From NCBI GenBank assembly GCA_021796435.1, contig JAJYXM010000016.1, positions 1,305,580-1,369,579 on the forward strand: a stretch of DNA of 64,000 nucleotides. Reading direction: 5' to 3'. Position 1 is the first letter of the stretch, and each line of letters begins with the position of its first letter. The notes beneath the pieces are model-generated. The model ran no database searches and was not told the origin of the DNA. It saw only the letters and a list, made by a program, of their open reading frames with translations. Position numbers and translations under genes: made by a program. This DNA is from a bacterium (GTDB lineage: Bacteria > Patescibacteriota > Patescibacteriia > 2-12-FULL-60-25). Shown piece by piece: positions 1 to 64,000 of the stretch.

Positions 1-1290
1 GCACAGAAGAACGAACTTAACCGCCGCGAATCAGAATTCGCCAATAAGCTTTTGGCTTTGGATGATGAACGGAAAGCGATCGACGAAGCCAAGAATAAGC
101 TCGTCGAGGAGCAGAAAGCCATCGAAGAACTGAAACTCGAGGAGACACGCAAGCTGGAACAGGTCGCGGCCTTGAGCAAGGAAGAGGCACTGGAACGCAT
201 CCTGAAGCTGGTCGAGGAACAGAACCAGGACACGCTCATGTCCCGTGTACGCAAGCTGGACGAACAGGAAGCCGAAGAGATCGAGCGTAAAGCCAAGAAC
301 ATCATCGGCGTCGCCATCCAAAGGTTGGCTTCGACAGTCGTGGCGGAAACGACGACCACGAACCTCGAATTGCCGAGCGACGAGATGAAGGGCCGCATCA
401 TCGGCAAAGAAGGACGCAACATCAAGGCCATCGAGAACCTGACGGGCTGCGAACTCGTGGTGGATGACACGCCGGGCATGATCACCATCTCCGGTTTCTC
501 CCCTATCCGCCGCCAAGTCGCCAAGCGTTCATTGGATAAGCTGATTTCCGACGGCCGCATCCATCCGGGGCGTATCGAAGAAGCGGTGGATGAAGCCAAA
601 CGCGAACTAGCGCTCGACATCAAGAAAGCAGGTGAAGACGCCCTGTACCAACTCGGCATCTCCATGGCTGGGATCGATCCCAAGCTGGTGCAGATCCTGG
701 GACGCCTCAAATACCGCACTTCCTACGGCCAGAATGCGTTACAGCACTCGATGGAAGTGGCCAACCTTTCTGCCTTGATCGGAGAAGAACTGAAGGCCAA
801 CATCACGGTCTGCAAGAAGGGCGGGCTATTCCATGACATCGGCAAAGCCGTAGACCATGACCTGCAAGGCGGACATCCGGAGCTGGGTTACCAGATCCTG
901 AAGAAGTTCGGCATGCCGGAAGAGATCTGCTACCAATCCATCGGACACCACGAGGACAAACCGAAGACCTTGGAGGCTGTCATCGTGAAAGCCGCGGACG
1001 CCATCTCCGGAGCCAGACCGGGCGCGCGTAAAGATTCTTTCGAGATGTACGTGAAGCGTCTGGAGGAGCTCGAAGCTGTCGCATCAGGATTCGAAGGGAT
1101 AGACAAGGTCTATGCCATCCAGGCCGGGCGCGAAATCCGCATCTTCGTGAATCCGAAAGTCATGGATGATTTCTCCGCCGCACAGTTGGCGCGCAATATC
1201 GCCAACAAGATCGAAGCTGAACTCAAATATCCTGGCGAGATACGCGTGACATTGATCCGCGAGACGCGCGTGATCGAGTACGCGAGATAA
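1..1290 (+). CDS. rny: Ribonuclease Y, 5' end cut off by window edge
   Basis: The reading frame is open from base 1, so the start and the N-terminal membrane anchor lie outside the window. Visible in order are a long charged Glu/Lys-rich coiled coil, a KH RNA-binding domain with the signature GRIIGKEGRN, and an HD phosphohydrolase domain (HS..V near codon 250, then HDIGK). This is the RNase Y order; the family is a membrane-anchored endoribonuclease that starts mRNA decay. A hairpin terminator and ymdB follow, the usual rny-ymdB neighbourhood. The visible 429 codons fit a family length of about 500-520. Confidence 0.96.
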   Translation, partial: AQKNELNRRESEFANKLLALDDERKAIDEAKNKLVEEQKAIEELKLEETRKLEQVAALSKEEALERILKLVEEQNQDTLMSRVRKLDEQEAEEIERKAKNIIGVAIQRLASTVVAETTTTNLELPSDEMKGRIIGKEGRNIKAIENLTGCELVVDDTPGMITISGFSPIRRQVAKRSLDKLISDGRIHPGRIEEAVDEAKRELALDIKKAGEDALYQLGISMAGIDPKLVQILGRLKYRTSYGQNALQHSMEVANLSALIGEELKANITVCKKGGLFHDIGKAVDHDLQGGHPELGYQILKKFGMPEEICYQSIGHHEDKPKTLEAVIVKAADAISGARPGARKDSFEMYVKRLEELEAVASGFEGIDKVYAIQAGREIRIFVNPKVMDDFSAAQLARNIANKIEAELKYPGEIRVTLIRETRVIEYAR

Positions 1291-1308
1291 AGACACCAAG
1301 AAACATAC

Positions 1309-1332
1309 AAAGACGGGCGCATGCCCGTCTTT
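1309..1332 (+). terminator. Hairpin terminator after rny
   Basis: Perfect 10-bp stem AAAGACGGGC/GCCCGTCTTT with loop GCAT, 18 bases after the rny stop codon. Confidence 0.75.
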
Positions 1333-1335
1333 AGT

Positions 1336-1363
1336 TTGCATTTTTACACCCAACAGCCATAAT
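1336..1363 (+). promoter_or_regulatory. Candidate leaderless promoter of ymdB
   Basis: TTGCAT, 16-bp spacer, CATAAT ending 6 nt before the ATG at 1370. Transcription would begin about at the start codon; no Shine-Dalgarno sequence precedes it. Confidence 0.45.
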
Positions 1364-1369
1364 GGCAGC

Positions 1370-2170
1370 ATGAACAAAGTAAAGATACTGTTTTTCGGCG
1401 ATATCGTGGGTGCCATCGGACGAAAAGGCCTGGCTGAGATATTGCCGAAATGGAAAGAGAAGTACTCCCCTGATTTCATCATCGGCAATGTCGAGAACCT
1501 TTCGCATGGCCGAGGCATCACGCCCAAGACCTTGCGCGAATTGGATGCGCTAGGATTCGATGCCTATACTTCGGGCAACCACGTCTGGGAAAACGAATTA
1601 GGCGTCGCTTGCTTTAGCGATCCACACTGGGCAAACAAGTTAGTCAGGCCGGCAAACATCAAACCAGGACAACCAGGCAAAGGGTATATCGTATTGGTGA
1701 AAGGCAAGAAATCACTCCTCTTGCTCAACCTGAACGGGAACCTACTGATGAAAGAAGAAGGCGAACTCCCTTTCACTTTCTTCGACAAAGTAGCCGAAGA
1801 GAATCCTGATTTACCAATTTTCGTGGATCTGCATGCCGAGGCGACGAGCGAAAAGGAGGCTTTCGGGCATTACGTAGATGGACGTGCTTTGGCGGTCATC
1901 GGCACCCATACGCACATCCCTACGGCTGACGCCAAAATCTTGGGCAAAGGGACGGCCTACCTTACTGACGTAGGCCGGACCGGAGGGCATGACTCAGTGG
2001 TCGGATTCGAGAAAAATCCCGCAATCAAGCGATTTTTGGAGCCTGGGAGCCGGGCTTTCGACCCTCAAATCAAGGGTTCGATCGAGGTGAATGCGGCGCT
2101 CGTGACGGCTGACCTTGACAAGAAACAAGCCATAAGCCTACTGCAGCTGCGCGAAATTCTTGATAAATAG
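1370..2170 (+). CDS. ymdB: YmdB-family metallophosphoesterase
   Basis: A 266-residue protein of normal YmdB length. The N-terminus FFGDIVG supplies the first metal-binding Asp. GNVEN and SGNHVWEN follow with the Asn/His ligands, HAEATSEK lies in the middle, and GTHTHIPTAD near residue 185 supplies the last histidines. Family members are dinuclear-metal 2',3'-cyclic nucleotide phosphodiesterases, and in Bacillus YmdB sits next to and influences RNase Y. The same neighbour is present here. The start is the first ATG after the rny terminator and lies 6 nt after a -10-like CATAAT. Confidence 0.93.
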   Translation: MNKVKILFFGDIVGAIGRKGLAEILPKWKEKYSPDFIIGNVENLSHGRGITPKTLRELDALGFDAYTSGNHVWENELGVACFSDPHWANKLVRPANIKPGQPGKGYIVLVKGKKSLLLLNLNGNLLMKEEGELPFTFFDKVAEENPDLPIFVDLHAEATSEKEAFGHYVDGRALAVIGTHTHIPTADAKILGKGTAYLTDVGRTGGHDSVVGFEKNPAIKRFLEPGSRAFDPQIKGSIEVNAALVTADLDKKQAISLLQLREILDK

Positions 2171-2187
2171 GCGATAAATGTTATCCT
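2160..2187 (+). promoter_or_regulatory. Candidate promoter of HU gene
   Basis: TTGATA, 16-bp spacer, TATCCT. It overlaps the end of ymdB. A GGAGGT lies at 2190-2195, too far (about 23 nt) from the ATG for normal Shine-Dalgarno use. Confidence 0.4.
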
Positions 2188-2218
2188 ATGGAGGTAAAGC
2201 GCTAACCTTTTTAATAAT

Positions 2219-2563
2219 ATGAACAAGGCAGAGCTAATCTCATACTTGGCTGACAAAGTCGGCATAACCAAAAAGCAGGCAGAGGATGTCGTCGAATCGT
2301 TGGTCGAGGTAATCACCAACACGCTTAAGAGCGGCGGCGAAGTCACCATCGCAGGCTTCGGAGCGTTCATGGCCAAGACGCGCAAGGGTCGCATGGGCGT
2401 GAACCCTCAAGACACGACCAAGCCGTTGGAGATACCTCCGGTGACGGTAGCTAAATTCAAGGCCGGTAAAGGATTGAAGGAGGCATTGAAGCACATCCAC
2501 GAAACGCGCGGAGCGGCTCCAGCAGAAGCAGCGACACCCAGTGCGGAATCGACAGCGCAATAA
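2219..2563 (+). CDS. HU-family DNA-binding protein
   Basis: Opens with the HU/IHF pattern MNKAELISYLADKVG, followed by the alpha-helical dimerisation region and the conserved GFGAF turn near residue 47. The beta-arm region holds RKGRMGVNPQ, the place where HU inserts into the minor groove. A low-complexity Ala/Glu/Thr tail of about 25 residues extends beyond the usual 90-residue HU fold, giving 114 residues. The role is nucleoid compaction and DNA bending. It is a single gene with its own promoter-like element and a strong terminator. Confidence 0.94.
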   Translation: MNKAELISYLADKVGITKKQAEDVVESLVEVITNTLKSGGEVTIAGFGAFMAKTRKGRMGVNPQDTTKPLEIPPVTVAKFKAGKGLKEALKHIHETRGAAPAEAATPSAESTAQ

Positions 2564-2575
2564 CCCGAGCAGAGA

Positions 2576-2613
2576 AGACTCCGGTGCGCTATTCCAGACT
2601 GCGCCGGAGTCTT
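2576..2613 (+). terminator. Hairpin terminator after HU gene
   Basis: Stem AGACTCCGG-t-GCGC against GCGCCGGAGTCT with one bulge, then TTTTATTTA. It rules out the longer reading frame starting at 2584 as the true start of pilT. Confidence 0.8.
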
Positions 2614-2640
2614 TTATTTATGCTATCCTGTACGGGAAAT

Positions 2641-3699
2641 ATGACAACCACTAAACACCCAACCAAGCTCATCAGCTTTTTCGAGAAAGCCGTAGCCGTG
2701 AATGCGTCAGATACGCATCTGGCGGTCGGGCTTCCTCCCATCTATCGCATCTATGGCGATCTGCATCGCGACGAAAGCGAAGCGTTGACCGAAGCGGTAT
2801 TGATGGAAGAGATAGAGAAACTCTTGCCGGATTTACTTTGGAAGGAATACGCGGACAAGAACGACATAGATATGTCGTACGAGCTACCCAGCAAGGAGCG
2901 TTTCCGCGTGGATGTGTACTGGAAAAACGGACAGCCCGCCTTGGCGGCGCGCCTCATCCCGGCGCATATCCCGACGCTTGAGGACCTCGAAGCCCCGGAA
3001 GCCGTGCTTGATTTCGTCGATCTCTCGCAAGGCATAGTCCTGGTGACAGGTCCGACGGGCGCCGGAAAATCCACATTGCTCGCTTCGATGATCGAATACA
3101 TAAACCAGACGCGGCCGAACCACATCGTGACGCTGGAGGATCCGATCGAATTCGCTTATGAAGCCAAACAATCCCTCATCTCGCAACGCGAACTGGGGGT
3201 CGACTTCAAATCTTTCGCGGAAGGTCTCAAGCACGTCTTCCGACAGGATCCGGATGTCGTCCTGATCGGCGAAATGCGCGATCCCGATACCATCATGACC
3301 GCATTGACGCTCGCCGAGACGGGACATCTGGTGTTCGCGACCCTCCATACCAACGGAGCGGCTTCGACCATCGAGCGCGTCATCAATTCATTCCCCGCTC
3401 TGCAGCAACAGCAGATCCGTCTGCAGCTTTCGCTCGTGCTGCGCGGCGTCATCTCGCAGATCCTCATCCCGAGCGTTGACGGCAAACTGATGGCGGCACG
3501 CGAAGTCATGGTGAATACGCATGCGGTGAGCAACACCATCCGCGAAGGCAAGACGGAACAACTGCAGAACATAATCTTCTCATCTTCAGCCGACAAGATG
3601 CAGGACTTGGACCAGGAACTTCTAGGCCTGGTGCAGGAGAACCGGATCACGCAAGATACGGCCTACGAGTACGCGAGGAACAAGAAGAATTTCAGATAA
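2641..3699 (+). CDS. pilT: PilT-like type IV pilus ATPase
   Basis: A 352-residue secretion ATPase. Walker A is GPTGAGKST (about residue 137), the Asp box/Walker B region is DVVLIGEMRD, and the His box is ATLHTNGA. The N-terminal PAS-like domain carries NASDTHL. Length and motifs match PilT/PilU retraction ATPases rather than the longer PilB. It would act at the cytoplasmic face of a type IV pilus machine, as reported for many CPR bacteria. The start at 2641 was chosen because the upstream in-frame codon lies inside the HU terminator; a TATCCT box lies 11 nt before it. No pilin gene is adjacent. Confidence 0.9.
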   Translation: MTTTKHPTKLISFFEKAVAVNASDTHLAVGLPPIYRIYGDLHRDESEALTEAVLMEEIEKLLPDLLWKEYADKNDIDMSYELPSKERFRVDVYWKNGQPALAARLIPAHIPTLEDLEAPEAVLDFVDLSQGIVLVTGPTGAGKSTLLASMIEYINQTRPNHIVTLEDPIEFAYEAKQSLISQRELGVDFKSFAEGLKHVFRQDPDVVLIGEMRDPDTIMTALTLAETGHLVFATLHTNGAASTIERVINSFPALQQQQIRLQLSLVLRGVISQILIPSVDGKLMAAREVMVNTHAVSNTIREGKTEQLQNIIFSSSADKMQDLDQELLGLVQENRITQDTAYEYARNKKNFR

Positions 3700-3709
3700 C
3701 AAAGCATCC

Positions 3710-4132
3710 ATGAAACCATCCAAACCTCTGACAAAAGTCCAACGTATTTTCCTGATAATCTTCGGGGTAGCCGCACTGGGTTGCGCGACGGTCGTTCTGG
3801 TCCTTGACGGCGGCAAGATGTATAGAGCCACTTCACGTACTTCCGGCGTGATTTCGGACATCAGATATAAAGGCGGCATCAGTCAGGGCATCTCTAGCTA
3901 TGGGGTAACTTTCGTGAATCAAGGCCAGACATATTCATTCCGGCAGGAACCTGCGTTAGTGATACCGCTAAGGCATTTCAAGGATAAAGTCGAGATAATG
4001 TTCAATCCGAACGATCCGACGGATGCGTTCATCAGCCCATGGCTCCTGTTCCTCCCCGTCCCGCTTCTCTTGCTGGCGTGCGGAGCGATCTTACTGATCA
4101 GCGCCTTCAGAAAAGAACCGAAAGAAACCTGA
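3710..4132 (+). CDS. DUF3592-like membrane protein
   Basis: A 140-residue protein with two hydrophobic segments (about residues 12-32 and 108-130) flanking a soluble beta-rich middle that contains GVTFVNQGQTYSF and VEIMFNPNDP. This layout matches DUF3592 proteins, whose function is unknown. It begins 10 nt after pilT and probably shares its transcript. The cytoplasmic tail is short and Lys/Glu rich. Confidence 0.65.
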   Translation: MKPSKPLTKVQRIFLIIFGVAALGCATVVLVLDGGKMYRATSRTSGVISDIRYKGGISQGISSYGVTFVNQGQTYSFRQEPALVIPLRHFKDKVEIMFNPNDPTDAFISPWLLFLPVPLLLLACGAILLISAFRKEPKET

Positions 4133-4229
4133 ATACAGCACTGCAGTCTTCAACCTACAAGACGCAGAATCCGGCGGACAAAAGCCCCTCTTTTTTGATT
4201 TTCATTCAGATTGATGATAAGTTCCTGAC

Positions 4230-4754
4230 ATGGGTAAATCCAGAGTGCTCGAAAGTGGAATCGTACACGCTAATGACTGGTACCGCATCAGGCGGGATAT
4301 CATCGAAGGCAAGCAGAAACCCTACTTCGTGATGGAGAGAGAACCGTTCTGCCTCATCGTGGCCGAAGATGGCGACAAGCTACTGCTCATCGAGGAGTGG
4401 CGGCACCCTGCCCAAGTCCACATGCTCGACATCCCCGGCGGTTGGCTGGAGAAGGGCGAGGATCCCACGGCGGCTGCCCTGCGCGAGTTCCGCGAGGAGA
4501 CGGGATATGAGGCAGAGGGTCTGGAATATCTGTGTGCACCTTACGCCTATCCTGGCATCAGCGCGGCCCAGAGCTTCATCTACCGCACGCGCGGTGCGCT
4601 ACGCCAAGTCGGCCAAGAGCTCGAAGAGACCGAAGAGGGGCTTAAAGCCGTATGGATGACGCGAGCGGAAATCGCAGCGGCGCAAAGAGCGGGCGCTGCG
4701 CTCTCGGGAGACGTCTACAAATGCCTCGGTGCTCTTGAGCTCCTGAAACACTGA
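4230..4754 (+). CDS. Nudix hydrolase, ADP-ribose pyrophosphatase type
   Basis: A 174-residue protein with a complete Nudix box starting at GGWLEKGED and ending REFREETGYEA (residues about 70-93). The preceding IEEWRHP is typical of ADP-ribose/NDP-sugar pyrophosphatases. The expected reaction is metal-dependent cleavage of a nucleoside diphosphate linked to another moiety; the substrate cannot be read from sequence. The start at 4230 follows a TGATAAG-like box by about 8 nt, with no Shine-Dalgarno sequence. A bidirectional terminator follows. Confidence 0.85.
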   Translation: MGKSRVLESGIVHANDWYRIRRDIIEGKQKPYFVMEREPFCLIVAEDGDKLLLIEEWRHPAQVHMLDIPGGWLEKGEDPTAAALREFREETGYEAEGLEYLCAPYAYPGISAAQSFIYRTRGALRQVGQELEETEEGLKAVWMTRAEIAAAQRAGAALSGDVYKCLGALELLKH

Positions 4755-4772
4755 AGGCATACTCAACTGAAA

Positions 4773-4794
4773 AGCAGACCTGCAAGGGTCTGCT
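4773..4794. terminator. Bidirectional hairpin between convergent genes
   Basis: Perfect 8-bp stem AGCAGACC/GGTCTGCT with loop TGCAAG, between the convergent Nudix and methyltransferase genes. A-rich sequence precedes it on the plus strand. Confidence 0.6.
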
Positions 4795-5553
4795 TCATCG
4801 TTTCTTGATGGCTCTGATGACCAAATTTCTGCCTTCTTTCTCGGATGCCGGAGACTCGTTTCCCCAAGCGCTTGCGGTATCGATTTCCCAGATGTCAGGA
4901 TCAAAAAGTCTTTTCAACTCTTCCAAAGTAAAAGCATGGACGTAGCGTGATGCCGAAGCTCCGCCGGCCTTCCATGAGACCATGACATCTCCCCCATCTC
5001 CACCAGATATCATCGGCAGACGCAGATGAGCGGCGAACCAGATACGCGATCGTTCAAGAAAGGATTTATTACGGAAGAAGTTGCGGCAACGCAAATTCCA
5101 GACCGTCAGGACAAGCGCACCGCCTGGCTTGAGGATGCGTGCGAGTTCCCTGACGGCCTCGCGTCTTGCTGCGTCGGTCGGGATGTGATGCAAGACGGCG
5201 AGACACGCGATGACGTCGGCGGATGATTTTGGCAGCGGCGCAGCATGTCCATTCCCTACGACGAATCCGCCTTCGATTATCTCTACATTCTCCCGTCCAG
5301 CGAGTATCCTCGACGCTTCAGCGCGAAGGGACGTTGATGGTTCGACGGCGACATAACGGACATCCTCTGGGATCTCAAGACCGAGACGGCCATTGCCCGC
5401 GCCAAAATCCACCAGTACATCGCCAGGCTTGAGAGAATCAAAAACAAGCTTCATCACGCCCCAAGGCGCGTGCCGTGTGGAGGAAAAAGAGGCGCCTTGC
5501 GTTTCGTAGAATTCATCTACACCACGCTTGATTGTTTCGGCGTTTTGCGTCAT
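4795..5553 (-). CDS. Class I SAM methyltransferase, Trm9/ALKBH8-like
   Basis: A 252-residue protein from the ATG at 5553; an alternative ATG lies at 5592. Motif I is VDFGAGNGRLGLEI, motif II VAVEPS, and the motif IV/V region reads ADVIACLAVLHHI followed by LARILKPGGALVLTVW. The LHHI and VWN sequences recall the Trm9/ALKBH8 group that methylates cm5U34 in tRNA. The gene is divergent from elp3 with about 60 bp between starts, which supports a joint role in wobble-uridine modification. The substrate is an inference; other small-molecule methyltransferases share this fold. Confidence 0.75.
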   Translation of the reverse strand: MTQNAETIKRGVDEFYETQGASFSSTRHAPWGVMKLVFDSLKPGDVLVDFGAGNGRLGLEIPEDVRYVAVEPSTSLRAEASRILAGRENVEIIEGGFVVGNGHAAPLPKSSADVIACLAVLHHIPTDAARREAVRELARILKPGGALVLTVWNLRCRNFFRNKSFLERSRIWFAAHLRLPMISGGDGGDVMVSWKAGGASASRYVHAFTLEELKRLFDPDIWEIDTASAWGNESPASEKEGRNLVIRAIKKR

Positions 5554-5614
5554 GCTGGTCGTCAGCTTAACATCGAACTTATCGGATGTCATCCTCCGTA
5601 AAAACGGGGATCCG

Positions 5615-7378
5615 ATGCCAGATTCCCCGGTCAAGCCGTGGAATGACAATGAAATGCAACCCAATCCACCATCAGAGCTGACACGAAGCATCCTGGAAAA
5701 GGCTTCGGCCACGGAGAACATCACGCGTGATGGCGTCTTCGCATGCATGCGCGAGGTCATGGCAGGGACGGAATTCAGGTTTCCGAATGCGCAGGAGCTT
5801 TGGCGCGAGTATCGTTCAGCCGTGAGCCTTAACCTGCTGAAACAGGACCCGGAACTTGAGAAGGTGTTGCGCGTCAAAGATGTGCGGACCGATTCGGGAG
5901 TCGCGCCGATCACCGTGCTGACGAAACCTTGGGCCTGCCCCGGCCGCTGCGTGTATTGCCCTACCGAAATCCGGATGCCCAAGAGCTACATCTCCAGCGA
6001 ACCGGCCGCGGCGCGCGCCTTGAACCTTAAATTCGATCCATACCAACAAGTCGCACAGCGCGTGCAGGCCCTGGAACGCAACGGGCATGAGGCCAAGAAG
6101 ATCGAGCTGATCATCAAAGGCGGTACGTGGTCCAATTATCCCTGGAATTACCGCAGATGGTTCATCAAACGCTGTTTCGATGCGGCAAACGAGCTGCCCG
6201 ACTGCACAAACGAGTGGCAGGAAGAGGCGGAAACCGGAGATGCCTTCGATGCATCTTTGGAACAGAACGAAACCGCGGCTTATCGCATCATAGGACTGAC
6301 CATAGAGACGCGACCGGATTGGGTGAATGCGGAAGAGATCAAACGCTTGCGCGAGATAGGATGTACGCGCGTGGAGCTCGGCGTGCAGACTTTGCGTGAT
6401 GACGTACTGAAACTCACGAAGCGCGGACATACCGTAGCCGACGTGGAACGTGCGACCGTATTGCTGAAGACCGCGGGCTTCAAAGTCGATTATCATTTCC
6501 TGCCCGGACAACCAGGCATGACGCCAAAAAAAGACCTGGAGGATTTCGAGACACTCTTCAGGGACTCACGATTCCGACCAGACATGATCAAGATCTATCC
6601 TTGCGTCGTGTTGCCGAATTCGGAACTCAAGGAGTGGGCTGATCGCGGTGATTTTACGCCGCTGGATGGACGTGAGTTGATAGATTTACTCGTCGAGATG
6701 AAGGCAAGGGTTCCACGGTATTGCCGCATTTCGCGCTTGATCCGCGATTTCCCGTCCAAAGACATATCTTCCGGCAATAAGGTGACGAACCTGCGCGAAT
6801 ATCTGGCCCAAGAGATGGAGCGACGCGGCCTTGCCTGCCAGTGTTTGCGTTGCCGCGAAGTCGGACATACGAAGATCGATACCAACGTCGCGACTCAATT
6901 CTTCGTAGAAGAGTATGAGAGCGCTGGAGGAAGAGAGCTCTTCCTGACGATCGAGGACGAAGCACGAAAGGCGGTTTTCGCATTTTTGAGATTGCGGCTG
7001 CCAGGGGCACATAACCCCTCCCGGCCTCCCCTTATTTTAAGGGGAGGAGATATACTCCCCCCTCTTGGGTTAAGAGGGGGCGAGGGGGAGTTACGGGAAA
7101 AGATCTACTCCGCTTTCCCTGTCTTGCGCAACGCGGCCATCGTGCGCGAACTGCACACTTATGGTACGGCCCTGGACCTGAAGCAGACACGCAGTGATGC
7201 GGCACAACATAAGGGATATGGCAGAAGGTTGATGGAAGAAGCGGAAAAGATCGCGGCATGCGAGGGTTATGAGAAGATGGCCGTAATCAGCGGCATAGGC
7301 GTGCGGGCGTATTATGAGATGTTGGGATACGAAAAAGAGGATACTTACATGGTGAAGAAACTGAAAACAGAAACGTAA
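5615..7378 (+). CDS. elp3: Elp3-like tRNA U34 carboxymethyltransferase (radical SAM + GNAT)
   Basis: A 587-residue protein from the ATG at 5615; longer starts would overlap the divergent gene. The radical-SAM cluster motif is CPGRCVYCP near residue 108, followed by LIIKGGTW and GVQTLRDDVL. The C-terminal GNAT acetyltransferase domain contains GYGRRLMEEAEK and GVRAYYEMLGY. Elp3 uses acetyl-CoA and SAM to make cm5U34 in tRNA. Between the domains, residues about 467-493 are encoded by a palindromic repeat read in frame (HNPSRPPLILRGG onward), which makes the linker longer than normal. A hairpin terminator follows. Confidence 0.92.
   Translation: MPDSPVKPWNDNEMQPNPPSELTRSILEKASATENITRDGVFACMREVMAGTEFRFPNAQELWREYRSAVSLNLLKQDPELEKVLRVKDVRTDSGVAPITVLTKPWACPGRCVYCPTEIRMPKSYISSEPAAARALNLKFDPYQQVAQRVQALERNGHEAKKIELIIKGGTWSNYPWNYRRWFIKRCFDAANELPDCTNEWQEEAETGDAFDASLEQNETAAYRIIGLTIETRPDWVNAEEIKRLREIGCTRVELGVQTLRDDVLKLTKRGHTVADVERATVLLKTAGFKVDYHFLPGQPGMTPKKDLEDFETLFRDSRFRPDMIKIYPCVVLPNSELKEWADRGDFTPLDGRELIDLLVEMKARVPRYCRISRLIRDFPSKDISSGNKVTNLREYLAQEMERRGLACQCLRCREVGHTKIDTNVATQFFVEEYESAGGRELFLTIEDEARKAVFAFLRLRLPGAHNPSRPPLILRGGDILPPLGLRGGEGELREKIYSAFPVLRNAAIVRELHTYGTALDLKQTRSDAAQHKGYGRRLMEEAEKIAACEGYEKMAVISGIGVRAYYEMLGYEKEDTYMVKKLKTET
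7011..7093 (+). repeat. Palindromic repeat inserted in frame inside elp3
   Basis: Two adjacent hairpins: CCTCCCCTTA/TAAGGGGAGG (7025-7047) and CCCCCTCTT/AAGAGGGGG (about 7058-7080), with outer TAACCCC and GGGGGAGTTA-like flanks. The segment keeps the elp3 frame open. The second hairpin core (CTCTT..GGGT..AAGAG) reappears in inverted form at 20940-20969. Confidence 0.75.
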
Positions 7379-7405
7379 GAATCGATGTAGAGTTTTGATG
7401 CAAAA

Positions 7406-7428
7406 AGAGCCCGAACGGGCTCTTTTTT
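7406..7428 (+). terminator. Hairpin terminator after elp3
   Basis: Stem AGAGCCCG/CGGGCTCT preceded by five A and followed by TTTTTT. It can serve elp3 and the convergent proS. Confidence 0.85.
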
Positions 7429-7447
7429 TCGAATTATTCATGCGTCG

Positions 7448-8908
7448 TCAGTACGCCTTGGCGAAGATGACGCGGCCGGAAGATTCGGCGCCGCAGAAGA
7501 CGCACTTCCCTTTTTCCTGTTGCTGATCGAACGGGATGCAGCGGATGGTCGCCTTCGTCTCTTCCTTTATCTTCGCTTCGCATTCGGCGGAACCGCACCA
7601 GTGGGCTTTGACGAAATTGCCCTCGACTTTGGCCTTGAAATCAGCATAATCATCGACAGGCAGCGTGTGCTCTTCGCGGAACTTGAGTGCACGGTCATAA
7701 AGATTGGTGTGGATCTGGGAAAGCAAGTCCTTGATGCCGTCCACGATCCCCTCCTCGCTCACGGATTGTTTCTCTGACGTGTCGCGACGGACCAAAGTGA
7801 CTTGTCCGGCGGCGAGATCCTTGGGTCCGAGCTCGAGACGGACCGGCACGCCCTTCTTTTCCCATTCGAAGAATTTTGCTCCGGGACGCAGGTTGTCGCG
7901 ATCATCGATCTTCACGCGGATACCTTCGGCGGTCAGCTGTTCGGAAATCTCTTTGGCTTTGGTCACGACGGATTCGCGTTCTTCCGCCTTCGTGCCGATG
8001 GTCACGATGACGACTTGGTGCGGTGCTAGCTTGGGCGGCATGACCAAACCCTTATCGTCGCCGTGCGCCATGATGAGACCGCCGATGAGGCGCGTGGAGA
8101 CTCCCCAACTCGTCTGCCAGCCGAATTTCTCGGTCTCATCGGCATCGAGGAATTTTACGCCGAAGGCTTTGGCGAAGTTCTGCCCCAGCATGTGGGAAGT
8201 ACCTGCCTGCAGGGCTTTTCCGTCCTGCATCATGGCTTCGATACAATAAGTGCGGACGGCGCCGGCGAACCTTTCGGAGTCGGATTTCGTGCCCGGGATG
8301 ACAGGGATGGCCATCATGTCTTGAGCGAAGTCGCGATAGACATCGAGCATCTGGCGGGCGAAACCGTCAGCTTCGTCTTCGGTGGCATGCACAGTGTGAC
8401 CTTCCTGCCACAAGAATTCCGTGGTGCGCAAAAAGAGTCGGGTGCGCATTTCCCAGCGAACGATGTTGGCCCACTGGTTGATCAGGAGGGGCAGATCGCG
8501 GTACGAGTGGATCCAGCGCGAGAAGACGTCATACATGATGGTCTCGGACGTCGGACGGACGACCAAAGGTTCGTCCAGCTTCTGTCCGCCGGCATGCGTC
8601 ACGACGGCGACTTCGGGCGCAAAACCTTCGACGTGTTGCGCTTCACGCTTGAGGAAACTTTCGGGGATGAACAGCGGGAAGTATGCATTCTGCACGCCTT
8701 TGGATTTGAAACGCGCGTCCAGATCCTTCTGGATGTTTTCCCACAAAGCGTAGCCATAGGGCTTGATGACCATGCAGCCGCGGACCGGCGAGTGCTCAGC
8801 CAGGTCGGCCTGCTCGACCACGTCCTGATACCACTCTGAATAATCCGCATCACGGCGGGTTATGGCCTTTGCTTCGCCTGCATCGTTTTTGTTTTGTTTA
8901 TCGCTCAT
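7448..8908 (-). CDS. proS: Prolyl-tRNA synthetase, archaeal/eukaryotic type
   Basis: A 486-residue class II synthetase from the ATG at 8908 (MSDKQNKND); the frame extends 14 codons further without support. Motif 2 contains RWEMRTRLFLRTTEFLWQEG, then the insertion-free core GTSHMLGQNF and the anticodon-binding domain (PHQVVIVTIG onward). The C-terminal extension with CVFC near the end is the zinc-binding-like domain of ProRS type 3 (archaeal/eukaryotic). This replaces the usual bacterial ProRS and fits CPR. It charges tRNA-Pro. It converges on elp3 across the shared terminator. Confidence 0.95.
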   Translation of the reverse strand: MSDKQNKNDAGEAKAITRRDADYSEWYQDVVEQADLAEHSPVRGCMVIKPYGYALWENIQKDLDARFKSKGVQNAYFPLFIPESFLKREAQHVEGFAPEVAVVTHAGGQKLDEPLVVRPTSETIMYDVFSRWIHSYRDLPLLINQWANIVRWEMRTRLFLRTTEFLWQEGHTVHATEDEADGFARQMLDVYRDFAQDMMAIPVIPGTKSDSERFAGAVRTYCIEAMMQDGKALQAGTSHMLGQNFAKAFGVKFLDADETEKFGWQTSWGVSTRLIGGLIMAHGDDKGLVMPPKLAPHQVVIVTIGTKAEERESVVTKAKEISEQLTAEGIRVKIDDRDNLRPGAKFFEWEKKGVPVRLELGPKDLAAGQVTLVRRDTSEKQSVSEEGIVDGIKDLLSQIHTNLYDRALKFREEHTLPVDDYADFKAKVEGNFVKAHWCGSAECEAKIKEETKATIRCIPFDQQQEKGKCVFCGAESSGRVIFAKAY

Positions 8909-8960
8909 ATTGAATGCATGAAAATTACCATTCCCTGCATATTTCAGCAAGAAAAACGGA

Positions 8961-8988
8961 AGCCCCAGCCGTGAGTTCAGCTGGGGCT
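8961..8988 (-). terminator. Terminator for the Cys4 mini-protein pair
   Basis: Stem AGCCCCAGC/GCTGGGGCT; on the minus strand it is followed by TCCGTTTTTC. Confidence 0.75.
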
Positions 8989-8998
8989 CGTAGGTGCT

Positions 8999-9280
8999 TC
9001 AGACGTCCTGGCCGCGCTTTTTTCGCTTCTTTTCGGCGATTGGCATCGTCAGCCCACGCCGTGCATAACGTCCATAGCAGGGCGTACAGAATTGGCAGGG
9101 AAGGTTCGTGTAGGAGGAAATGATCGCGTTGCAGGTGCTACCGTCGTCCTTACGGGCGATGCACCTCATGCCTGCGAACTTGGACTTGTTGGACGGCGAT
9201 GGATTGCCGGTGGGTTGGACCTGCAGGGAATATTTTCCTCCTGCCGGTCCGGTCATGCTTTTCTCTATCTTCATCTCCAT
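8999..9280 (-). CDS. Small Cys4 (zinc-ribbon-like) protein, downstream paralog
   Basis: A 93-residue protein read from the ATG at 9280, 5 nt after the stop of the upstream paralog. The core reads CIARKDDGSTC, then QFCTPC, giving candidate zinc ligands Cys40, Cys50, Cys65 and Cys68 (an extra Cys lies at 62). The tail is strongly basic (KKRKKRG), compatible with nucleic-acid binding. The function is unknown. The similarity to its neighbour (CIA-KD-x-C, then QFC-x-PC) indicates local duplication. The pair is co-transcribed and ends in a hairpin terminator. Confidence 0.7.
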   Translation of the reverse strand: MEMKIEKSMTGPAGGKYSLQVQPTGNPSPSNKSKFAGMRCIARKDDGSTCNAIISSYTNLPCQFCTPCYGRYARRGLTMPIAEKKRKKRGQDV

Positions 9281-9285
9281 CGACC

Positions 9286-9612
9286 TCACGCAGCTGATTC
9301 GCGTTTGAGTCCAGCCTGCTGCCGCAGTCTCTCCGAGACGGCGGCCAGGTCGTTCATGTCCCAGCCGCGATCCAGCGCGACAGTACGGAGGCGACGCTGA
9401 CAAGGACGACAGAACTGAACATCGCCACGGTTCGAATGGGCAATGATCGTTCCGCAGTCCTTCCCGTCCTTGAATGCGATGCATGGCGCTCCGGCGTGAG
9501 GCCCGGGTTTGCGCTTCTTGCCTTTGCCCTGCAGTTCACCGATCGGCATGGAGGCCGTGACGTAACGGCCAGGTCTTTGTGACGATTGCGCTTCATTTTT
9601 CTGCTTCGCCAT
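9286..9612 (-). CDS. Small Cys4 (zinc-ribbon-like) protein, upstream paralog
   Basis: A 108-residue basic protein starting at the ATG at 9612, with GGGAGAG as Shine-Dalgarno. The core is CIAFKDGKDC, GTIIAHS, then QFCRPCQRR; the candidate ligands are Cys44, Cys53, Cys68 and Cys71. The N-terminal half is Lys/Arg/Gly rich and probably disordered. The C-terminal helix (LAAVSERLRQQAGL) is absent from the paralog. It is first in a two-gene unit with its own promoter. No family name is recognised; a DNA- or RNA-binding role is only an inference from charge and cysteines. Confidence 0.7.
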   Translation of the reverse strand: MAKQKNEAQSSQRPGRYVTASMPIGELQGKGKKRKPGPHAGAPCIAFKDGKDCGTIIAHSNRGDVQFCRPCQRRLRTVALDRGWDMNDLAAVSERLRQQAGLKRESAA

Positions 9613-9678
9613 GTGTTGAACTCTCCCTTTCCTATGCATGGCTCCGACTGCTAGCCGCACAAAAAACGTGCAGATTCG

Positions 9679-9706
9679 AGATTAGCATAATAGGGCGGGA
9701 TGTAAA
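9679..9706 (-). promoter_or_regulatory. Candidate promoter of the Cys4 protein pair
   Basis: TTTACA, 16-bp spacer, TAATCT on the minus strand. A small palindrome GCAC-N7-GTGC (9657-9671) lies at the expected transcription start. Confidence 0.45.
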
Positions 9707-9721
9707 GAGAGAGGAGCACGG

Positions 9722-9802
9722 AAGGTGGGTCTTATTCTTCCCTGCGGAACTCACTCGCTTCGCTCGTTCAAACAGTCCTCGGTTCAGAATAAGACCCACC
9801 TT
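9722..9802. repeat. Long inverted repeat with 17-bp perfect arms
   Basis: Arms AAGGTGGGTCTTATTCT (9722-9738) and its exact complement at 9786-9802. The loop holds a second, imperfect palindrome at 9747-9769 (GAACTCACTC..CGCTCGTTC). No gene is supported at 9613-9882. Confidence 0.75.
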
Positions 9803-9834
9803 ACGTGTAGAAAAAGAGAAGGAAAAAAGGAACA

Positions 9835-9852
9835 GGGCCCTTAGTCGGGCCC
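9835..9852 (-). terminator. Terminator downstream of the 9883-10339 pair
   Basis: GGGCCC-gactaa-GGGCCC, followed on the minus strand by TGTTCCTTTTTTCC. Confidence 0.65.
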
Positions 9853-9882
9853 CGTGGGGTTGAGGAGGTGGCGTGGGTTTTC

Positions 9883-10077
9883 CTAGCCGGTTTTGCCTGG
9901 CTGTCGCAAGCAAGGAAGCTCGAGACAAGGGATGCCGCCAGGTGCCTCAATAAGACGCCAACCGAGCGCTTCCCAGACACTCGTCGGACAACCTGCGGAG
10001 GTTGTCTCTGCGTCAGGTGCGTTTTGTTCTTCGGCCGACGGCACGGGTCGTTCGGAATCTGACGTTGTGGCTGACAC
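9883..10077 (-). CDS. Hypothetical 64-residue protein, GTG start
   Basis: Start chosen at the GTG at 10077 because a perfect AGGAGG lies 6 nt upstream; the frame extends further without a better start. The N-terminal half is Ser/Thr/Glu rich and likely disordered. The C-terminal half contains VWEALGWRLIEAPGGIPCLE with three cysteines in total. No family is recognised. It follows the 78-residue gene by 25 nt and precedes a T-rich terminator, so the two form a small operon. The ribosome-binding site argues that it is a real gene despite its length. Confidence 0.5.
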   Translation of the reverse strand: MSATTSDSERPVPSAEEQNAPDAETTSAGCPTSVWEALGWRLIEAPGGIPCLELPCLRQPGKTG

Positions 10078-10102
10078 GGTGGTCCTCCTTGTCGGCTGAT
10101 CA

Positions 10103-10339
10103 TCAACCAGATTTGCGTACGTGTTCGCAGGGAGTGGTGCTGATGATGCCGATGTATCTGTCCTGTATTTGCGGACCGATGCGGAAGGCATATTCCAGCG
10201 CGACCTCATCGAGCCGCTGTAAACCTTTGGCGGAAAGGACGCTTGAGGTCGTCGACGGTCGATCAGACTCCTCAACGAGTTCACGCATGCGACGAGCGTG
10301 TTCCAACAGTAGATTACGAGGCAACATCACAGAAGCCAT
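10103..10339 (-). CDS. Hypothetical 78-residue protein
   Basis: ATG at 10339 with AAAGGAG 6 nt upstream and a TTGACC-17-CACAAT promoter further up. The sequence begins MASVMLPRNLLLEHARRMRE and has two likely helices, then a short basic tail ending VRKSG. No domain is recognised. It overlaps the upstream part of another open frame, but only this frame has a proper start signal. It is first in a two-gene unit with the 64-residue gene. The function is unknown. Confidence 0.5.
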   Translation of the reverse strand: MASVMLPRNLLLEHARRMRELVEESDRPSTTSSVLSAKGLQRLDEVALEYAFRIGPQIQDRYIGIISTTPCEHVRKSG

Positions 10340-10365
10340 CGCTGCTCCTTTCAGGGTACGGAAGG

Positions 10366-10394
10366 ATTGTGCAAATTATCAGCTAAGAGGTCAA
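10366..10394 (-). promoter_or_regulatory. Candidate promoter of the 10103-10339 gene
   Basis: TTGACC, exactly 17 bp, CACAAT on the minus strand, leading to a leader of about 20 nt with a Shine-Dalgarno sequence. Confidence 0.5.
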
Positions 10395-10439
10395 GTAAAG
10401 AAAGATGGTTCGATCCCCAGCCCTATCACGAATAACAAA

Positions 10440-10463
10440 ACCGCCCACCATATGGCGGACGGT
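10440..10463 (-). terminator. Terminator of tRNA-Lys
   Basis: 10-bp stem (two G-T wobbles) with loop ATAT, followed on the minus strand by TTTTGTT, 6 nt beyond the tRNA end. Confidence 0.65.
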
Positions 10464-10469
10464 TCTGCA

Positions 10470-10545
10470 TGGTGCGACGGCTGGGGATCGAACCCAGGAC
10501 CTTGGGCTTAAGAGGCCCCTGCTCTACCGGCTGAGCTACCGTCGC
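10470..10545 (-). tRNA. tRNA-Lys (anticodon CUU)
   Basis: Cloverleaf read on the minus strand: acceptor GCGACGG/CCGTCGC, D arm GCTC..GAGC, anticodon loop CTCTTAA (anticodon CTT), T arm CTGGG-TTCGATC-CCCAG, discriminator A and an encoded CCA. The first anticodon-stem pair is G27-A43, a mismatch. It decodes AAG. Confidence 0.93.
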
Positions 10546-10550
10546 ATTCA

Positions 10551-10685
10551 CAGGACTTCCTTGTTTGGCGCATCACTTTGTCGAAACCTGCATTTATCGC
10601 TTACCGTACGTTCCCAGTACGCCTCGCGCTAAGCCTCGGTTTCTCCGCGTCCTGCATCCAAACAAGAAAGTCCTGAATTGTGGCG
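10551..10685. repeat. Palindrome-armed repeat, copy 1 (related core, unique arms)
   Basis: Terminal arms CAGGACTTCCTTGTTTGG (10551-10568) and a 17/18 matching complement (10668-10685) enclose a core resembling the one at 46385-46490. On the minus strand the shared blocks are GGATGCAG-ACG-GG, GCGTACT..ACGTA..GTAAGC and AAGT-ATGCGCC. No ORF or tRNA lies inside. Confidence 0.65.
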
Positions 10686-10795
10686 TGATAATAACCAAAT
10701 ACGCATGATACGTCAAGCACAGGTTGAAGGGCTTAATCCCTTGCTCTCCCCCACTTTTCAGGCTATATTGCGGCCAGCCGATACGTCTTTTGCGT

Positions 10796-10867
10796 GCTCC
10801 TGTAGTTCAACGGATAGAATACGGGCCTCCGAAGCTCGAGATCCAAGTTCGATTCTTGGCGGGAGCA
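10796..10867 (+). tRNA. tRNA-Arg (anticodon CCG)
   Basis: Acceptor GCTCCTG/CGGGAGC (one T-G pair), D arm GTTC..GAAT, anticodon stem CGGGC/GCTCG with loop CTCCGAA (anticodon CCG), T arm CCAAG-TTCGATT-CTTGG. The discriminator is A and CCA is not encoded. It decodes CGG. Confidence 0.92.
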
Positions 10868-10898
10868 CAGAGAAGACGTGGCAGTATATTGAAGAGCG

Positions 10899-10916
10899 CC
10901 CCGGTGGCCACCGGGG
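10899..10916. repeat. Perfect 18-bp palindrome after tRNA-Arg
   Basis: CCCCGGTGGCCACCGGGG with no T-run. It lies between tRNA-Arg and the T-rich hairpin at 10969 and may be an RNA stem or a protein site; nothing more can be said. Confidence 0.6.
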
Positions 10917-10968
10917 AGGTCAGACATCAGAATCGTCTGGCGTGCACCAGCGCAAAGATGCGACCGAA

Positions 10969-10995
10969 ACAGAAGCCCACATAGGGGCTTCTGTT
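10969..10995 (+). terminator. Hairpin terminator after tRNA-Arg
   Basis: Stem ACAGAAGCC/GGCTTCTGT followed by TTTTTTT on the plus strand; it also lies at the 3' end of the convergent 972-residue gene. Confidence 0.75.
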
Positions 10996-11036
10996 TTTTT
11001 CGATCTGTCGGATCCGCTCCATGACGGGCGGTCGGT

Positions 11037-13955
11037 TCAGGTCTCATCTCCTTCATCCTGCAACCTCATACGCGGAAAAACATCCAACCCGACTTCGGAG
11101 AATGTTTTGGCCACGACGTTCGTCTTGCGGCTCAAGACGTGTTTGACCGCATTCACCCTACCTTGGTTAAAGGAAAGATAAAGAAGATTCTTAGGCAGCC
11201 CTTTTTGTGTCTGGAAGCCAAAATCTATAGATTTGTTATCGGCCGTGAGACGGTCTATGCGCGATCGGATGAGTCGGGTGATAATGAGATCCTTTTGGGC
11301 CGCGAGTTTGGGGCTAATGCGCAAATAATCGTTGTTTCCGCTGGACAGATATACGTCGACCTTCTTCAGCTTGGAAAACTTGATGAGCGTGTCCAAGATC
11401 ACCTCGGCTCGAGCATAAAAAGAGACGTCATTCAGGCCATAAGTTTCGAAAGATGTGATATCCATATGGACATATAAGGCCGGTCGCTCTTTGACTACCC
11501 GCCTTTCCCGGACCATCAACTTACCCGCTTTAGATGAAGCGTTCTGATCGATCATGTCAGCGGAATGACGATCCGGATCGAACGGGACAGGCATCGCATC
11601 AAATACGTCGCTCCCCTGATCCCAAGATGTTTCCCCGGGACGCAGACGTAATGACGATAGGGCGCGGAAAAGGCTGGCGCAGGCCGCACGATACGCCTCA
11701 CGATCCACGGTCAAGGTCGCCTGCGTTCCTTCCGCGATAAGACGGTACTTCTCTAAATCCTCCGCCGTCTTTTTTCCTGTGAATTCTCGTGCGGTCGTAG
11801 CGACGACTTTAGGTGCAGCCGCTGGTGAGAGGCAGGGCTCGAAGCCGTAAGCATAATCCTTCAGATCCTCCTCTTTTATTCCGAACCTTTCTTGGGCGAA
11901 TCTGCGGGCACGCTCGTCCACGAAGGCGGCGGCCATGAGCTTATTGTAAAGGAACATCTGGTGCATGAACCCATTCGGATATTCCTGCCCAGGGATCAGT
12001 TTCCTGGGCTCGAAATCATCGGTAAAACGCATCATTGAGGCGACATCAGGGATGTGCACTATGCTCTGGATGTCTTGGAAAGGATGCACCTGTTCAGTCC
12101 TCTTGTCGTCCGTCAATTCGTCAGAGCCGGTCGCAGCATAGGCCGCCTCGACGAGCTCCGGAGAAATCCTGGACAATACGTCTTCCATGATGAAGACAGC
12201 GGACCCGAGCGATCGCAGGACTTCCTTAGCCCTGCCTGCATGGACCAATTGCCTGATGGGTGTACGGTTCTTGATCAGCCCGATGGCGTTAAGCGTCAGA
12301 GGAAGACCAAGCGAAGCCATCTTGTCGCATAACCTGTTCATCTCCACCCTTTGCTCGCGAGTGAACGTACCCTGATAGTTCCTCTGCATCAGTTCGGTAA
12401 AAGATGCGACGTCCTCATCAGTCACGCTGATATCTTCAAGCTCATCAAACGGTTTATCGAGTGAAGGCACGGCATTCTCGCCATATAAAGGGGCATAGTG
12501 CAGAGGTTCGGATTCATCGATGTGTCGTCGCAGCTTCCGGAGGACCTCCAACTTCTCTTCCCGCGTATGTGCCTGGTCATACTCTTCCTCCGTCTGCGCC
12601 AGCAGCCCATCGCTTGTGTGTTCCAAAGCATAGCCCTCTATGGCGCGACAAGTCTCGGTAGCATCGAAATAGTTCACCGCGCCGTTCGGCTTGAAGACCC
12701 CGACCCTCGAATGGGTACAGTCCCGCAAGAACCCGTCCCCTCGCGCTCCAGTTATCTCGGAATTGACGACGCATGCGGCGTGGCCCAGCTGACGGTAATA
12801 CGCGGCTGCGCACCAGGCCAAGAGATCACAATGTCCGGCCTTAAGCCCTTCCATAATGAGGCCTAGGTCTTGGGGGTGACGTTTGATGAACGCCCCCAAT
12901 CGATCGTCGCAGACATAACGGAATTCCCTGGCCATGATCTCATTGATGACCTCGCGTGCTCCGCTTAGGCTAGCGGAACCACGGGTGCGGAATTCTTCCG
13001 GGACGGGCAAGCAAGCTTGCAGGTCTTCCCTTTCGTCTTCCGTCGGCACGAAGGACTTCAGGTCGACTGTCGCCGAGTCTCCGATGAACGACATCACATA
13101 GGTCAGCGAGTCTTGTCCGATTTCGCTCATCAGACGGGTGCGGAAAGGCGATTGGCCGCCGGCGTCGACTATATCAATCGGCTGTTCGAGAGCGCCCCTC
13201 ACGCGGAAACCGTAGGGTACGGGCAAGACGCCGCCGGTTATGCGTCCCCGAGGAAGAGAAATGACCAGATTGTCACGCTGAATATCATCCCTGGTCAATC
13301 GAGGAAGAACGCGGATCTCCTCCGGCCGCGGGGCATCGGGTCGTAAATGGGTAAAGCCTGAAACGTCAGGCAGGGCAAAATCATAATCGCATTGACAGTG
13401 GATTTTGGGATAGATGGAACCTATGACTTTGTCCGAGAGCAGGCCCTCCAGATCCATCGATGAAACGCTTTCATGCGAATGGCTGAGCTCTCCCGTCTGC
13501 TCGGCCCGTCCAGACGCTTCGGGTCGAGAAACCGTCGCATCAAAATCCGATCCTCTTGGCTTACCGGCTTTGACGATACGCAGTCCGGGTGTTTTCGGGG
13601 CTTGCCCTGGCGGCGGAATGCGCTCCAACAGAACATCCACCCTGGTGATCAGATAGTCCTTAAGGCTCAAAGGCACGCGGGCCGAAAGCTTTTTCTGGAT
13701 TTCCGCCAAACGCTCATCCTGGTCCATGAAAAATACGTCTTTCGCGATATCGTCATACTCGCGCTTCGTGCCGTCAGGGCCGAGGATGATCTTCTGCAGA
13801 TAAGCGTCGATGACGGTCCGGTCATCCTGAGTCAAAAGATCATCGACGCGTCGGATATAGCTTTCCACGAAAGGGTTTATCGCCTGGACCGCACCTCTTT
13901 TGCCCTTGTCTGGCTGATCCGGTCGCGGCTGAACCGCCTGTTCAAAACGTAACAT
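11037..13955 (-). CDS. Large transglutaminase-fold protein of unknown role
   Basis: A 972-residue soluble protein with no signal peptide or membrane segment. A transglutaminase-like core is visible: Cys376 in AGHCDLLAW, His415 in CTHSRVGV and Asp431 in YFDATE, with the spacing of a Cys-His-Asp catalytic triad. About 370 residues precede it, including a Pro-rich low-complexity stretch near 110-160. About 540 follow, ending in an alpha/beta region (about 830-950) containing YVHMDITSFE and VDVYLSSGNNDY, perhaps a VWA-like fold. Such cores can be cysteine proteases or transglutaminases; the substrate is unknown. GGAG lies about 10 nt before the ATG. Confidence 0.75.
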   Translation of the reverse strand: MLRFEQAVQPRPDQPDKGKRGAVQAINPFVESYIRRVDDLLTQDDRTVIDAYLQKIILGPDGTKREYDDIAKDVFFMDQDERLAEIQKKLSARVPLSLKDYLITRVDVLLERIPPPGQAPKTPGLRIVKAGKPRGSDFDATVSRPEASGRAEQTGELSHSHESVSSMDLEGLLSDKVIGSIYPKIHCQCDYDFALPDVSGFTHLRPDAPRPEEIRVLPRLTRDDIQRDNLVISLPRGRITGGVLPVPYGFRVRGALEQPIDIVDAGGQSPFRTRLMSEIGQDSLTYVMSFIGDSATVDLKSFVPTEDEREDLQACLPVPEEFRTRGSASLSGAREVINEIMAREFRYVCDDRLGAFIKRHPQDLGLIMEGLKAGHCDLLAWCAAAYYRQLGHAACVVNSEITGARGDGFLRDCTHSRVGVFKPNGAVNYFDATETCRAIEGYALEHTSDGLLAQTEEEYDQAHTREEKLEVLRKLRRHIDESEPLHYAPLYGENAVPSLDKPFDELEDISVTDEDVASFTELMQRNYQGTFTREQRVEMNRLCDKMASLGLPLTLNAIGLIKNRTPIRQLVHAGRAKEVLRSLGSAVFIMEDVLSRISPELVEAAYAATGSDELTDDKRTEQVHPFQDIQSIVHIPDVASMMRFTDDFEPRKLIPGQEYPNGFMHQMFLYNKLMAAAFVDERARRFAQERFGIKEEDLKDYAYGFEPCLSPAAAPKVVATTAREFTGKKTAEDLEKYRLIAEGTQATLTVDREAYRAACASLFRALSSLRLRPGETSWDQGSDVFDAMPVPFDPDRHSADMIDQNASSKAGKLMVRERRVVKERPALYVHMDITSFETYGLNDVSFYARAEVILDTLIKFSKLKKVDVYLSSGNNDYLRISPKLAAQKDLIITRLIRSRIDRLTADNKSIDFGFQTQKGLPKNLLYLSFNQGRVNAVKHVLSRKTNVVAKTFSEVGLDVFPRMRLQDEGDET

Positions 13956-13967
13956 ATTTAGAACTCC

Positions 13968-13973
13968 AGTATA
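13968..13973 (-). promoter_or_regulatory. Extended -10 of the transglutaminase-fold gene
   Basis: TATACT preceded by TGC on the minus strand, about 12 nt before the start codon region. No clear -35 is seen. Confidence 0.4.
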
Positions 13974-14096
13974 GCATCACCGGCGCCTAGCGCCAGACGC
14001 CGTAAGCGAGGCAAAATGCATAAAAACAAGGATAAAACAGGCACGCGTCGCGGCGCCTCGGCTGGACCGGGGACTTTCGGACTGAACGCAACGACC

Positions 14097-14125
14097 TTGA
14101 CACGTCTCGCGGCCTGGCTTATCAT
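14097..14125 (+). promoter_or_regulatory. Promoter of the ArsR redox operon
   Basis: TTGACA, 17 bp, TATCAT: a near-consensus sigma-70-type promoter. The expected start is about 14132, giving a leader of about 14 nt without a Shine-Dalgarno sequence. Confidence 0.75.
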
Positions 14126-14142
14126 TCAAATCACTATTTGAA
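14125..14142 (+). promoter_or_regulatory. Candidate ArsR operator
   Basis: Perfect inverted repeat TTCAAAT-cact-ATTTGAA overlapping the end of the -10 and the expected transcription start, 4 nt before the ArsR ATG. The size and position fit an autoregulatory ArsR-family site. Confidence 0.7.
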
Positions 14143-14145
14143 CGT

Positions 14146-14442
14146 ATGAAGACCAAAAAAACCACTTACGCAGACCTGGAGCAGCTAGCCAGCCTGTTCC
14201 AGACCATCGGTGACGCCAACCGCATGCGCATCCTGTGCAGAATATTCGCGACCAAGAACGCTTGCGTCTCGGATATCGCAGATGGCTTGGATCTGAGCGT
14301 GGCCGTCACGTCGTATCATCTGAAGGCCTTAGCGGACGAAGGCTTGCTCGAGCCGAAACGTGACGGCAAACGGGTATGCTACGAGCCCGCCAAGACGACG
14401 ATGTTCAGCGACATCAAAAAACTGATCTGCAAATATAAATGA
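14146..14442 (+). CDS. ArsR-family winged-helix regulator
   Basis: A 98-residue protein with the ArsR/SmtB HTH: LASLFQTIGDANRMRIL, then VSDIADGLDLSVAVTSYHLKAL as recognition helix and LLEPKRDGKRVCYEP as wing. Only two or three cysteines are present (in MRILCRIF, NACVSD and near the C-terminus in LICKYK), so it may sense thiol redox state rather than metal; this is inference. It heads an operon with a thioredoxin-reductase fusion 4 nt downstream. A palindrome at its own promoter indicates autorepression. Confidence 0.88.
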   Translation: MKTKKTTYADLEQLASLFQTIGDANRMRILCRIFATKNACVSDIADGLDLSVAVTSYHLKALADEGLLEPKRDGKRVCYEPAKTTMFSDIKKLICKYK

Positions 14443-14446
14443 ACCT

Positions 14447-15733
14447 ATGGAAGTCACCCAGCTGAAAAATGAAGAGGAGTTCCGCGAAACGATAGGGAAA
14501 TTCCCTATCACGATAGTGGACTTCTATTCCACGGAGTGCCCGCCGTGCGAGAAACTTGCACCCGTATATTCGCGTCTGGCCGAGGAATACCCGGACGTAA
14601 GATTCACCAAGATCTTCCGGCAAGAGAACCGGCCGTTAGCGGCTTCTTTAGAAGTCAGCGGCTCCCCCACCTTATTGTTCTTCTGCCACGGCAAAGTCCA
14701 GGACAAGAGGCTGACGGGAGAAATCGACGAACGTGAATTAAGAGCGACGATCGATGGCTTGATAGCAAAGGAAGATGAGACGTACCGCAAAGTAGAACGC
14801 ATGGAGTCCAACGAGGAACGCGACCTGGTTATCATCGGCTCCGGACCGGCGGGACTAACCGCGGCGGTCTACGCGGCGCGTTATGGGATCGATCAGGTAC
14901 TCATAGGTCAGCTGCCAGGCGGTCTGATGACTTCGTCGCACAAGATCTGCAACTATCCGTCCGAGACGGAGATCGCAGGCATGGAGCTCACACAGAAAAT
15001 GGCCGACCATGTCACGGCGCTCGAAGTCCCCCAGCTGTTCGAGACAGTCACCTCAATCAAAAAGGACGGTGAGCGCTTCGTAGTCTCGATGACCGGCGGC
15101 AAAACGATCGGCGCCAAGGCTGTACTGCTCGCTACGGGAACGAAACATAAACACCTCGGTTTGCCGGATGAGGGAAGGCTGACCGGAAAAGGCGTCTCGT
15201 ACTGCGCGACGTGCGATGCGATGTTCTATAGAGGCAAGGTCGTCGCCGTCGCGGGAGGCAGTGATGCGGCGAATACGGCGTCACTCTATCTCGCCGAGAT
15301 AGCAGAGAAGGTCTATCAGATATATCGCGGTACGGAGCTGCGTGGAGAGACCGCTTGGATAGAGCAGATAAAGAAGAATCCAAAGATAGAGGTGCTCTTC
15401 GAGAGCAGCATCACTAAGCTCCTGGGTGAAAATCGTCTGGAGGGCGTCCAGTTGGACAAACCCTTTGCCGGAAGTGAGGTGCTCAAGCTGGACGGCCTCT
15501 TCGTGGAGATCGGTTCTGATCCGGATATGACGCTAATAGCTCAAATGGGTTTAAGAACCGACGAAAAGGGATATGTCGAAACAGCGCCGGACCAGACGAC
15601 GAGCATCCCTGGGGCGTGGGCCGCCGGGGACATCACGACGAATTCCGACAACTTCAGGCAGATAATCACGGCCTGCAGCGAGGGTGCCATCGCCGCACAG
15701 AGCGTCTTCAAATATCTCCAAAAGACCAAATAA
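14447..15733 (+). CDS. Thioredoxin-thioredoxin reductase-like fusion protein
   Basis: A 428-residue fusion. An N-terminal thioredoxin domain has active site CPPC (Cys31, Cys34) and is joined to a flavoprotein with GSGPAG (about residue 131) and redox-active CATC (Cys253, Cys256). Known thioredoxin-reductase fusions usually carry thioredoxin at the C-terminus; here the order is reversed. The pyridine-nucleotide site is unusual: the GGGxS motif reads AGGSDAA and the NADPH-specific HRRxxxR is replaced by YRGTELR. NADPH may therefore not be the donor. It lies 4 nt after arsR and before a DUF302-glutaredoxin gene. Confidence 0.88.
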   Translation: MEVTQLKNEEEFRETIGKFPITIVDFYSTECPPCEKLAPVYSRLAEEYPDVRFTKIFRQENRPLAASLEVSGSPTLLFFCHGKVQDKRLTGEIDERELRATIDGLIAKEDETYRKVERMESNEERDLVIIGSGPAGLTAAVYAARYGIDQVLIGQLPGGLMTSSHKICNYPSETEIAGMELTQKMADHVTALEVPQLFETVTSIKKDGERFVVSMTGGKTIGAKAVLLATGTKHKHLGLPDEGRLTGKGVSYCATCDAMFYRGKVVAVAGGSDAANTASLYLAEIAEKVYQIYRGTELRGETAWIEQIKKNPKIEVLFESSITKLLGENRLEGVQLDKPFAGSEVLKLDGLFVEIGSDPDMTLIAQMGLRTDEKGYVETAPDQTTSIPGAWAAGDITTNSDNFRQIITACSEGAIAAQSVFKYLQKTK

Positions 15734-15760
15734 TCATCGACTCAAATAAACCAAAAAAAT

Positions 15761-16390
15761 ATGAATTTAGCATATTTCAGGAAAAGCAATCGCGATTTCG
15801 CAACTACGAAGGACGAATTGATCAAGCGCGCCGAAGCGGAGGGCTGGAAAAATTTGGGCAGCACGGACTTCCCTGACGGTGCGGGCACGATGGTGCTCGT
15901 ATGTCGCCCGGATTGGATAAAGGAACTGCTCGAGACTGACCGTAACCTTATCGGTTTTTTGCCGTGCGGCATCTCGATCCTGCGCAAAGGCGAAGACGTC
16001 TTCATCGGGACAGGACAGACGGGGATACTCAAAGCCATGCTGCAGGATCCTAACTTGGCTTGGCTCGCCGCCGAGGCCGATCAGAAGATAAAAGATCTCA
16101 TCCATGGCGCTGCAGATGTCGGACAGCTCAAACCCAACGGCGTGAAGCTCTACTCTTCGACGACTTGTCCATATTGCTCGATGGAAAAGAAATGGTTAGA
16201 CGACAATAAGGTGGAGTATGAACTGGCGATGGTCGACCTCAACCAGCAAGCTGCCGAGGACATGGTGAAAAAAACCGGACAGATGGGCGTACCCGTGACG
16301 GAGATCAGGTATGAAGATGACGAACCGGAGTATATACTGGGATTTGACCGTGACCGCCTAGGGCAAATCCTGGGGGTCGATAAAAAATAA
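15761..16390 (+). CDS. DUF302-glutaredoxin fusion protein
   Basis: A 209-residue protein. Residues 1-115 resemble DUF302 (FLPCGISILRK, VFIGTGQTGILKAML, ending with a VDxxI-like helix). Residues 127-205 form a glutaredoxin domain with CPYC (Cys136, Cys139) and cis-proline MGVPVTE. The expected role is thiol-disulfide exchange or glutathione-independent reduction in the cytoplasm, probably reduced by the adjacent thioredoxin system. It is the third gene of the ArsR operon and starts 27 nt after the fusion reductase. DUF302 itself has no settled function. Confidence 0.8.
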   Translation: MNLAYFRKSNRDFATTKDELIKRAEAEGWKNLGSTDFPDGAGTMVLVCRPDWIKELLETDRNLIGFLPCGISILRKGEDVFIGTGQTGILKAMLQDPNLAWLAAEADQKIKDLIHGAADVGQLKPNGVKLYSSTTCPYCSMEKKWLDDNKVEYELAMVDLNQQAAEDMVKKTGQMGVPVTEIRYEDDEPEYILGFDRDRLGQILGVDKK

Positions 16391-16400
16391 CCTTGATCAT

Positions 16401-16610
16401 ATGAACTGCCCAACCCCCAACGAAGGTACCGTCGATCGAGTCGTGCGCGTAGTGCTCGCCGTACTATCATTACTTGCCGGAATATACTGGCTCTCGGGCT
16501 GGGCGCAGCTGGTCGCCTACGTCTTAGCCATCATCCTGGCTTTCACGGCGGCGACGGGCTTTTGCGCGCTATACAAGCTGTTCAAGTGGGATACACGAAA
16601 GAAAAAGTGA
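16401..16610 (+). CDS. DUF2892-like small membrane protein
   Basis: A 69-residue protein beginning MNCPTPNEGTVDRVVRVVLA, the typical opening of DUF2892/YgaP-type inner-membrane proteins, followed by two transmembrane segments (about 17-33 and 35-53) and a basic tail. A cysteine lies in the second helix region (TGFCALYKLF). It is the last gene of the ArsR redox operon, 10 nt after the glutaredoxin gene and directly before a strong terminator. In other bacteria this domain accompanies rhodanese or thiol-redox genes. Confidence 0.78.
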   Translation: MNCPTPNEGTVDRVVRVVLAVLSLLAGIYWLSGWAQLVAYVLAIILAFTAATGFCALYKLFKWDTRKKK

Positions 16611-16612
16611 AC

Positions 16613-16636
16613 AAACCCGGCCATTCGGCCGGGTTT
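16613..16636 (+). terminator. Terminator of the ArsR redox operon
   Basis: Perfect 10-bp stem AAACCCGGCC/GGCCGGGTTT with loop ATTC, directly after the last stop codon. Confidence 0.85.
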
Positions 16637-16649
16637 CGGTATTCAGCAG

Positions 16650-16678
16650 TTGACGCGACCTTCGGCATCGATTAACCT
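16650..16678 (+). promoter_or_regulatory. Promoter of the 16714 gene
   Basis: TTGACG, 17 bp, TAACCT, starting 13 bp after the preceding terminator stem. Confidence 0.6.
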
Positions 16679-16713
16679 CCCCGCAACGTTCATTCAACCG
16701 ATGAGGTGAGGCT

Positions 16714-17568
16714 ATGCCGCTAATGCTCCCGATTGCACCCCGTCTCGCGCCGCTGACCAAGTCGACTTTCGCCGGATTGCTTGCCGCAAGCGAGCACCCG
16801 AACGAGGTACATGCGGTGTTCGGCCGCTGCACTATGCCGCCTAGCGGCGACGGCGAACCATTCCCAAGTAACGCAGGTTACGTCATCTACGTGGTGGATC
16901 CCGACACTACTCAGAACTACGGGGAAAGCTTCTGCAGATACTACTACAACCGCGAGTTGGAGCGGTGGTTCGAGAAGCACATCCCGGCCAGGGAGCTCGG
17001 TACGCAACTCGTGCTGAGGGGTGACGACAACTGCATCGGCGTATATGTGGCCAAATCCCTGATACGCAACTCAGAGGAGCGGTCAGTCTGCCTGGCCTAT
17101 GCTGACGACGGGCTCCCCGAGATTCACCCAAACGGACTGCCGTTCGATGAGGATTTCATCCGACGCGCGATACCTGCGCTCTACAGGCAGCAAGAAGACG
17201 AGTTCACCGACTTTGACGGTGAGTGGAAGATGAATTACGGCTCATCGCCGGCTGAAGGCGTCTTCGTACTACACGGTGACAAGCGCCTACTCGCCGTGAT
17301 CGATCGAGTCCGCTACCCGATCGATATCAAGGGCGCCAATATCCTGGAGGACGCCCAGGCCGCGCTGGTGGAGATCACGCCGGAAGGCGACGACAAGGAG
17401 CGCGGCTTCAAGCTCCAATGTATCCGGGTATGCCTCGGGGACTATCAAGATCATCTCCGCCTGGAGCTCAGCGAGAAGCGCGGCGTTCAGCTGCCGGTGA
17501 CGATCGAGCGGCGTCCCTTCTTCTGGCAGCGGTACCTTGAAGGCATCAAGGGACCGAGAGAACGCTGA
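16714..17568 (+). CDS. Hypothetical 284-residue protein
   Basis: ATG at 16714 preceded by GAGGTGAGG. A soluble mixed alpha/beta protein with no signal peptide. Visible stretches are GYVIYVVDPDTTQNYGES, the repeated beta pattern GVYVAKSLI and EGVFVLHGDKRLLAVIDRVR, and a C-terminal charged region. No family is recognised. It stands alone with its own sigma-70-like promoter, Shine-Dalgarno sequence and terminator, the typical style of the unknown genes in this window. High Arg/Glu/Asp content suggests a cytosolic protein. Confidence 0.7.
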   Translation: MPLMLPIAPRLAPLTKSTFAGLLAASEHPNEVHAVFGRCTMPPSGDGEPFPSNAGYVIYVVDPDTTQNYGESFCRYYYNRELERWFEKHIPARELGTQLVLRGDDNCIGVYVAKSLIRNSEERSVCLAYADDGLPEIHPNGLPFDEDFIRRAIPALYRQQEDEFTDFDGEWKMNYGSSPAEGVFVLHGDKRLLAVIDRVRYPIDIKGANILEDAQAALVEITPEGDDKERGFKLQCIRVCLGDYQDHLRLELSEKRGVQLPVTIERRPFFWQRYLEGIKGPRER

Positions 17569-17578
17569 AACCACCCTA

Positions 17579-17631
17579 CGCCCCGACAGCCCACGCAACA
17601 CGTGACGCCATCGGGGCGATTTCCTTTTTTA
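17579..17631 (+). terminator. Terminator after the 16714 gene
   Basis: Stem CGCCCCGA (17579-17586) with TCGGGGCG (17611-17618), a 24-nt loop, then a T-rich run TTTCCTTTTTT. Confidence 0.7.
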
Positions 17632-17662
17632 TGCCTAGTTTGTGCTAAGGCGTGAGATGCGT

Positions 17663-17668
17663 TATGTT
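17663..17668 (+). promoter_or_regulatory. Candidate leaderless -10 of engB
   Basis: TATGTT ending 5 nt before the ATG at 17674; a weak TTGTGC lies 17 bp upstream. Confidence 0.4.
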
Positions 17669-17673
17669 GACGG

Positions 17674-18273
17674 ATGAAACATAGACACATGAACGCCACT
17701 TTTCTGAAAAGCATCACCAAGATAGAGGACTTGCCAAAAAGCGATAGACCGCAGATAGCCCTAGTCGGTCGGTCGAATGTCGGCAAGTCATCGCTCATCA
17801 ACCACTTGGTAAACCAAAAAGCCTTGGCGCATGTCGGGGCCACACCGGGACGGACAAGGACCATCAATATCTTCGACGTGGACAAACGGTTCTTCCTGGT
17901 CGATCTGCCGGGTTATGGCTATGCCAAAGCCTCCAAAGAAAAGCGCATAGCTTTCGAGGATCTGCTGAACGATTATATGACCCGAGCCGAACACCTGAAG
18001 TTCGTCTTGGTGGTCGTGGACGCTCGCCTTGGCCTGGGGGATATCGACCGTGAGATGTTAGGCTTCCTCGAGACGACTTCAATCCCGTTCGCCGTCATAG
18101 CGAACAAAGTAGATAAACTCAAGAAATCAGAGATCTTGGCTTTGCGACGCGCGGTAGAGAAAGATAAACAAGGAACAAAGTTCATCCTGCATTCGAACGT
18201 CACGGATAGCGGACAGGGCGAAATCAGAGAGACAATAGAACAGGCGCTCAAAGCCGCATCAAAAAGCGGATAA
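17674..18273 (+). CDS. engB: Ribosome biogenesis GTPase EngB/YsxC
   Basis: A 199-residue TRAFAC GTPase with G1 GRSNVGKSS, G2 Thr in TPGRTRT, G3 DLPGYGYAK, G4 NKVDK and a G5-like HSNV. The length is right for EngB, which helps assemble the 50S subunit. The start at 17674 is 5 nt after a TATGTT box; an internal ATG at 17689 is possible. The gene has no Shine-Dalgarno sequence and stands between two unknown genes with strong ribosome-binding sites. Confidence 0.94.
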   Translation: MKHRHMNATFLKSITKIEDLPKSDRPQIALVGRSNVGKSSLINHLVNQKALAHVGATPGRTRTINIFDVDKRFFLVDLPGYGYAKASKEKRIAFEDLLNDYMTRAEHLKFVLVVVDARLGLGDIDREMLGFLETTSIPFAVIANKVDKLKKSEILALRRAVEKDKQGTKFILHSNVTDSGQGEIRETIEQALKAASKSG

Positions 18274-18290
18274 ACTTAACATATCTCGCC

Positions 18291-18319
18291 TTGACGGGTT
18301 GGATTAAGAGTTGTACATA
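18291..18319 (+). promoter_or_regulatory. Promoter of the ribbon-helix-helix gene
   Basis: TTGACG, 17 bp, TACATA, 18 nt after the engB stop. Confidence 0.45.
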
Positions 18320-18353
18320 AGCATAAGTTCGTTTGCTCAGACAGGAGGAGAAG

Positions 18354-18548
18354 ATGAGGGATCAGGCCACGCAGAAACCGACTCACTACAAGGTCATCTG
18401 CATCTCCATATATCTCAGGGACCTCGACGAGCTGGACCGCAAGGTCGCAGAACTCAAGGAGCTGGGATTCACCAGAGCCAACCGTAGCGCGCTCATACGC
18501 CACGCCTTGGACAAGGTGGACCTCGACAGCTTCCCGCGACAAGTCTGA
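18354..18548 (+). CDS. Ribbon-helix-helix (CopG/Arc-like) protein
   Basis: A 64-residue protein. The start is set at 18354 because AGGAGG lies 7 nt upstream. The pattern [20 protein letters not shown] gives a beta strand with alternating residues and a first helix; [18 protein letters not shown] is the second helix with the typical SR/NRS-A-LIR turn. This is the RHH fold, which binds DNA as a dimer. It is not paired with a visible toxin and is monocistronic, so it may be a stand-alone repressor, possibly autoregulating. Confidence 0.78.
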
Positions 18549-18616
18549 CTACGGCCTGAAGACGCTTGTCGCCAAATGAGGCTCATCTGCTCTACAAAAA
18601 GACCCATCGGTCATCA

Positions 18617-18640
18617 CGCCACATCCATTCGGATGTGGCG
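18617..18640 (+). terminator. Hairpin after the ribbon-helix-helix gene
   Basis: Perfect 10-bp stem CGCCACATCC/GGATGTGGCG with loop ATTC; the T-run is weak (ACTTCGTTAT). Confidence 0.55.
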
Positions 18641-18662
18641 ACTTCGTTATAAAAAAGAGTCG

Positions 18663-18683
18663 CCCGGCGGAGTTGCCGCCGGG
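18663..18683 (-). terminator. Terminator of the 18700-19266 gene
   Basis: Stem CCCGGCGG/CCGCCGGG, followed on the minus strand by CGACTCTTTTTTAT. Confidence 0.75.
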
Positions 18684-18699
18684 AAAAGGAGGGGGGTGG

Positions 18700-19266
18700 C
18701 TAGTAGTCGTCGTTGCGCGGCAGGGTGTAGGCCAGCTTGACGATGTTGAGCACTCCGTAGTTTTCGGCCACGTCCGTGACCAGGTGATGGAGCAGATTGG
18801 CATGGGCATCCTGCGGAAGCTGGCCGTCCTGAAGGTCGAACACGAGCGAGTAGAGCTTAGCCAGACGAATCTCGGGCGGAGCGGACCAACCCAAGGCTCC
18901 ATGACCCAGGCAGCGCACGGAGCGGATCATCTCCTGGATTGGCAGCGGCAGGAAGTCTGGCTTAATGCCGGTCTGCGCTTCGAGCTCGTGGTACAGCAGT
19001 ACCCGGAAGAGCTTTACCCGCAGTTCGCCATCAAGCTCGGGTTCGGAGAGTGCGGCGAGAGCGCACTGCAGCGGGTGGACCGCGAAGGGCGTGACCAAGT
19101 CATGCGAACGGACGCGTTTGCGGTTCGAAGCTGCGTGCTCCTGATGCAGCAACGTGACGTGCATGAGCTCCTTGGCCCAACTCCAGGCCGTATCGGGCAG
19201 ACTCATGTAGTCGAGAGGCGTGAGATGACGAACTTCGGGCGCGTGCGTAGTGGTTGCAGTGTCCAT
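18700..19266 (-). CDS. Hypothetical protein, weak HD-domain resemblance
   Basis: A 188-residue helical protein; GGAGAAGGA precedes the ATG at 19266. The middle section (VTPFAVHPLQCALAAL, then VLLYHELEAQTG) recalls the first part of RelA/SpoT-type HD hydrolases, where HPL and LLHD-xxEDT carry metal ligands. Here His64 is kept but HD is replaced by His93-Glu94, so activity is uncertain and the call is tentative. It is monocistronic, with a GTGACA-17-TATCCT promoter, and divergent from a TrmB-type regulator across a shared palindromic site. Confidence 0.6.
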   Translation of the reverse strand: MDTATTTHAPEVRHLTPLDYMSLPDTAWSWAKELMHVTLLHQEHAASNRKRVRSHDLVTPFAVHPLQCALAALSEPELDGELRVKLFRVLLYHELEAQTGIKPDFLPLPIQEMIRSVRCLGHGALGWSAPPEIRLAKLYSLVFDLQDGQLPQDAHANLLHHLVTDVAENYGVLNIVKLAYTLPRNDDY

Positions 19267-19316
19267 CGATCCTTCTCCCCTATCCTTCTGGTTAAAACGA
19301 AAGGTGCATTGCGAAG

Positions 19317-19345
19317 AGGATAGCGATTATCCGGATGCATGTCAC
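19317..19345 (-). promoter_or_regulatory. Promoter of the 18700-19266 gene
   Basis: GTGACA, 17 bp, TATCCT on the minus strand. Confidence 0.55.
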
Positions 19346-19358
19346 AGGAAATTACAAA

Positions 19359-19379
19359 ATGTGTAATGACATTACACAT
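19359..19379. promoter_or_regulatory. Palindromic operator 1 between divergent genes
   Basis: ATGTGTAAT-gac-ATTACACAT, perfect 9-bp arms, lying between the -35 boxes of the two divergent promoters. Its half site reappears in operator 2. Confidence 0.7.
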
Positions 19380-19394
19380 GGCACCCCTTTTCGA

Positions 19395-19424
19395 TTGACA
19401 ATTGTTGGCTTTAAGCTTTATCCT
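19395..19424 (+). promoter_or_regulatory. Promoter of the TrmB-type regulator
   Basis: TTGACA, 18 bp, TATCCT. The expected start falls inside operator 2. Confidence 0.6.
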
Positions 19425-19426
19425 CG

Positions 19427-19449
19427 ATGTGTAATAATCAACTACACAT
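19427..19449 (+). promoter_or_regulatory. Palindromic operator 2 abutting the start codon
   Basis: ATGTGTA-N9-TACACAT ending at the base before the ATG at 19450 and covering the expected transcription start, with the same half site as operator 1. This layout fits autorepression. Confidence 0.65.
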
Positions 19450-20178
19450 ATGCCAAAGACAAGCATCCTGCGCACTCTAGGCCTCTCGCCTGAGGAAAGC
19501 GCAATCTACCTGACTCTGCTGGAGCACGGCGCAGCGAACGTCTCGGACATCTCACGCCGCTCGAAAGTCCACCGACCGGGAGTGTACCAAGTGCTGCCGG
19601 GGATGATGGAAAAAGGCCTCGTCTCGCTGGTGCCGCACGGCAAACAAAAATGGTTCGCAGCAGAACCTCCGGAGAAACTGCAGATACTGCTGGACGCAGC
19701 GCGCGCGGACTTCGAGAAAGCGCTGCCAGACCTTGAGCGCGCCTATGCAGTGAATTCCAAAAAGCCGACCGTAAAATCATTCGATGGGATACAAGGCATA
19801 CGGTTCGTTTACGACGACCTTCTGCGGACCCTGAAACGAGGCGACACCTTCTACCGCTACAGCGCGCAGCACGAATTCGCAGCAGGCGAACGCTACTTGC
19901 CGCCGCAGTATCGCGAGAGGCGCGACGCCAAAGGGCTGCAACGCTTCGTCATCACGAGTTCCGCGGTCATGAAAAAGAAGAAGCCGCGTTTGGAACGCGC
20001 CATCAAAGTCGTACCGCCGCGCTACGGGCTGTTCGACTACGGGATCACGCAGCTGGTGTATGGCGACAAGATAGCCTTCATCGACTACAACACGGATACG
20101 GCGACCATCATAGAAAACCCGGTGATAGCCAAGTTCCAAGCCACTTTATTCAAGATACTGTTCGACCAGCTGACATGA
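19450..20178 (+). CDS. TrmB-family transcriptional regulator
   Basis: A 242-residue protein with an N-terminal winged helix (LGLSPEESAIYLTLLEHGAA, VSDISRRSKVHRPGVYQVL, wing MEKGLVSLVPHGK) of the TrmB type. Its C-terminal half resembles the effector region of CPR TrmB-like regulators (SFDGIQGIRFVYDDLL, VVPPRYGLFDYGI, GDKIAFIDYNT). A second family member starts at 63343. The upstream region holds two related palindromes. The effector is unknown; archaeal members sense sugars. Confidence 0.85.
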   Translation: MPKTSILRTLGLSPEESAIYLTLLEHGAANVSDISRRSKVHRPGVYQVLPGMMEKGLVSLVPHGKQKWFAAEPPEKLQILLDAARADFEKALPDLERAYAVNSKKPTVKSFDGIQGIRFVYDDLLRTLKRGDTFYRYSAQHEFAAGERYLPPQYRERRDAKGLQRFVITSSAVMKKKKPRLERAIKVVPPRYGLFDYGITQLVYGDKIAFIDYNTDTATIIENPVIAKFQATLFKILFDQLT

Positions 20179-20335
20179 AGAGGACGAGTTGTTACTTTCA
20201 TGACTGAAAGTAACCAAAGGTCCTGGGGGTCCATGATGCGCTCTGATATATCGTCTTTAATTTCTTCTGCGACCACGCTTAGCATGTACCCCCAGACCCC
20301 CATGTCATTTTAAACCGAACTGAGAAAAATACGAT
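20179..20335. repeat. Palindromic intergenic repeat
   Basis: GTTACTTTC/GAAAGTAAC hairpin at 20191-20214, followed by an outer inverted pair around CTGGGGGTCCATG (about 20222) and CATGTACCCCCAG (about 20283). No coding frame is supported here. Confidence 0.55.
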
Positions 20336-20926
20336 ATGAAAACATCAAAAAATCATCTCATCCTAGCATCCGGTTCACCGCGCAGGCGTGAGCTGCTGGA
20401 AAGATTGAAGATTAAGATCGAAATCTTCCCGGCGGACGTCGATGAGACACCGTTGAAGAGTGAAGACGCTAAAGCTATGGTGTTGCGTCTGGTAAAAGAC
20501 AAGGCAGCGGTCGTAGCGAAGCGATTCCCCGGAAGATGGGTCTTGGCTTCGGACACGACCGTGGCGCAGGACGGCAAACCTATCGGTAAGCCGACAAGTA
20601 TCACGGATGCGAAACGTACCTTGAAGAAGCTGCAAGGCAAAAGACATCAGGTGTATACGGCCATCTGCCTGCAACGAGACGATTAAAGGTTCGCTTTGGC
20701 CGATACGACCGAGGTCTTGTTCCGCAGGATGACGAAAAAAGAGATCGACTGGTATGCCAAAACCGGCGAACCGATGGACAAGGCAGGATCATACGCCATC
20801 CAAGGGATCGGCGGACTATTCATCAAAAGGATCCAGGGCAGTTACTCTAACGTGATGGGTTTGCCCGTGGAAAAGACGGTCGAACTGCTGAAGAAAACCG
20901 GATTGTTGGATAAGCTGCTCGCGTAA
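20336..20926 (+). pseudogene. maf: maf-like nucleotide pyrophosphatase, in-frame stop
   Basis: The first half reads LILASGSPRRRELLERL, VDETP and LASDTTVAQDGKPIGKP, the Maf/ham1-like signature including the catalytic Asp. An in-frame TAA at 20684-20686 follows LQRDD. The same frame then continues without a shift as TTEVLFRRMTKKEIDWY, GSYAIQGIGGLF and GSYSNVMGLPV, the standard Maf C-terminal half. An intact gene would encode about 196 residues, the normal length. The stop may be a real recent nonsense mutation or a base-call error. Maf hydrolyses non-canonical nucleoside triphosphates and can inhibit septation. Confidence 0.85.
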
Positions 20927-20939
20927 TTCGAAACGATCC

Positions 20940-20969
20940 ATAACCCCCTCTTACCCAAGAGGGGGTTAT
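20940..20969. terminator. Hairpin/repeat related to the elp3 insert
   Basis: Perfect 13-bp stem ATAACCCCCTCTT/AAGAGGGGGTTAT with loop ACCC, between maf and the next gene. It may act as a terminator and shares its core with the repeat inside elp3. Confidence 0.7.
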
Positions 20970-20985
20970 ATCGTAAACTATCGGC

Positions 20986-21888
20986 ATGCCGGAGTTCATC
21001 CAGCTCCAATTCGATAAGCTTACCCTGATAACGGCGGCTGTTTATGCAGCCTTTCTTGTGTTGTCCTTGCGGCTGACTTTTCCCATGTATATCGCGTTCC
21101 GTAAACGCAAAAGCGGCTTCGGGACGATCTTCAACAGCGTGACGGAAAAACCGGAAGCCTTGGCGACGATCAGCCTGAAAAACGTGCACGGACTGGTGGT
21201 ACGCACGACAGTCTCGGATGCCGAGGGTCGTTATCGCCTGATCGCGCCTAGGGGCGAATATACGATCGAGGTCTCGAAACAGGGGTTCGTCTTCCCGTCA
21301 CGGTATGTGACGAAAGAAAAGAATCCTTCGGTCTACGACAACATCCTTTCGGCCAAACGCATCAACGTTAAGGATTTCGGCGCGATGACCAAGAATATAC
21401 CGATCGATCCAGGCATCGAACGAGGCTTGGGATTCTTCAGTCTGCGCTTCCACCTGAACAAGAACGAGATGAACATCCTGCTGCTCCTCAGTCTGGCTGT
21501 CTCGGTGACGATCCTATACATACTCTGGCAGTCCATCCTGATCTGGATGGTATTCGTCGCTTACGCCGCGATCCTGGCAGGGAGATTCGTCAATTTCAAA
21601 CCGCCACAACCGCCTTTCGGTACGATCCGCGACGAAAGCAACAAACGCCCGATCGAGAAAGTCGTGGTCAGGATATTCGAGACACGTTTCAATAAACTAT
21701 TGGAGACGCAGATCACTTCGGCCAAAGGACGCTACGCCTTCATCGTACAGCGCGGTTCGTATCGCATCATGTTCAAACAGGACGGCTACAAGACGGTCAT
21801 CATGAATTATCCGGCGATAAAGGAAGACGGTACGCTGATAGCGCACGACGTGAAGATGAAAAAAGCGGAAAAACGGACCGCAGAATAA
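20986..21888 (+). CDS. Membrane protein with two carboxypeptidase-regulatory-like domains
   Basis: A 300-residue protein. Hydrophobic segments lie at about 13-33, 158-178 and 180-198. Two similar beta-sandwich repeats flank them: GTIFNSVTEKP..ATISL..VSDAEGRYRLIAPRGEYTIEVSKQGF, and GTIRDESNKRPIEKVVVRIFE..SAKGRYAFIVQRGSYRIMFKQDGY. The GRY..L/F..RG.Y.I pattern marks carboxypeptidase regulatory-like (CarboxypepD_reg) domains. CPR genomes often carry such proteins with surface or pilus genes. The start at 20986 follows the repeat hairpin. The exact role is unknown. Confidence 0.75.
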   Translation: MPEFIQLQFDKLTLITAAVYAAFLVLSLRLTFPMYIAFRKRKSGFGTIFNSVTEKPEALATISLKNVHGLVVRTTVSDAEGRYRLIAPRGEYTIEVSKQGFVFPSRYVTKEKNPSVYDNILSAKRINVKDFGAMTKNIPIDPGIERGLGFFSLRFHLNKNEMNILLLLSLAVSVTILYILWQSILIWMVFVAYAAILAGRFVNFKPPQPPFGTIRDESNKRPIEKVVVRIFETRFNKLLETQITSAKGRYAFIVQRGSYRIMFKQDGYKTVIMNYPAIKEDGTLIAHDVKMKKAEKRTAE

Positions 21889-21905
21889 AAAACCGCAATA
21901 AAGGG

Positions 21906-21940
21906 AAACCCGGCTGCACCAAGGATGATGAGCCGGGTCT
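21906..21940. terminator. Hairpin terminator between convergent genes
   Basis: Stem AAACCCGGCT with AGCCGGGTCT and a 15-nt loop. A near copy with the same stem lies at 28646-28684. Confidence 0.7.
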
Positions 21941-21957
21941 TGTGTTGAGGGAGGGAG

Positions 21958-23526
21958 TCAGGGATCCTGCAGGGCAGCGATTTCGGCGGCGAGGCGTTCA
22001 GCCTCTTCGGCCTTATCCTGCGCCGCCTTCTGCAGACGTTCCTGCTCTGCGCGGATTGCCTCGAGCTGCGCAGCAAGACGCTTGCGTTCGTTAGCGCGAT
22101 CTCGCCGTGCCTGTTCGGCTTCGGCCATTCGGATGGAGATCGGCAGTATCTCGAGCATGCGACGCCACTCCTCGAGCTTACGTTCGAGCTCCGCATCATC
22201 CATGGCTTCGATGCGGCGGCGGCGTTGCTCGTCTTCGGAAGTGGCACTTGCGACTGGCGCTGCTCCGAGCGCAGGAGGAGTCTTGTCCGGCGGCGGAGTT
22301 ATGACGACACGACGCTCCGATGGAGGCGCACCCTCGTCATCCCAAGAAGCTGGCCCTGGGCTGGGCATGGTAGCGGAGGCCGCGAATCCAGCTTCCGCTG
22401 ATTCGTCTTGCGACGCGGTGTCGCCCTCTGCAGCTGACGTGGGACCGGTTTCGCCCTGCGCACCCTTCAGCTCGAAAGCGAAGCGTTCGAATCCCGCAAG
22501 ACAGACGTATGTCTCGGTTCCGCCATCATCCACCGGCTGACGATAGATGATGCCCCAGTAGCTGTACTTGTGGTCGAGCGTGTTCGGACCGCCGACGAAC
22601 TTCGTGTACGCCGCGTTGACCTTGTCTGACGGAACCAGATCCGTGACGGCATCAGCGAAGATCTTGGCCAGTGGAGCGCCCGGTTCGAAGCGGAAGCCAA
22701 GCTCCAGCTTGTGGACGATATCCATATCGAGTCGCGTGATGATCTTGGCCGGACGCTCCGGGATCTCGACGACATGGATCGTCGTAGGATCGCGCGTCAG
22801 CAAGTAGAGGTCGTTATCCTCTTCATCTTCTTCGTCGTCCGGGTGGTGCTCCTCCAACAGACCTCGTTCCACGAATGACCGGAATACGCGGTCATACTCC
22901 TCGGCTGAGCAACCAAGCTCCTGGGATGCCCATTCGCGGTGCAGGGCCTCCGGCTCGTTCGGCGCACGGAGACTGAACGTCCCTTCGTCGTCAGTCACCA
23001 TGGTGCAGATGGAGATCCACACGTCGTGCTCGATCGGTGTGAGGAATATCGCGTGGGTCTTCTGCTGTACAGGCTCTGCCGGGCTCGCAGGCGCGACACT
23101 CGCTTGCGTCGAGGGCGCGGCGCTGATCGTCGCTTCTTCCTCGTGCTGCGCCGCGTCATTCTCGTTACTGAGTTCCCGGATGCGTGCTTCCGGATTAGGC
23201 GCCTCATCCGGCTCCTGTCCATTCCTGCAGCACTCGAGCACGACTGCGGCGCGTACCGCGTCGAAGTAGAGACGTCCCTGTTCCGACGATTCGAGCAGGA
23301 CGCCGACGTTCAGCAGGAAACGGCACAAGTCGTCCGACTTGCCCTTGTCGTGGTAGTGAGAGTGGGACTGCTGCGCGAGCGCCCGTACTGCCTGCTTGTT
23401 CTTGATGCCGTTCTTGGCGGAATTCCGCTTCGCGAGTTCGCGCACCACGACATCCAATGCCGGCGGCGGGTTGCTCGAACAGTGATACCGACTGAAACGC
23501 TGTTGCGTCTTCTGGCTTGTCTGCAT
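21958..23526 (-). CDS. Hypothetical 522-residue protein with C-terminal coiled coil
   Basis: ATG at 23526 with GGAGG 7 nt upstream. N-terminal third: helical region with RFLLNVGVLLESSEQGRLYFDAV. Middle: possible winged-helix section around IEHDVWISICTM and GCSAEEYDRVFRSFVERGLLEE, then an acidic DDEEDEED stretch. Then a beta region (YWGIIYRQPVD, TETYVCLAGFERFAF), a long Ala/Pro/Glu/Ser-rich linker, and a final coiled coil of about 100 residues (ELERKLEEWRRML to the end). No family is recognised. Its own promoter and a convergent terminator make it a single transcription unit. Confidence 0.7.
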   Translation of the reverse strand: MQTSQKTQQRFSRYHCSSNPPPALDVVVRELAKRNSAKNGIKNKQAVRALAQQSHSHYHDKGKSDDLCRFLLNVGVLLESSEQGRLYFDAVRAAVVLECCRNGQEPDEAPNPEARIRELSNENDAAQHEEEATISAAPSTQASVAPASPAEPVQQKTHAIFLTPIEHDVWISICTMVTDDEGTFSLRAPNEPEALHREWASQELGCSAEEYDRVFRSFVERGLLEEHHPDDEEDEEDNDLYLLTRDPTTIHVVEIPERPAKIITRLDMDIVHKLELGFRFEPGAPLAKIFADAVTDLVPSDKVNAAYTKFVGGPNTLDHKYSYWGIIYRQPVDDGGTETYVCLAGFERFAFELKGAQGETGPTSAAEGDTASQDESAEAGFAASATMPSPGPASWDDEGAPPSERRVVITPPPDKTPPALGAAPVASATSEDEQRRRRIEAMDDAELERKLEEWRRMLEILPISIRMAEAEQARRDRANERKRLAAQLEAIRAEQERLQKAAQDKAEEAERLAAEIAALQDP

Positions 23527-23557
23527 GGGGTACCTCCGGTTGAAAGAGCAGCATATT

Positions 23558-23586
23558 TGCTTACCAAAAATATGGGTTTAAGTCAA
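23558..23586 (-). promoter_or_regulatory. Promoter of the 522-residue gene
   Basis: TTGACT, 17 bp, TAAGCA with TGG before the -10. The small palindrome AGCA-tatt-TGCT (23550-23561) overlaps the -10 and expected start. Confidence 0.5.
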
Positions 23587-23664
23587 GATTATGTAGAGAG
23601 GCGCGTCTTGCATGAAAAAGCCAACCGATAAAATCCTAAATAAGATTGATGTGCACTGACCAAA

Positions 23665-23691
23665 AACCCCGGCGTTCTCCACGCCGGGGTT
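23665..23691. terminator. Hairpin terminator downstream of femX
   Basis: Stem AACCCCGGCG/CGCCGGGGTT with loop TTCTCCA; TTTTTGG follows on the minus strand. Confidence 0.8.
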
Positions 23692-23706
23692 AAACTTTTT
23701 AACAAG

Positions 23707-23727
23707 ATCCCGGATCAGGTCCGGGAT
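23707..23727. repeat. Short palindromic repeat (ATCCCGGA type)
   Basis: ATCCCGGA/TCCGGGAT around tcagg, followed by GAC. Related ATCCCGG/CCGGGAT palindromes lie at 55853-55892 and, partly, at 60613-60645. Confidence 0.6.
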
Positions 23728-23740
23728 GACGATACTGAAA

Positions 23741-24769
23741 TCATCCCCTCAAAATCTCTTTGATGTAGACGAGACGATAAAGGAAATAATTCAGCGGCAG
23801 ATCCCAGGTACCGATATAGTTCACGCGGCGACCGCCAAAACCTAATTTGAAGCGTGTGACTCCCTCCCAAGATTCACGGTAATAATACATGGCTTTGGAC
23901 TGCGGGTTGATACCCCAAAAATCGTAGTACCTGAATCCTCGACGTTGCGCATCCATAATCGCGTCCCAGTGCATAAGGTAGGGGGCCATCAGGTTGCGCG
24001 AAGCGGATGAAGACGCACCGTGGAGATAAGTCACGGTATCACCGAACAGCGTCTCCATGTCAGCAACCAGTATCTTCCCCTCATGTTCGGCCAAGCGGAT
24101 CTGCGCCAAACCGTTGGAGTGCATGACCTGATAGGTCCGCTTGAGATGTTCACGGTCGTATTGGATGAATCCGTCACGCGTAGCCGTCTCCATCGCCAAG
24201 TCCAGGAACGCTTCGACGTCGGCCGGCTTGTCGGCCAGACGTGTCGTCACTCCTTTGCGGCCGGCGAGGCGGATGTTGTAGCGCGTCTTCTCATGCATGC
24301 CATCCAAAATCTCTTCCTGCGTCCGTGACAAATCCAAAACCAAAGTCGAAGGCGGATCACCATGAGCGGCCCGACGGAAAGCGGTCGTCAGCATGCCCTG
24401 CGATCTTTCAAGCTCCACACTGGGTTCGAAACGCCAAAACAACGATCGATCGTGCAGCTCTTTTTGTGCATCGAGCTGACGGCAGAATTCCCAAAAAACT
24501 TCCGTCTTCTTTTCAGATGAGAGCGAAGAGGCAAAAACAGGTCCGCGTTCCGCGCGCCAAAAACCAGTATTGAATCTCTTGGGGCGATAACTCAGCTGCG
24601 CAGCCGCCAGCCACTCCCCCGTCTCATCCTGCAAAGCGAAGCGCTTGATCGGTGCGCCGCCTTCGCCACGGAATTCTCCCCAAGCCCAGGACTGGGTGAA
24701 TTGCGACAAGACTTGGGCACGCTGCCAAGCATCCCATCGTTCGCGATCATGTATCTCGACGAGGTTCAT
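23741..24769 (-). CDS. FemAB/FemX-like peptidoglycan bridge aminoacyltransferase
   Basis: A 342-residue protein with the FemAB pattern: FTQSWAWGEFRGEGGAPIKRFAL, GFWRAERGPVF, MHEKTRYNIRLAGRKGVTTR, then YLHGASSSASRNLMAPYLMHWDAI and YDFWGINP, KLGFGGRRVNYIGTWDL. The fold is a tandem GNAT-like structure that uses aminoacyl-tRNA to add residues to lipid II peptide stems at the membrane. Its ATG overlaps the ruvA stop (ATGA), so the two are translationally coupled. It ends at a strong terminator. Confidence 0.88.
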   Translation of the reverse strand: MNLVEIHDRERWDAWQRAQVLSQFTQSWAWGEFRGEGGAPIKRFALQDETGEWLAAAQLSYRPKRFNTGFWRAERGPVFASSLSSEKKTEVFWEFCRQLDAQKELHDRSLFWRFEPSVELERSQGMLTTAFRRAAHGDPPSTLVLDLSRTQEEILDGMHEKTRYNIRLAGRKGVTTRLADKPADVEAFLDLAMETATRDGFIQYDREHLKRTYQVMHSNGLAQIRLAEHEGKILVADMETLFGDTVTYLHGASSSASRNLMAPYLMHWDAIMDAQRRGFRYYDFWGINPQSKAMYYYRESWEGVTRFKLGFGGRRVNYIGTWDLPLNYFLYRLVYIKEILRG

Positions 24770-25323
24770 TTGCTTAAATACTTCAACGCGATCTTGATGC
24801 GCTCCGGGATGGAAGAGACTTCTTGAGGAATGGATTTCAGAACATCACGCGCCTGCTGCAAGGTGTAACCGAGCGAAACGAGCGCATCCGCTACTTCGGA
24901 GTCTCCGGGCAGAGCGGCTTCGTCCTCTACAAGCTGGCCTTTGAGTTCGAGTATGATCTTTTGCGCGGTCTTCTTCCCGACGCCGGGGACCGAGGTCAAA
25001 AGTGAAAGGTCGCCACGCATGACAGCGGACTTCACTTGGTCGATAGGGCCGACTGACATGAGCGTCAGGGCAACCTTTGGTCCGACGCCGGAGATATTGA
25101 GCAACTTCTCGAAGAACTCCTGCTCGCTCCATGAACCAAAACCATAAAGATCGCGCAGATCTTCACGGACGTGATCATGGATGTAGAACAGACGATCTTC
25201 TCCGGCTTTGCTCTTGGAGAGGACGGGCGAAGATGCCTTTATCTGATAGCCGATACCATTGATCTCCAAAACCAAAAAAAATGCGTGTACTTCCAGTATT
25301 TTACCGCGCAATGTGGCTATCAT
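24766..25323 (-). CDS. ruvA: Holliday junction branch migration protein RuvA
   Basis: A 185-residue protein from the ATG at 25323 (MIATLRGKIL); upstream in-frame codons are not RuvA-like. Domain I is the OB fold (VLEINGIGYQI, FYIHDHVREDLRDLYGF). Domain II carries two helix-hairpin-helix motifs (LLNISGVGPKVAL and LTSVPGVGKKTAQKIILELK). Domain III is the C-terminal RuvB-contact helix bundle (VADALVSLGYTLQQAR). It binds four-way junctions with RuvB, which is not in the window. It shares a transcript with the FemX-like gene by a 4-base overlap. Confidence 0.96.
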   Translation of the reverse strand: MIATLRGKILEVHAFFLVLEINGIGYQIKASSPVLSKSKAGEDRLFYIHDHVREDLRDLYGFGSWSEQEFFEKLLNISGVGPKVALTLMSVGPIDQVKSAVMRGDLSLLTSVPGVGKKTAQKIILELKGQLVEDEAALPGDSEVADALVSLGYTLQQARDVLKSIPQEVSSIPERIKIALKYLSK

Positions 25324-25386
25324 AAGTGGCTTCAGTTTAGCCTGAAAGCCGACTTGAAGCAATCAGCTTGCGCCTAAAAAGATGAA

Positions 25387-25409
25387 CCCCGGCGGAGTTA
25401 CCGTCGGGG
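25387..25409 (-). terminator. Terminator of the 25462-26056 pair
   Basis: Stem CCCCGGCGG with CCGTCGGGG (one wobble), followed on the minus strand by TTCATCTTTTTAGG. Confidence 0.7.
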
Positions 25410-25461
25410 CGTCATGTGGAGCGAAGAGTGCTCAAGGTGTGGGCAAAGGGCATGTCAGAGG

Positions 25462-25677
25462 TCAGGCACATCTTGCGAGGAGCTCGATGCCGCCTTCCGA
25501 GGCCAGTTCGGGATAGCCGCGATTACGCAGCAGATTGAACAGGATGGGCTTGGTCGTCTCATCGACCGATTTGGCCAGGCGTACGAGCTGCGAGACGTTG
25601 TTCGCTGACTCAGTAGCCTTGAGGCGCTCAAGCACTTCGGCTAGCGAGGGACCGACTTGCGGATGGGTGCTACTCAT
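25462..25677 (-). CDS. Hypothetical 71-residue protein
   Basis: ATG at 25677 with AGGAGG and a 7-nt spacer. Mostly helical: SLAEVLERLKATESANNVSQL and VRLAKSVDETTKPILFNLLRN, ending GIELLARCA. No family is recognised. It starts 1 nt after the stop codon of the 125-residue gene, so the two are an operon under one promoter, closed by a T-rich terminator. The precise ribosome-binding site overlaps the end of the upstream gene, suggesting coupled translation. Partner-type function (e.g. a small regulator of the upstream product) is only a guess from context. Confidence 0.65.
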   Translation of the reverse strand: MSSTHPQVGPSLAEVLERLKATESANNVSQLVRLAKSVDETTKPILFNLLRNRGYPELASEGGIELLARCA

Positions 25678-25678
25678 G

Positions 25679-26056
25679 TCAATCCTCCTCGGGGATCCTG
25701 CAAGATCGACGCACGATCTCGAAGTAATCGGCATCAAGATATGCGGAACCTAACTCGCACATCTTTAAGAGTATCGAGTCCTCCCCCGCGAAGTCAAAAC
25801 ATGTCACTGCAACGTCTGGCGAAACGCCGCTCCCGCAGGCGGCATGGAAGAGGCGGCAACGCTCCGCCGTGGCTCTGCCGTATCTCTGGCGCAAGCGCTT
25901 GATGAACGCCACGTGCTCGTCCATCCAAGTCAGATCCTCGAGTTCCGTAAGGGCGTCGAACACCATGAAGCAGAACCTGATGGTCCTGCGTTGCTGGAGG
26001 CTGTAATGCTGATCCGGATTATCCAAAGAACACGCTCCCCTCTTGATTTCCTGCAT
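25679..26056 (-). CDS. Hypothetical 125-residue protein
   Basis: Start at the ATG at 26056; the longer frame beginning with TTG at 26122 is excluded because that codon lies in the -35 box. The protein is helical and cysteine-containing (RRTIRFCFMVFDAL, ERCRLFHAACGSG, VAVTCFDFAG, LLKMCELGSAYLDADYFEIV). No family is recognised. The promoter is close to consensus but no clear Shine-Dalgarno sequence is seen. It forms a two-gene operon with the 71-residue gene. Confidence 0.65.
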   Translation of the reverse strand: MQEIKRGACSLDNPDQHYSLQQRRTIRFCFMVFDALTELEDLTWMDEHVAFIKRLRQRYGRATAERCRLFHAACGSGVSPDVAVTCFDFAGEDSILLKMCELGSAYLDADYFEIVRRSCRIPEED

Positions 26057-26093
26057 TACTACAGGAAGGCCAACTGTTTGCTGGAACCGAAAA

Positions 26094-26122
26094 GATATAC
26101 TACTTTCCGCGCTTCTTGTCAA
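26094..26122 (-). promoter_or_regulatory. Promoter of the 25679-26056 gene pair
   Basis: TTGACA, exactly 17 bp, TATATC on the minus strand; the -35 begins 6 nt after the terminator stem of the preceding gene. Confidence 0.75.
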
Positions 26123-26127
26123 TGCTA

Positions 26128-26156
26128 AACCCCCGACAGCGAGACCATCGGGGGTT
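26128..26156 (-). terminator. Terminator of the kinase operon
   Basis: Perfect 9-bp stem AACCCCCGA/TCGGGGGTT, then TTTAGCATTGACA, where TTGACA is already the next gene's -35. Confidence 0.7.
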
Positions 26157-26177
26157 CAGAGGTGGGCTGTCCGGACG

Positions 26178-26576
26178 TCAGGCGTCGGACAGGAAAGAAG
26201 AGAATTCGGCGAGTCGAGACGTGTAGCCCGCGAACGCTTCGCGTAGCTGCTCTGCCGCCAGCGGCATGACGAGCAGCGAGTCCTTGTCGCGCGTGCGGCA
26301 ATGGCTCTCGAGGGTGGCCGCGGCGAAGGCGACAGTGTCCAAGGTCTCCTTGAGGAGAGACAGCTGGGACACGAACACATCCGTGCCGTTCGGTACCGTA
26401 CAGACCGGATCGCGCCGAGCACTCAATGCTTCGAGGACCGTTTCCCTGGCCAGTTCGATGCGGCGCACCATGGCCGTTACCGACTCCAGGTCCGCGAGGT
26501 TGCACTTCACGTTGCCGTTCATGTCCTGCAGGACCTGGAGGATCGCTTGAGCTTGCAGCCTGGTTTTCTCGTCCAT
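26178..26576 (-). CDS. Hypothetical 132-residue helical protein, kinase operon
   Basis: The ATG at 26576 lies 1 nt after the kinase stop, with GAGGGGAAG as ribosome-binding site. All-helical, beginning with a Gln-rich helix (LQAQAILQVLQDMNGNVK), then MVRRIELARETVLEALSARR and ATLESHCRTRDKD. It could be a four-helix-bundle protein. No family is recognised. Co-transcription with a membrane Ser/Thr kinase suggests it may be a substrate or regulator of the kinase, which is an inference from position only. Confidence 0.65.
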   Translation of the reverse strand: MDEKTRLQAQAILQVLQDMNGNVKCNLADLESVTAMVRRIELARETVLEALSARRDPVCTVPNGTDVFVSQLSLLKETLDTVAFAAATLESHCRTRDKDSLLVMPLAAEQLREAFAGYTSRLAEFSSFLSDA

Positions 26577-26577
26577 G

Positions 26578-28290
26578 TCACTTCCCCTCTTGCATGAAGT
26601 TTCGGGCTTGCGCCGACAATGGCTCGACGCCGTCGAACGACTCGTACATACCGAGATACTGCCGCGCCTCCTCGTAATTCCGGCTCCGCAAGGCGCATTC
26701 TCCCAGCACCTTCATGGCCGGAGGGAAAGACGGATGAACCGCCAACACTCCGTTCATGAAGCGTTTGGCCTGGATGCAGTTGCCCTGCGAGTAGGCAGCC
26801 AGGCCTCGCTGGTAGATACCGTAGTCACGCGAACCGGGCTCAGGTCCTGACCCAGGCGCACGCTTGGCTGAAGCCGTAGTCGCGGCCGATGGAACTGCCG
26901 AAGCGACTGGCGCTACAGACGAAGCGGTTGCGGCTACAGAAGCTTCAAGCTCGGGTCGCGAGTCAATGAAGCGCCCATGCAGGTCGAAGAGCCAGGCCAG
27001 CAGCACGATGGCCCCGAACGTCAGGATGACGGCAGGTACCAAGGCGACTTTGGATCTGGACAACCCGCTGCGACCAGCAACCTCCGAAGTCGCAGGAGGC
27101 TGCGGTGGCGGATTCGAAAGCAGTTCGCGCGTAGGCGCAAGTGAATCAGCAACACGCCAGGAGGCCTTGCGGCTGTTCGACGAGGTGGCGGGCAGCTTAT
27201 GGGTGCGTTCCCATTCATCCGCCTTGCGCAGCAAAGCGCGCAACTCGTCCGGCTTACCAGGTCGTGCCCAAGGATCCTTGGTCAGACACCTGTCGATGAA
27301 CTCGACGAGCGCCGGATTGGGATTGTGGACGAAGTCATTCACGCTCCTGTGAGGGATCTTGCTGTCCACCACCTTGGCCAAGACGAGCCGGGCCATGAGC
27401 TGTTCCGCCAGGGCTTCGGACCTTACTCCGGCAGTCGGCTTGCGCAGCTCATTGGCATCCGCGTCGAAGGGCAGGAAGCCAGTCATGAGCTCGAAAGTCG
27501 AGGCGCCGAGCGACCAGAAATCTGACCACGGGCCGACATGCCAGACCTCTCGCGTCTCGGGATGGATCTTGCACTCCATCGCCGCTTCAGGCGACATGTA
27601 GAACGGAGTGCCGACGACCACACCTTGGCTCGTGAGGTTTGGACCGAGCTGCGGGTTAAGGCTCTTGGAGATGCCCAAATCCGTCAGCTTGATCACTTCT
27701 CGCCCGTCCTCCTGCTTGGTCACCAGGATGTTCTCGGGTTTGATGTCGCGATGGACGATCGTCATGACGTGCAGCGCTTCGAGCGCATCGAGAACCTGCT
27801 CGAGCTTGGGGATGAGCTCTGACGCCGGGACGAGCGAACGCTCGATCTTGCCGTCTTCAGATCTCCCCTGGCCGTCCAGGAAACGCTCCCAGTACTCGGT
27901 CTTGATCGAATCCAAGCTGCGCGCGTTCTCGACCAGCTCCATGACGATGAAGGGCTGGGTGTCCTGGTCGACGCCCATATTCCAGATGTGCGTGATGTTG
28001 GGGTGGTCCACGGCCTTGAGGAGGTTGGCCTCACGGATGAACCGATCCAACGCATCAGCTGAGTTCTCCAGCACGGCTTCGTGCGGGAACTTGAGCACAA
28101 CGAGGCGCGGTTTGTCGCCATAGTCCCTGACATACCAGTCGGGAGGAGTGAGGTCTTGAGCCAGGTAAACCGTGGCCATACCACCCTGCCCCAAGACCGA
28201 ACGCAGCTCGTAGCGCAAGGTGCGCGCCCGACCGCTCTTGTCAGGCAAACGGCTTTCGATCACGTACGGCAGACTGTCACGGTTAGCCAT
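26578..28290 (-). CDS. Membrane Ser/Thr protein kinase (Hanks type)
   Basis: A 570-residue protein. Kinase domain: Gly loop GQGGMATVYLA (34-44), Lys67, HRDIKPENIL (180-189) and DLG in place of DFG at 204-206. The activation segment ends GTPFYMSPEA and is followed by WSDFWSLGA. A transmembrane helix spans about 414-436. An Ala/Ser/Pro linker then leads to a C-terminal TPR-like segment (YQRGLAAYSQGNCIQAKRFM, HPSFPPAMKVLGECALRSR). No PASTA repeats. The inside/outside topology suggests sensing through the C-terminal region. It heads a two-gene operon with a strong promoter and a palindrome at the transcription start. Confidence 0.92.
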   Translation of the reverse strand: MANRDSLPYVIESRLPDKSGRARTLRYELRSVLGQGGMATVYLAQDLTPPDWYVRDYGDKPRLVVLKFPHEAVLENSADALDRFIREANLLKAVDHPNITHIWNMGVDQDTQPFIVMELVENARSLDSIKTEYWERFLDGQGRSEDGKIERSLVPASELIPKLEQVLDALEALHVMTIVHRDIKPENILVTKQEDGREVIKLTDLGISKSLNPQLGPNLTSQGVVVGTPFYMSPEAAMECKIHPETREVWHVGPWSDFWSLGASTFELMTGFLPFDADANELRKPTAGVRSEALAEQLMARLVLAKVVDSKIPHRSVNDFVHNPNPALVEFIDRCLTKDPWARPGKPDELRALLRKADEWERTHKLPATSSNSRKASWRVADSLAPTRELLSNPPPQPPATSEVAGRSGLSRSKVALVPAVILTFGAIVLLAWLFDLHGRFIDSRPELEASVAATASSVAPVASAVPSAATTASAKRAPGSGPEPGSRDYGIYQRGLAAYSQGNCIQAKRFMNGVLAVHPSFPPAMKVLGECALRSRNYEEARQYLGMYESFDGVEPLSAQARNFMQEGK

Positions 28291-28310
28291 TTTATGAACC
28301 TTTCGAAGGA

Positions 28311-28334
28311 CATCCGGAAACCATTTCCGGAATG
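28311..28334. promoter_or_regulatory. Palindrome at the kinase transcription start
   Basis: CATCCGGAAA with TTTCCGGAATG around cca (one mismatch), covering the expected start at about 28332. It may be an operator or a 5' hairpin in the mRNA. Confidence 0.55.
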
Positions 28335-28338
28335 TAGG

Positions 28339-28367
28339 AACATACCGTATTTAAAGGATTTTGTCAA
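28339..28367 (-). promoter_or_regulatory. Promoter of the kinase operon
   Basis: TTGACA, exactly 17 bp, TATGTT on the minus strand. The same hexamers and spacing recur at 49238-49266. Confidence 0.8.
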
Positions 28368-28369
28368 TG

Positions 28370-28645
28370 CTATGGGTTAATTCGTCATTCCCGCCTGAAC
28401 CTCTTTTGTCATGCCACGGCTCCCGTCCGCAACGCCTTGCTTGCATGGCGGGCGCGGTGACCGGGGGATCTGGTTTTATGTGCAGGCGCTCCGTCCTGCA
28501 CCCGGCCAGCTCTTTTACAGATCCTTCCTTTGCAGGGATAGTTGCTCGCCCAACTATCCCTGCACCCCAAGGGCGCCCCTTATCTGCGCTTCTCGCGCGA
28601 CTGATGCTCGATAAGGGTCCCCGGGGGCAAAAAGCCGTAAAAGCG
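28370..28645. other. Non-coding block with consecutive long hairpins
   Basis: A gene-free stretch holding GTGCAGG/CCTGCAC (28480-28501), a perfect 14-bp stem TGCAGGGATAGTTG with its complement and 6-nt loop (28531-28564), and CCCTTATC/GATAAGGG (28577-28617). It may be a palindromic repeat cluster or a structured RNA; no promoter was identified for it. Confidence 0.5.
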
Positions 28646-28684
28646 AAACCCGGCTCAGCCAAGGAAGGCGAGCCGGGTCTTTTT
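28646..28684. terminator. Hairpin terminator after the HExxH gene
   Basis: Stem AAACCCGGCT/AGCCGGGTCT with a T-run on the plus strand; near duplicate of 21906-21940, including AACCCGGCT and AGCCGGGTCT. Confidence 0.65.
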
Positions 28685-28710
28685 ATTGGATAACGTGTGG
28701 GAGAGAAGGT

Positions 28711-30570
28711 TCAGCAGTCCTCCTCTGCGTCGCGCAGGGAGCCACGGAACGTGATGCTGGTGACGTCAATGGCCTTCAGAGCGCTACGGAAGAGCGCTGC
28801 GTAGTAGTTGCGTACCGCTTCACCCTGCTGGATGACCGGGCCAAACGCTGCATCAAGGAAACGCAGCGCTTGCCTGGTATGGACAAGGCTTCCGTCCTGG
28901 CACTTGAGCTCGGCGTGGATCCGGAGTATCAGGCTCTGCTGGCTCGAATCCAGGACCTCGTCCTGCAGGTGGCGGACAAGCCGGCGTGCCATGCATGACA
29001 GGGAGACCCGCATGATGTGCAGTCGAGCCATCTCGGAAACTACGAGAGGCTTCCTCGGCGCTTGGTTCATATAGAACGTGGCGCCGAGCCGGAAAGCCAG
29101 TGCGTCGATCACGACTTCCCGCGCTTGAGTCTGCTGCTCCTTGGACAAATCAGGGGGAGCTTCGACCGCCTGCAGGCAAGCAACGATGACGGATGGAGTG
29201 ACCAGGTGCGAGAGTTCGTGCCAGGCGATGAAGTTAGCGGTCTCGAAGGCGTCGAACATCTCGTCCTCACTATCACCTTCCTCCAGTTCGAGCCAGGTGC
29301 GGTCGCCCTTAAGCATATGCAAGCACTCGGCGACGCGCAGCTCTTGCCGGATCGTCTGCCCGATACCCTCACCTTCGGCGGAATGGATGGAGCCATATTC
29401 ACCCGTAACCTCGCCGCTCAATACGGCTTCCCAGTCGATCTCCAGGTCGAACAGACCGTTGAAGACCCTGACGATCTGCCGGACACGCTGCCCGATGAGC
29501 TCCCGGCACCTTTCGAGACGAACCTCCTGTTCCTGTGCACGTCGTTCCTGCAGAGCAATCGCGGAGCCGATCTTGTCGACCAGCTTAGCGTGAGGAAACT
29601 CACCGGATGCCCGCAGCACAGCTACGCTGCAGCTGGAGGCGAGGCGAGACACCCTTTCCAGCATCTCCAACTTGTCGCAGAGGGACTGCCTGCTCTGCTC
29701 CGTCGCCAGCTTCTCGACGTCTTGCCGCATGACTTCACGGAGAGATTCAAGCATGTTCATGACGTGCGCTTCGCGTTCCTCATGCTCACGTTGCTCACGC
29801 TCTGCCTGCTCCCGTGCTTGCTCGAGACGCCGCGCAGCCTCTTGCCGCTTACTCAGGCGAGCAGCGACCCTGGCTTCGAGGGCTTGCTGCGTCCAGCGCT
29901 CGACGTGCTTACGGAAAAGCATCTCCAGACGCTGACGAATCAGCGGGGACGGATCGCCGTTACTCTTGGTCTTGAGCCAAGCACCCCAATCTCCGTCCGC
30001 CGCCTTGCGCATCTCGCGCAGCCGAGGCCTCGGGACCTGGCTATGGTCAGCCGCCTCCATGAAGGCATCGACAGCCTTCGTGGCATAGTCAACGAGACGA
30101 GCCGTAGGCCACGCATGCAAGCGACGCATCTCCCTATGGGCCAACTTCCAAGGGTTGTTGGGTTTGCCTGCGACATACTCGATCCAAGTCTTCGTCCAAG
30201 CATTCCAGACTTCCTGCATGGCCTGCTCAGAGGCGAAAGCGAATGCAGGATCCACCAGCACGAGCCCGAGTCGGTCGATCAGGTTGTACGGAGTGCCCGT
30301 GTCGATCGCGCACGCACGCAGGAATGCACTGGACTTCGCATCCTTCTTCCATCTACCGACCTGGATCAGCATCAGGAACCACTGATCCAGCCCCGTCTGA
30401 CGATGGACGTCCCAAAGGACGAACATCTCATCGCGGAAATCTTCGGGACACAGTGTCGCGGTCCCTGGGTGAGCTGCCTCAAACTCACGGCAGACTCGCT
30501 CGAACTCGACGAACTTCCCGGCGGTTTCCGGTTCTTCGGCCATAAAGGCCGAAAGCGCTTTTTCGTCCAT
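28711..30570 (-). CDS. Coiled-coil protein with HExxH metallopeptidase-like motif
   Basis: A 619-residue soluble protein. N-terminal 1-215: helical with many Trp residues (WDVHRQTGLDQWFLML, WNAWTKTWIEY). About 220-385: long Arg/Glu/Gln-rich coiled coil (RLSKRQEAARRLEQAREQAE). C-terminal region: a zinc-peptidase-like helix WHELSHLV (His451, Glu452, His455), followed about 40 residues later by VVIDALAFRLGA, which could supply a third ligand. No signal peptide, so a cytosolic protease-like function is possible. Family unrecognised; loss of activity cannot be excluded. GAGGGGTGG precedes the ATG. Confidence 0.7.
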   Translation of the reverse strand: MDEKALSAFMAEEPETAGKFVEFERVCREFEAAHPGTATLCPEDFRDEMFVLWDVHRQTGLDQWFLMLIQVGRWKKDAKSSAFLRACAIDTGTPYNLIDRLGLVLVDPAFAFASEQAMQEVWNAWTKTWIEYVAGKPNNPWKLAHREMRRLHAWPTARLVDYATKAVDAFMEAADHSQVPRPRLREMRKAADGDWGAWLKTKSNGDPSPLIRQRLEMLFRKHVERWTQQALEARVAARLSKRQEAARRLEQAREQAEREQREHEEREAHVMNMLESLREVMRQDVEKLATEQSRQSLCDKLEMLERVSRLASSCSVAVLRASGEFPHAKLVDKIGSAIALQERRAQEQEVRLERCRELIGQRVRQIVRVFNGLFDLEIDWEAVLSGEVTGEYGSIHSAEGEGIGQTIRQELRVAECLHMLKGDRTWLELEEGDSEDEMFDAFETANFIAWHELSHLVTPSVIVACLQAVEAPPDLSKEQQTQAREVVIDALAFRLGATFYMNQAPRKPLVVSEMARLHIMRVSLSCMARRLVRHLQDEVLDSSQQSLILRIHAELKCQDGSLVHTRQALRFLDAAFGPVIQQGEAVRNYYAALFRSALKAIDVTSITFRGSLRDAEEDC

Positions 30571-30592
30571 CTATCCACCCCTCAAATGAGCG

Positions 30593-30608
30593 ATCGCATG
30601 ATTGCGAT
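30593..30608. promoter_or_regulatory. Palindrome at the HExxH-gene transcription start
   Basis: ATCGCA-tgat-TGCGAT, perfect 6-bp arms, near the start expected from the TTGACA-17-TCAGAT promoter at 30614-30642. Confidence 0.45.
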
Positions 30609-30613
30609 TGGTC

Positions 30614-30642
30614 ATCTGAACAGAAAAAGGCGGGTTTGTCAA
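30614..30642 (-). promoter_or_regulatory. Promoter of the HExxH-motif gene
   Basis: TTGACA, exactly 17 bp, TCAGAT preceded by TGT on the minus strand. The -35 lies 5 nt after the ileS terminator stem. Confidence 0.55.
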
Positions 30643-30647
30643 TAATA

Positions 30648-30675
30648 AACCGCTCCGATGTGCATCGGAGCGGTT
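30648..30675. terminator. Terminator of ileS
   Basis: Perfect 13-bp stem AACCGCTCCGATG/CATCGGAGCGGTT with a 2-nt loop, then TATTATT on the minus strand. Confidence 0.85.
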
Positions 30676-30693
30676 CAACTTTTTTCAGGTTTT

Positions 30694-33600
30694 TCAGACT
30701 TTCCTGATTCCGATCTGGATGGGTTGACCATCGAGTTTGACCTCAGTCCGGGAAAGCGTCTCGTCTTCCAGGGATTCACCGATGGAGTGCGCTTGGACAT
30801 TGGCGCCGGCGATGGCGGAATCGATTATCTCTTCGAGCGTGTCGCGCAAGCCCTGGTCGCCGACCGCGAGACTGACCCGGATTGCGTCCTGCGGGGTAAG
30901 CCCCGATTCCTTACGCAGGTTCATGATCTGTCGCGCGATCTCGCGTGCCATGCCTTTCTTCTTGAGCTCGGGGGTGATGTTAGTATCGAGCTCTGCCGTC
31001 CAAGCCTGTTCGCCCGTATCGATGCCGCCGTTCAGGATAACGTCCTCGACATTAAGTTCGTCCTTGATGAGCGAAAGGAGTTCCGTGCGCAGCGTCAGAC
31101 GCGAAGCCAGAGCCGCATCGCGCAACGAAACGGTCAAGCTGGCGAGCGCCTGGCGGACCGGTATCTTGTGGCGTGCGCGCAGTTCCAATCCTGAAGTGAC
31201 GACTTCACGCACCCAAGCCATGTCGTTCATCAACTGTTCATCGATTATCTTATCCTCCGCTTTCGGCCAGCGATCGAGGTGTACCGACATCTTAGGCCCG
31301 GCCATGTCCTGGTACAGCTTATCGGCCATGAATGGAGCGAACGGCGCCAAGAGTTTGGAGGTCTCGAGCAAGACTTCGCGCAAAGTGCGCAATGCGTCCT
31401 GCTTTTCGTATTCATCCGCGCCTTTCATGCGTTCGCGCGAACGGCGCAACCACCAGGTGGAAAGATCATCCACCCAGGAACGCAAAGGTCGAGTCGCTCC
31501 GACCAGGTCATAACCTTCCATGCATGAAGTAATCTCGCGCGTGACCGACATGAGACGCGAGAACAGCCAGCGGTCGAGAACATGCATGCTGCGTGGCTTC
31601 ACGAGCTCGGCCTGATCCGCGCCAGCATACATCAGGTAGAACGATCGTACGTTCCACAGAGTGCCGAACAGCGTGCGTTGGATGATGGCGACGTCCTTCT
31701 CGGAGAAGTTGAGGGCATCGGCTTGGATCACCGGAGAAGACAACAGATAGTAGCGCAAGCTGTCTGAACCATAGTTCACCATCAGATCCCAGGGATCAGG
31801 ATAGTTCTTGAGGCTCTTGGACATCTTCTTGCCGTCTTCGGCCAAAATCATGCCTGTAACGATGACGTTCTTGAAGGCCGGCTTGTTGAACAGGGCGGTA
31901 GCCAAGACGTGCAGGTTGTAGAACCAACCGCGCGTCTGGTCCTGGGCCTCGGCGATGAAATCAGCCGGGAAGTTGCCTTCAAAGGATTCCTTGTGCTCGA
32001 ACGGATAGTGCACCGAGGCGAATGGCATGCTGCCGGATTCGAACCAACAATCGAAGACGTCGGGGATACGATGCATCGAGCCGCCGCAGGAGCAAGGCAT
32101 GGTTATGTTGTCGATATTCGGACGATGCAGCTCCATCATCTCTTTGGATCCGATCTTGGTGCCGGAAGCTTTCTCGAGTTCGGCGACAGACCCGAAGATC
32201 TTCTTCTCTGGGCAGTCAGCGCATTCCCAGACAGGCAGCGGCGCGCCCCAGAAACGAGTACGCGAAATGCACCAATCCGGCGCGCTCTCGAGGCCCTTGC
32301 CGAAACGTCCGGCTTTGAAGCTTTCGGGATGCCAATTGGTCTTTTTGGCGGTCTCTAGCATCTTAGGTTTCAGCTTGGTCACATCCACGAACCAGGCGGT
32401 CTGGGCCTTGTACAGCAGCAACGTATTGCAACGCCAACAGGCAGGGACGCTGTGCTCGATCTTGTCTTCACGATAGAGCAAGCCGCGCTCGTCCAGATCG
32501 GCCACGACTTTCGCGTCCGAATCCTTGATATACATGCCGGCGACAAAACCTGTCTCGGGTTTCTGCTTACCTTCATTATCGACGGTCACTACGACCGGAA
32601 GATCATTGACCTTGGAGGCTTGGAAGTCTTCCTCACCGAAAGCCGGAGCGGTGTGCACTACGCCGGTACCGTCAGTCATGGTCACGTAATCCATGCCTAC
32701 GACGCGATACAGGGTCTTGCCGGCACGCGCGGTGAGTTTCTCCAGGTTCTCCGGCGAGAACGGATACAACGGTTCGTATTCGACTCCGACCAGGTCGCTG
32801 CCGTTTATCTTGGATACTACCTCGAACGGAGGCGCACCTTCGGATAGCGGAAAATACTGGCGAAAAACGGACTGCATCAGCTTCTCGGCAACTATATATG
32901 TAGCCTTGTCCGCCTCGACCCTGACTTTGACGTACATTTCCGCTGGATTGACGGCCAAAGCCACGTTGGCGAGCAACGTCCAGGGCGTGGTGGTCCAGGC
33001 CAGCAGATAGGTGTCGGCCTCGCCTTTGATCTTGAACTTCACGGTGATGGCCGGATCAGAGACGTCGAGATAGGAATTCTGCATCGCAATCTCGAAATTG
33101 GAGAGCGGCGTGGAGCAGCGCGGGCAGTACATCGAGACACGCAAGTCCTTGTAGATGAGGTCTTTGGCGAACAGCTCGGAGAAAGCCCACCAGACGGATT
33201 CAATATATGGAGCATCCATGGTGCGATAGGCGCCTTCGAATTCCACCCAGCGGCCGATGCGATGGACATAGCGATCCCACTCGCCCGTGAACTCCATGAC
33301 GGAAGTGGCGCAAGCCTGGTTGAACTTATCGATACCGAAACTCTCTATCTCTTTCTTGGAATTCAGCTTAAGACGTTTCTCGATGAGGTTCTCTGCAGGT
33401 AAGCCATGACAATCCCAACCCCAGACGCGCGGGACGCGGAAGCCCTGCATGGTGAAGTAACGCGGCACTGCATCCTTGATGATGGACTGCAGCAAGTGAC
33501 CGTAGTGCGGTGTGCCGTTGGCGAATGGAGGACCATCATAAAAGACATACGTCTTGTTCTCAGGACGCTCGTCTATGGAACGATGGAAAATATCTTCTTT

Positions 33601-33711
33601 TTTCCAGAACGCGGCGATCTCCTCCTCCATCTGGGGAAAGTTAGGGCGGGATGGATTGTCCCGTACTTCGTACTTCGTACCGCGTACCTCGTTGTCGTTG
33701 TCGTTCGTCAT
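30694..33711 (-). CDS. ileS: Isoleucyl-tRNA synthetase (eukaryote-like type)
   Basis: A 1005-residue class I synthetase from the ATG at 33711. The HIGH motif is HYGHLL (in PHYGHLLQSIIKD) and the KMSKS loop is DGKKMSKSLKN. An editing (CP1) domain lies between (LAWTTTPWTLLANVALAVNP, GTGVVHTAPAFGEED). Sequence style and length match the eukaryote-like IleRS branch common in CPR. The extreme N-terminus (NEVRGTKYEVRD) is encoded by a GTACGCGG-type repeat, so the first ~25 residues may be a repeat-derived extension. It charges tRNA-Ile. Confidence 0.96.
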   Translation of the reverse strand: MTNDNDNEVRGTKYEVRDNPSRPNFPQMEEEIAAFWKKEDIFHRSIDERPENKTYVFYDGPPFANGTPHYGHLLQSIIKDAVPRYFTMQGFRVPRVWGWDCHGLPAENLIEKRLKLNSKKEIESFGIDKFNQACATSVMEFTGEWDRYVHRIGRWVEFEGAYRTMDAPYIESVWWAFSELFAKDLIYKDLRVSMYCPRCSTPLSNFEIAMQNSYLDVSDPAITVKFKIKGEADTYLLAWTTTPWTLLANVALAVNPAEMYVKVRVEADKATYIVAEKLMQSVFRQYFPLSEGAPPFEVVSKINGSDLVGVEYEPLYPFSPENLEKLTARAGKTLYRVVGMDYVTMTDGTGVVHTAPAFGEEDFQASKVNDLPVVVTVDNEGKQKPETGFVAGMYIKDSDAKVVADLDERGLLYREDKIEHSVPACWRCNTLLLYKAQTAWFVDVTKLKPKMLETAKKTNWHPESFKAGRFGKGLESAPDWCISRTRFWGAPLPVWECADCPEKKIFGSVAELEKASGTKIGSKEMMELHRPNIDNITMPCSCGGSMHRIPDVFDCWFESGSMPFASVHYPFEHKESFEGNFPADFIAEAQDQTRGWFYNLHVLATALFNKPAFKNVIVTGMILAEDGKKMSKSLKNYPDPWDLMVNYGSDSLRYYLLSSPVIQADALNFSEKDVAIIQRTLFGTLWNVRSFYLMYAGADQAELVKPRSMHVLDRWLFSRLMSVTREITSCMEGYDLVGATRPLRSWVDDLSTWWLRRSRERMKGADEYEKQDALRTLREVLLETSKLLAPFAPFMADKLYQDMAGPKMSVHLDRWPKAEDKIIDEQLMNDMAWVREVVTSGLELRARHKIPVRQALASLTVSLRDAALASRLTLRTELLSLIKDELNVEDVILNGGIDTGEQAWTAELDTNITPELKKKGMAREIARQIMNLRKESGLTPQDAIRVSLAVGDQGLRDTLEEIIDSAIAGANVQAHSIGESLEDETLSRTEVKLDGQPIQIGIRKV
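33658..33692. repeat. GTACGCGG-type repeat at the ileS N-terminus
   Basis: Minus-strand GGTACGCGGTACGAAGTACG-type tandem sequence inside the first codons of ileS. It is related to copies at 38438-38500, 38945-39021 and 54023-54101. Confidence 0.6.
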
Positions 33712-33788
33712 ATTTGGTCTGTCTATCATGCGGTGTTTTCGGCCCTCACGTCAACCCCCACAATAATGTGATAAACTTCCGTCATAAT

Positions 33789-34226
33789 ATGCACAAAACC
33801 CTATATATCGGAGCTGACCATGCGGGATATGAGCTGAAAGAAGCCTTAAAACGGCTCATAACAGAAAAGGCCGAATGGGTGGTCGAAGATTTGTCACCTG
33901 ATTTCAAGGCTGGCGACGATTATCCTCTAATCGCACGAAAGTTGGCGCTGCGGGTAGCGCAGACCCCAAACAGCCGGGGTGTCCTGGCCTGCGGCAGCGG
34001 TATCGGGATGGTCATGGCAGCCAACCGGATCAAGGGCGCGCGGGCTTTCGACGCTTATGACGCAAAATCCGTGGAGCTGGCCAGGAACGACAATGACGCC
34101 AACATCGTCACTTTTTCCGGATGGAGGCAGAAATCGGGTGAGACAAAAAAACTCCTCGACCTTTTCCTGAAGACAAAAGCTTCGACAGCTACGCGCCACA
34201 AGAGACGGATCAAGCAACTCGGATAA
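33789..34226 (+). CDS. rpiB: Ribose-5-phosphate isomerase B
   Basis: A 145-residue protein starting MHKTLYIGADHAGYELKEAL, the RpiB signature. The catalytic Cys lies in GVLACGSGIGMVMAANR, followed by RAFDAYD and ELARNDNDANI. It interconverts ribulose-5-phosphate and ribose-5-phosphate. The start at 33789 was preferred to longer frames because it begins exactly at the family N-terminus. It heads a group with an Rpe-like gene and the split transketolase, a non-oxidative pentose-phosphate set. The basic C-terminal tail (RHKRRIKQLG) is slightly longer than usual. Confidence 0.95.
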   Translation: MHKTLYIGADHAGYELKEALKRLITEKAEWVVEDLSPDFKAGDDYPLIARKLALRVAQTPNSRGVLACGSGIGMVMAANRIKGARAFDAYDAKSVELARNDNDANIVTFSGWRQKSGETKKLLDLFLKTKASTATRHKRRIKQLG

Positions 34227-34250
34227 AGGAAGAAGCTGACGAGACCGGAT

Positions 34251-34272
34251 TCCCCCGATGGCCATCGGGGGA
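34251..34272. terminator. Perfect palindrome between rpiB and the Rpe-like gene
   Basis: CCCCCGATGGCCATCGGGGG (34252-34271) followed by AACGACAAAAAAAG; a possible terminator or repeat. Confidence 0.55.
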
Positions 34273-34305
34273 ACGACAAAAAAAGTGAGCGGGAACAATA
34301 AATAT

Positions 34306-34938
34306 ATGAACACAGTCATACCGACCATCCTGGTCCAGGATGCGAACGAATTCCAGACCAGGTGGGAGAAGATAAAGAATTCCACAGACTTGCTGCAGCT
34401 GGATGTGCTGGACGATACTCTGGTCGCGAACAGCGATTGGCACGATTTGGACGCTTTGCAGAAACTCGATGGCGGCCCAGGATTCATACTCCATCTGATG
34501 GTGAATGACCCGAGACAATACTTGCGCAGAGCCTCGGAGAACACGAAAATCTACGGCGCTGTCTGGCACATCGAGGCACCGATCGATCACGCCGAGCTGT
34601 TGATCTTCTGCCAAGACAAGGGCTGGCGCTGCGGGCTGGCGCTGAACCCGAAGACCGATATAGAAGAACTGGAGCCGTTCGCGGAAATGGTGGACGAGGT
34701 GCTGGTCCTGGGCGTCGAGCCGGGCTTCAACGGACGCAAGATACTGCCGCACACGATCGATAAAGTCAGAAAGCTAAAAAAGAGATGGCCAGAACTGACC
34801 GTCAGTTTCGATGGCGGAATCACGAAAGAGAACCTGGAAGAATTGAGGAGTGCAGGCGTATCCATATTCTACGTCGGAAGCAGCATCTTCAACGCAGATG
34901 ATCCGCGGATGGCATTGGAGGAAATGAGGAACCTATAG
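34306..34938 (+). CDS. Ribulose-phosphate 3-epimerase-like protein
   Basis: A 210-residue TIM-barrel protein from the ATG at 34306. It keeps LQLDVLDD (first metal-site strand), FILHLMVNDP, VLGVEPGFNGRKI (phosphate region) and VSFDGGITKEN with the catalytic Asp. In authentic Rpe the first strand reads HxDxMDG; here His is Gln, Met is Leu and Gly is Asp (LLQLDVLDD). Metal binding may therefore be altered, and the protein may act on another sugar phosphate. It lies between rpiB and the secreted genes and fits a pentose-phosphate context. Confidence 0.82.
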   Translation: MNTVIPTILVQDANEFQTRWEKIKNSTDLLQLDVLDDTLVANSDWHDLDALQKLDGGPGFILHLMVNDPRQYLRRASENTKIYGAVWHIEAPIDHAELLIFCQDKGWRCGLALNPKTDIEELEPFAEMVDEVLVLGVEPGFNGRKILPHTIDKVRKLKKRWPELTVSFDGGITKENLEELRSAGVSIFYVGSSIFNADDPRMALEEMRNL

Positions 34939-34971
34939 ACGCCTGTTTTCCCGGGATCAAGATAAACAAAT

Positions 34972-35451
34972 ATGCCGAAGGTCAAACTAATATTTCTGGA
35001 GACATACCTCTCGCTCGTCAAAGGTGCGGTCGGGACGAACATGTTCCGGCATGCCTATGGACTGGTCGATGGGAAGCGTAAAGACCTGACGCAAGACGGG
35101 AATCTCTCCTGTGCCTATTTCCCCTCATTCGTGCTGAAGCACTTCGACCTGATAAAAGAATCGCATACGACAGTCTCCGGATTAGTCCGCGACATGGAGG
35201 AATCGGGTTGGAAAAAAATCAGGCAAGCCAAACCGGGCTGCGTCTTAGTCTGGAGCCCGATGGACGACAGGAAAGATAGGAACTATTCCTTCGGCCATAG
35301 GCATATCGGTTTTTTCTTGGGCCAGGAGAAAGCCATCAGCAACCTATCCTCGAAAAAAACTCCTGGCGTGCATCATTGGACGTTCGGCAAGAAAGACGGG
35401 AAACCGAAACGCAGGATCGAGGCGATGTATTGGCATAAGAGGATTGCCTGA
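34972..35451 (+). CDS. Hypothetical protein with NlpC/P60-like Cys-His pattern
   Basis: A 159-residue protein without a signal peptide. Cys47 in LSCAYFPSFVL starts a helix and His109/His111 lie in a strand-like FGHRHIGFFLG, with PGCVLVW between. This Cys-helix, then His-strand order resembles the papain-like NlpC/P60/CHAP fold used to cleave or modify peptides. The match is only pattern-based. The C-terminus is basic (GKKDGKPKRRIEAMYWHKR). It lies 33 nt after the Rpe-like gene. No family name is recognised with certainty. Confidence 0.6.
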   Translation: MPKVKLIFLETYLSLVKGAVGTNMFRHAYGLVDGKRKDLTQDGNLSCAYFPSFVLKHFDLIKESHTTVSGLVRDMEESGWKKIRQAKPGCVLVWSPMDDRKDRNYSFGHRHIGFFLGQEKAISNLSSKKTPGVHHWTFGKKDGKPKRRIEAMYWHKRIA

Positions 35452-35571
35452 GGCGGCCGGTACGGGGCCGGCGGCGGCATCAGCGCTTAAGGAATCGGAG
35501 GACGCGGGTTGTCGCGTCTTTTTCGTCGGGCATATCGCCAAGAGGAACCAAAATTGGTATCCTTCGGATAT

Positions 35572-37035
35572 ATGAAATTCAAGACAAGTTTACGCAACCT
35601 GTTGCTCATAGTCAGCATAGCAGGTGCTTCATTTCCCCTGCCGACGGGCGCAACAACTTTGCAAAGCGGCGATCTGATCAAAGGGCCCGGCGACACCGTG
35701 TACTATTACGGTAACGACGCCAAGCGCTACGTCTTCCCTAACCTGAAGACTTACCAGACTTGGTATGGAGATTTCTCCTCCGTCAAGACGTTATCCCTGG
35801 AGGAGCTTCAGGCCATACCGCTGACCAAGAACGTCACTTACCGACCGGGCGTAAGGATGATCAAGGTCGAAAGCATACCCAAGGTCTATGCCGTGGCCGC
35901 CAACGGTACCTTGCGTTGGATAGAGACCGAAGATGTGGCCAAGGCATTATATGGCGACGACTGGAACAAGAAGATTGACGATCTACCGGATGGTTTCTTC
36001 GTCGATTACAAGCTAGGTGCGCCAATCCTGACTGCCGCTGACTTTTCCCCTGCGAACGAGACCGCCGCAGCTTCCAGCATCAATCTGAACCTGACCCTGA
36101 CGAACACTCCGACGACTCCTACGACGCCTACAGAAACCCCGACGAGCACGACCCCGACCGTCCCGACAGAAACCCCGACGAGCACACCGCCAGTACCGAC
36201 TTTCGATTTCTCCGTGTCCAAGAGTAATGCGCAGGCCGGAGAAAACGTGACGTTGATGGCATCGGCGCCCAATGTCGGCAGCATCAACAAAATCGAGCTC
36301 TTCATCGGGACTAATCTGATAAAGACATGCACTGTCGTCACGATGTGCTCGAGCGACTACACGATACCTCCTTCGAATACCGCCGACAGCTATATCGCAA
36401 AAGCAGTCGTCACGAAATTGGATGCCACTATGCTGACCGAGACAGAAACGATAACGACACAAGCAGATGGCGCAGACATGGTGACGCTACGCCTAGCACG
36501 TAAGCAGATAAAACCGAATCAACTGGTGGACGCGATAGTCGATGTCAGTACCGACGTCAACGTGGTCGTCATCGACATATCAGTCGACAACCAAATCATA
36601 GAAAGCTGCGTCGACGGATCACGTAGCTGCCAGTGGACCGGCTACCTGAACGACCAGACTCTCGGTACGGTCCATGAAGTCAAAGCTATCGTAAACAGCA
36701 CTTACGGCTCGACCTATACCTCCGCTCCGCAGTACGTAACCATCAGCAACAACGATGAGCCAAGCGTAACGGTAACTCCAGCCAAGACGACCATATATGT
36801 AGGCGAATACGTTGATGTAACGGTCAGCGCTTCGGATGACGACGGTATCGCTTCGATCGACGTGATGAAGGACGGAGCCATCCTGAAACATTGCGACGGA
36901 TCAGCGCCCTGCACCGTCACGACTGGCCCTTGGAACAGCGCCGGGACGTTCATCTTCAGCGGTCGCGCCACCGACACCAAATCAACAAGCGCTGAAAACG
37001 TTTCTACTGGCGTGAACGTAGTTGCACAGCCCTGA
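35572..37035 (+). CDS. Secreted protein: YVFPN domain plus Ig-like repeats
   Basis: A 487-residue protein. Signal peptide 1-27 (LRNLLLIVSIAGASFPLPTG). Residues about 30-160 form a domain shared with the next gene: GDLIKGPGDTVYYYGNDAKR, YVFPNLKTYQTWY, VTYRPGVRMIKV and LYGDDWNKKIDDLPDGFF. A Thr/Pro-rich linker (PTTPTETPTS) follows, then three Ig-like beta-sandwich repeats (FSVSKSNAQAGENVTLMA, VTLRLARKQIKPNQLVDAIV, VTVTPAKTTIYVGEYVDVTV), each with a Cys pair region. A surface or cell-envelope role is likely; ligand unknown. Start 35572 chosen for the signal peptide. Confidence 0.8.
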   Translation: MKFKTSLRNLLLIVSIAGASFPLPTGATTLQSGDLIKGPGDTVYYYGNDAKRYVFPNLKTYQTWYGDFSSVKTLSLEELQAIPLTKNVTYRPGVRMIKVESIPKVYAVAANGTLRWIETEDVAKALYGDDWNKKIDDLPDGFFVDYKLGAPILTAADFSPANETAAASSINLNLTLTNTPTTPTTPTETPTSTTPTVPTETPTSTPPVPTFDFSVSKSNAQAGENVTLMASAPNVGSINKIELFIGTNLIKTCTVVTMCSSDYTIPPSNTADSYIAKAVVTKLDATMLTETETITTQADGADMVTLRLARKQIKPNQLVDAIVDVSTDVNVVVIDISVDNQIIESCVDGSRSCQWTGYLNDQTLGTVHEVKAIVNSTYGSTYTSAPQYVTISNNDEPSVTVTPAKTTIYVGEYVDVTVSASDDDGIASIDVMKDGAILKHCDGSAPCTVTTGPWNSAGTFIFSGRATDTKSTSAENVSTGVNVVAQP

Positions 37036-37107
37036 CAATCGTGGCACCTTAATACGACTAATTATCATCAGGGAGCTTATCCCTGGATTAAATAAAATTC
37101 ATTAACT

Positions 37108-37905
37108 ATGCGCATGAGCAAATTATTCGGCGCCCTGACCGTCGCGGTCACGCTCGCCACATCAGTCGCTCCGATTACGGCTAACGCTGCCGTCACGACG
37201 GCGTTCTCGCCGGGCGACTTGATCAAAGGCTCCGGCCAGACCGTGTATTACTTCGGCTGGGACGGACATCGTTATGTCTTCCCCAACGAGAAGACGTACT
37301 TCTCCTGGTACAAGGATTTCTCGACAGTTAAACAAATCCCTGACAGCATGTTGCAGACGCTCCCCTTGGGTCGCCGCAACGTGACATATCGCCCTGGATA
37401 TAAGATGGTCAAAGTGACGACCGATCCACGCACTTACGTGATCGATGAAGGCGGCATCTTGCGCTACGTACCATCAGAAGAGATGGCCCAGACGCTGTAT
37501 GGCTTGGCTTGGAAGAGCCAGATCGATGACTTACCGGATGCATTCTATGCCGACTACAAGACAGGAACCCCGCTGGTCACCTCGGCTGACTTCAAGCCTG
37601 CCGATATCATGACGCAGACCACGACGATCGCCAAAGACAAACAGATGGACGAGACTGCGATCACCATCAGCATCGGCAGCAAGGAGAACGGATTCGTTCC
37701 GCCGTCCTTGACCGTCAAAAAGGGAACACTGATCACCTGGACCAACACCGACAGCTCTTTGCATAGCATCGTGGGCGACGGTTGGCAGTCCCAGGAACTG
37801 AAATACCAGGACAGCTACCAGAAGGTATTCAGCACGGTCGGATCATACAGCTATCATTGCGGGATCTACCCGGTGATGACCGGCACGATCAACGTGATCG
37901 AGTAA
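37108..37905 (+). CDS. Secreted protein: YVFPN domain plus cupredoxin domain
   Basis: A 265-residue protein. Signal peptide to about residue 28 (ending ANA). The N-terminal domain repeats that of the preceding gene (GDLIKGSGQTVYYFGWDGHR, YVFPNEKTYFSWY, VTYRPGYKMVKV). Residues 185-265 are a plastocyanin-like cupredoxin: FVPPSLTVKKGTLITWTN, LHSIVG with the first His ligand, and YSYHCGIYPVMTG with Cys and Met. The second His, expected in CxxHxxM, is Tyr here, so a classical type-1 copper site is incomplete. It is likely surface-anchored or periplasm-like and co-expressed with its neighbour. Confidence 0.83.
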   Translation: MRMSKLFGALTVAVTLATSVAPITANAAVTTAFSPGDLIKGSGQTVYYFGWDGHRYVFPNEKTYFSWYKDFSTVKQIPDSMLQTLPLGRRNVTYRPGYKMVKVTTDPRTYVIDEGGILRYVPSEEMAQTLYGLAWKSQIDDLPDAFYADYKTGTPLVTSADFKPADIMTQTTTIAKDKQMDETAITISIGSKENGFVPPSLTVKKGTLITWTNTDSSLHSIVGDGWQSQELKYQDSYQKVFSTVGSYSYHCGIYPVMTGTINVIE

Positions 37906-37945
37906 GGAAAAAATAGGAGCGTCTAGCGCTAAGGCTAAACGCATG

Positions 37946-37974
37946 AGCGGTCGGACACAAATCCGGCCGCTTTT
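37946..37974 (+). terminator. Terminator after the cupredoxin gene
   Basis: Stem AGCGGTCGG with CCGGCCGCT (one wobble), then TTTTGATATC. Confidence 0.65.
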
Positions 37975-38005
37975 GATATCTGGAAACGCATATTCTCCCA
38001 TGGTG

Positions 38006-38011
38006 TACAAT
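38006..38011 (+). promoter_or_regulatory. Leaderless -10 of transketolase N subunit
   Basis: TACAAT ending 6 nt before the ATG at 38018; no Shine-Dalgarno sequence. Confidence 0.45.
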
Positions 38012-38017
38012 GTATCC

Positions 38018-38938
38018 ATGCTTACGGATAAACGTTTGATCGAGCTCGAGAAGACCGCCAACCAGATACGCGAGGACATCATCGAGATGCTCTTGGCTGC
38101 GAAAAGCGGGCATTCCGCAGGACCCCTGGGGATGGCGGACGTCTTCACGGCGTTGTATTACGAGATAGCCAAGATCACACCCGAGACACGAGACGCTCCG
38201 GATCGCGACAGGGTCGTATTGTCGAACGCGCATATCTGCCCTGTGCTGTATGCGACTTTAGCCAACCGCGGATATCTGCCGCGCGAAGAACTCAAGACCC
38301 TACGTAAACTAGGTACGCGTCTACAGGGCCATTCGAACAGCCATTTTTCCCCCGACTTGCCTATCGAGACTTCAGGCGGACCATTGGGCCAAGGCATCTC
38401 GCAAGCCGTGGGGATGGCGCTAGCCGCAAGACACAACTACGAATCACGAATTACGAATGACGAATCCGGGAGAGTACGCGGTACGCGGTACGTGGTACCG
38501 TCTGTTTGGCATACATGGTGCTTGATGGGTGACGGAGAGTTGGATGAAGGCCAATGTTGGGAAGCTTTCATGCTGGCGGGAAAACTCAATCTGCGCGAGC
38601 TGACGGTATTCATAGACCGCAACAACATACAGATCGATGGATTCACGGAAAACGTGATGCCGCTCGAGCCCTTGGCGGATAGGTTCAAGTCATACAACTG
38701 GAGCGTAATCGAAGTGGACGGCCACAACATCCGCGAAGTCGTGGACGCCGCGAACCGCGCACGATCCACCGCAGAGAATCCGACCGTCATCATCTGCCAC
38801 ACCATCCCCGGAAAAGGCGTCGACTTCATGGAAAACAAATTCGAATGGCACGGCAAAGCACCGAATGCGGATGAAGCCAGGGTGGCGCTAGCGGAGTTAC
38901 GGACGTTGGGCGGTCAGATAACGAGTGAACATGAATAA
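38018..38938 (+). CDS. Transketolase, N-terminal (TPP-binding) subunit
   Basis: A 306-residue protein from the ATG at 38018. Shows KSGHSAGPLGMADVFTALYY, DRDRVVLSNAHICPVLYA, ETSGGPLGQGISQAVGMALA and the TPP motif GDGELDEGQ followed by FIDRNNIQIDG. A split transketolase with the C subunit next door is common in CPR and archaea. Between MALAARHN and WCLMGDGELDEG about 20 residues (YESRITNDESGRVRGTRYVV) are encoded by tandem repeats read in frame, longer than in other members. Transfers two-carbon units in the non-oxidative pentose-phosphate pathway. Confidence 0.93.
   Translation: MLTDKRLIELEKTANQIREDIIEMLLAAKSGHSAGPLGMADVFTALYYEIAKITPETRDAPDRDRVVLSNAHICPVLYATLANRGYLPREELKTLRKLGTRLQGHSNSHFSPDLPIETSGGPLGQGISQAVGMALAARHNYESRITNDESGRVRGTRYVVPSVWHTWCLMGDGELDEGQCWEAFMLAGKLNLRELTVFIDRNNIQIDGFTENVMPLEPLADRFKSYNWSVIEVDGHNIREVVDAANRARSTAENPTVIICHTIPGKGVDFMENKFEWHGKAPNADEARVALAELRTLGGQITSEHE
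38438..38500 (+). repeat. Tandem repeat inserted in frame in transketolase N subunit
   Basis: TACGAATCACGAATTACGAA-type tandem units followed by TACGCGGTACGCGGTACG-type units, 63 nt = 21 codons, keeping the frame. Confidence 0.7.
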
Positions 38939-38944
38939 AAAATA

Positions 38945-39021
38945 ACGTACCGCGTACACCGTACCGCGTAACGCGCAATCAAAGGATTCCGACGCACGCC
39001 GTACGCGGAACGTGGTACGAT
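38945..39021. repeat. GTACGCGG-type repeat between transketolase genes
   Basis: Tandem and inverted GTACCGCGTAC / GTACGCGGAACGTGGTACG units. The last unit creates TGGTACGAT, a good extended -10 box 8 nt before the ATG at 39029. Confidence 0.65.
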
Positions 39022-39028
39022 GAACCCT

Positions 39029-40006
39029 ATGTTGAATTCCACATTAAACTCACAGTTGTTCGATGCAGAAGTCGAAAGAATACCGACACGTAACGGTTAT
39101 GGCGACGGCTTAGTCGAGCTCGGAGAAAAGAATCCAGAGATCTTCGTCTTGACCGGAGACTTGGCGGAGTCGACACGCGCCCACCTTTTCCAAAAGAAAT
39201 ATCCGGAACGCTTCGTGGAGTGCGGCGTGGCGGAACAGAACATGATGGGCGTGGCCGCAGGCTTGGCGCTTTCCGGTAAGATCCCGTTCGTCTCATCCTA
39301 TGCCGTATTCGTACCAGGCAGGAGCTGGGATCAGTTGCGCGTCTCGGTGTGTTATACGAACGCCAACGTGAAAGTCGCAGGGGCACATGCCGGAATCTCC
39401 GTCGGACCGGACGGGGCGACGCACCAAGCCTTGGAGGACCTGGCCATAACTCGCGTTCTCCCTAACCTGACGGTCGTGGTGCCCTGCGATTACGAAGAGA
39501 CGCGGAAGTGCACGCACGCCGTTGCCGAGCTGGCAGGACCGTGCTACTTCCGTTTCGCCCGCGAAAAAACGCCGGTCATCACGACCAAAGAGACGCCTTT
39601 CGAGATCGGGAAAGCCTACGTCTGTATCGAAGGCAAAGACGTGACGATAGCGGCGTGTGGTCCCCTGCTGCACGAAGCGCTGTTGGCGGCACGCGAACTG
39701 GAGAAGGAAGGCATCGAAGCGGAAGTCCTGAATTGCCATACGCTCAAACCTTTCGATGAAGCGACGCTCATCAAAAGCGTAGCCAAGACAAAGTGCTGCG
39801 TCTCCGTAGAGGAACATCAAATCACCGGCGGATTGGCAGGCGCGGTCGCAGAGACCTTGGGACGGTTCAACCCGGTGCCGCTTGAGACGATCGGCATGCC
39901 GGACCATTTCGGCGAATCTGGCGAACCCGACGAACTGCTGACGAAATACGGGATGCGGGCAAAAGACATAGTCGCTGCGGCCAAAAAGGCTATGGCAAGA
40001 AAATAA
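39029..40006 (+). CDS. Transketolase, C-terminal subunit
   Basis: A 325-residue protein. Shows FVLTGDLAESTRAHLFQ, FVECGVAEQNMMGVAAGLA, HAGISVGPDGATHQALEDLA and the C-terminal domain VTIAACGPLLHEALLAARE. It provides the pyrimidine-binding and transketolase_C domains complementing the upstream subunit. The start at 39029 was chosen because a TACGAT -10 box ends 7 nt before it; the ATG at 39020 overlaps that box. The intergenic region is a GTACGCGG repeat, so expression may depend on repeat-derived promoter sequence. Confidence 0.94.
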   Translation: MLNSTLNSQLFDAEVERIPTRNGYGDGLVELGEKNPEIFVLTGDLAESTRAHLFQKKYPERFVECGVAEQNMMGVAAGLALSGKIPFVSSYAVFVPGRSWDQLRVSVCYTNANVKVAGAHAGISVGPDGATHQALEDLAITRVLPNLTVVVPCDYEETRKCTHAVAELAGPCYFRFAREKTPVITTKETPFEIGKAYVCIEGKDVTIAACGPLLHEALLAARELEKEGIEAEVLNCHTLKPFDEATLIKSVAKTKCCVSVEEHQITGGLAGAVAETLGRFNPVPLETIGMPDHFGESGEPDELLTKYGMRAKDIVAAAKKAMARK

Positions 40007-40008
40007 TT

Positions 40009-40036
40009 TTGACTTTTACCCAGGTAGGGCTAACAT
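40009..40036 (+). promoter_or_regulatory. Leaderless promoter of the 40045 gene
   Basis: TTGACT, 16 bp, TAACAT ending 8 nt before the ATG at 40045. Confidence 0.55.
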
Positions 40037-40044
40037 CAGTACAT

Positions 40045-40659
40045 ATGACAGAACTTCCGCCGAACAGACCTAAGCCGGACCCGAAACATGCCCAGAGATT
40101 CACGACCGGGCAATTGGCTAAGATGCGCGAACAGGCCGTTGAGCAAGGCTATGAACCGCCGCGAGGCAGGACCAGCATCGAATCACCTGACGCAAAACGC
40201 AAACAGAGCGAACTACGTAAGAGCGACGAAAAACAGGAGTTCCTGACAAAGGCGCTCTCGACCCTGCAGGAACAACTGGACCGCTTAGATACTTCTATAC
40301 GGTTGGCTGAACGGGTATTGGCCGATTTGAGGAAGAAGCCATATGAGCTGACCATGCTGGTCAACAGGGAAAACGCGATGCCTGATAATTCACGCCGTAT
40401 CGCGGCGACGGAGGATGCCATCCTCGGATATAAGTTGCGCCGTGAATCATTGGCGGAAGCACAAAAGGCCCTTGAGTCGGGCGGCAAGCTGCCTGCCGAC
40501 CTGGGTCAGACGCTTAGACTGATAGAAAAAGAGGCAGCAAAAGAACTGGCCAATAACAAGCAGGAAAGCGAAGGCAACCCGCTGCAAGGCGTGATGCTCA
40601 AGAAGGATCGCGAAAGACTGGAAGCCATATCCGACCTCATCCGGGATCTGGACGTCTGA
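40045..40659 (+). CDS. Hypothetical coiled-coil protein, 204 residues
   Basis: The start at 40045 lies 8 nt after a TAACAT box. The N-terminal 60 residues are Pro/Arg/Lys rich and probably disordered (PPNRPKPDPKHAQRFTTGQL). The rest is a long helical, charged region (EFLTKALSTLQEQLDRLDTSIRLAERVL, RRESLAEAQKALES, RERLEAISDLIRDLDV). No domain is recognised. It is expressed in the leaderless style of the housekeeping genes, unlike the neighbouring unknown genes that have Shine-Dalgarno sequences. The function is unknown. Confidence 0.7.
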   Translation: MTELPPNRPKPDPKHAQRFTTGQLAKMREQAVEQGYEPPRGRTSIESPDAKRKQSELRKSDEKQEFLTKALSTLQEQLDRLDTSIRLAERVLADLRKKPYELTMLVNRENAMPDNSRRIAATEDAILGYKLRRESLAEAQKALESGGKLPADLGQTLRLIEKEAAKELANNKQESEGNPLQGVMLKKDRERLEAISDLIRDLDV

Positions 40660-40678
40660 AACGAAAATATTGACGACG

Positions 40679-40703
40679 AACGGCAGCCGAGTGGGCTGCC
40701 GTT
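40679..40703. terminator. Terminator 1 of the paralog array
   Basis: AACGGCAGCC/GGCTGCCGTT stem, identical to the stems at 41212, 41985 and 42740. It closes the 133-residue gene on the minus strand and may also serve the plus-strand gene. Confidence 0.8.
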
Positions 40704-40740
40704 TGTGGTGAGGTGAAAAAAGTTGAGCGCCGATCGACGA

Positions 40741-41142
40741 TCAGCGACGCTTGCGGATGCGATCGGTATCGAGCAGACCGACGAGCTCCTGGGTGCTCCC
40801 GTTCAGGACGTAGACGAACTTGAACATCAGCCGCCCGATGCTGGACCGACAGTCCTCGCATTCGACGAGATGAGCGACCTCGTAGTCGCCGGCGATGCAT
40901 GCCGTGATGAGCTCGACGACATGCTCCGGCGTAATCTCGGGGTCGGACCGGTCGAAGAGCGGGAGCTTGTCTTCCGGAGCATAGTCGCGCAAGACCTGGA
41001 TGCCCCGGCGGTAGCGTTCAGGGTCCACGACCTCACCCTTGATGGCGAGGTTCTCTTCCGGGTGCGGGATGGTCACGCCGATACGGCTCTTGATCACAGC
41101 GAGGCAATCCTTCATGAATGTCCAGCGATCGATGTCGGGCAT
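40741..41142 (-). CDS. Paralog A: N module with Hx3Cx2C motif
   Basis: A 133-residue protein; ATG at 41142 with AAGGAG 8 nt upstream. It shares the N module with the next two genes (CLAVIKSRIGV, DPERYRRGIQVLRDYAP, DPEITPEHVVELI) and ends the module with HLVECEDC (His91, Cys95, Cys98). Hx3Cx2C is the zinc motif of zf-HC2/ZAS anti-sigma domains, but the rest of the protein is not recognised. It lacks the C module of paralogs B-D. A role as zinc-binding regulator is an inference. Confidence 0.72.
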   Translation of the reverse strand: MPDIDRWTFMKDCLAVIKSRIGVTIPHPEENLAIKGEVVDPERYRRGIQVLRDYAPEDKLPLFDRSDPEITPEHVVELITACIAGDYEVAHLVECEDCRSSIGRLMFKFVYVLNGSTQELVGLLDTDRIRKRR

Positions 41143-41185
41143 AGCAAACTCCTTCCGAAGGGACGAGCTAACGACTGATGCGGTA

Positions 41186-41213
41186 AGCTTACATAAAGTA
41201 GGCAAAAAGTCAA
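41186..41213 (-). promoter_or_regulatory. Promoter of paralog A, abutting terminator 2
   Basis: TTGACT, 16 bp, TAAGCT. The last bases of the terminator stem (CCGTT) run directly into the -35 box. The -10 lies in a GTAAGCTTAC palindrome. Confidence 0.55.
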
Positions 41214-41235
41214 CGGCAGCCGAGGGGCTGCCGTT
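41212..41235 (-). terminator. Terminator 2 of the paralog array
   Basis: AACGGCAGCC-gagg-GGCTGCCGTT; on the minus strand followed by GACTTTTTG. Confidence 0.8.
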
Positions 41236-41263
41236 TGTGGTGAGGTGAGAGAATGAGGGTGGG

Positions 41264-41926
41264 CTATGGCTTGTCGGGACGCTCGAGAACGAGCAGCCGC
41301 GAGCTGTTCATGAGCAGCTGGAAGCTCCACGGCTCCGGGGTCTGGGGCAGATCCGTCACGAGCCTGAAGGCGTTGATGAGGGCTTCCTTCCCCTGCTCCT
41401 TGGTGAGTCCTTCGAGCGCCTTGGCGGCCAGTGCGACGTACTCCGGGTCAAGCATGAGGTTGGCCCAACGGGACCAGCGCTCGTCGCCAGTGTCACCGCG
41501 GCTGATTCGCACGATTGTAATCGGCGCCGAGGCGTCGTCCTGTTTGAGGTATCCGAGGGCATCGTCAGGATCCGCGCCATCAAGGATCGAAAGCATCGCG
41601 GAAGCCAGACTATGGATCACCTCGGTACAGTTGGGACACCCCGCGATGTGCTCCTTGTGGATCTCGCGATCAGCGCTGAGGTACGTCTCGATCAGCGAAA
41701 CGAAATGGGAGGGCGAGATCTCGCCGGGATCCTGGACGTCGAACGGAGCGGATGAGGCTCCCTCGGGAAGAAGTCTCTTCAACGCCTGGCAGGCACTGAA
41801 GTAGCGGGCGGGATCCAGGAGTTCGTTCTTTAACTCGAGCCCCTCTCTACGCTCAAGCTTGGCGCCCAGACGTGATTCGATCTCGGGGATACACTCGACA
41901 GCGAACTGCTCCAAATTGATAGGCAT
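41264..41926 (-). CDS. Paralog B: N module (Hx3Cx2C) plus C module
   Basis: A 220-residue protein; ATG at 41926 preceded by AAGGAG. N module: FAVECIPEIESRLGA, DPARYFSACQALKRLLP, ISPSHFVSLIETYL and the zinc-like HIAGCPNC (His93, Cys97, Cys100). C module: RWSRWANLMLDPEYVALAAKAL, INAFRLVTDLPQ. Paralog C carries both modules, A only the first and D only the second. This indicates duplication and module loss within one locus. The function is unknown; an anti-sigma-like zinc motif is the only hint. Confidence 0.72.
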   Translation of the reverse strand: MPINLEQFAVECIPEIESRLGAKLERREGLELKNELLDPARYFSACQALKRLLPEGASSAPFDVQDPGEISPSHFVSLIETYLSADREIHKEHIAGCPNCTEVIHSLASAMLSILDGADPDDALGYLKQDDASAPITIVRISRGDTGDERWSRWANLMLDPEYVALAAKALEGLTKEQGKEALINAFRLVTDLPQTPEPWSFQLLMNSSRLLVLERPDKP

Positions 41927-41957
41927 GCTGACCACTCCTTGCGAAAGGGACGCTGAC

Positions 41958-41986
41958 CTTATACTCCAAACCGGGCAAAAAGTCAA
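41958..41986 (-). promoter_or_regulatory. Promoter of paralog B, abutting terminator 3
   Basis: TTGACT, exactly 17 bp, TATAAG; the -35 shares its first two bases with the end of the terminator stem. Confidence 0.7.
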
Positions 41987-42007
41987 CGGCAGCCGAGGGC
42001 TGCCGTT
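41985..42007 (-). terminator. Terminator 3 of the paralog array
   Basis: AACGGCAGCC-gag-GGCTGCCGTT, then GACTTTTTGCC on the minus strand. Confidence 0.8.
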
Positions 42008-42032
42008 TGTGGTGAGGTTCGCGTAGGACACA

Positions 42033-42680
42033 TCAGCCATCAAAGAGACCTTGCGTCATCGCGCGTGCCATCTCGAGGATTTTTTGGAAACCCTCCGGGT
42101 CCATCTTCTGAGGCAAGTTCGTCACCAGCGTGTGAGCCGTGCAGAGCACAGCCTTGCTATGCTTGGGCTGTAGCCCCTCGATGATTCCGGAGACGATGGC
42201 GACTAACTCAGGCTGGAGCATGAGGTCGGCCCAGCGGTTCGGCGAACCTGGATTCTCCGGACCCACGGTGAGGTACAGCGTCTCCAGCAGGTCGGGCGTT
42301 CCCCCGGGTTCCTGGCCGCTCAGCTCGCCGCCGTCCAAGACGCTGAAGAAGTCGGCGATCATGTAGCGGACTCTCTGGATGGTGGTGGCGCAACCGGACA
42401 GATGCTCCTTGTCGGCACAGCCTTGGAGGGCGTACGCGGCGAACAGCCCCACGAAGTTGCCAGGCGTAATTTCCGCCTCCGCATAGCTGTCACACAGGGC
42501 GCCGACCACTTCATTTGGCGCCCATCTACGTAGAGCATACACGGCGCGGGCCCAGAGGGCAGGGTCGATGAACTCCTTGTCGAACTTCAGGTCACCAGCG
42601 ATCACGATCGCGATACCCAGCTGGGCGCGGAGTTCGGCGAGACATGACTGCATGAAATCCAGAATCCTGATTTGTGTCAT
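42033..42680 (-). CDS. Paralog C: both modules, degenerate zinc motif
   Basis: A 215-residue protein; ATG at 42680 with AAAGGGAT upstream. N module: FMQSCLAELRAQLGIAI, DPALWARAVYALRRWAP, ITPGNFVGLFAAYA and HLSGCATT (His93, Cys97, but Thr100 where A and B have Cys). C module: RWADLMLQPELVAIVSGIIEGL, HTLVTNLPQ. Loss of the second cysteine suggests that metal binding is not essential in this copy. Promoter and terminator are the same fused type as its neighbours. Confidence 0.72.
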   Translation of the reverse strand: MTQIRILDFMQSCLAELRAQLGIAIVIAGDLKFDKEFIDPALWARAVYALRRWAPNEVVGALCDSYAEAEITPGNFVGLFAAYALQGCADKEHLSGCATTIQRVRYMIADFFSVLDGGELSGQEPGGTPDLLETLYLTVGPENPGSPNRWADLMLQPELVAIVSGIIEGLQPKHSKAVLCTAHTLVTNLPQKMDPEGFQKILEMARAMTQGLFDG

Positions 42681-42712
42681 CGGATATCCCTTTGTCGAAA
42701 ATGAACACCAAC

Positions 42713-42741
42713 TTGTTACGGCATCTCCGAACAAAAGTCAA
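42713..42741 (-). promoter_or_regulatory. Promoter of paralog C, abutting terminator 4
   Basis: TTGACT, exactly 17 bp, TAACAA; the -35 joins the end of the terminator stem. Confidence 0.55.
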
Positions 42742-42763
42742 CGGCAGCCGAGGGGCTGCCGTT
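42740..42763 (-). terminator. Terminator 4 of the paralog array
   Basis: AACGGCAGCC-gagg-GGCTGCCGTT, then GACTTTTG on the minus strand. Confidence 0.8.
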
Positions 42764-42796
42764 TGGTGAGAGTTGGTCTGACTTAGAGCTGACGCT

Positions 42797-43459
42797 TCAG
42801 CAGAAGGCGGTCGGCTTGCGCATCTGGGTCAACAGTTTGCGTAGCGTCTCTGCATCAGGTGGCGGTTCCATATCGACCAGGGTCGCCATCAGTCGGTAGT
42901 ACCCTTCGTGGTAGTCCATCGAACGGAAGACGACAAGGAACTCCGCGATGATGCGGAAGCGTTCCGGATCAGAGATGATGGCGGACCAACGCACATGCGC
43001 GGCGTGGCTCACGAAGACCCCACGTCTCGAGTAACGCACTTCGATGTCTTCTTCGGGAGGTTCCGGAGCGATGACCTCCGCAGGCTTCTTCGCCTGATCG
43101 TCCTGATCACTCGCCAAGCGGTGCAAGAAAAAGATAAAGATGCTTTGGCGCACCAACTGACGCATGGAATCGTTCTCGACGGCTGGTTTGTCGCCAGGCG
43201 TGATGCGCGTCTGGTCGGCCAGCTCCATCAGGATGCGGGCGGCTTCATGCACGGTGACATTGCCCCTCGGCAGGTATTTGTCGACGTCCTCCGGCGGCAC
43301 GTAGTCGATGATGAGATGGGCCAAGACACGGAAAGGACGCGTCTGGTCCATGGATCCTTCGAGCTTATCGCGTCGCTCCTCGACGTAGCTGCGCAGACCG
43401 AACTGGTCCTCACGGTCCATGATGAAAGCGATGGTGCGTGCGAAATCCAGACTTTTCAA
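42797..43459 (-). CDS. Paralog D: C module with different N-terminal half, TTG start
   Basis: A 220-residue protein read from TTG at 43459, chosen because AGGAGG lies 5-6 nt upstream and no ATG fits. N-terminal half: FARTIAFIMDREDQFGLR, VLAHLIIDYVPPEDVDKYLP, VTVHEAARILMELADQTRITPG, unlike the zinc-motif module. After an acidic linker (EPPEEDIEV) the C module appears (VRWSAIISDPERFRIIAEFLVVF, RLMATLVDM), matching B and C. The function is unknown. It is first of the array in transcription order and has the best promoter of the four. Confidence 0.7.
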   Translation of the reverse strand: MKSLDFARTIAFIMDREDQFGLRSYVEERRDKLEGSMDQTRPFRVLAHLIIDYVPPEDVDKYLPRGNVTVHEAARILMELADQTRITPGDKPAVENDSMRQLVRQSIFIFFLHRLASDQDDQAKKPAEVIAPEPPEEDIEVRYSRRGVFVSHAAHVRWSAIISDPERFRIIAEFLVVFRSMDYHEGYYRLMATLVDMEPPPDAETLRKLLTQMRKPTAFC

Positions 43460-43485
43460 GGTGCCTCCTTTTTTCCGGACTATTC

Positions 43486-43514
43486 AAAATAGGCGATTTC
43501 CCGCTTCCTGTCAA
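43486..43514 (-). promoter_or_regulatory. Promoter of paralog D
   Basis: TTGACA, exactly 17 bp, TATTTT on the minus strand; divergent from the PfkB promoter. Confidence 0.8.
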
Positions 43515-43520
43515 GATTGG

Positions 43521-43526
43521 TATGCT
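43521..43526 (+). promoter_or_regulatory. Extended -10 of the PfkB-family gene
   Basis: TGG-TATGCT, ending 9 nt before the ATG at 43536; no Shine-Dalgarno sequence. Confidence 0.4.
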
Positions 43527-43535
43527 ATCCCACAT

Positions 43536-44534
43536 ATGGCGACCAAAAGAAAAAAACTCGACCTGCTGGGAGTAGGCGAATCCTTGCGCGACGTGTTCTA
43601 CATGATTCACGATGCGACATTGAGCTGTTCCATAAATAAGGACCGCTGTCTGCTCTGCCTGGAATACGCGGATAAGATCCCGGTGAAGAGCGTAGTCAAG
43701 GTCCCAGCGGCCGGCAATTCGGCTAACGCTGCAGTCGGCGCATCACGCCTCGGGCTGAAGACCGGATTGATCTCATGGGTGGGCAATGACTATTCCGGAC
43801 GGCACCTGAGGGAAGCATTAAAGAAAGAAAAAGTCGATTTACGCTACCTGGTGGAAGACACCAAGTTCCCGACCAGCGAAGCGACGATAATAAATTACCA
43901 AGGCGAAAAGACCCAGCTGGTGTATTTCCAACCGCGGACATACGTCTTACCGGAATGCCAGGAAGCGAGATGCCTGTATTATTCCGCGATGGGCGTCAAA
44001 CATGCTCCGGTCGACAAGAAGGTACTGGAATATCTGGATTGCTATCCCGCGACGCAACTCGTGTTCCAACCCGGGACTACGCACATAAAAAGCGGCCTAG
44101 ACGCGATCAAGAGGCTGATCGCTAAAAGCCACATGCTGATCCTGAACAAAGATGAAGCCGAACAACTCTTAGGCGACGGCGAACGGACAGTCTGCAGCTT
44201 GCTCGATAAATTCATCAAACTCGGTGCGAAGACAACCATCATCACTGACGGAAAAAATGGTTCAGATTCTTTTGATGGCAAGACACATTGGCACATGCCA
44301 GCATTCGACGGGAAAGTGGTAGAGACCACGGGCGCTGGAGACAGTTTTGCCTGCGGTGTGACCGTCGCGATGCTAAAAGGATTAAGCCTGGAAAAAGCGT
44401 TGCGTTGGGGCTCAGCGAATGCTTGGAGCGTGATCCAGGAAGTCGGGCCGCAGAAAGGATTATTGGACAGCGCTGGCATGAAAAAAGTCCTGAAGAAGTT
44501 CAGCAAAATAAAGGCAGTGGTGCATAAACATTGA
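43536..44534 (+). CDS. PfkB-family carbohydrate kinase, copy 1
   Basis: A 332-residue ribokinase-fold kinase. Substrate-side GNSANAAVGASRLGLK and GNDYSGRHLREAL; C-terminal signature ETTGAGDSFACGVTVAM with the catalytic Asp. Long cysteine-containing insertion near the N-terminus (LSCSINKDRCLLCLEY), unlike ordinary PfkB kinases. A second member lies at 52052. Family members phosphorylate sugars or nucleosides; the substrate is not readable. It could feed the pentose-phosphate set in this window. Leaderless-style start. Confidence 0.88.
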   Translation: MATKRKKLDLLGVGESLRDVFYMIHDATLSCSINKDRCLLCLEYADKIPVKSVVKVPAAGNSANAAVGASRLGLKTGLISWVGNDYSGRHLREALKKEKVDLRYLVEDTKFPTSEATIINYQGEKTQLVYFQPRTYVLPECQEARCLYYSAMGVKHAPVDKKVLEYLDCYPATQLVFQPGTTHIKSGLDAIKRLIAKSHMLILNKDEAEQLLGDGERTVCSLLDKFIKLGAKTTIITDGKNGSDSFDGKTHWHMPAFDGKVVETTGAGDSFACGVTVAMLKGLSLEKALRWGSANAWSVIQEVGPQKGLLDSAGMKKVLKKFSKIKAVVHKH

Positions 44535-44542
44535 TAATACGG

Positions 44543-44612
44543 ATTGTCGTCTCGACCGGCGCGGAGAGACCTTCCACTTGGAAGATTTCTCGATTGCGCT
44601 CGAAATGACAAT
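44543..44612. repeat. 70-bp palindromic repeat
   Basis: ATTGTCGTCTCGAC at one end against an imperfect complement ending CTCGAAATGACAAT; centre TTCCACTTGGAA. No coding potential. It resembles dispersed palindromic repeats common in CPR genomes (recollection). Confidence 0.6.
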
Positions 44613-44627
44613 ATTTCTTTATTTGAG

Positions 44628-44657
44628 AACACCGCTGGTGAGAAACCAAGCGGTGTT
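44628..44657. terminator. Hairpin between convergent genes
   Basis: AACACCGCT/AGCGGTGTT stem with an inner GGT/ACC pair; weak T-runs on both strands. Confidence 0.45.
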
Positions 44658-44694
44658 GTTTGCGTGCGAGTGGTTCTATCGCGGCCTAGATGCT

Positions 44695-45375
44695 CTACCC
44701 TGAAGGGCCTTTCCTGATTTCAGCCATGGTTAGCCAAACAATGGAAAGCAGTTCTTCTCTGGTCAGCCGATGATTAGCGACCTGTCTGATGATCACGCCC
44801 AGCGCGATAGTCGCCGACTCAGGTGGCAGTCCCTTCACCATGAGCGGAGCCGCTTCATCGATGATCAGTCGCAGGTTGGAGATCAGTGCCGGCTCCGGAG
44901 CGTCAGACCACTGCGGGGTCAGGGTGTAAGCTTCCGCGGGCAACAGCAACAGACATAGCTCCAAGAAGTTCGATACCAGTACGGGAAACAGTCTCTTAGG
45001 CAGCTCATCGAAGTGACGCTTTCTTGGAGTGTCATCGGCCAGCACAATCAGCTTCAAAGCGTGGACGAAGGCGCGTCCTTCTTGTTGGACCGTACGCGGA
45101 ACGCTCCTGAGGCGGCATTGCTCGATAGGATGTCGGAGGAGCAAGGCAAGGGCCAGCTCGATCTGGTTCTTCAGATCGACTTGAGTCTGATTCCCTCCTT
45201 CGTCATATCTGACCTGAAGCAGTTTGCGAAACATATTGCGCCGCTTCATATTTCGAAGGTCATAGCGCTCGAAGGCTTGGCGATGGAACTCCACGAATCT
45301 GGCGGGGTAAGGATCGCCGGTGATTTCACCGATCCTGGTAGCGGCTGAAATGAGCAGATCGTATCCAGTCGGCAT
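44695..45375 (-). CDS. Hypothetical 226-residue protein
   Basis: ATG at 45375 with GGAGG 7 nt upstream. All-helical soluble protein. N-terminal ISAATRIGEITGDPYPARF, ERYDLRNMKRRNMFRKLL, LALALLLRHPIEQCRLRSV, LPKRLFPVLVSNFLELCLLLLP, and the C-terminal helices ATIALGVIIRQVANHRL and EELLSIVWLTMAEI. It lies beside the paralog array and has the same expression style, but shares no clear module with it. No family is recognised. Confidence 0.68.
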   Translation of the reverse strand: MPTGYDLLISAATRIGEITGDPYPARFVEFHRQAFERYDLRNMKRRNMFRKLLQVRYDEGGNQTQVDLKNQIELALALLLRHPIEQCRLRSVPRTVQQEGRAFVHALKLIVLADDTPRKRHFDELPKRLFPVLVSNFLELCLLLLPAEAYTLTPQWSDAPEPALISNLRLIIDEAAPLMVKGLPPESATIALGVIIRQVANHRLTREELLSIVWLTMAEIRKGPSG

Positions 45376-45400
45376 GTCAGACCTCCTTGGACGACATCTG

Positions 45401-45429
45401 AACCTATCAGAATCAAGCCATTTCGTCAA
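45401..45429 (-). promoter_or_regulatory. Promoter of the 44695-45375 gene
   Basis: TTGACG, exactly 17 bp, TAGGTT on the minus strand. Confidence 0.65.
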
Positions 45430-45443
45430 TCCTGCTGGGCTGA

Positions 45444-45449
45444 TATCAT
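45444..45449 (+). promoter_or_regulatory. Extended -10 of fba
   Basis: TGA-TATCAT ending 9 nt before the ATG at 45459; near-leaderless, no Shine-Dalgarno sequence. Confidence 0.4.
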
Positions 45450-45458
45450 GTTGGCCAT

Positions 45459-46379
45459 ATGTTAGTCACCACCAAAAAATTGCTCGTGCCCGCTCGGGCC
45501 AAAGGCTATGCCGTGCCGGCGTTCAACGTTAACGATCTCGAGTTCCTGAAAGCCGTGATGTCCGCGGCAGAGAAGATGAAGTCGCCGGTCATCGTGCAGA
45601 CTTCGGAAGGTGCGATCTCTTATGCCGGACTGGATTATCTCGTGGCCATGATCAGAGTCGCGGCCAAAGGAAAGGTTCCGGTAGCCATGCACGTGGATCA
45701 TGGAAAGGACCTGAAAGTCATCAAAGCTGCGCTTGATGCAGGATACACTTCCGCCATGTTCGACGGTTCCTCACTTCCCTATGCCGAGAACGTGAAGAAG
45801 ACCAAACAGGTGGTGAAGTGGGCACGCGCCAAAGGCGCATCAGTCGAAGCGGAGATCGGAGCCATCGCCGGCATCGAAGACTTCGTGAGCGTAGAAGAGA
45901 AAGACGCACACCTGACCAATCCGGAACAGGCAGCGCAATTCGCAAAGGAGACCGGATGCGACGCATTAGCCGTCGCCATCGGCACGGCGCACGGCGCATA
46001 CAAATTCAAAGGCAAGACACATCTTGATATCGACCGCCTGAAGAAGATAGCCAAACTCGTGAAGGTGCCGATCGTCTTGCATGGCGCTTCCGGCGTGATG
46101 GAAGATATAGTTAAAATCGCCGAGTATCACGGAGCCAAGCTTGGCGCGGCGCGCGGCGTCTTGGACGCGGACATCAAACAGGCCGTCAAATATGGCGTAG
46201 CGAAGATAAATATAGATACCGATTTGCGCTTGGCTTTCACAGCCGGGATCCGCGAAGCGGTGGCAGACATGCCGAAGGTGATCGATCCGCGCAAACTGTT
46301 GGAACCGGCGAATCTCCTGATGCGTGAAGTGGCGATGAAGAAGATGGAACTATTCGGCAGCTGGGGCAAAGCTAGGTAA
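45459..46379 (+). CDS. fba: Class II fructose-bisphosphate aldolase
   Basis: A 306-residue TIM-barrel protein. YAVPAFNVND near the N-terminus; zinc ligands in VAMHVDHGKD, GTAHGAYKF and VLHGASGV; DGSSLPYAENV and INIDTDLRLAFTAGIREAV. These are class IIB (GatY/KbaY/Fba) signatures. It splits fructose-1,6-bisphosphate to triose phosphates or the reverse. With the pentose-phosphate genes and PfkB-type kinases it would connect sugar phosphates to lower glycolysis. Start 45459 is 9 nt after an extended -10 box. Confidence 0.95.
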   Translation: MLVTTKKLLVPARAKGYAVPAFNVNDLEFLKAVMSAAEKMKSPVIVQTSEGAISYAGLDYLVAMIRVAAKGKVPVAMHVDHGKDLKVIKAALDAGYTSAMFDGSSLPYAENVKKTKQVVKWARAKGASVEAEIGAIAGIEDFVSVEEKDAHLTNPEQAAQFAKETGCDALAVAIGTAHGAYKFKGKTHLDIDRLKKIAKLVKVPIVLHGASGVMEDIVKIAEYHGAKLGAARGVLDADIKQAVKYGVAKINIDTDLRLAFTAGIREAVADMPKVIDPRKLLEPANLLMREVAMKKMELFGSWGKAR

Positions 46380-46384
46380 GCCTC

Positions 46385-46490
46385 AAATTCTGGCGCATAA
46401 CTTCGTCAGAAGCTGCGCGATTCACTCTGCTTACGTCTAAGTACGCGTCATTGCATTGCTCGCTTCTTCCTCGTTCTGCATCCAGAATTT
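46385..46490. repeat. Palindrome-armed repeat, copy 2 (related core, unique arms)
   Basis: Arms AAATTCTGG (46385-46393) and CCAGAATTT (46482-46490) enclose a core resembling that of 10551-10685. On the minus strand the shared blocks are GGATGCAGAACGAGG, GCGTACTTAGACGTAAGC and AAGTTATGCGCC. No reading frame. Confidence 0.65.
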
Positions 46491-46541
46491 AAGGTTCACA
46501 AATTGCACTGCATCCAAAATTCCAAATTCAAAACGAACCAT

Positions 46542-46575
46542 AACGACCGTGCGGGGTATTGACCTGACGGTCGTT
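46542..46575 (+). terminator. Terminator after fba, with a -35 box in its loop
   Basis: Stem AACGACCGT/ACGGTCGTT then TTTAT. The loop contains TTGACC (46559-46564), which is 17 bp from CAAACT and could serve as -35 for the 46621 gene. Confidence 0.7.
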
Positions 46576-46620
46576 TTTATGCAAACTCGGACAGCACATT
46601 CCGCAAGGAGAAGTTGAAAG

Positions 46621-47244
46621 ATGGAAGACAAGCCAGCCAGACCCCCGCTCTATGGACAACGGGACTTGTTCAAGGAATTGGTGGAAGACTTCCGTAAGAC
46701 ATGTGAGGCCGGTGGCTCAAAGGACGATTTCGAAGAGCTCGCCGCTATGGGTCTAGGCATCATGAGTCAGGTCGGGATATCCGAACAAGATGCCTTGGAG
46801 CAGGCCGGCCTAAGCATCGGTGCTTCAGGCGCAATCATCCACCGGTGGATCACCGACCCGAGTAAGACGCACTACGAGACCCTATGCAACGTCCTGGAGG
46901 GGATGCTGAGCGTCCTCGCTTCGAGCATCGGTGACCTCGAGACTGCGCTTGAGCTGATCGCCGAGGTGACCACAAAGAAGGCCCAGAAGGATGGGATGCC
47001 ACGCTTCCGCATCGTGGTGGAACAGCTCTGCAAAAAACTATCTGAGTACGGCTCTGATGAGCATCTCGCGCTGGTCGCCGATATCATGACCGAGGTGCAG
47101 AACCAAGCCGCCGAGGGCTACGAGAAGGAGTTCCGTAACCGCATCATCAGGCGGCTCAAGCAAGCCTTCACGGACATGCTGGGCAAGAAGCCGGCCGGCG
47201 AAGAAGCGACCACCGATCCCCCCACAGATACTCTGCTCAACTAA
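46621..47244 (+). CDS. Hypothetical 207-residue protein, possible HTH
   Basis: ATG at 46621 with AAGGAG upstream. Helical throughout. A section QAGLSIGASGAIIHRWITDPSKTHYETL has the shape of an XRE-like helix-turn-helix (LSIG.SG.IIHRWI), which would allow DNA binding; this is weak evidence. The C-terminal half (IVVEQLCKKLSEYGSDEHLAL, FRNRIIRRLKQAFTDMLGKK) is helical and basic. The tail is acidic and disordered. Monocistronic, with a terminator after it. Confidence 0.68.
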   Translation: MEDKPARPPLYGQRDLFKELVEDFRKTCEAGGSKDDFEELAAMGLGIMSQVGISEQDALEQAGLSIGASGAIIHRWITDPSKTHYETLCNVLEGMLSVLASSIGDLETALELIAEVTTKKAQKDGMPRFRIVVEQLCKKLSEYGSDEHLALVADIMTEVQNQAAEGYEKEFRNRIIRRLKQAFTDMLGKKPAGEEATTDPPTDTLLN

Positions 47245-47256
47245 CTCCCTACACCC

Positions 47257-47284
47257 AGACCCGAGAGCGCCCAGCCTCGGGTCT
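47257..47284 (+). terminator. Terminator after the 46621 gene
   Basis: AGACCCGAG/CTCGGGTCT perfect 9-bp stem, then TAAATTTGG. Confidence 0.7.
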
Positions 47285-47313
47285 TAAATTTGGCCAAAAA
47301 ACTGGTCCTTGGC

Positions 47314-47319
47314 TTGACA
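47314..47319 (+). promoter_or_regulatory. -35 box upstream of the frameshift gene
   Basis: TTGACA; the -10 17 bp downstream is poor (AAAGGT after TGG), so only the -35 is clear. Confidence 0.35.
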
Positions 47320-47410
47320 ACCAGGGCTTATTTTGGAAAGGTTGGCTATCGCTCCTTCTTTCATGTTCAGTCCTATTCATGCGTTTCAGACGGGAAACCG
47401 GAGGGAAATC

Positions 47411-48280
47411 ATGCCGACAACGAGACTCGTCCATCAAGACCCTGACGCGCCGGCCGAGAAGCTGGCAGCGGAAGCCGAGGATTTCCTCGCGCTACACCCC
47501 GAGCTGCAGTTCATGGTCGAACTCCTGACCATCCTGCGAGAGCTCAAGCTCACTTGGTGGACGCCGACGCAGCGCCGTGAGGCCTACAACGCAGCGCAGC
47601 GCATGCGCGCCATCACCAACAAGTGGGTACGACAGCGCATAACGATGCAGCTCGCGGGCGCCAAGACCAATGCCGCGCTCAAGATGTCGCCTGATAAAGC
47701 TGCGGAGAACATCGACCTGGCGCTCGAGGCGGACGTGACCGCCGAGGAATTCGAGGACGCCTTCACTCCGGCTGAGCTGGTGCTCTACGGCAATCCGCAG
47801 CTCTTCTATGCGCAGTTCCGGCAAGCCATGCCGTGGATCGACGGGAGCGACGAACACCGACGATTGGTGGCTCACCTCATCGATTCGTTCCTCAAGCCGC
47901 GCGACGAACTCGGGAACCCGAAGACCAAGCACCTGCAGCCCATACTCACGCACAACCAGGTGCTCTCCGCTGTCCCACGTGCGGTGTGGCAGAAATGCAT
48001 CAAGCCCGACGTACTCGAAAAGGTCGATCAGCTGCTGCTCGAGAAGGAGAAGGAGAACCCCGAAGGACCGTTCCCCTACGCCAAGTACGTGATGTCCGTC
48101 GCGACAAGCGAGATCATCACACGCGACATAGCATTGCTGGACCTTTTCGGCATCTTCGAAGCCGCGGAAGAAGCCATGGGCTTCAAGCCGCTCGAAGCGA
48201 TCGCCGAAGTCGACGAAGAAGAACCGGCGCCGGACGAGACCGCATCAATTCCAGCCGAAGGGCAAGACCCAAAAGCCTAG
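47411..48280 (+). CDS. Hypothetical protein, zero-frame product (289 residues)
   Basis: ATG at 47411 with GGAGGG upstream. Helical soluble protein: LALHPELQFMVELLTILRELK, WWTPTQRREAYNAAQRMRAI, FEDAFTPAELVLYGNPQLFYA, WIDGSDEHRRLVAHLIDSFLK, YAKYVMSVATSEIITRDIALL. It ends with an acidic linker (EVDEEEPAPDETASIPAEG) and TAG at 48278. The acidic linker continues naturally in the -1 frame, so this is likely the short form of a 588-residue protein made by frameshifting at CCCAAAA (48268-48274). No family is recognised. Confidence 0.7.
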   Translation: MPTTRLVHQDPDAPAEKLAAEAEDFLALHPELQFMVELLTILRELKLTWWTPTQRREAYNAAQRMRAITNKWVRQRITMQLAGAKTNAALKMSPDKAAENIDLALEADVTAEEFEDAFTPAELVLYGNPQLFYAQFRQAMPWIDGSDEHRRLVAHLIDSFLKPRDELGNPKTKHLQPILTHNQVLSAVPRAVWQKCIKPDVLEKVDQLLLEKEKENPEGPFPYAKYVMSVATSEIITRDIALLDLFGIFEAAEEAMGFKPLEAIAEVDEEEPAPDETASIPAEGQDPKA

Positions 48281-48322
48281 AGGCGCTCGCGACCGAAGGT
48301 CCTGGTCCGCCACAAGGCGAGC
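48268..48322 (+). promoter_or_regulatory. Candidate programmed -1 frameshift signal
   Basis: Slippery heptamer C CCA AAA in the zero frame, one sense codon (GCC) before the TAG stop. Ten nt later a stem GCTCGC (48285-48290) pairs with GCGAGC (48317-48322), enclosing a GACC-gaa-GGTC hairpin (48291-48301). The -1 frame is then open for 300 codons. Confidence 0.65.
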
Positions 48323-49176
48323 CAGAATCAACAGACGCGGGCGCCCTCGCGCCGGCAGAGGATGAGATAGCTTGGGGACAGGATACGGACGACGGTCAGC
48401 TCGAAACGGTCAGACCCTTGGCACGGCCGAACGACGGTCCGCAAGAAGAACCGTGGGAGACGCCGCCGCTGGATGCATTGCCTTCGACCGTGGCAGCAGA
48501 TGGCTCTCCAGGCACACCTGGCGTCGATCCGGAAGTCAATGACCTGGTTGACGCCGCGCTGACTCCGGTCGAACCGCCTTCCGCAGCCACAACAGTCGAG
48601 GTCTCAGCTGTCGAGATCGACGTCGATGAGCTAGGTCTACCGGACGAGAGCGCTGAACCGAGCGAGCCCGGCGTCATCGCAACACGACCCACGGGCTATA
48701 TAGGTCCAGCCACCTTCGCTTCCGTGCCACGTGCCCCAGGTGCGAGCACACCGCCGGACGAGAACGGCACCAGCGTATCCTTCATCGTCCTCTCGACGCT
48801 CGTGCAAATAGCTGGAGTCGTCGGACGTGATCTGCAGGAGTTGGTGGAGAGCCTGTCCGATGAGGATGCGAGGTCCCTCAAGACCCTCCTGCTTGAGGGT
48901 CGATGGCCAGGTAACGAAGAGGTGACGCGCCAAGCCATCATCCATGCCATGCCGATACTGAATCCTGTGTACGCGCGACGCACGGGATGGACAGAGCTCG
49001 ATTTCAGGAGCATGAAGAACATCTTCCTGAAGGAGCTGGATCCCCCGCCGCCGGATGCGAAGAAAGCCAAGAAGAAGGTCGACATGCCCAGGAACGAGAA
49101 CCTGGTCAAGCTCGCGGCCAGGCTGCGCAAGCAACCGCCGCCAATGCCGGTCAGCGTGCCGCCTTCCAGGAAATGA
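48274..49176 (+). CDS. -1 frame extension of the frameshift gene (300 residues)
   Basis: Frame open from the slip site to TGA at 49176 with no start codon or Shine-Dalgarno sequence of its own near 48280. It continues the acidic, Pro/Ala-rich linker (GPPQGEPESTDAGALAPAEDE, LDALPSTVAADGSPG). It then forms a compact domain: VSFIVLSTLVQIAGVVGRDLQELV, LSDEDARSLKTLLLEGRWPGNEEVTRQAI, and ends in a basic Pro-rich tail (PRNENLVKLAARLRKQPPP). The region upstream in this frame is an Arg-rich shadow, so the switch must occur near 48270. A sequencing indel is the main alternative. Confidence 0.65.
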   Translation, partial: SLEALATEGPGPPQGEPESTDAGALAPAEDEIAWGQDTDDGQLETVRPLARPNDGPQEEPWETPPLDALPSTVAADGSPGTPGVDPEVNDLVDAALTPVEPPSAATTVEVSAVEIDVDELGLPDESAEPSEPGVIATRPTGYIGPATFASVPRAPGASTPPDENGTSVSFIVLSTLVQIAGVVGRDLQELVESLSDEDARSLKTLLLEGRWPGNEEVTRQAIIHAMPILNPVYARRTGWTELDFRSMKNIFLKELDPPPPDAKKAKKKVDMPRNENLVKLAARLRKQPPPMPVSVPPSRK

Positions 49177-49190
49177 TCCCCCACCACTAG

Positions 49191-49220
49191 AACCCCGACG
49201 CCGAACTGGCCGCCGGGGTT
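49191..49220 (+). terminator. Terminator after the frameshift gene
   Basis: AACCCCGACG with CGCCGGGGTT (one mismatch), then a T-rich CATCTGTATG. Confidence 0.6.
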
Positions 49221-49237
49221 CATCTGTATGCCGAATC

Positions 49238-49266
49238 TTGACATTTGGCACAATTTCCCATATGTT
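49238..49266 (+). promoter_or_regulatory. Promoter of the 49316 gene
   Basis: TTGACA, exactly 17 bp, TATGTT, the same hexamers and spacing as the kinase promoter at 28339-28367. Confidence 0.8.
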
Positions 49267-49315
49267 AGTATGCTTTGGTTGGAGGTCAACCACAGCGAAC
49301 CTTACGGAGAGGGCC

Positions 49316-50200
49316 ATGGAGGAAACAAGCGATCTCGGTCTCCTGGGCAAGCAGATCATGCTCGCGATCACGGCTTTCGGCGCAGCACCCGATACGGCGC
49401 TCTATTGCGCCGTGCGTGACGACTACTTCCGTGCCGACGAGTTGCTGACAGGTGATGGCAGGCGCAAGTTCCTGGCCTACGACAGCCTGCCTGGCTCGGA
49501 AGACATCAAGTCCATCGGCATCGACGAGAACACGCTCCTCTTGGAGCTTTCGCCGTGCGATGTCGAAACGCTCCTGACGTACGCCGATGAGCTGCCCAAC
49601 GGCGTCAGCTTCCGGAATGACGGCGTCTATCTCGGCCGGCGGAAGCTAGCCCATCTGGCCAAACCCAAGACGAAGCCGGATGAGATCCACGGGACCAGGG
49701 TCCTGTGGATGATCGACTGGCCCAAGCTGGGTCCGCAGGAGCTACGCACTGTGGTCGAGGTCTTTGACCTGGCGGATACCGTCGGCGCATATGAGTCCGA
49801 CCTCGGCGTAGACGAGGGAGTTACTCCGGTCGCATACGGAAAAAAGCCCAGCCTCGAGATGCGTCTTGGCCTGCAGTTCCAACTCATCCAGGAGCAGGTG
49901 CCGATCCTGGCGCTGCGCATCGAGCCCCGGGATGAGCAGCGAACGGAACAGCGCTTGGAGCTCACGCTCGAGCAGACGCTGCGCTTCGAAAGGTGGTTGG
50001 AGCGCAACCCCGAAGAAGCGATCGAAGAATATCTGGCAAACCACCCGACGCCACAGGGCGCGCGTCATCTGGCGAGCCTGATCCAGTTCAAGCTGGCGCG
50101 CGACGTGAAAAAGATCGCAGAACGCGAAGGCAGGCCGATCGACTGGCCAGAAGCGCGACGCATCGTGCGCAAGATCGCCAGAAGACAAAGCGCCGCCTAG
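49316..50200 (+). CDS. Hypothetical 294-residue protein
   Basis: The start at 49316 was chosen because GGAGAGGG lies just upstream and the promoter fits; the frame is open further 5' only as shadow. Alpha/beta N-terminal part (LLGKQIMLAITAFGAAPDTALYCAVRDDYFRADELL, LLELSPCDVETLLTYADEL, VSFRNDGVYLGRRKLAHL). Middle LWMIDWPKLGPQELRTVVEVFDLAD. C-terminal helical, highly charged (RTEQRLELTLEQTLRFERWLE, ARRIVRKIARRQ). No family is recognised. Monocistronic with strong terminator. Confidence 0.7.
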   Translation: MEETSDLGLLGKQIMLAITAFGAAPDTALYCAVRDDYFRADELLTGDGRRKFLAYDSLPGSEDIKSIGIDENTLLLELSPCDVETLLTYADELPNGVSFRNDGVYLGRRKLAHLAKPKTKPDEIHGTRVLWMIDWPKLGPQELRTVVEVFDLADTVGAYESDLGVDEGVTPVAYGKKPSLEMRLGLQFQLIQEQVPILALRIEPRDEQRTEQRLELTLEQTLRFERWLERNPEEAIEEYLANHPTPQGARHLASLIQFKLARDVKKIAEREGRPIDWPEARRIVRKIARRQSAA

Positions 50201-50215
50201 CCCACCTAACACAAC

Positions 50216-50250
50216 AGCCCCGCAGGGAACTCCCCGCGGGGCTGAATCTT
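50216..50250 (+). terminator. Terminator after the 49316 gene
   Basis: AGCCCCGC/GCGGGGCT stem, then GAATCTTTTTT. Confidence 0.85.
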
Positions 50251-50262
50251 TTTTAAACCAAA

Positions 50263-50329
50263 GGGCAGGTTTGAAACCTGCCCCTACGATCTTCAGAACC
50301 CCTCAAGATATGGCGAATAATCATTCGCC
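50263..50329. repeat. Two adjacent short palindromic repeats
   Basis: GGGCAGGTT/AACCTGCCC (50263-50283) and GGCGAAT-aatc-ATTCGCC (50312-50329), the second touching the stop codon of the DUF2207 gene. Repeats of this look are widespread in CPR genomes (recollection, not checked). Confidence 0.65.
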
Positions 50330-50330
50330 C

Positions 50331-52025
50331 CTACCAGCTGCCTCCTCCGCCTCCGCCGCCGCCGCCTCCAGAGCCTCCGCCGGAGAAACCGGAACCACCT
50401 GAACCAGCCGAAGAAGGCGGAGAGAACGCTGCAGCTGAAGCGGTCGAGTGCATAGTATTCAAGCTCGAAGCCAGCATGACCGCGTTCATGGAAGAGACGT
50501 TGCCGGTCGCCCAATCTGGAGGCGGGATATTCATCGATGCGAATTGCGCCGCCCATTTGTTCTCGACACCGAACACGATGGCGTAGGGCAATAGATCCTG
50601 GAATTGCTCCGGCGTCCTCTCCGGTGCGTTATGGAAATCCATGCGGTCCTTTTCCGTGACAGAAAGGAACCATTTGAAGCCGTTGATGTCGGTCAGGAGC
50701 TGGATACCTTGAGCCGTGCGACGCGGCATGAACCAACCGAAGACAGCGATGATGAGACCTGTGAGGAAAGCACAGAAAACACCTAACGCACTTCCGCTGA
50801 AGAAGACGAAAAGGCCTCCGCCGACCAGGAAAGCGATCACGATATGGACCGTGCGGACGCTGACAGGGTTGGCGTCGAACAGGCCCATCTTATTGATCTC
50901 GGCAGCGACCTGCGTCTTGAACTTCGTGACCGTGGTGTAGAATTTGCCGTCCTGCAGATCTTCGACGGATTGCCGTTCGCCGTCCTTGAACAACCCGCTT
51001 AGGACGGTCTTTTCGTATTCGGCCAAAGCGCCGTCATCATCTTTTTGTTTGACGAAAGTAAAGGTCTGGGAATCCTTGAACAATCCTTTCTTTTCGCCGA
51101 ATTCGATCTTCAGGTAGCCGCGTCTGGCCAGATCGATGATGGTCGCCGTGATGGCGCGTTCCGGCACGGTGCCGTTGGTCATCGCTGCACCGACCAAAGC
51201 GGGCGTCAGGTGCTGCGGAGCTTCATATTCCGGTACGATGGTGTTGAGTTTGGGGTCGCGACCTTTGGTGTACCAGCGGAAGAACATGATGAGCAAAGCT
51301 GCCAACGGAAAGAAGACAGCAGCATTGTCACGGACGACCATCATGATCTTCTCGTACAGCGTCGGCTCGGGGAAGGTCCCGACAGGGAACCCATAGACGA
51401 CCGTCATGCCTTCGTAGGCATCAAGCACGCGCGTCGCGCTATAGACGGATCCGTTCATCTGGTTCTCCAGCCGGCAGGCTTTTTCGGTCGAACCATAAAC
51501 GCCGGTGAAACAATCCGTCGTGACGTCGCCTGTCGTGACATGGGATGGATAGACGAATGAGATCGACGCTTTCTCGATCGGTACAGACCAACCGTCTCCC
51601 GTTACGTTCCAGTACAGCTCGTCATGATCGGCGAAGAAATTCAGAGCGCGATCCGTGGCATAGCGGATAGTGTAGACGTGTACGCCGGTGATGGTCTTAT
51701 CGGCATCGCCGATCTTGATGTCTACGTTGCCCATGGAACGCGAGACCGAATATGGTTCCTCCTGTCCGTCGCGCTGGACGCTCAAGATCTCGAAACGATA
51801 ATTGTATTTCGAACCATCACGGTCGAAGACCTCCGGGATATAACGATAGATGCCGTGGCGATCGGCACTGCCGAAATCATAGGTGATCTTCTCCTCGATC
51901 AATAGGCGACGCCCTTGTTCGGGTCTCACCTGGACCGAAAAATCCTTGATGACTTCCTCAGCTGAGGCGGCTGCCGGCAGGGCAAAGAGAGCCAAAACGG
52001 CCAATAAGGCATAGATTTTTTTCAT
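50331..52025 (-). CDS. DUF2207 predicted membrane protein
   Basis: A 564-residue protein from the ATG at 52025, which begins a signal peptide (IYALLAVLALFALPAAASA). The N-terminal extracellular domain has ITYDFGSADRHGIYRYIP, VHVYTIRYATDRAL and ELYWNVTGDGWSVPIEKASI, the DUF2207 signature. Transmembrane segments lie at about 235-252 and 425-475. The cytosolic middle contains GTVPERAITATIIDLARRGYLKIE, a winged-helix-like element. The C-terminus is a Gly/Ser run (GSGGGGGGGG). Function unknown; widespread in Gram-positive and CPR bacteria. Starts 26 bp from the divergent PfkB gene. Confidence 0.92.
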   Translation of the reverse strand: MKKIYALLAVLALFALPAAASAEEVIKDFSVQVRPEQGRRLLIEEKITYDFGSADRHGIYRYIPEVFDRDGSKYNYRFEILSVQRDGQEEPYSVSRSMGNVDIKIGDADKTITGVHVYTIRYATDRALNFFADHDELYWNVTGDGWSVPIEKASISFVYPSHVTTGDVTTDCFTGVYGSTEKACRLENQMNGSVYSATRVLDAYEGMTVVYGFPVGTFPEPTLYEKIMMVVRDNAAVFFPLAALLIMFFRWYTKGRDPKLNTIVPEYEAPQHLTPALVGAAMTNGTVPERAITATIIDLARRGYLKIEFGEKKGLFKDSQTFTFVKQKDDDGALAEYEKTVLSGLFKDGERQSVEDLQDGKFYTTVTKFKTQVAAEINKMGLFDANPVSVRTVHIVIAFLVGGGLFVFFSGSALGVFCAFLTGLIIAVFGWFMPRRTAQGIQLLTDINGFKWFLSVTEKDRMDFHNAPERTPEQFQDLLPYAIVFGVENKWAAQFASMNIPPPDWATGNVSSMNAVMLASSLNTMHSTASAAAFSPPSSAGSGGSGFSGGGSGGGGGGGGGGSW

Positions 52026-52039
52026 AGCGACATAAATGG

Positions 52040-52045
52040 TAGAAT
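52040..52045 (+). promoter_or_regulatory. Extended -10 of PfkB copy 2
   Basis: TGG-TAGAAT ending 6 nt before the ATG at 52052; leaderless style. Confidence 0.5.
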
Positions 52046-52051
52046 ATACGC

Positions 52052-53068
52052 ATGAATAAAGCCACAAAAGCCAAAGCAGCCCGCTTCGGATATGATGTCG
52101 TGACCATAGGCGCAGCGACGCGCGACGTATTCGTGAAAAGCAGGCATTTCGACAAGATAAAATCCACTGCGGCACCGGACGGTTTCGAGGCTTGTCTGCC
52201 CATGGGAGCCAAGATCGAATTGGATGAGATCGCGTTCGAGACGGGCGGTGGCGCCACCAACGCGGCGACGACTTTCGCGCGCTTCGGTTTCAAGACAGGC
52301 TGCATCGCACGCATCGGACATGATGTGGGGGGAAAAGAAATAGAAGATCTGCTGAAACGCGAGGGGATCGACAAAAATCTGGTGCAATATGACCCGAAGC
52401 TAAGTACGGGCTATTCGATCATCCTTCTTGCAGGTGCGGGACATCGTGCGATCCTCACATCGCGCGGGGCAGCGCGCAAGATCGCCGAGAAGGAGATACC
52501 TTGGGAAAAGATGAAGACGCATTGGATATACGTGACAAGCCTGGGCGGCAACGAGAAACTGCTCAAAGATATATTCAGCTTCGCCAAAAAACATCTGGTG
52601 AAGATCGCCTGGAATCCCGGGGGCGCCGAACTTGAGATGGGGATGAAGAAACTGCTCCCCTATCTGATGCAATCCGATGTCTTGATCATGAACAAGGAAG
52701 AAGCAGGGTTGCTTTCCGGCCTGCCGTCGCGCCATGTGGACGGGCTGCTCAAAAAGATCGGCGCTTTGCCGCGCACGGCGCTCGTCATCACGGATGGCGA
52801 ACACGGAGCCTACCTGACGGCTCGTGGAGCGGTATGGCACGCTGCGGTAATGCCGGGAAAAGCGATAAACACAACGGGAGCCGGAGATGCATTCGGTTCG
52901 GCCTTCACTTCAGGCCTGATGAGGGAGGGAGATCTGGATGCGGCCCTGAAGATGGCCGCCCTGAATTCGCACGGAGTCGTGACCCACATGGGGGCGACGG
53001 CCGGCATCCTGGAGAGCTATCCGAGTCCACAAAAACGCGCACAAGCCAAGGTAAAACAACTTCGTTGA
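52052..53068 (+). CDS. PfkB-family carbohydrate kinase, copy 2
   Basis: A 338-residue ribokinase-fold kinase. ETGGGATNAATTFARFGFKTG near the N-terminus, GHDVGGKEIEDLLKREGID, TGYSIILLAGAGHRAILTSRG (substrate lid) and INTTGAGDAFGSAFTSGLM with the catalytic Asp and anion hole. Closest in style to adenosine/ribokinase-like PfkB members common in archaea and CPR; substrate not assigned. It overlaps promoter space with divergent DUF2207 and is followed after 1 nt by a BASS transporter, suggesting co-transcription. Confidence 0.9.
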   Translation: MNKATKAKAARFGYDVVTIGAATRDVFVKSRHFDKIKSTAAPDGFEACLPMGAKIELDEIAFETGGGATNAATTFARFGFKTGCIARIGHDVGGKEIEDLLKREGIDKNLVQYDPKLSTGYSIILLAGAGHRAILTSRGAARKIAEKEIPWEKMKTHWIYVTSLGGNEKLLKDIFSFAKKHLVKIAWNPGGAELEMGMKKLLPYLMQSDVLIMNKEEAGLLSGLPSRHVDGLLKKIGALPRTALVITDGEHGAYLTARGAVWHAAVMPGKAINTTGAGDAFGSAFTSGLMREGDLDAALKMAALNSHGVVTHMGATAGILESYPSPQKRAQAKVKQLR

Positions 53069-53069
53069 G

Positions 53070-54068
53070 ATGAAAATCCTGCCCAAATTCCTGCATCTGA
53101 TATCCGACAACCAGATAATGATTGTCCTTTTGGCGCTGATCCTGGGCGTCATCTTCCCCGAACAGCTCAAGTTCCTGAACGCGTACACCACATACATGCT
53201 GACGCTCATCTTCCTGGTGTCGAGCTTCAGGATAAATCCGGGCGAACTCACCTCATACCTCAAAGATTGGAAGATGCTTTCGGTGGCGAACTTCGTCATG
53301 CTCATCTTCATGCCACTCGCCATGTGGCTTCCGACTTGGCTCTTCGCCCCGGAATGGGCCTTGGCCTTCTTAATCGTCGGCGCGGCGCCGACGGGGCTCA
53401 CCATCGCGCTCGTCGCGGATCTCTTCGGAGGCAGACAAGCGCTCGCCATGCTCATCGCCGTGACGACTTCGCTGCTGGCGCCGCTGACCATGCCGCTTCT
53501 CCTCTATTTCGTGGTCGGACAAAGCGTAAAATTCCCGGTAGGGAGCATGTTGCTTTCGCTCTTCATCACCATGGTGCTGCCCTTCTTCGTGGCCATGGGC
53601 ATCAAGGCGAAATACAAGACTTTCATCAACAGGAAAGATGCCTGGTGGCGTGAGATTTCGCTCATCCTTTTCGGCATCCTGGTGGCTGGCGTGACGGCAG
53701 ACAGCGTCGCGGGGACGGCGCAGAAATTCAATCCGCATGATTTGGGTACAGTGCTCGTGATGATCGCCTTCATGGGCGGGATCGCGTGGTTCTCGTATGC
53801 CATAACGCAATGGCGTACCGCATCGGAACGTGTGACCATCGCTTTGTGCATGGTATACATGAACAATACCGTCGCGCTCTACATCGGCGACAGGTTCTTC
53901 TCGGGACAGAACGTGGTGACCAAGCTCATCATCATCCTGACCGCAGTGAATCTGTTGCTGCCGCCGCTCAAGTGGGCTGCAGCAAGAGCCATAAAACATG
54001 AAAACAAGAAAATTAAACTTAATCGTTACGCGCACCGCGTACTTCGTACCAAAGACAAACAGTCTTGA
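53070..54068 (+). CDS. BASS/SBF-like membrane transporter
   Basis: A 332-residue polytopic protein with about ten transmembrane segments. Features of the bile acid:sodium symporter/ACR3 superfamily: FRINPGELTSYLKDWKML, FLIVGAAPTGLTIALVADLFGGRQAL (discontinuous helix with TG), VYMNNTVALYIGDRFF (second crossover). The substrate is unknown. It starts 1 nt after the PfkB gene. The last ~20 residues (NRYAHRVLRTKDKQ) are encoded by a GTACGCGG-type repeat and are probably a repeat-derived tail. Confidence 0.85.
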   Translation: MKILPKFLHLISDNQIMIVLLALILGVIFPEQLKFLNAYTTYMLTLIFLVSSFRINPGELTSYLKDWKMLSVANFVMLIFMPLAMWLPTWLFAPEWALAFLIVGAAPTGLTIALVADLFGGRQALAMLIAVTTSLLAPLTMPLLLYFVVGQSVKFPVGSMLLSLFITMVLPFFVAMGIKAKYKTFINRKDAWWREISLILFGILVAGVTADSVAGTAQKFNPHDLGTVLVMIAFMGGIAWFSYAITQWRTASERVTIALCMVYMNNTVALYIGDRFFSGQNVVTKLIIILTAVNLLLPPLKWAAARAIKHENKKIKLNRYAHRVLRTKDKQS

Positions 54069-54101
54069 TCAAGGTACGATGCACGCGATACGCGGCACGA
54101 T
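54023..54101. repeat. GTACGCGG-type repeat
   Basis: Inverted units GTTACGCGCACCGCGTACTT and GGTACGATGCACGCGATACG around GTCTTGATCAAG. It covers the 3' end of the transporter gene and the spacer to the next gene. Confidence 0.6.
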
Positions 54102-54112
54102 CAACGAATAAT

Positions 54113-55102
54113 ATGCCAAAACCATATATCTACGTCACACGTCCCTTCGCCGATTCAGGCATAAAAGCCTTGAAGGCCAAAGGATACAAAGTGGAAGTCT
54201 ACGATAAGGATGAAGTCATTCCGCGCAAACTATTGCTGCAGAAGGCCAAAGGTTGCGACGCTTTGTTGCCGTTACTGACCGACAAAATAGACGATGAGGT
54301 CCTGGCGGCCGCCGGACCGCAACTGAAGATCGTGGCCAATTACGCCGTAGGTTTCGATAACGTGGACCTGAAAGCCGCCAAGAAACGCGGCATCATCGTG
54401 ACGAATACGCCGTCAGAGAAGGTCAATGAGGCGGTGGCGGAACACACGTTCGCCCTGATGCTGGCGTTGGCGCGGCGCATCACCGAAGCAGACGCTTATG
54501 CCAAAGCCAAGAAATACAAAGGCTGGTCACCGAACAACTTCATCGGTACGGATCTGTACGGCAAGACGCTGGGCATCATCGGTGCAGGGCGCATAGGTTC
54601 GGCCGTGGCACGGCGCGCGGTCAACGGCTTCGGGATGAAACTGATCTATACCGACATGCGGCAGAACGTTGATCTGGAACGCGCATATAAGGCCACCTTC
54701 ATGCAACAGGAAAGATTGCTGCAGGAGGCAGATTTCATCTCGCTGCACGTTCCCCTCCTCCCCTCGACACGACATCTCATCTCGACGGCACAGTTCTCAT
54801 CCATGAAGAAGACGGCTTTCCTGGTGAATACGGCGCGCGGGCCGGTGGTTGATGAGAAAGCGTTATTGCGTGCATTGAAGACCAAGCGTATCGCTGGTGC
54901 CGGTATCGACGTATTCGAGTGCGAGCCGGCGATCGATTGCGATCTGACCGACAACCTGGAACTCAAGAATTTCCCCAACGTGATACTCACGCCGCACATC
55001 GCCAGCGCGACGATCGAAGCGCGCGAAGCCATGAGCATGGTGGCAGCCGAGAACATCATGGCGGTATTATCCGGCAAGGAGCCGCTCACGCCGGCAAAAT
55101 AG
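54113..55102 (+). CDS. D-2-hydroxyacid dehydrogenase
   Basis: A 329-residue NAD-dependent dehydrogenase. N-terminal catalytic domain (VTRPFADSGIKALKAKGY), Rossmann motif LGIIGAGRIGSAVARR, catalytic Arg in VNTARGPVVDE, Glu in FECEP and His in LTPHIASAT. This matches glyoxylate/hydroxypyruvate reductases and related D-isomer dehydrogenases. The substrate could be glyoxylate, hydroxypyruvate or another 2-ketoacid. The start at 54113 follows GAATAAT. A terminator lies 45 nt after it. Confidence 0.93.
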   Translation: MPKPYIYVTRPFADSGIKALKAKGYKVEVYDKDEVIPRKLLLQKAKGCDALLPLLTDKIDDEVLAAAGPQLKIVANYAVGFDNVDLKAAKKRGIIVTNTPSEKVNEAVAEHTFALMLALARRITEADAYAKAKKYKGWSPNNFIGTDLYGKTLGIIGAGRIGSAVARRAVNGFGMKLIYTDMRQNVDLERAYKATFMQQERLLQEADFISLHVPLLPSTRHLISTAQFSSMKKTAFLVNTARGPVVDEKALLRALKTKRIAGAGIDVFECEPAIDCDLTDNLELKNFPNVILTPHIASATIEAREAMSMVAAENIMAVLSGKEPLTPAK

Positions 55103-55146
55103 CTGCATGGAGGAAAGCTAAGTAAGAACCATCACAACGTAAAAAG

Positions 55147-55180
55147 AAAGAAGGCCTTGGACCCACCAAGGTCTTCTTTT
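55147..55180 (+). terminator. Terminator after the dehydrogenase gene
   Basis: AAGAAGGCCTTGG/CCAAGGTCTTCTT (one G-T pair), then TTAATC; the next promoter's -35 begins 6 nt later. Confidence 0.8.
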
Positions 55181-55184
55181 AATC

Positions 55185-55213
55185 TTGACATTTAGTCCGA
55201 AAAAGTATATCCA
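55185..55213 (+). promoter_or_regulatory. Promoter of the 55243 gene
   Basis: TTGACA, exactly 17 bp, TATCCA. Confidence 0.75.
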
Positions 55214-55242
55214 ATGCTCAGCTCTTCACCCGCGGAGGATCT

Positions 55243-55734
55243 ATGGACAAGGCGCTTGAGAAGATGCGACAAGCCGACAAGCTGCTGGCTGATGCAGAGA
55301 AACTGATCAAAGAGCTGGAAGGGCTCGAGGTACAAAGCGAGCTCGCCCAATTCGAGGGCTTGGTCGCCCGTTTGGACAAGGCCGAAATACTGCTTGAACA
55401 GCGCGAAGATGAACTCCTGCAGTTTCTGTTCCGCTGTGAGCTCATCATGGGGCCAAATGATTTCATGCCGACAAACGGCGTGAAATACCGTGTCCTCAAG
55501 ACAGACGAGGTGTTACGCCTAGCCTACCGGAAAGCAGGGGACCTTATTCCCCAAAAGATTCTTTACCGGAGAGAATTCATGCAGGATGTCGGCGACCATC
55601 TTCACTCCGTCTTTAACCTGCTGTGCGGGCGCTGCCTCACGTTCATTGAGACATCGGCGAACCGCAACCCGAGGCGCTTCAAGGATATCAAGTCCGTGAT
55701 CACACAACTCAATGCAGCGCTGGAAAAAGCGTAG
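55243..55734 (+). CDS. Hypothetical 163-residue protein with N-terminal coiled coil
   Basis: ATG at 55243 with GGAGG 5 nt upstream. Residues 1-60 form a heptad-rich coiled coil (LEKMRQADKLLADAEKLIKE, LARLDKAEILLEQREDELLQF). The C-terminal part includes FRCELIMGPNDFMPTNGVKYRVL, LRLAYRKAGDLIPQKILYRREFMQDVGDHL and FIETSANRNPRRFKDIKSVI. No family is recognised. Isolated transcription unit with strong promoter and terminator, between a dehydrogenase and the PI3/4-kinase-fold operon. Confidence 0.7.
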   Translation: MDKALEKMRQADKLLADAEKLIKELEGLEVQSELAQFEGLVARLDKAEILLEQREDELLQFLFRCELIMGPNDFMPTNGVKYRVLKTDEVLRLAYRKAGDLIPQKILYRREFMQDVGDHLHSVFNLLCGRCLTFIETSANRNPRRFKDIKSVITQLNAALEKA

Positions 55735-55745
55735 CATCTCGCCTC

Positions 55746-55770
55746 AACCGCTCCCCTGCCAGGAGCGGTT
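55746..55770 (+). terminator. Terminator after the 55243 gene
   Basis: AACCGCTCC/GGAGCGGTT perfect 9-bp stem, then CGCTGTTTAAT. Confidence 0.75.
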
Positions 55771-55852
55771 CGCTGTTTAATAGAGAAAAAACATTTCACT
55801 TGCTGAATAGCCATTTTTCTAGTATTTTTCAAAGGAAGAAACAATATATCAG

Positions 55853-55892
55853 ATCCCGGGTCGCATCGCGTCGAACGCGACTTGCCCGGGAT
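55853..55892. repeat. ATCCCGGG palindromic repeat
   Basis: ATCCCGGG/CCCGGGAT outer arms with an inner GTCGC..GCGAC pair, followed by GACA. Same class as 23707-23727. It lies just upstream of the next gene. Confidence 0.6.
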
Positions 55893-55903
55893 GACATAAA
55901 AAT

Positions 55904-56221
55904 ATGGACAATCCATTCGTGCCCAACGCACCAACAAATCCGACAGCGCCGGATGAGCTGAATAACGTCTACTATTTCCCTCTGGATGCGGAGGGTAAAC
56001 GCGTCGGTGAACCGATCGCGGTAAAGCTGGGAGCGGATGGCGTGGCGGATATCTCGGGTCTGCCCATGCATCTGCAGGACAGCTTGCGCAGCTTGGGTAC
56101 GTCGGATGAGCTGCATCAAGGATTCCTGAAGCCGGAGGACGGAAAAAGATTCATGTTGGCGCTTGTCCGGAACTCCAACGGCTACAATAATTTCGGCCTA
56201 CGGTCGACTGAAGAAAAATAA
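55904..56221 (+). CDS. Small protein co-encoded with the PI3/4-kinase-fold protein
   Basis: A 105-residue protein. N-terminal Pro/Asn-rich segment (NPFVPNAPTNPTAPDELNN), then a beta-like VYYFPLDAEGKRVGEPIAVKLG and a helical part (MHLQDSLRSLGTSDELHQGFLK). Ends FGLRSTEEK. No family is recognised. It stops 1 nt before the start of the kinase-fold gene, so the two are almost certainly one transcript. A partner, adaptor or substrate function is possible but not shown. No Shine-Dalgarno sequence. Confidence 0.65.
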   Translation: MDNPFVPNAPTNPTAPDELNNVYYFPLDAEGKRVGEPIAVKLGADGVADISGLPMHLQDSLRSLGTSDELHQGFLKPEDGKRFMLALVRNSNGYNNFGLRSTEEK

Positions 56222-56222
56222 T

Positions 56223-58016
56223 ATGCTGAACGTCGATATCCCCGAAGGTTTCATCGTCGGGCCGCCGCCGGTGCCCAAACCGGCTCCGGAGAATGAGGGG
56301 CGCGAGTGGGCGCCTAGGCCCAAGCGGCAAGAGAACCTCATGCCGCTGACACCCGAGGAATTGGCGACGGCTTTCACGTTAGGGCAACTCAAAAAAATCA
56401 ACGCACTCGATGCGACGCTTTTCACACAGACCCTCAGAGGAGGGACACAGAATCTAGAGGATACAATCCGGACCATCGAGAACCTGGAAGTCCTGCAACA
56501 TGGCCAGCAGACGGAAGTCTTCGCATGGGGCGGAGGGATCAACGAAACCACCTTACGTACGATCGAGCTGGGCAAAGACAAGATGCATGTCATAGCCAAG
56601 GCTGGACGAGGAGAAGCAAGTTTCACCCTAAGGAACGGGACTGCAACCAGGTTATTCAGGCATTGGAACAGCAGACAGGGCAAGATGGAGACGCTTGAAT
56701 CCGTCTTCGATGAAAAAGGCGAACCGTATTCGCAGGAGGTCGAAGATGGCGTCAAGGCCCTATTAGAGCAATCCGTGGGATTACGCGATGATGCCGCTGA
56801 ATTCTACGGGGTACAGCCAGAAGAGGTCCCGATCAACGATAAGGAGACGTCTTTCAGACATGGCATTGAGGCGGGCGACCTGGCCTTCCGTGAGGTTTTC
56901 GCACATCGGGTCAGCCTATTGTCGGGTTTGAACGTCGTACCCGAAACCGTCCTTTTGCCTGACCACGCCGTGAACAGCGATACGGGACAAATAACGCATC
57001 GGAATATCGATGTCGTCTCGGCGCAAAGATATGTCACTCCAGAAGTGTTGGGCGTGACAAAAGGAGAGATCAAAAAGAAACGGGATGAACTATTCACGCT
57101 GATGGCGAGCGACCTGGAGTCTTATGACCAGGCGATCAAGGAAATACGCAGCGTCATAGAAGGTTCAGCCTCGGACGAAATCGAGGAAAAATATCTCGGC
57201 TGGTCACGACCGAACCTGACTAATCTCTTGGTCGTCATGGGCGAAGAGGATAACTCGAAATTCGAAGAGAGCACAGTGCGCCAGATGACGCCGCAGGAAG
57301 CCCAAGAGGTAATAGCCCAAGGGCCGAGACACAAACATGCGAAAGCAGCGATGCGTCTCGCTTGCCTGCATTATAGGATCAGGACATTCGATGCCCATTT
57401 CGGTAACATCGTGGTGGATACCTCCAGCGCTGAAGGCAGATTATACTCGATAGATAACGGTCTGTGCGGCGGATTAAGCAGGAAAAGCGACAAACTGAAC
57501 GAATACGGGGAATATGAGGAGCCGCTGGATCCGCAGCGTTCCGTCATGTGGGAAGCAGTGATGCAGCACCCGGATTGGAAGCTGGATGAAGAGGCACTGC
57601 AGAGCACGCGCGAAGAGTTCGCCAGGCTGCAAGAGCTGCAACCTGTGCTGGACGATCTCGTGGCAGGAAATTTTTCGGATGACGAAAGCGAAAAGATCAT
57701 CGATGACGCCATAAAGGGCAAGGAAGGCGGAGCGGAATTCAAATACCTATTCGGGATGTATGCGATCATGACGAAGAACAAAAAGATAGCGGCCAAGGAG
57801 CTGTCATCATACATCAAACGTCTTGGACTCTTGGCGAAACATGGCCGACCGCCGAATCTTCCGGCAGCGAAAAACGCCATGCTCCCAGGCAATACCCTGT
57901 ACCGTTATGAAAGCACCCTCCCGGACTATATTCCTTCGCCAGATATACAAGCCCAAAAATCAAGGGAGACGCTGGCGCGTTTCGAAGATGCCGCCGGTGA
58001 TGATCGTCCGATGTAG
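56223..58016 (+). CDS. PI3/PI4-kinase-fold protein (atypical kinase)
   Basis: A 597-residue protein, soluble. Candidate ATP-binding Lys in MHVIAKAGRGE; helix DLAFREVFAHRVSLLSGLNVVPETVLLPD matches the REVAA..L.G..VPPT pattern of bacterial PI3/PI4-kinase-like proteins. The catalytic loop is FDAHFGN (Asp390, His392, Asn395), equivalent to DRHxxN, and the metal-binding aspartate is in SIDNGL (Asp411). N-terminal 1-50 is Pro-rich and disordered; C-terminal 150 residues are helical. It may phosphorylate proteins or lipids, or AMPylate; substrate unknown. Begins 1 nt after its small partner. Confidence 0.75.
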   Translation: MLNVDIPEGFIVGPPPVPKPAPENEGREWAPRPKRQENLMPLTPEELATAFTLGQLKKINALDATLFTQTLRGGTQNLEDTIRTIENLEVLQHGQQTEVFAWGGGINETTLRTIELGKDKMHVIAKAGRGEASFTLRNGTATRLFRHWNSRQGKMETLESVFDEKGEPYSQEVEDGVKALLEQSVGLRDDAAEFYGVQPEEVPINDKETSFRHGIEAGDLAFREVFAHRVSLLSGLNVVPETVLLPDHAVNSDTGQITHRNIDVVSAQRYVTPEVLGVTKGEIKKKRDELFTLMASDLESYDQAIKEIRSVIEGSASDEIEEKYLGWSRPNLTNLLVVMGEEDNSKFEESTVRQMTPQEAQEVIAQGPRHKHAKAAMRLACLHYRIRTFDAHFGNIVVDTSSAEGRLYSIDNGLCGGLSRKSDKLNEYGEYEEPLDPQRSVMWEAVMQHPDWKLDEEALQSTREEFARLQELQPVLDDLVAGNFSDDESEKIIDDAIKGKEGGAEFKYLFGMYAIMTKNKKIAAKELSSYIKRLGLLAKHGRPPNLPAAKNAMLPGNTLYRYESTLPDYIPSPDIQAQKSRETLARFEDAAGDDRPM

Positions 58017-58153
58017 ATTGCCAGTCCCGTCCCAAAACAAGAGATTACATTGACTTGATGACTGCTTTCGGATATATTGGCGCAGCAATTTAAGGGCCGT
58101 TGCAGCCACAGGCTGATCCGCCTCTGGCGGAAGCTTCACAAGAGATTCAATCT

Positions 58154-58229
58154 GGGCCGTTAGCTTAGTTGGTAGAGCGCCGCGTTTGCAACGCGGAGGT
58201 CGCCGGTTCGAATCCGGCACGGTCCACCA
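58154..58229 (+). tRNA. tRNA-Ala (anticodon UGC)
   Basis: Acceptor GGGCCGT/ACGGTCC (one G-T pair), D arm GCTT..GAGC, anticodon stem CCGCG/CGCGG with loop TTTGCAA (anticodon TGC), T arm GCCGG-TTCGAAT-CCGGC, discriminator A and encoded CCA. It decodes GCN alanine codons. Confidence 0.96.
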
Positions 58230-58394
58230 TGTAAAATCAGCTCTCTTTAGGGAGCTGATTTTGCGTCATGGAGCTGCGTGTCGGATTCGAACGGGAAAGG
58301 AATCGGGGAAACTGGGAACCGCAAGGTTCCCAAGCGCATCCCGCTGTTCGCGAACAGCGGGAGTGCAGAGAGATTCCGGCACGGTCCACCATGT
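58213..58394. repeat. Direct repeat of tRNA-Ala 3' end flanking a 142-bp segment
   Basis: TCCGGCACGGTCCACCATGT occurs at 58213-58232 (end of tRNA-Ala) and again at 58375-58394. Between the copies lie two perfect hairpins: GGGAACC-gcaa-GGTTCCC (58314-58331) and CCCGCTGTTCG/CGAACAGCGGG (58340-58361). The layout is like a tRNA attachment-site duplication, but no integrase or cargo gene is present. Confidence 0.7.
58233..58262 (+). terminator. Terminator of tRNA-Ala
   Basis: AAAATCAGCTC/GAGCTGATTTT perfect 11-bp stem, 4 nt after the tRNA. Confidence 0.8.
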
Positions 58395-58399
58395 GAACT

Positions 58400-58419
58400 C
58401 CGACCATCAGGTCGGGTTT
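58400..58419 (+). terminator. Second hairpin terminator after the tRNA-end copy
   Basis: CCGACC-atca-GGTCGG then GTTTTGCG, following the second copy of the tRNA 3' end just as the first terminator follows the first copy. Confidence 0.55.
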
Positions 58420-58461
58420 TGCGCATCATTGAGCGACGTGGAGGCCTTTTCCTTCGCTGCG

Positions 58462-58641
58462 CTAGCGGGCCAGCTTGAGCGTAACGATTAGTGCGTCGGG
58501 ACAGCGCTCGAGCGCCGCTTCGTATAGCGTGGAGTACCTCGCACGCGTTTCGGCCAAGGAGTATTCGGCATATGCCCAACGAGTAGCGAGCACACAGAGC
58601 AGTACCACGATAATGATTCCTTTGAGTTTGTTGATTCGCAT
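58462..58641 (-). CDS. Possible 59-residue exported protein
   Basis: ATG at 58641 begins a basic N-terminus followed by a hydrophobic helix (GIIIVVLLCVLATRWAYA) with a signal-peptide-like end, then a charged helix (YSLAETRARYSTLYEAALE) and one cysteine. No Shine-Dalgarno or promoter is evident and no family is recognised, so it may be a chance frame. It is the only coding signal found between 58420 and 59008. Confidence 0.3.
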   Translation of the reverse strand: MRINKLKGIIIVVLLCVLATRWAYAEYSLAETRARYSTLYEAALERCPDALIVTLKLAR

Positions 58642-58762
58642 ACGAAAAAACGCGGTGATAGATATTAGCTCGCTCGACAGCACGCTGCACGCAGCGCTCA
58701 CCTACTCAAAATCGAGAGTACGACGTGCATACGGCAACGGTCAAGCGTCGCTTGTATAGAAA

Positions 58763-58913
58763 CGGCACTCCGCAGTCGGAGTGCCGAAGGCGGCCGTGGC
58801 CGCAGGTACCTTGCGTTCTCCTTTGTCCCTTGCAAGAGGGAGGATACCGACGGACGCCTCGGGCAGGCCGTAAATTTTACGGCTTACCCGAGACGCCCGT
58901 CTAAAATAGACGT
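58763..58913. other. Cluster of three hairpins in a gene-free stretch
   Basis: CGGCACTCCG/CGGAGTGCCG (58763-58786), CTCGGG..GCCGTAAA/TTTACGGC..CCCGAG (about 58857-58891) and CGTCTA-aaa-TAGACG (58899-58913). No gene is supported from 58642 to 59008. Confidence 0.5.
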
Positions 58914-59008
58914 TAGCATCTTGTTTTGACTGTGTTAAGCTTAGACAAAGAGGCAAAGAAAATAAAAACCCTTGCAAATAGTCCTGAAACAGGAATAATT
59001 AACCAACT

Positions 59009-59605
59009 ATGCCAAATTCACGCCAAGATTTCCTAGATGCCTTACACAAGCAGGTTGAGCCGAATATCGTCAGTCACTCCATCGCGCTTGAGGCGTGCAT
59101 GGGCGGGATTTACGATTATCTGAAAACGCAAGGCAGACTGAACGATGACGAACCAAGTCGTGATGAATGGTTGTTGTCCGGGCTTATCCACGATATAGAC
59201 TATGGTGGCGAATGGAAGGATCAACATCCGCAAAAAACCAGCGAGGCACTGGAAAAATACGGCCTAGAGGTTTCTGCGTCTGTCATGCGTATCGTCAAAG
59301 CACATGCGCCGTCACTAACTGGAGTTCAACCCAGCAACAAAGCTGAATGGTCTATTTTTTGTGCTGACAGCCTGACTGGGTTGATCAGCGCTGTTGCGCT
59401 GATCTATCCATCAAAAAAACTGTCCGACGTGAAACCGTCATCAGTCTTGAAACGCTTTCTGAAAGAACCGAAATTCGCTGCGGGAACCCGTAGAGACGAA
59501 GTGGCTCTTTGCGCTCGCCCTGACGGTTTGAACATCCCAATCGAAAAGTTTATCGAAATCTGTCTCGCGTCTATGCAAGGCGTCGCAAACGATATCGGAC
59601 TCTAA
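59009..59605 (+). CDS. HD-domain phosphohydrolase-like protein
   Basis: A 198-residue protein with the HD pattern: His in VSHSIALEACMGGI, paired HD in LLSGLIHDIDYGGEWKDQHPQKT, a later His in IVKAHAPS and a final Asp in FCADSLTGLISAV. This matches the predicted metal-dependent hydrolases (HD, HDIG-like) widespread in CPR and other bacteria. The substrate is unknown; small HD proteins often cleave nucleotides. The start at 59009 is 9 nt after AATAAT. It is followed after 13 nt by a DHH enzyme. Confidence 0.86.
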   Translation: MPNSRQDFLDALHKQVEPNIVSHSIALEACMGGIYDYLKTQGRLNDDEPSRDEWLLSGLIHDIDYGGEWKDQHPQKTSEALEKYGLEVSASVMRIVKAHAPSLTGVQPSNKAEWSIFCADSLTGLISAVALIYPSKKLSDVKPSSVLKRFLKEPKFAAGTRRDEVALCARPDGLNIPIEKFIEICLASMQGVANDIGL

Positions 59606-59618
59606 ATGCGCTTCGTAT

Positions 59619-60548
59619 ATGAAACCCATCCTCGTCACGTGTTACGTCGATCCGGACCTAGACGGCGTCGCAGGAGCTGTAGCTTGTAGCGAGTTCCTCA
59701 ACAAGAACGGAAAACAGGCTGTCGCGGGCATCATCGGTGAGCCACATGATGAGGCAAAGTATGTCCTGGACAGATTCGCGATACCTTATCCATTACGGCT
59801 CCAGAACGCAGATGGATATGACGAAATCGTCCTGGTCGATGCGAGTGATCTGAACGGACTCGAGGGCAAAATTGACCCGAAAAAAATCGTGGAGATAATC
59901 GATCACCGCAAGTTCCATGAGCTCAAGGCATTCCCGAATGCCCAGGCCCAAATAGAGCTTGTCGGCGCAGCTGCGACTTTGGTGGCGGAGAGATTCATGC
60001 AGAGTGGCACAGCGATATCAAAAGAATCCGCCATCTTGGTGCTTGCGGCCATCATCTCGAATACGCTCAATTTCAAGGGTACCGTCACAACGGATCGCGA
60101 CCGCGACGCAGCCGCCTGGCTGAATGAGACGGCGCAACTGGACAAGAACTTCTGGAAAGAGATGTTCGAGGCGAAGTCAGACCTAAGCGGCCAGAAATTA
60201 GCCGAGCGCATCAAGAGCGACTATGCTTCTTTCGACATCAACGGGAAGAAAGTGAACATCGCCCAGCTAGAAATCATCGGGGGAAAGAAATTACTGGACG
60301 AAAGGAAGCCGGAGATTCTTGAGATACTCGACCAGATCAAAAGACAGTCCGTCCTGGACATCATTTTCCTTAACCTGATAGAACTCGAAGAGGGCAAGAA
60401 CTATCTGGTCGCAGAAGGTCCGGAGACACGGCAATTGCTGGAAAAGACATTAGACGTCAGATTCGATGGCGATGTCGCTGTCAGGGATGAGCTGATAATG
60501 AGGAAACAGATAGTGCCGTTGTTGAAAGCGGAGCTAACAGCAGGATAA
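59619..60548 (+). CDS. DHH-family phosphoesterase, inorganic-pyrophosphatase-like
   Basis: A 309-residue protein. N-terminal DHH domain: VTCYVDPDLDGVAGAVAC (metal-binding Asp pair), IVLVDASDL, EIIDHRKFHEL (variant of DHH) and GAAATLVAERF. C-terminal DHHA2-like domain ends MRKQIVPLL, the SRKxQVVPxL-type signature of family II pyrophosphatases. It may hydrolyse pyrophosphate with Mn2+, or act on another phosphoester. The second His of DHH is Arg, which is unusual. It follows the HD gene by 13 nt. Confidence 0.86.
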   Translation: MKPILVTCYVDPDLDGVAGAVACSEFLNKNGKQAVAGIIGEPHDEAKYVLDRFAIPYPLRLQNADGYDEIVLVDASDLNGLEGKIDPKKIVEIIDHRKFHELKAFPNAQAQIELVGAAATLVAERFMQSGTAISKESAILVLAAIISNTLNFKGTVTTDRDRDAAAWLNETAQLDKNFWKEMFEAKSDLSGQKLAERIKSDYASFDINGKKVNIAQLEIIGGKKLLDERKPEILEILDQIKRQSVLDIIFLNLIELEEGKNYLVAEGPETRQLLEKTLDVRFDGDVAVRDELIMRKQIVPLLKAELTAG

Positions 60549-60612
60549 AAGGCCGATCACCGCAACCAGTCTGATAAGCCTCGCAACGAGGCGTGGCAAG
60601 ATACCAGGTCTG

Positions 60613-60645
60613 TGCCCGGCCTGCCTGCCGGCAGGCAGGGATGAC
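60613..60645. repeat. Palindromic repeat with perfect 20-bp centre
   Basis: CCTGCCTGCCGGCAGGCAGG at 60620-60639, followed by GATGAC as in the ATCCCGG repeat class. Confidence 0.65.
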
Positions 60646-60679
60646 AAAGAGGGTTAACAGCGGGCTTATGTTGGTGCCA

Positions 60680-60708
60680 TTGCCCGGAATGGCGTCTTAA
60701 TTTACTAT
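60680..60708 (+). promoter_or_regulatory. Candidate promoter of the MFS gene
   Basis: TTGCCC, 17 bp, TACTAT, 13 nt before the ATG at 60722; no clear Shine-Dalgarno sequence. Confidence 0.4.
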
Positions 60709-60721
60709 TCTGACAGACGCC

Positions 60722-61993
60722 ATGAAAATGAAACCACTCGAAAACCACGCAACAAAAGGTATCTTATGGGCTTTTTTGCCCTTCTGGATATTCCTGGTCT
60801 TCTTCAAGTTCGGCGGGGCGCTGCACTATTCGCTCGTCTCCCCGCTAGGTGAACGTTTTTTACCGTTGTGGATCGTGGGATTGCTGATGGGCGGAGGATC
60901 GTTGGTGCAGCTTATGCTGGACGTACCGGCAGGCTATCTATTGGACCGATTCGGATATCTACGGCTGCTGAAATTCACGACGTTCTTCTTCATCTTGGCC
61001 GCCGTATGCATCGTATCGGGTCTGACAACGGTCACGTATATCTTGAGCATCATCATGGCTACGGCCGGCTGGCTCTTCTTCGGACCAGGCGTGAATGCGT
61101 ATGTATTGGCGCAAGCGCCGACAGCGAGCGCGGGCCGCTTCATGTCGCTGCGTGACATCTCCGGATCGCTCGGCGTGGTTTTCGCGAGCGCCATCCTGCC
61201 TTTCGTACTCGTGCTGGCACCGGAATACATGGGCTTGATCCTCATGATCCTGCTCGGGTTGGCGTTGATTACCCTATTCTTCTGCCCCAAAGACACGGTC
61301 TCGGTACATGCGGAAAAGAAGCTTGAGACGCATCATTATTACATCCGGCGTCACTATGTCCATGATCTGTTGAAGTCCATCGGCAAACTCAATCCGGCCA
61401 GCACCTTGCTCTTGCTGCTGAACCTGGTCGCCTCGACATTCTACGGCATCATCTGGTTCGTGGTGCCGCTCGTCATCGCACATCAAGCGAATACCGGGCT
61501 ATTAGGCCTGGGACTCGGCGTCTTCGACTTCGCTGTCGTCGTCTTGGGTTATGCCTTAGGCAACCTGGCGGACAAGACAGACAAGCGTACGCTCATCTTC
61601 TTCGGACTGCTCATCTTTTCGATCTGCGGGATGCTGTTGGGGTTCAATTACGGCTGGCTCTTCCTGCTCTTCGGTTTCCTGGCGACTTCGGGTGATGAGA
61701 TGGCGGGCATCTCGCTTTGGTCCTGGATGCATGCGCTGGACAAAGAACACGCAGCGGATGGGCAGGTCGCAGGAGTCATCAATCTAGCGGAGGATCTTGG
61801 ATGGGCCATCGGTCCGATCGCGGCAGGGATATTGTACGAACTCATCGGCGGAAGCTGGACCATAGTCTGTGGCGCCGTGCCGATCGTCATGGTCTGGGTC
61901 GTGTATCAATTCATGATCCGGAAATTCCCCATCAAGAAACTGGATATGGCGTCGATACCGCGCAAGCCGCATCGTGCACGTCATAAAAAATGA
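60722..61993 (+). CDS. Major facilitator superfamily transporter
   Basis: A 423-residue membrane protein with about twelve hydrophobic helices and a central loop after helix six (residues about 190-220). The MFS loop 2-3 motif appears as DVPAGYLLDRFGYLRLL, and a related ALGNLADKTDKRTLIF lies after helix 8. It would export or import a small molecule driven by ion gradient; substrate not assigned. The C-terminus is basic. Its stop is 1 nt before the Mur ligase start, so the two share a transcript. Confidence 0.9.
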   Translation: MKMKPLENHATKGILWAFLPFWIFLVFFKFGGALHYSLVSPLGERFLPLWIVGLLMGGGSLVQLMLDVPAGYLLDRFGYLRLLKFTTFFFILAAVCIVSGLTTVTYILSIIMATAGWLFFGPGVNAYVLAQAPTASAGRFMSLRDISGSLGVVFASAILPFVLVLAPEYMGLILMILLGLALITLFFCPKDTVSVHAEKKLETHHYYIRRHYVHDLLKSIGKLNPASTLLLLLNLVASTFYGIIWFVVPLVIAHQANTGLLGLGLGVFDFAVVVLGYALGNLADKTDKRTLIFFGLLIFSICGMLLGFNYGWLFLLFGFLATSGDEMAGISLWSWMHALDKEHAADGQVAGVINLAEDLGWAIGPIAAGILYELIGGSWTIVCGAVPIVMVWVVYQFMIRKFPIKKLDMASIPRKPHRARHKK

Positions 61994-61994
61994 T

Positions 61995-63320
61995 ATGAAC
62001 CTAAAAAAGACACTCAAGAAACTTTCTCCGAACTGGTTACTCTCCGGGTACCATCTTTGCTTGGCCTACTTAGCGGCAGCCGTGTACGGGTTCCCGTCGA
62101 AAAAGATGGTGATGATCAGCATCACGGGGACGAAGGGAAAGACCACGACGGCCAATTTCGTCTGGGCGGCGCTGACGGGTGCCGGGATCAAGACGGGTCT
62201 GATCGGCACGGCGAACATACGCATAGGCGAGAAAGAAGAGATGAACAAATACCACATGACCATGCCCGGTCCATTGGTCATGCAGAAGATCTTCTCCGAG
62301 ATGGTCAAGGCCGGGTGCACGCACTGCGTATTCGAGACGACATCCGAGGGCATACTGAAATGGCGACATAAAGGCATCGCCTATGACTTCGCCGTATTCA
62401 CCAACCTGACGCCTGAACACCTGCCTTCCCACGGCGGCAGCTTCGAGAACTACAAGAACGCCAAAGGAAGAATGTTCCTGGAACTCATGAGGACTCCGCA
62501 CAAGACGATCGCCGGTAAACGCATAGACAAGACGATCATCGTGAATGCCGACAGCCAGCATAAGGATTATTTCCTGTCTTTTCCGGCGGATAAGAAGATA
62601 ACTTATGGCTTAAGGGAAGTGTGTGATTACCAGGCACAAGACGTCTCGACCACACCTGACGGCGTCTCGTTCGGCGTCAAAGGCGAGGCATATACCCTAC
62701 GTGTCATCGGCGAGTTCAACGTGATGAACGCACTGCCTGCGATCATCGCAGCCAAGGAATTCGGCGCCTCGGGAGAAGCCATACAAAAAGGTTTCGATGC
62801 ACTAACACTAATCCCAGGACGGATGGAGAAGATAGAGATGGGACAGCCGTATACGCTATTCGTGGATTATGCGCATGAGAAAGAAAGCATGACCGCGGTG
62901 CTCAAGACAGCACAGGCGATCACCGAGAAAACAGGCGGTCACATCGTTGTGCTTTTAGGCGCCGAAGGCGGCGGACGCGACAAGGCTAAGCGCCCCATCA
63001 TGGGAGAGTTGTCCGGCAAGATGGCGGATTACGTCGTGGTGAGCAACGTCGACCCCTATGAAGATGATCCCCTACCCATAGCCGAAGACATCGCCGTAGC
63101 GGCAGAAGCAGCCGGGAAAATCCGTAATCAGGACCTGTTCGTCATATTGGATCGCCGCGACGGGATACGTAAAGCCTTGGAGCTCGCACAACCGAATGAT
63201 GTGGTGCTCATAACGGGCAAAGGGGCGGAACAATCGATCGTAATCGGCGGAAAATCCAGCCCTTGGGATGATCGGGAGGTCGTAAGGGAAGAACTGGGCA
63301 AAATCTTGAAAAAAACATAA
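61995..63320 (+). CDS. Mur ligase family protein (MurE-like)
   Basis: A 441-residue ATP-dependent amide ligase. P-loop ITGTKGKTTTANFVWAAL, then HYHMTMPGP-like substrate loop, VFETTSEG, FAVFTNLTPEHLPSHG with the Mg2+ ligand region, YKNAKGRMF (carbamylated Lys), GEFNVMNALPAI and LFVDYAHEKESM in domain 3. It most resembles MurE (adds the third stem-peptide amino acid to UDP-MurNAc), although the substrate-selecting DNPR motif is not obvious. The start at 61995 is 1 nt after the MFS stop. Confidence 0.87.
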   Translation: MNLKKTLKKLSPNWLLSGYHLCLAYLAAAVYGFPSKKMVMISITGTKGKTTTANFVWAALTGAGIKTGLIGTANIRIGEKEEMNKYHMTMPGPLVMQKIFSEMVKAGCTHCVFETTSEGILKWRHKGIAYDFAVFTNLTPEHLPSHGGSFENYKNAKGRMFLELMRTPHKTIAGKRIDKTIIVNADSQHKDYFLSFPADKKITYGLREVCDYQAQDVSTTPDGVSFGVKGEAYTLRVIGEFNVMNALPAIIAAKEFGASGEAIQKGFDALTLIPGRMEKIEMGQPYTLFVDYAHEKESMTAVLKTAQAITEKTGGHIVVLLGAEGGGRDKAKRPIMGELSGKMADYVVVSNVDPYEDDPLPIAEDIAVAAEAAGKIRNQDLFVILDRRDGIRKALELAQPNDVVLITGKGAEQSIVIGGKSSPWDDREVVREELGKILKKT

Positions 63321-63328
63321 ATCCAAGC

Positions 63329-63334
63329 TATAGT
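63329..63334 (+). promoter_or_regulatory. Leaderless -10 of the terminal TrmB gene
   Basis: TATAGT ending 8 nt before the ATG at 63343; no Shine-Dalgarno sequence. Confidence 0.45.
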
Positions 63335-63342
63335 CTTGACGT

Positions 63343-64000
63343 ATGACACAATGGAACGTACTCCTCAAATCCCTTGGTTTTACCGATAGTGAAGCCAAAA
63401 TCTATCTCATTTCTTTGGAGATGGGTCCTTCCTCGGTGCAGGACATCGCCCGTAAAGCCAAAGTCTCACGCGTCACGACGTATGCAGTGATCGAATCCTT
63501 GGCGGAACGTGGGCTGATGAGCCAGGTGCAGAAAGGAAAGAAGACGAATTACACCGCAGAGTCTCCGGAGCGCCTCATCTCTTTCGTCCAATCACGCATG
63601 AAAGAGATGGAGAGCACGCTCAAAGAGGTGGAGACCGGCATCCAAGATCTGCGCCTGCTGCAACGCGGCGAAAAACCGGTAGTCAAACTTTTCGAAGGAG
63701 AAGAAGGCGTCAAGGCCATTGCCGGCGATATCGCCTCGAGCGACTGCGATGTGATCTATGAAATAGCGAATATCGAAGCGGTCAAGAACATCTTCCCTGA
63801 TTGGGTGGGACTGAAGGAATTACGCGAGGAGCTGAACCGCAAGAAGGTCAAGACGAAAGGCATCTATCTCTCGAAACCTGAGTTCACGATACGGCCATTC
63901 ACGGATGCGCACCTACTGCCTCAAGGCTACGATTTTTCTGGCGATATCGCGGTTTATGGCAATAAAATCGCCATGTATACCTTCAAAGGCAAACTCATAA
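63343..64000 (+). CDS. TrmB-family regulator, 3' end cut off by window edge
   Basis: The frame is open from the ATG at 63343 to the right edge, 219 codons. The N-terminal winged helix reads LLKSLGFTDSEAKIYLISLEMG, VQDIARKAKVSRVTTYAVIESL and wing LMSQVQKGKKTNYTAESPE. A short coiled coil (RMKEMESTLKEVETGIQDL) links to the effector half (KPVVKLFEGEEGVKAIAGDI, IYEIANIEAV, GDIAVYGNKIAMYTFKG). It is a paralog of the gene at 19450, with the same domain order. The effector is unknown. Confidence 0.88.
   Translation, partial: MTQWNVLLKSLGFTDSEAKIYLISLEMGPSSVQDIARKAKVSRVTTYAVIESLAERGLMSQVQKGKKTNYTAESPERLISFVQSRMKEMESTLKEVETGIQDLRLLQRGEKPVVKLFEGEEGVKAIAGDIASSDCDVIYEIANIEAVKNIFPDWVGLKELREELNRKKVKTKGIYLSKPEFTIRPFTDAHLLPQGYDFSGDIAVYGNKIAMYTFKGKLI

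Follow-up and report, generated by a model that had tools for sequence, protein, structure and literature searches.

Few cellular, non-mobile bacterial genes are, to our knowledge, proven to use -1 ribosomal frameshifting. The best slippery motif in E. coli is C CCA AAG, and this heptamer is also the slippery site of E. coli copA. The CPR (Patescibacteria) are tiny uncultured bacteria, known largely from metagenome assemblies. A literature search, with most subscription journals outside it, returned no earlier report of a ribosomal frameshifting gene from this group, and the literature joining recoding, frameshift and CPR concerned alternative genetic codes only. Cellular -1 frameshifting has been described for dnaX, copA, csoS2 and GeneTack clusters such as magnesium chelatase (PMC5009743, PMC3711429). 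In dnaX, a -1 site and its stimulators give rise to two forms, of which tau carries a C-terminal part that the short form, gamma, lacks; both polarities occur within this one gene family, and one dnaX variant needs the frameshift for tau (PMC5009743, PMC3711429). The chromosomal csoS2 of alpha-carboxysomes is a structural gene from which -1 frameshifting yields two isoforms, CsoS2A and CsoS2B; its site has a downstream hairpin of complex structure and seems to lack a Shine-Dalgarno stimulator, and in copA a -1 shift likewise gives a second product (PMC5009743). In the magnesium chelatase cluster it is the long product that needs the shift, and fused homologs are found in other species (PMC3711429). 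A -1 shift also produces the longer fusion product (OrfA-OrfB) of IS3/IS1-type transposases.

The locus described here lies in a stretch of 64,000 nucleotides of a CPR genome (the window; the genome is designated G000), and comparison with its relatives makes it highly probable that a single gene here is read by means of programmed -1 ribosomal frameshifting. It shares with dnaX, copA and csoS2 a cellular, chromosomal setting and two predicted products, with csoS2 a predicted downstream hairpin, and with magnesium chelatase a long product that would depend on the shift as well as fused homologs in relatives. The proteins themselves are unrelated to those of these systems. The heptamer here is C CCA AAA, as compared with A AAA AAG in dnaX, the poly-A runs of the tested chelatase sites, and the nearly identical site of copA, which differs in its last base (G). 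The shift yields the short product in copA and csoS2, whereas here a shift towards the long form is the commoner polarity; unlike dnaX, the locus has no clear Shine-Dalgarno stimulator at 9-14 nt, and no carboxysome genes were seen beside it.

The first ORF starts at an ATG at position 47,411, preceded by a Shine-Dalgarno sequence (GGAGGG, 47,400-47,405), and runs on the forward strand to 48,280, encoding a short product of 289 aa that is supported by sequence, an AlphaFold2 model and homologs. Its end reads GGG CAA GAC CCA AAA GCC TAG. Direct reading bore out the sequence-only reading in placing C CCA AAA (48,268-48,274) in the canonical X_XXY_YYZ register, with one sense codon separating it from the zero-frame TAG (48,278-48,280). 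It was equally right that the -1 frame stays open beyond this point for 300 codons (48,274-49,176, ending in the TGA at 49,174-49,176), that the products would measure 289 and 588 residues (288 + 300 for the long one, in which the first ORF is joined to the second), and that the -1 frame upstream of the heptamer is an Arg-rich shadow. The downstream part had also been said to lack a start codon, and none is found from the heptamer up to codon 50, which is TTG. The junction peptide predicted for the long product is EGQDPK-SLEALATEGPGP. The gene is present in a single copy, on a contig of 1.52 Mb in a genome rated 100% complete.

When 57 relatives were searched at the protein level, homologs of the N-terminal part turned up in 19 genomes, none of them outside the window's own family. 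A profile of this part matched 25 of the 41 genomes of the family, and among 381 genomes of the same class it gave no match beyond that family. Each homologous locus was inspected where its first ORF ends. In 13 family genomes, belonging to seven genera, the identical heptamer was found in register, followed by a zero-frame stop one or two codons on and by an open -1 frame. The stop comes after one codon in 12 genomes (G000, G001, G002, G004, G008, G011, G013, G016, G024, G027, G028 and G057) and after two in G035, while in a paralog from G004 it comes after six; in a fourteenth genome, G032, the heptamer is A AAA AAA. Examples of the junction are GAC CCA AAA GGC TGA in G001 (contig of JAVHLR010000001.1, isolate Ess09-17), AAC CCA AAA GCA TAG in G002 and TCC CCA AAA GCG TAG in G057. 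The -1 ORFs of the heptamer-bearing loci span 144-340 codons; that of G013 runs off the contig end after 22 codons, and the gene of G008 is probably split across two contigs.

Identity among the N-terminal parts falls to about 20%. Given each gene's own codon usage, the chance that synonymous choices produce the heptamer is 0.009 (0.9%) per sequence, or 2.5e-29 over 14 sequences if these are taken as independent. The branches of the family tree are long, with a median end branch of 0.87 changes per column, and it is therefore unlikely that seven identical bases persist by simple inheritance of unconstrained positions. Fructose-bisphosphate aldolase (fba) lies directly upstream of the gene in 14 genomes, of the fused and the frameshift type alike, which indicates that the locus is chromosomal and most likely vertically inherited.

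Downstream of the heptamer, after a spacer of 5 nt, a stimulatory hairpin is predicted at about 48,280-48,348, at -39.6 kcal/mol in a 70-nt window and with a z-score of about -5 against dinucleotide shuffles. The sequence-only reading had proposed a nested stem in which GCTCGC (48,285) pairs with GCGAGC (48,317) around GACC-gaa-GGTC. This stem is possible (-10.8 kcal/mol), but it is not the most stable structure, the 48,280-48,348 hairpin being much stronger. RNA structure was tested in the 14 loci with enough sequence by folding the 70 nt past the spacer. In all of them the predicted fold starts 5-8 nt after the heptamer (range taken as criterion, 5-9 nt), and the mean z-score is -3.3 at the slippery site as against -0.4 elsewhere in the same genes. 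The slippery-site window has the lowest z-score of its gene in seven of 14 genes (combined rank p 3e-11), and the folds weaken when synonymous codons are shuffled with the -1 peptide held constant (combined p 3e-12); these combined values, like the one given below for purine tracts, treat related sequences as independent. Against such recoded sequences, four hairpins (G016, G057, G008 and G032) do not reach significance on their own. The inner architecture varies by genus, but the 5' arm almost always opens with GGCG. In the consensus stem of three species of the window's genus (G000, G001 and G002), five pairs are changed on both sides, and several pairs are broken. Neither the heptamer nor the hairpin is accounted for by synonymous codon choice.

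A Shine-Dalgarno-like GAAGGG (48,257-48,262) lies 5 nt ahead of the heptamer, closer than the 9-14 nt of classical internal Shine-Dalgarno stimulators (PMC5009743). Similar purine tracts occur upstream in many loci, in weak excess (combined p 0.003) and at a variable spacing of 3-14 nt; GAAGGG is a possible candidate stimulator.

The C-terminal part is homologous across species, with an excess of differences at third codon positions. The same excess is seen in the 50 codons of linker that precede the first possible start codon, where G000 and G001 differ at 17, 14 and 25 sites at codon positions 1, 2 and 3, respectively, and linker motifs are common to G000, G001 and G002. A linker that is coding, combined with the lack of a start codon near the junction in many loci, argues for entry from the zero frame. 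AlphaFold2 predicts an all-helical N domain (residues ~10-265; mean pLDDT 89.7) followed by a short acidic Pro-rich tail. The -1 part is modeled as an acidic, Pro/Ala-rich, low-confidence linker of about 165 residues (pI about 4); beyond it come a helical domain of about 120 residues (48,766-49,131; residues ~170-290 of the -1 product, block means mostly 83-95) and a Pro-rich basic tail. Sequence searches of Pfam, NCBIfam, PHROGs and the PDB returned no credible match for either half, and the profile of the N part found no credible family match. A Foldseek comparison of the N model with the PDB gave nothing below E 0.9; with VIA-align its best match had a Z of 4.8 and an rmsd of 4.1 over 64 residues, and neither this model nor the C model found a confident fold match. 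An internal repeat in the N domain was not supported when its two halves were compared by hhalign. A dnaX or csoS2 homolog was rejected, as neither half matches Pfam or NCBIfam, and so was a phage tail assembly chaperone (G/GT), given the lack of a PHROGs match and the presence of fba as neighbor.

Whether relatives would show a plain ORF with no slippery site was also examined. Most retain the exact heptamer; four homologs (G020, G003, G023 and G007, with the G007 ORF truncated where the retrieved locus ends) form one continuous ORF with no C CCA AAA, and G020 and G023 each carry one other X_XXY_YYZ string close to the C-terminus. Such fused ORFs are expected if the long product is functional, and they show that some lineages can do without the short form. 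About five label changes between frameshift and fused types are needed on the tree. In two further loci, G014 (L043 2274) and a copy in G034 (L049 2337), heptamer and hairpin are kept and the polarity is inverted: the zero frame is open for 532 and 626 codons, respectively, and the -1 frame stops immediately (PKSL-stop and PKR-stop). The hairpin is weak against shuffles in G014 (z -1.5) and strong in G034 (z -4.8 in 45 nt). Judging by these frames, the short form would be the one made by a shift in either locus, which is the polarity of E. coli dnaX; each is represented by one genome, and a base error behind the inverted frames is possible.

The sequence-only reading had proposed a programmed -1 frameshift, and the comparison of relatives supports it, since most of them keep the heptamer, the near zero-frame stop, the -1 ORF and the predicted downstream hairpin. 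An assembly or sequencing indel, or a pseudogene, would mean that the locus is really one continuous, or dead, ORF. Errors do occur in assemblies of this kind and fused ORFs are present in some relatives, but the same break is found at the same heptamer in 14 genomes from independent assemblies, both halves retain a coding substitution pattern, and the probability left to this explanation is minimal. If reinitiation or coupling after the stop were responsible, two separate proteins would be made. The stop and the -1 ORF are indeed contiguous; in G001 the junction TGATG overlaps the stop TGA with an ATG of the -1 frame, where reinitiation could add to frameshifting, and in G013 and G016 a GTG lies within seven codons. 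However, in G000, G004, G008, G011, G024, G027, G028 and G032 the first ATG, GTG or TTG is met only 47-85 codons in, after linker sequence that is itself coding. Reinitiation would moreover leave the fixed heptamer and the fixed-spacing hairpin unexplained, and the fused homologs favor a single polypeptide; we regard it as improbable, even if it is the least so of these alternatives.

The fusion could also be made by transcriptional rather than ribosomal slippage, as poly-A slippery sequences can serve either mechanism (PMC3711429) and the G032 site has seven A. In bacteria, the runs on which transcriptional slippage has been described consist of 9 A or T (PMC5009743), and in all loci but G032 the run is just the AAAA within CCCAAAA; such slippage would require neither the CCC part nor the codon register nor the hairpin, and we give this mechanism a very small probability. 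Indel error, pseudogene, reinitiation and transcriptional slippage thus fail as general explanations. A mobile-element transposase of the IS3/IS1 type was rejected as well, there being no transposase domain in either half, a single copy, and a fixed place beside fba.

In the proposed programmed frameshift, the predicted hairpin would pause some ribosomes with tRNA-Pro on CCA and tRNA-Lys(UUU) on AAA. The paused tRNAs would then re-pair on CCC and AAA, tRNA-Lys(UUU) from the A-site AAA pairing perfectly again in the -1 frame, and decoding would go on in that frame; the remaining ribosomes would terminate at the TAG. The predicted outcome is a short product consisting of the helical N domain, and a long one in which this domain is followed by the acidic disordered linker, the helical C domain and the basic Pro-rich tail. 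Less certainly, both isoforms may be useful at a set ratio, perhaps by taking part as subunits in a complex of scaffold type; in view of dnaX and csoS2, a complex using both isoforms is the role that we favor.

The genome encodes tRNA-Lys with anticodons UUU and CUU, and tRNA-Pro with UGG, CGG and GGG; tRNA-Lys(CUU) was also present in six relatives checked. The heptamer may end in A rather than G because tRNA-Lys(CUU) is encoded, as the reader of AAG would pair poorly with AAA. In E. coli, C_CC.A_AA.A falls within the efficient V_VV.A_AA.R class (PMC4066793). A broader interpretation, which we offer tentatively, is that in this CPR-lineage family selection acts on dual-isoform production itself, with one gene yielding a short and a long form, the cassette being kept across two paralogous subfamilies, inverted in polarity at least twice and lost only by full fusion, with an A-ending heptamer matched to the two lysine tRNAs. 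The natural variants (the changed heptamer, the shifted stop, the inverted polarity and the fused forms) constitute a natural experiment on how recoding sites originate, flip and are lost. Plain ORF calling splits a real CPR gene in two at this locus, and an uncharacterised two-isoform protein family is flagged for study.

The specificity of the motif was addressed in the 41 family genomes, in which a scan for the pattern CCCAAAAGNNTRR gave about 95 hits. Of the CCCAAAAGNN-stop sites outside the gene family described here, about 40 were fetched, and long ORFs on both sides were found at just one; the others were set aside as chance occurrences rather than frameshift genes. The exception is on contig C4 of G002 (L085 2001), where CCCAAAA is followed by GCATGA and the end of a kinase-like ORF overlaps the ATG of a dUTPase-like ORF. 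As this ATG, located at the stop, belongs to the second gene itself, the pair looks like ordinary translational coupling.

Several features were observed around the gene and its paralogs. Contig C17 of G004 carries three adjacent N-domain paralogs (L048, L051 and L005; 2,668-5,935, reverse strand), and two of the three have a slippery cassette of their own. In the window, orphan genes lie on both sides of the frameshift gene on the forward strand, at 46,621-47,244 upstream and 49,316-50,200 downstream. They belong to no known family and have no match in the other fetched loci apart from G001, with 34% identity for the upstream gene and 67% for the downstream one. Further on, at 50,331-52,175 on the reverse strand, is a membrane-protein-like ORF whose C-terminal tail is long and rich in glycine (GGGGSGGGGGGGGGGSW).
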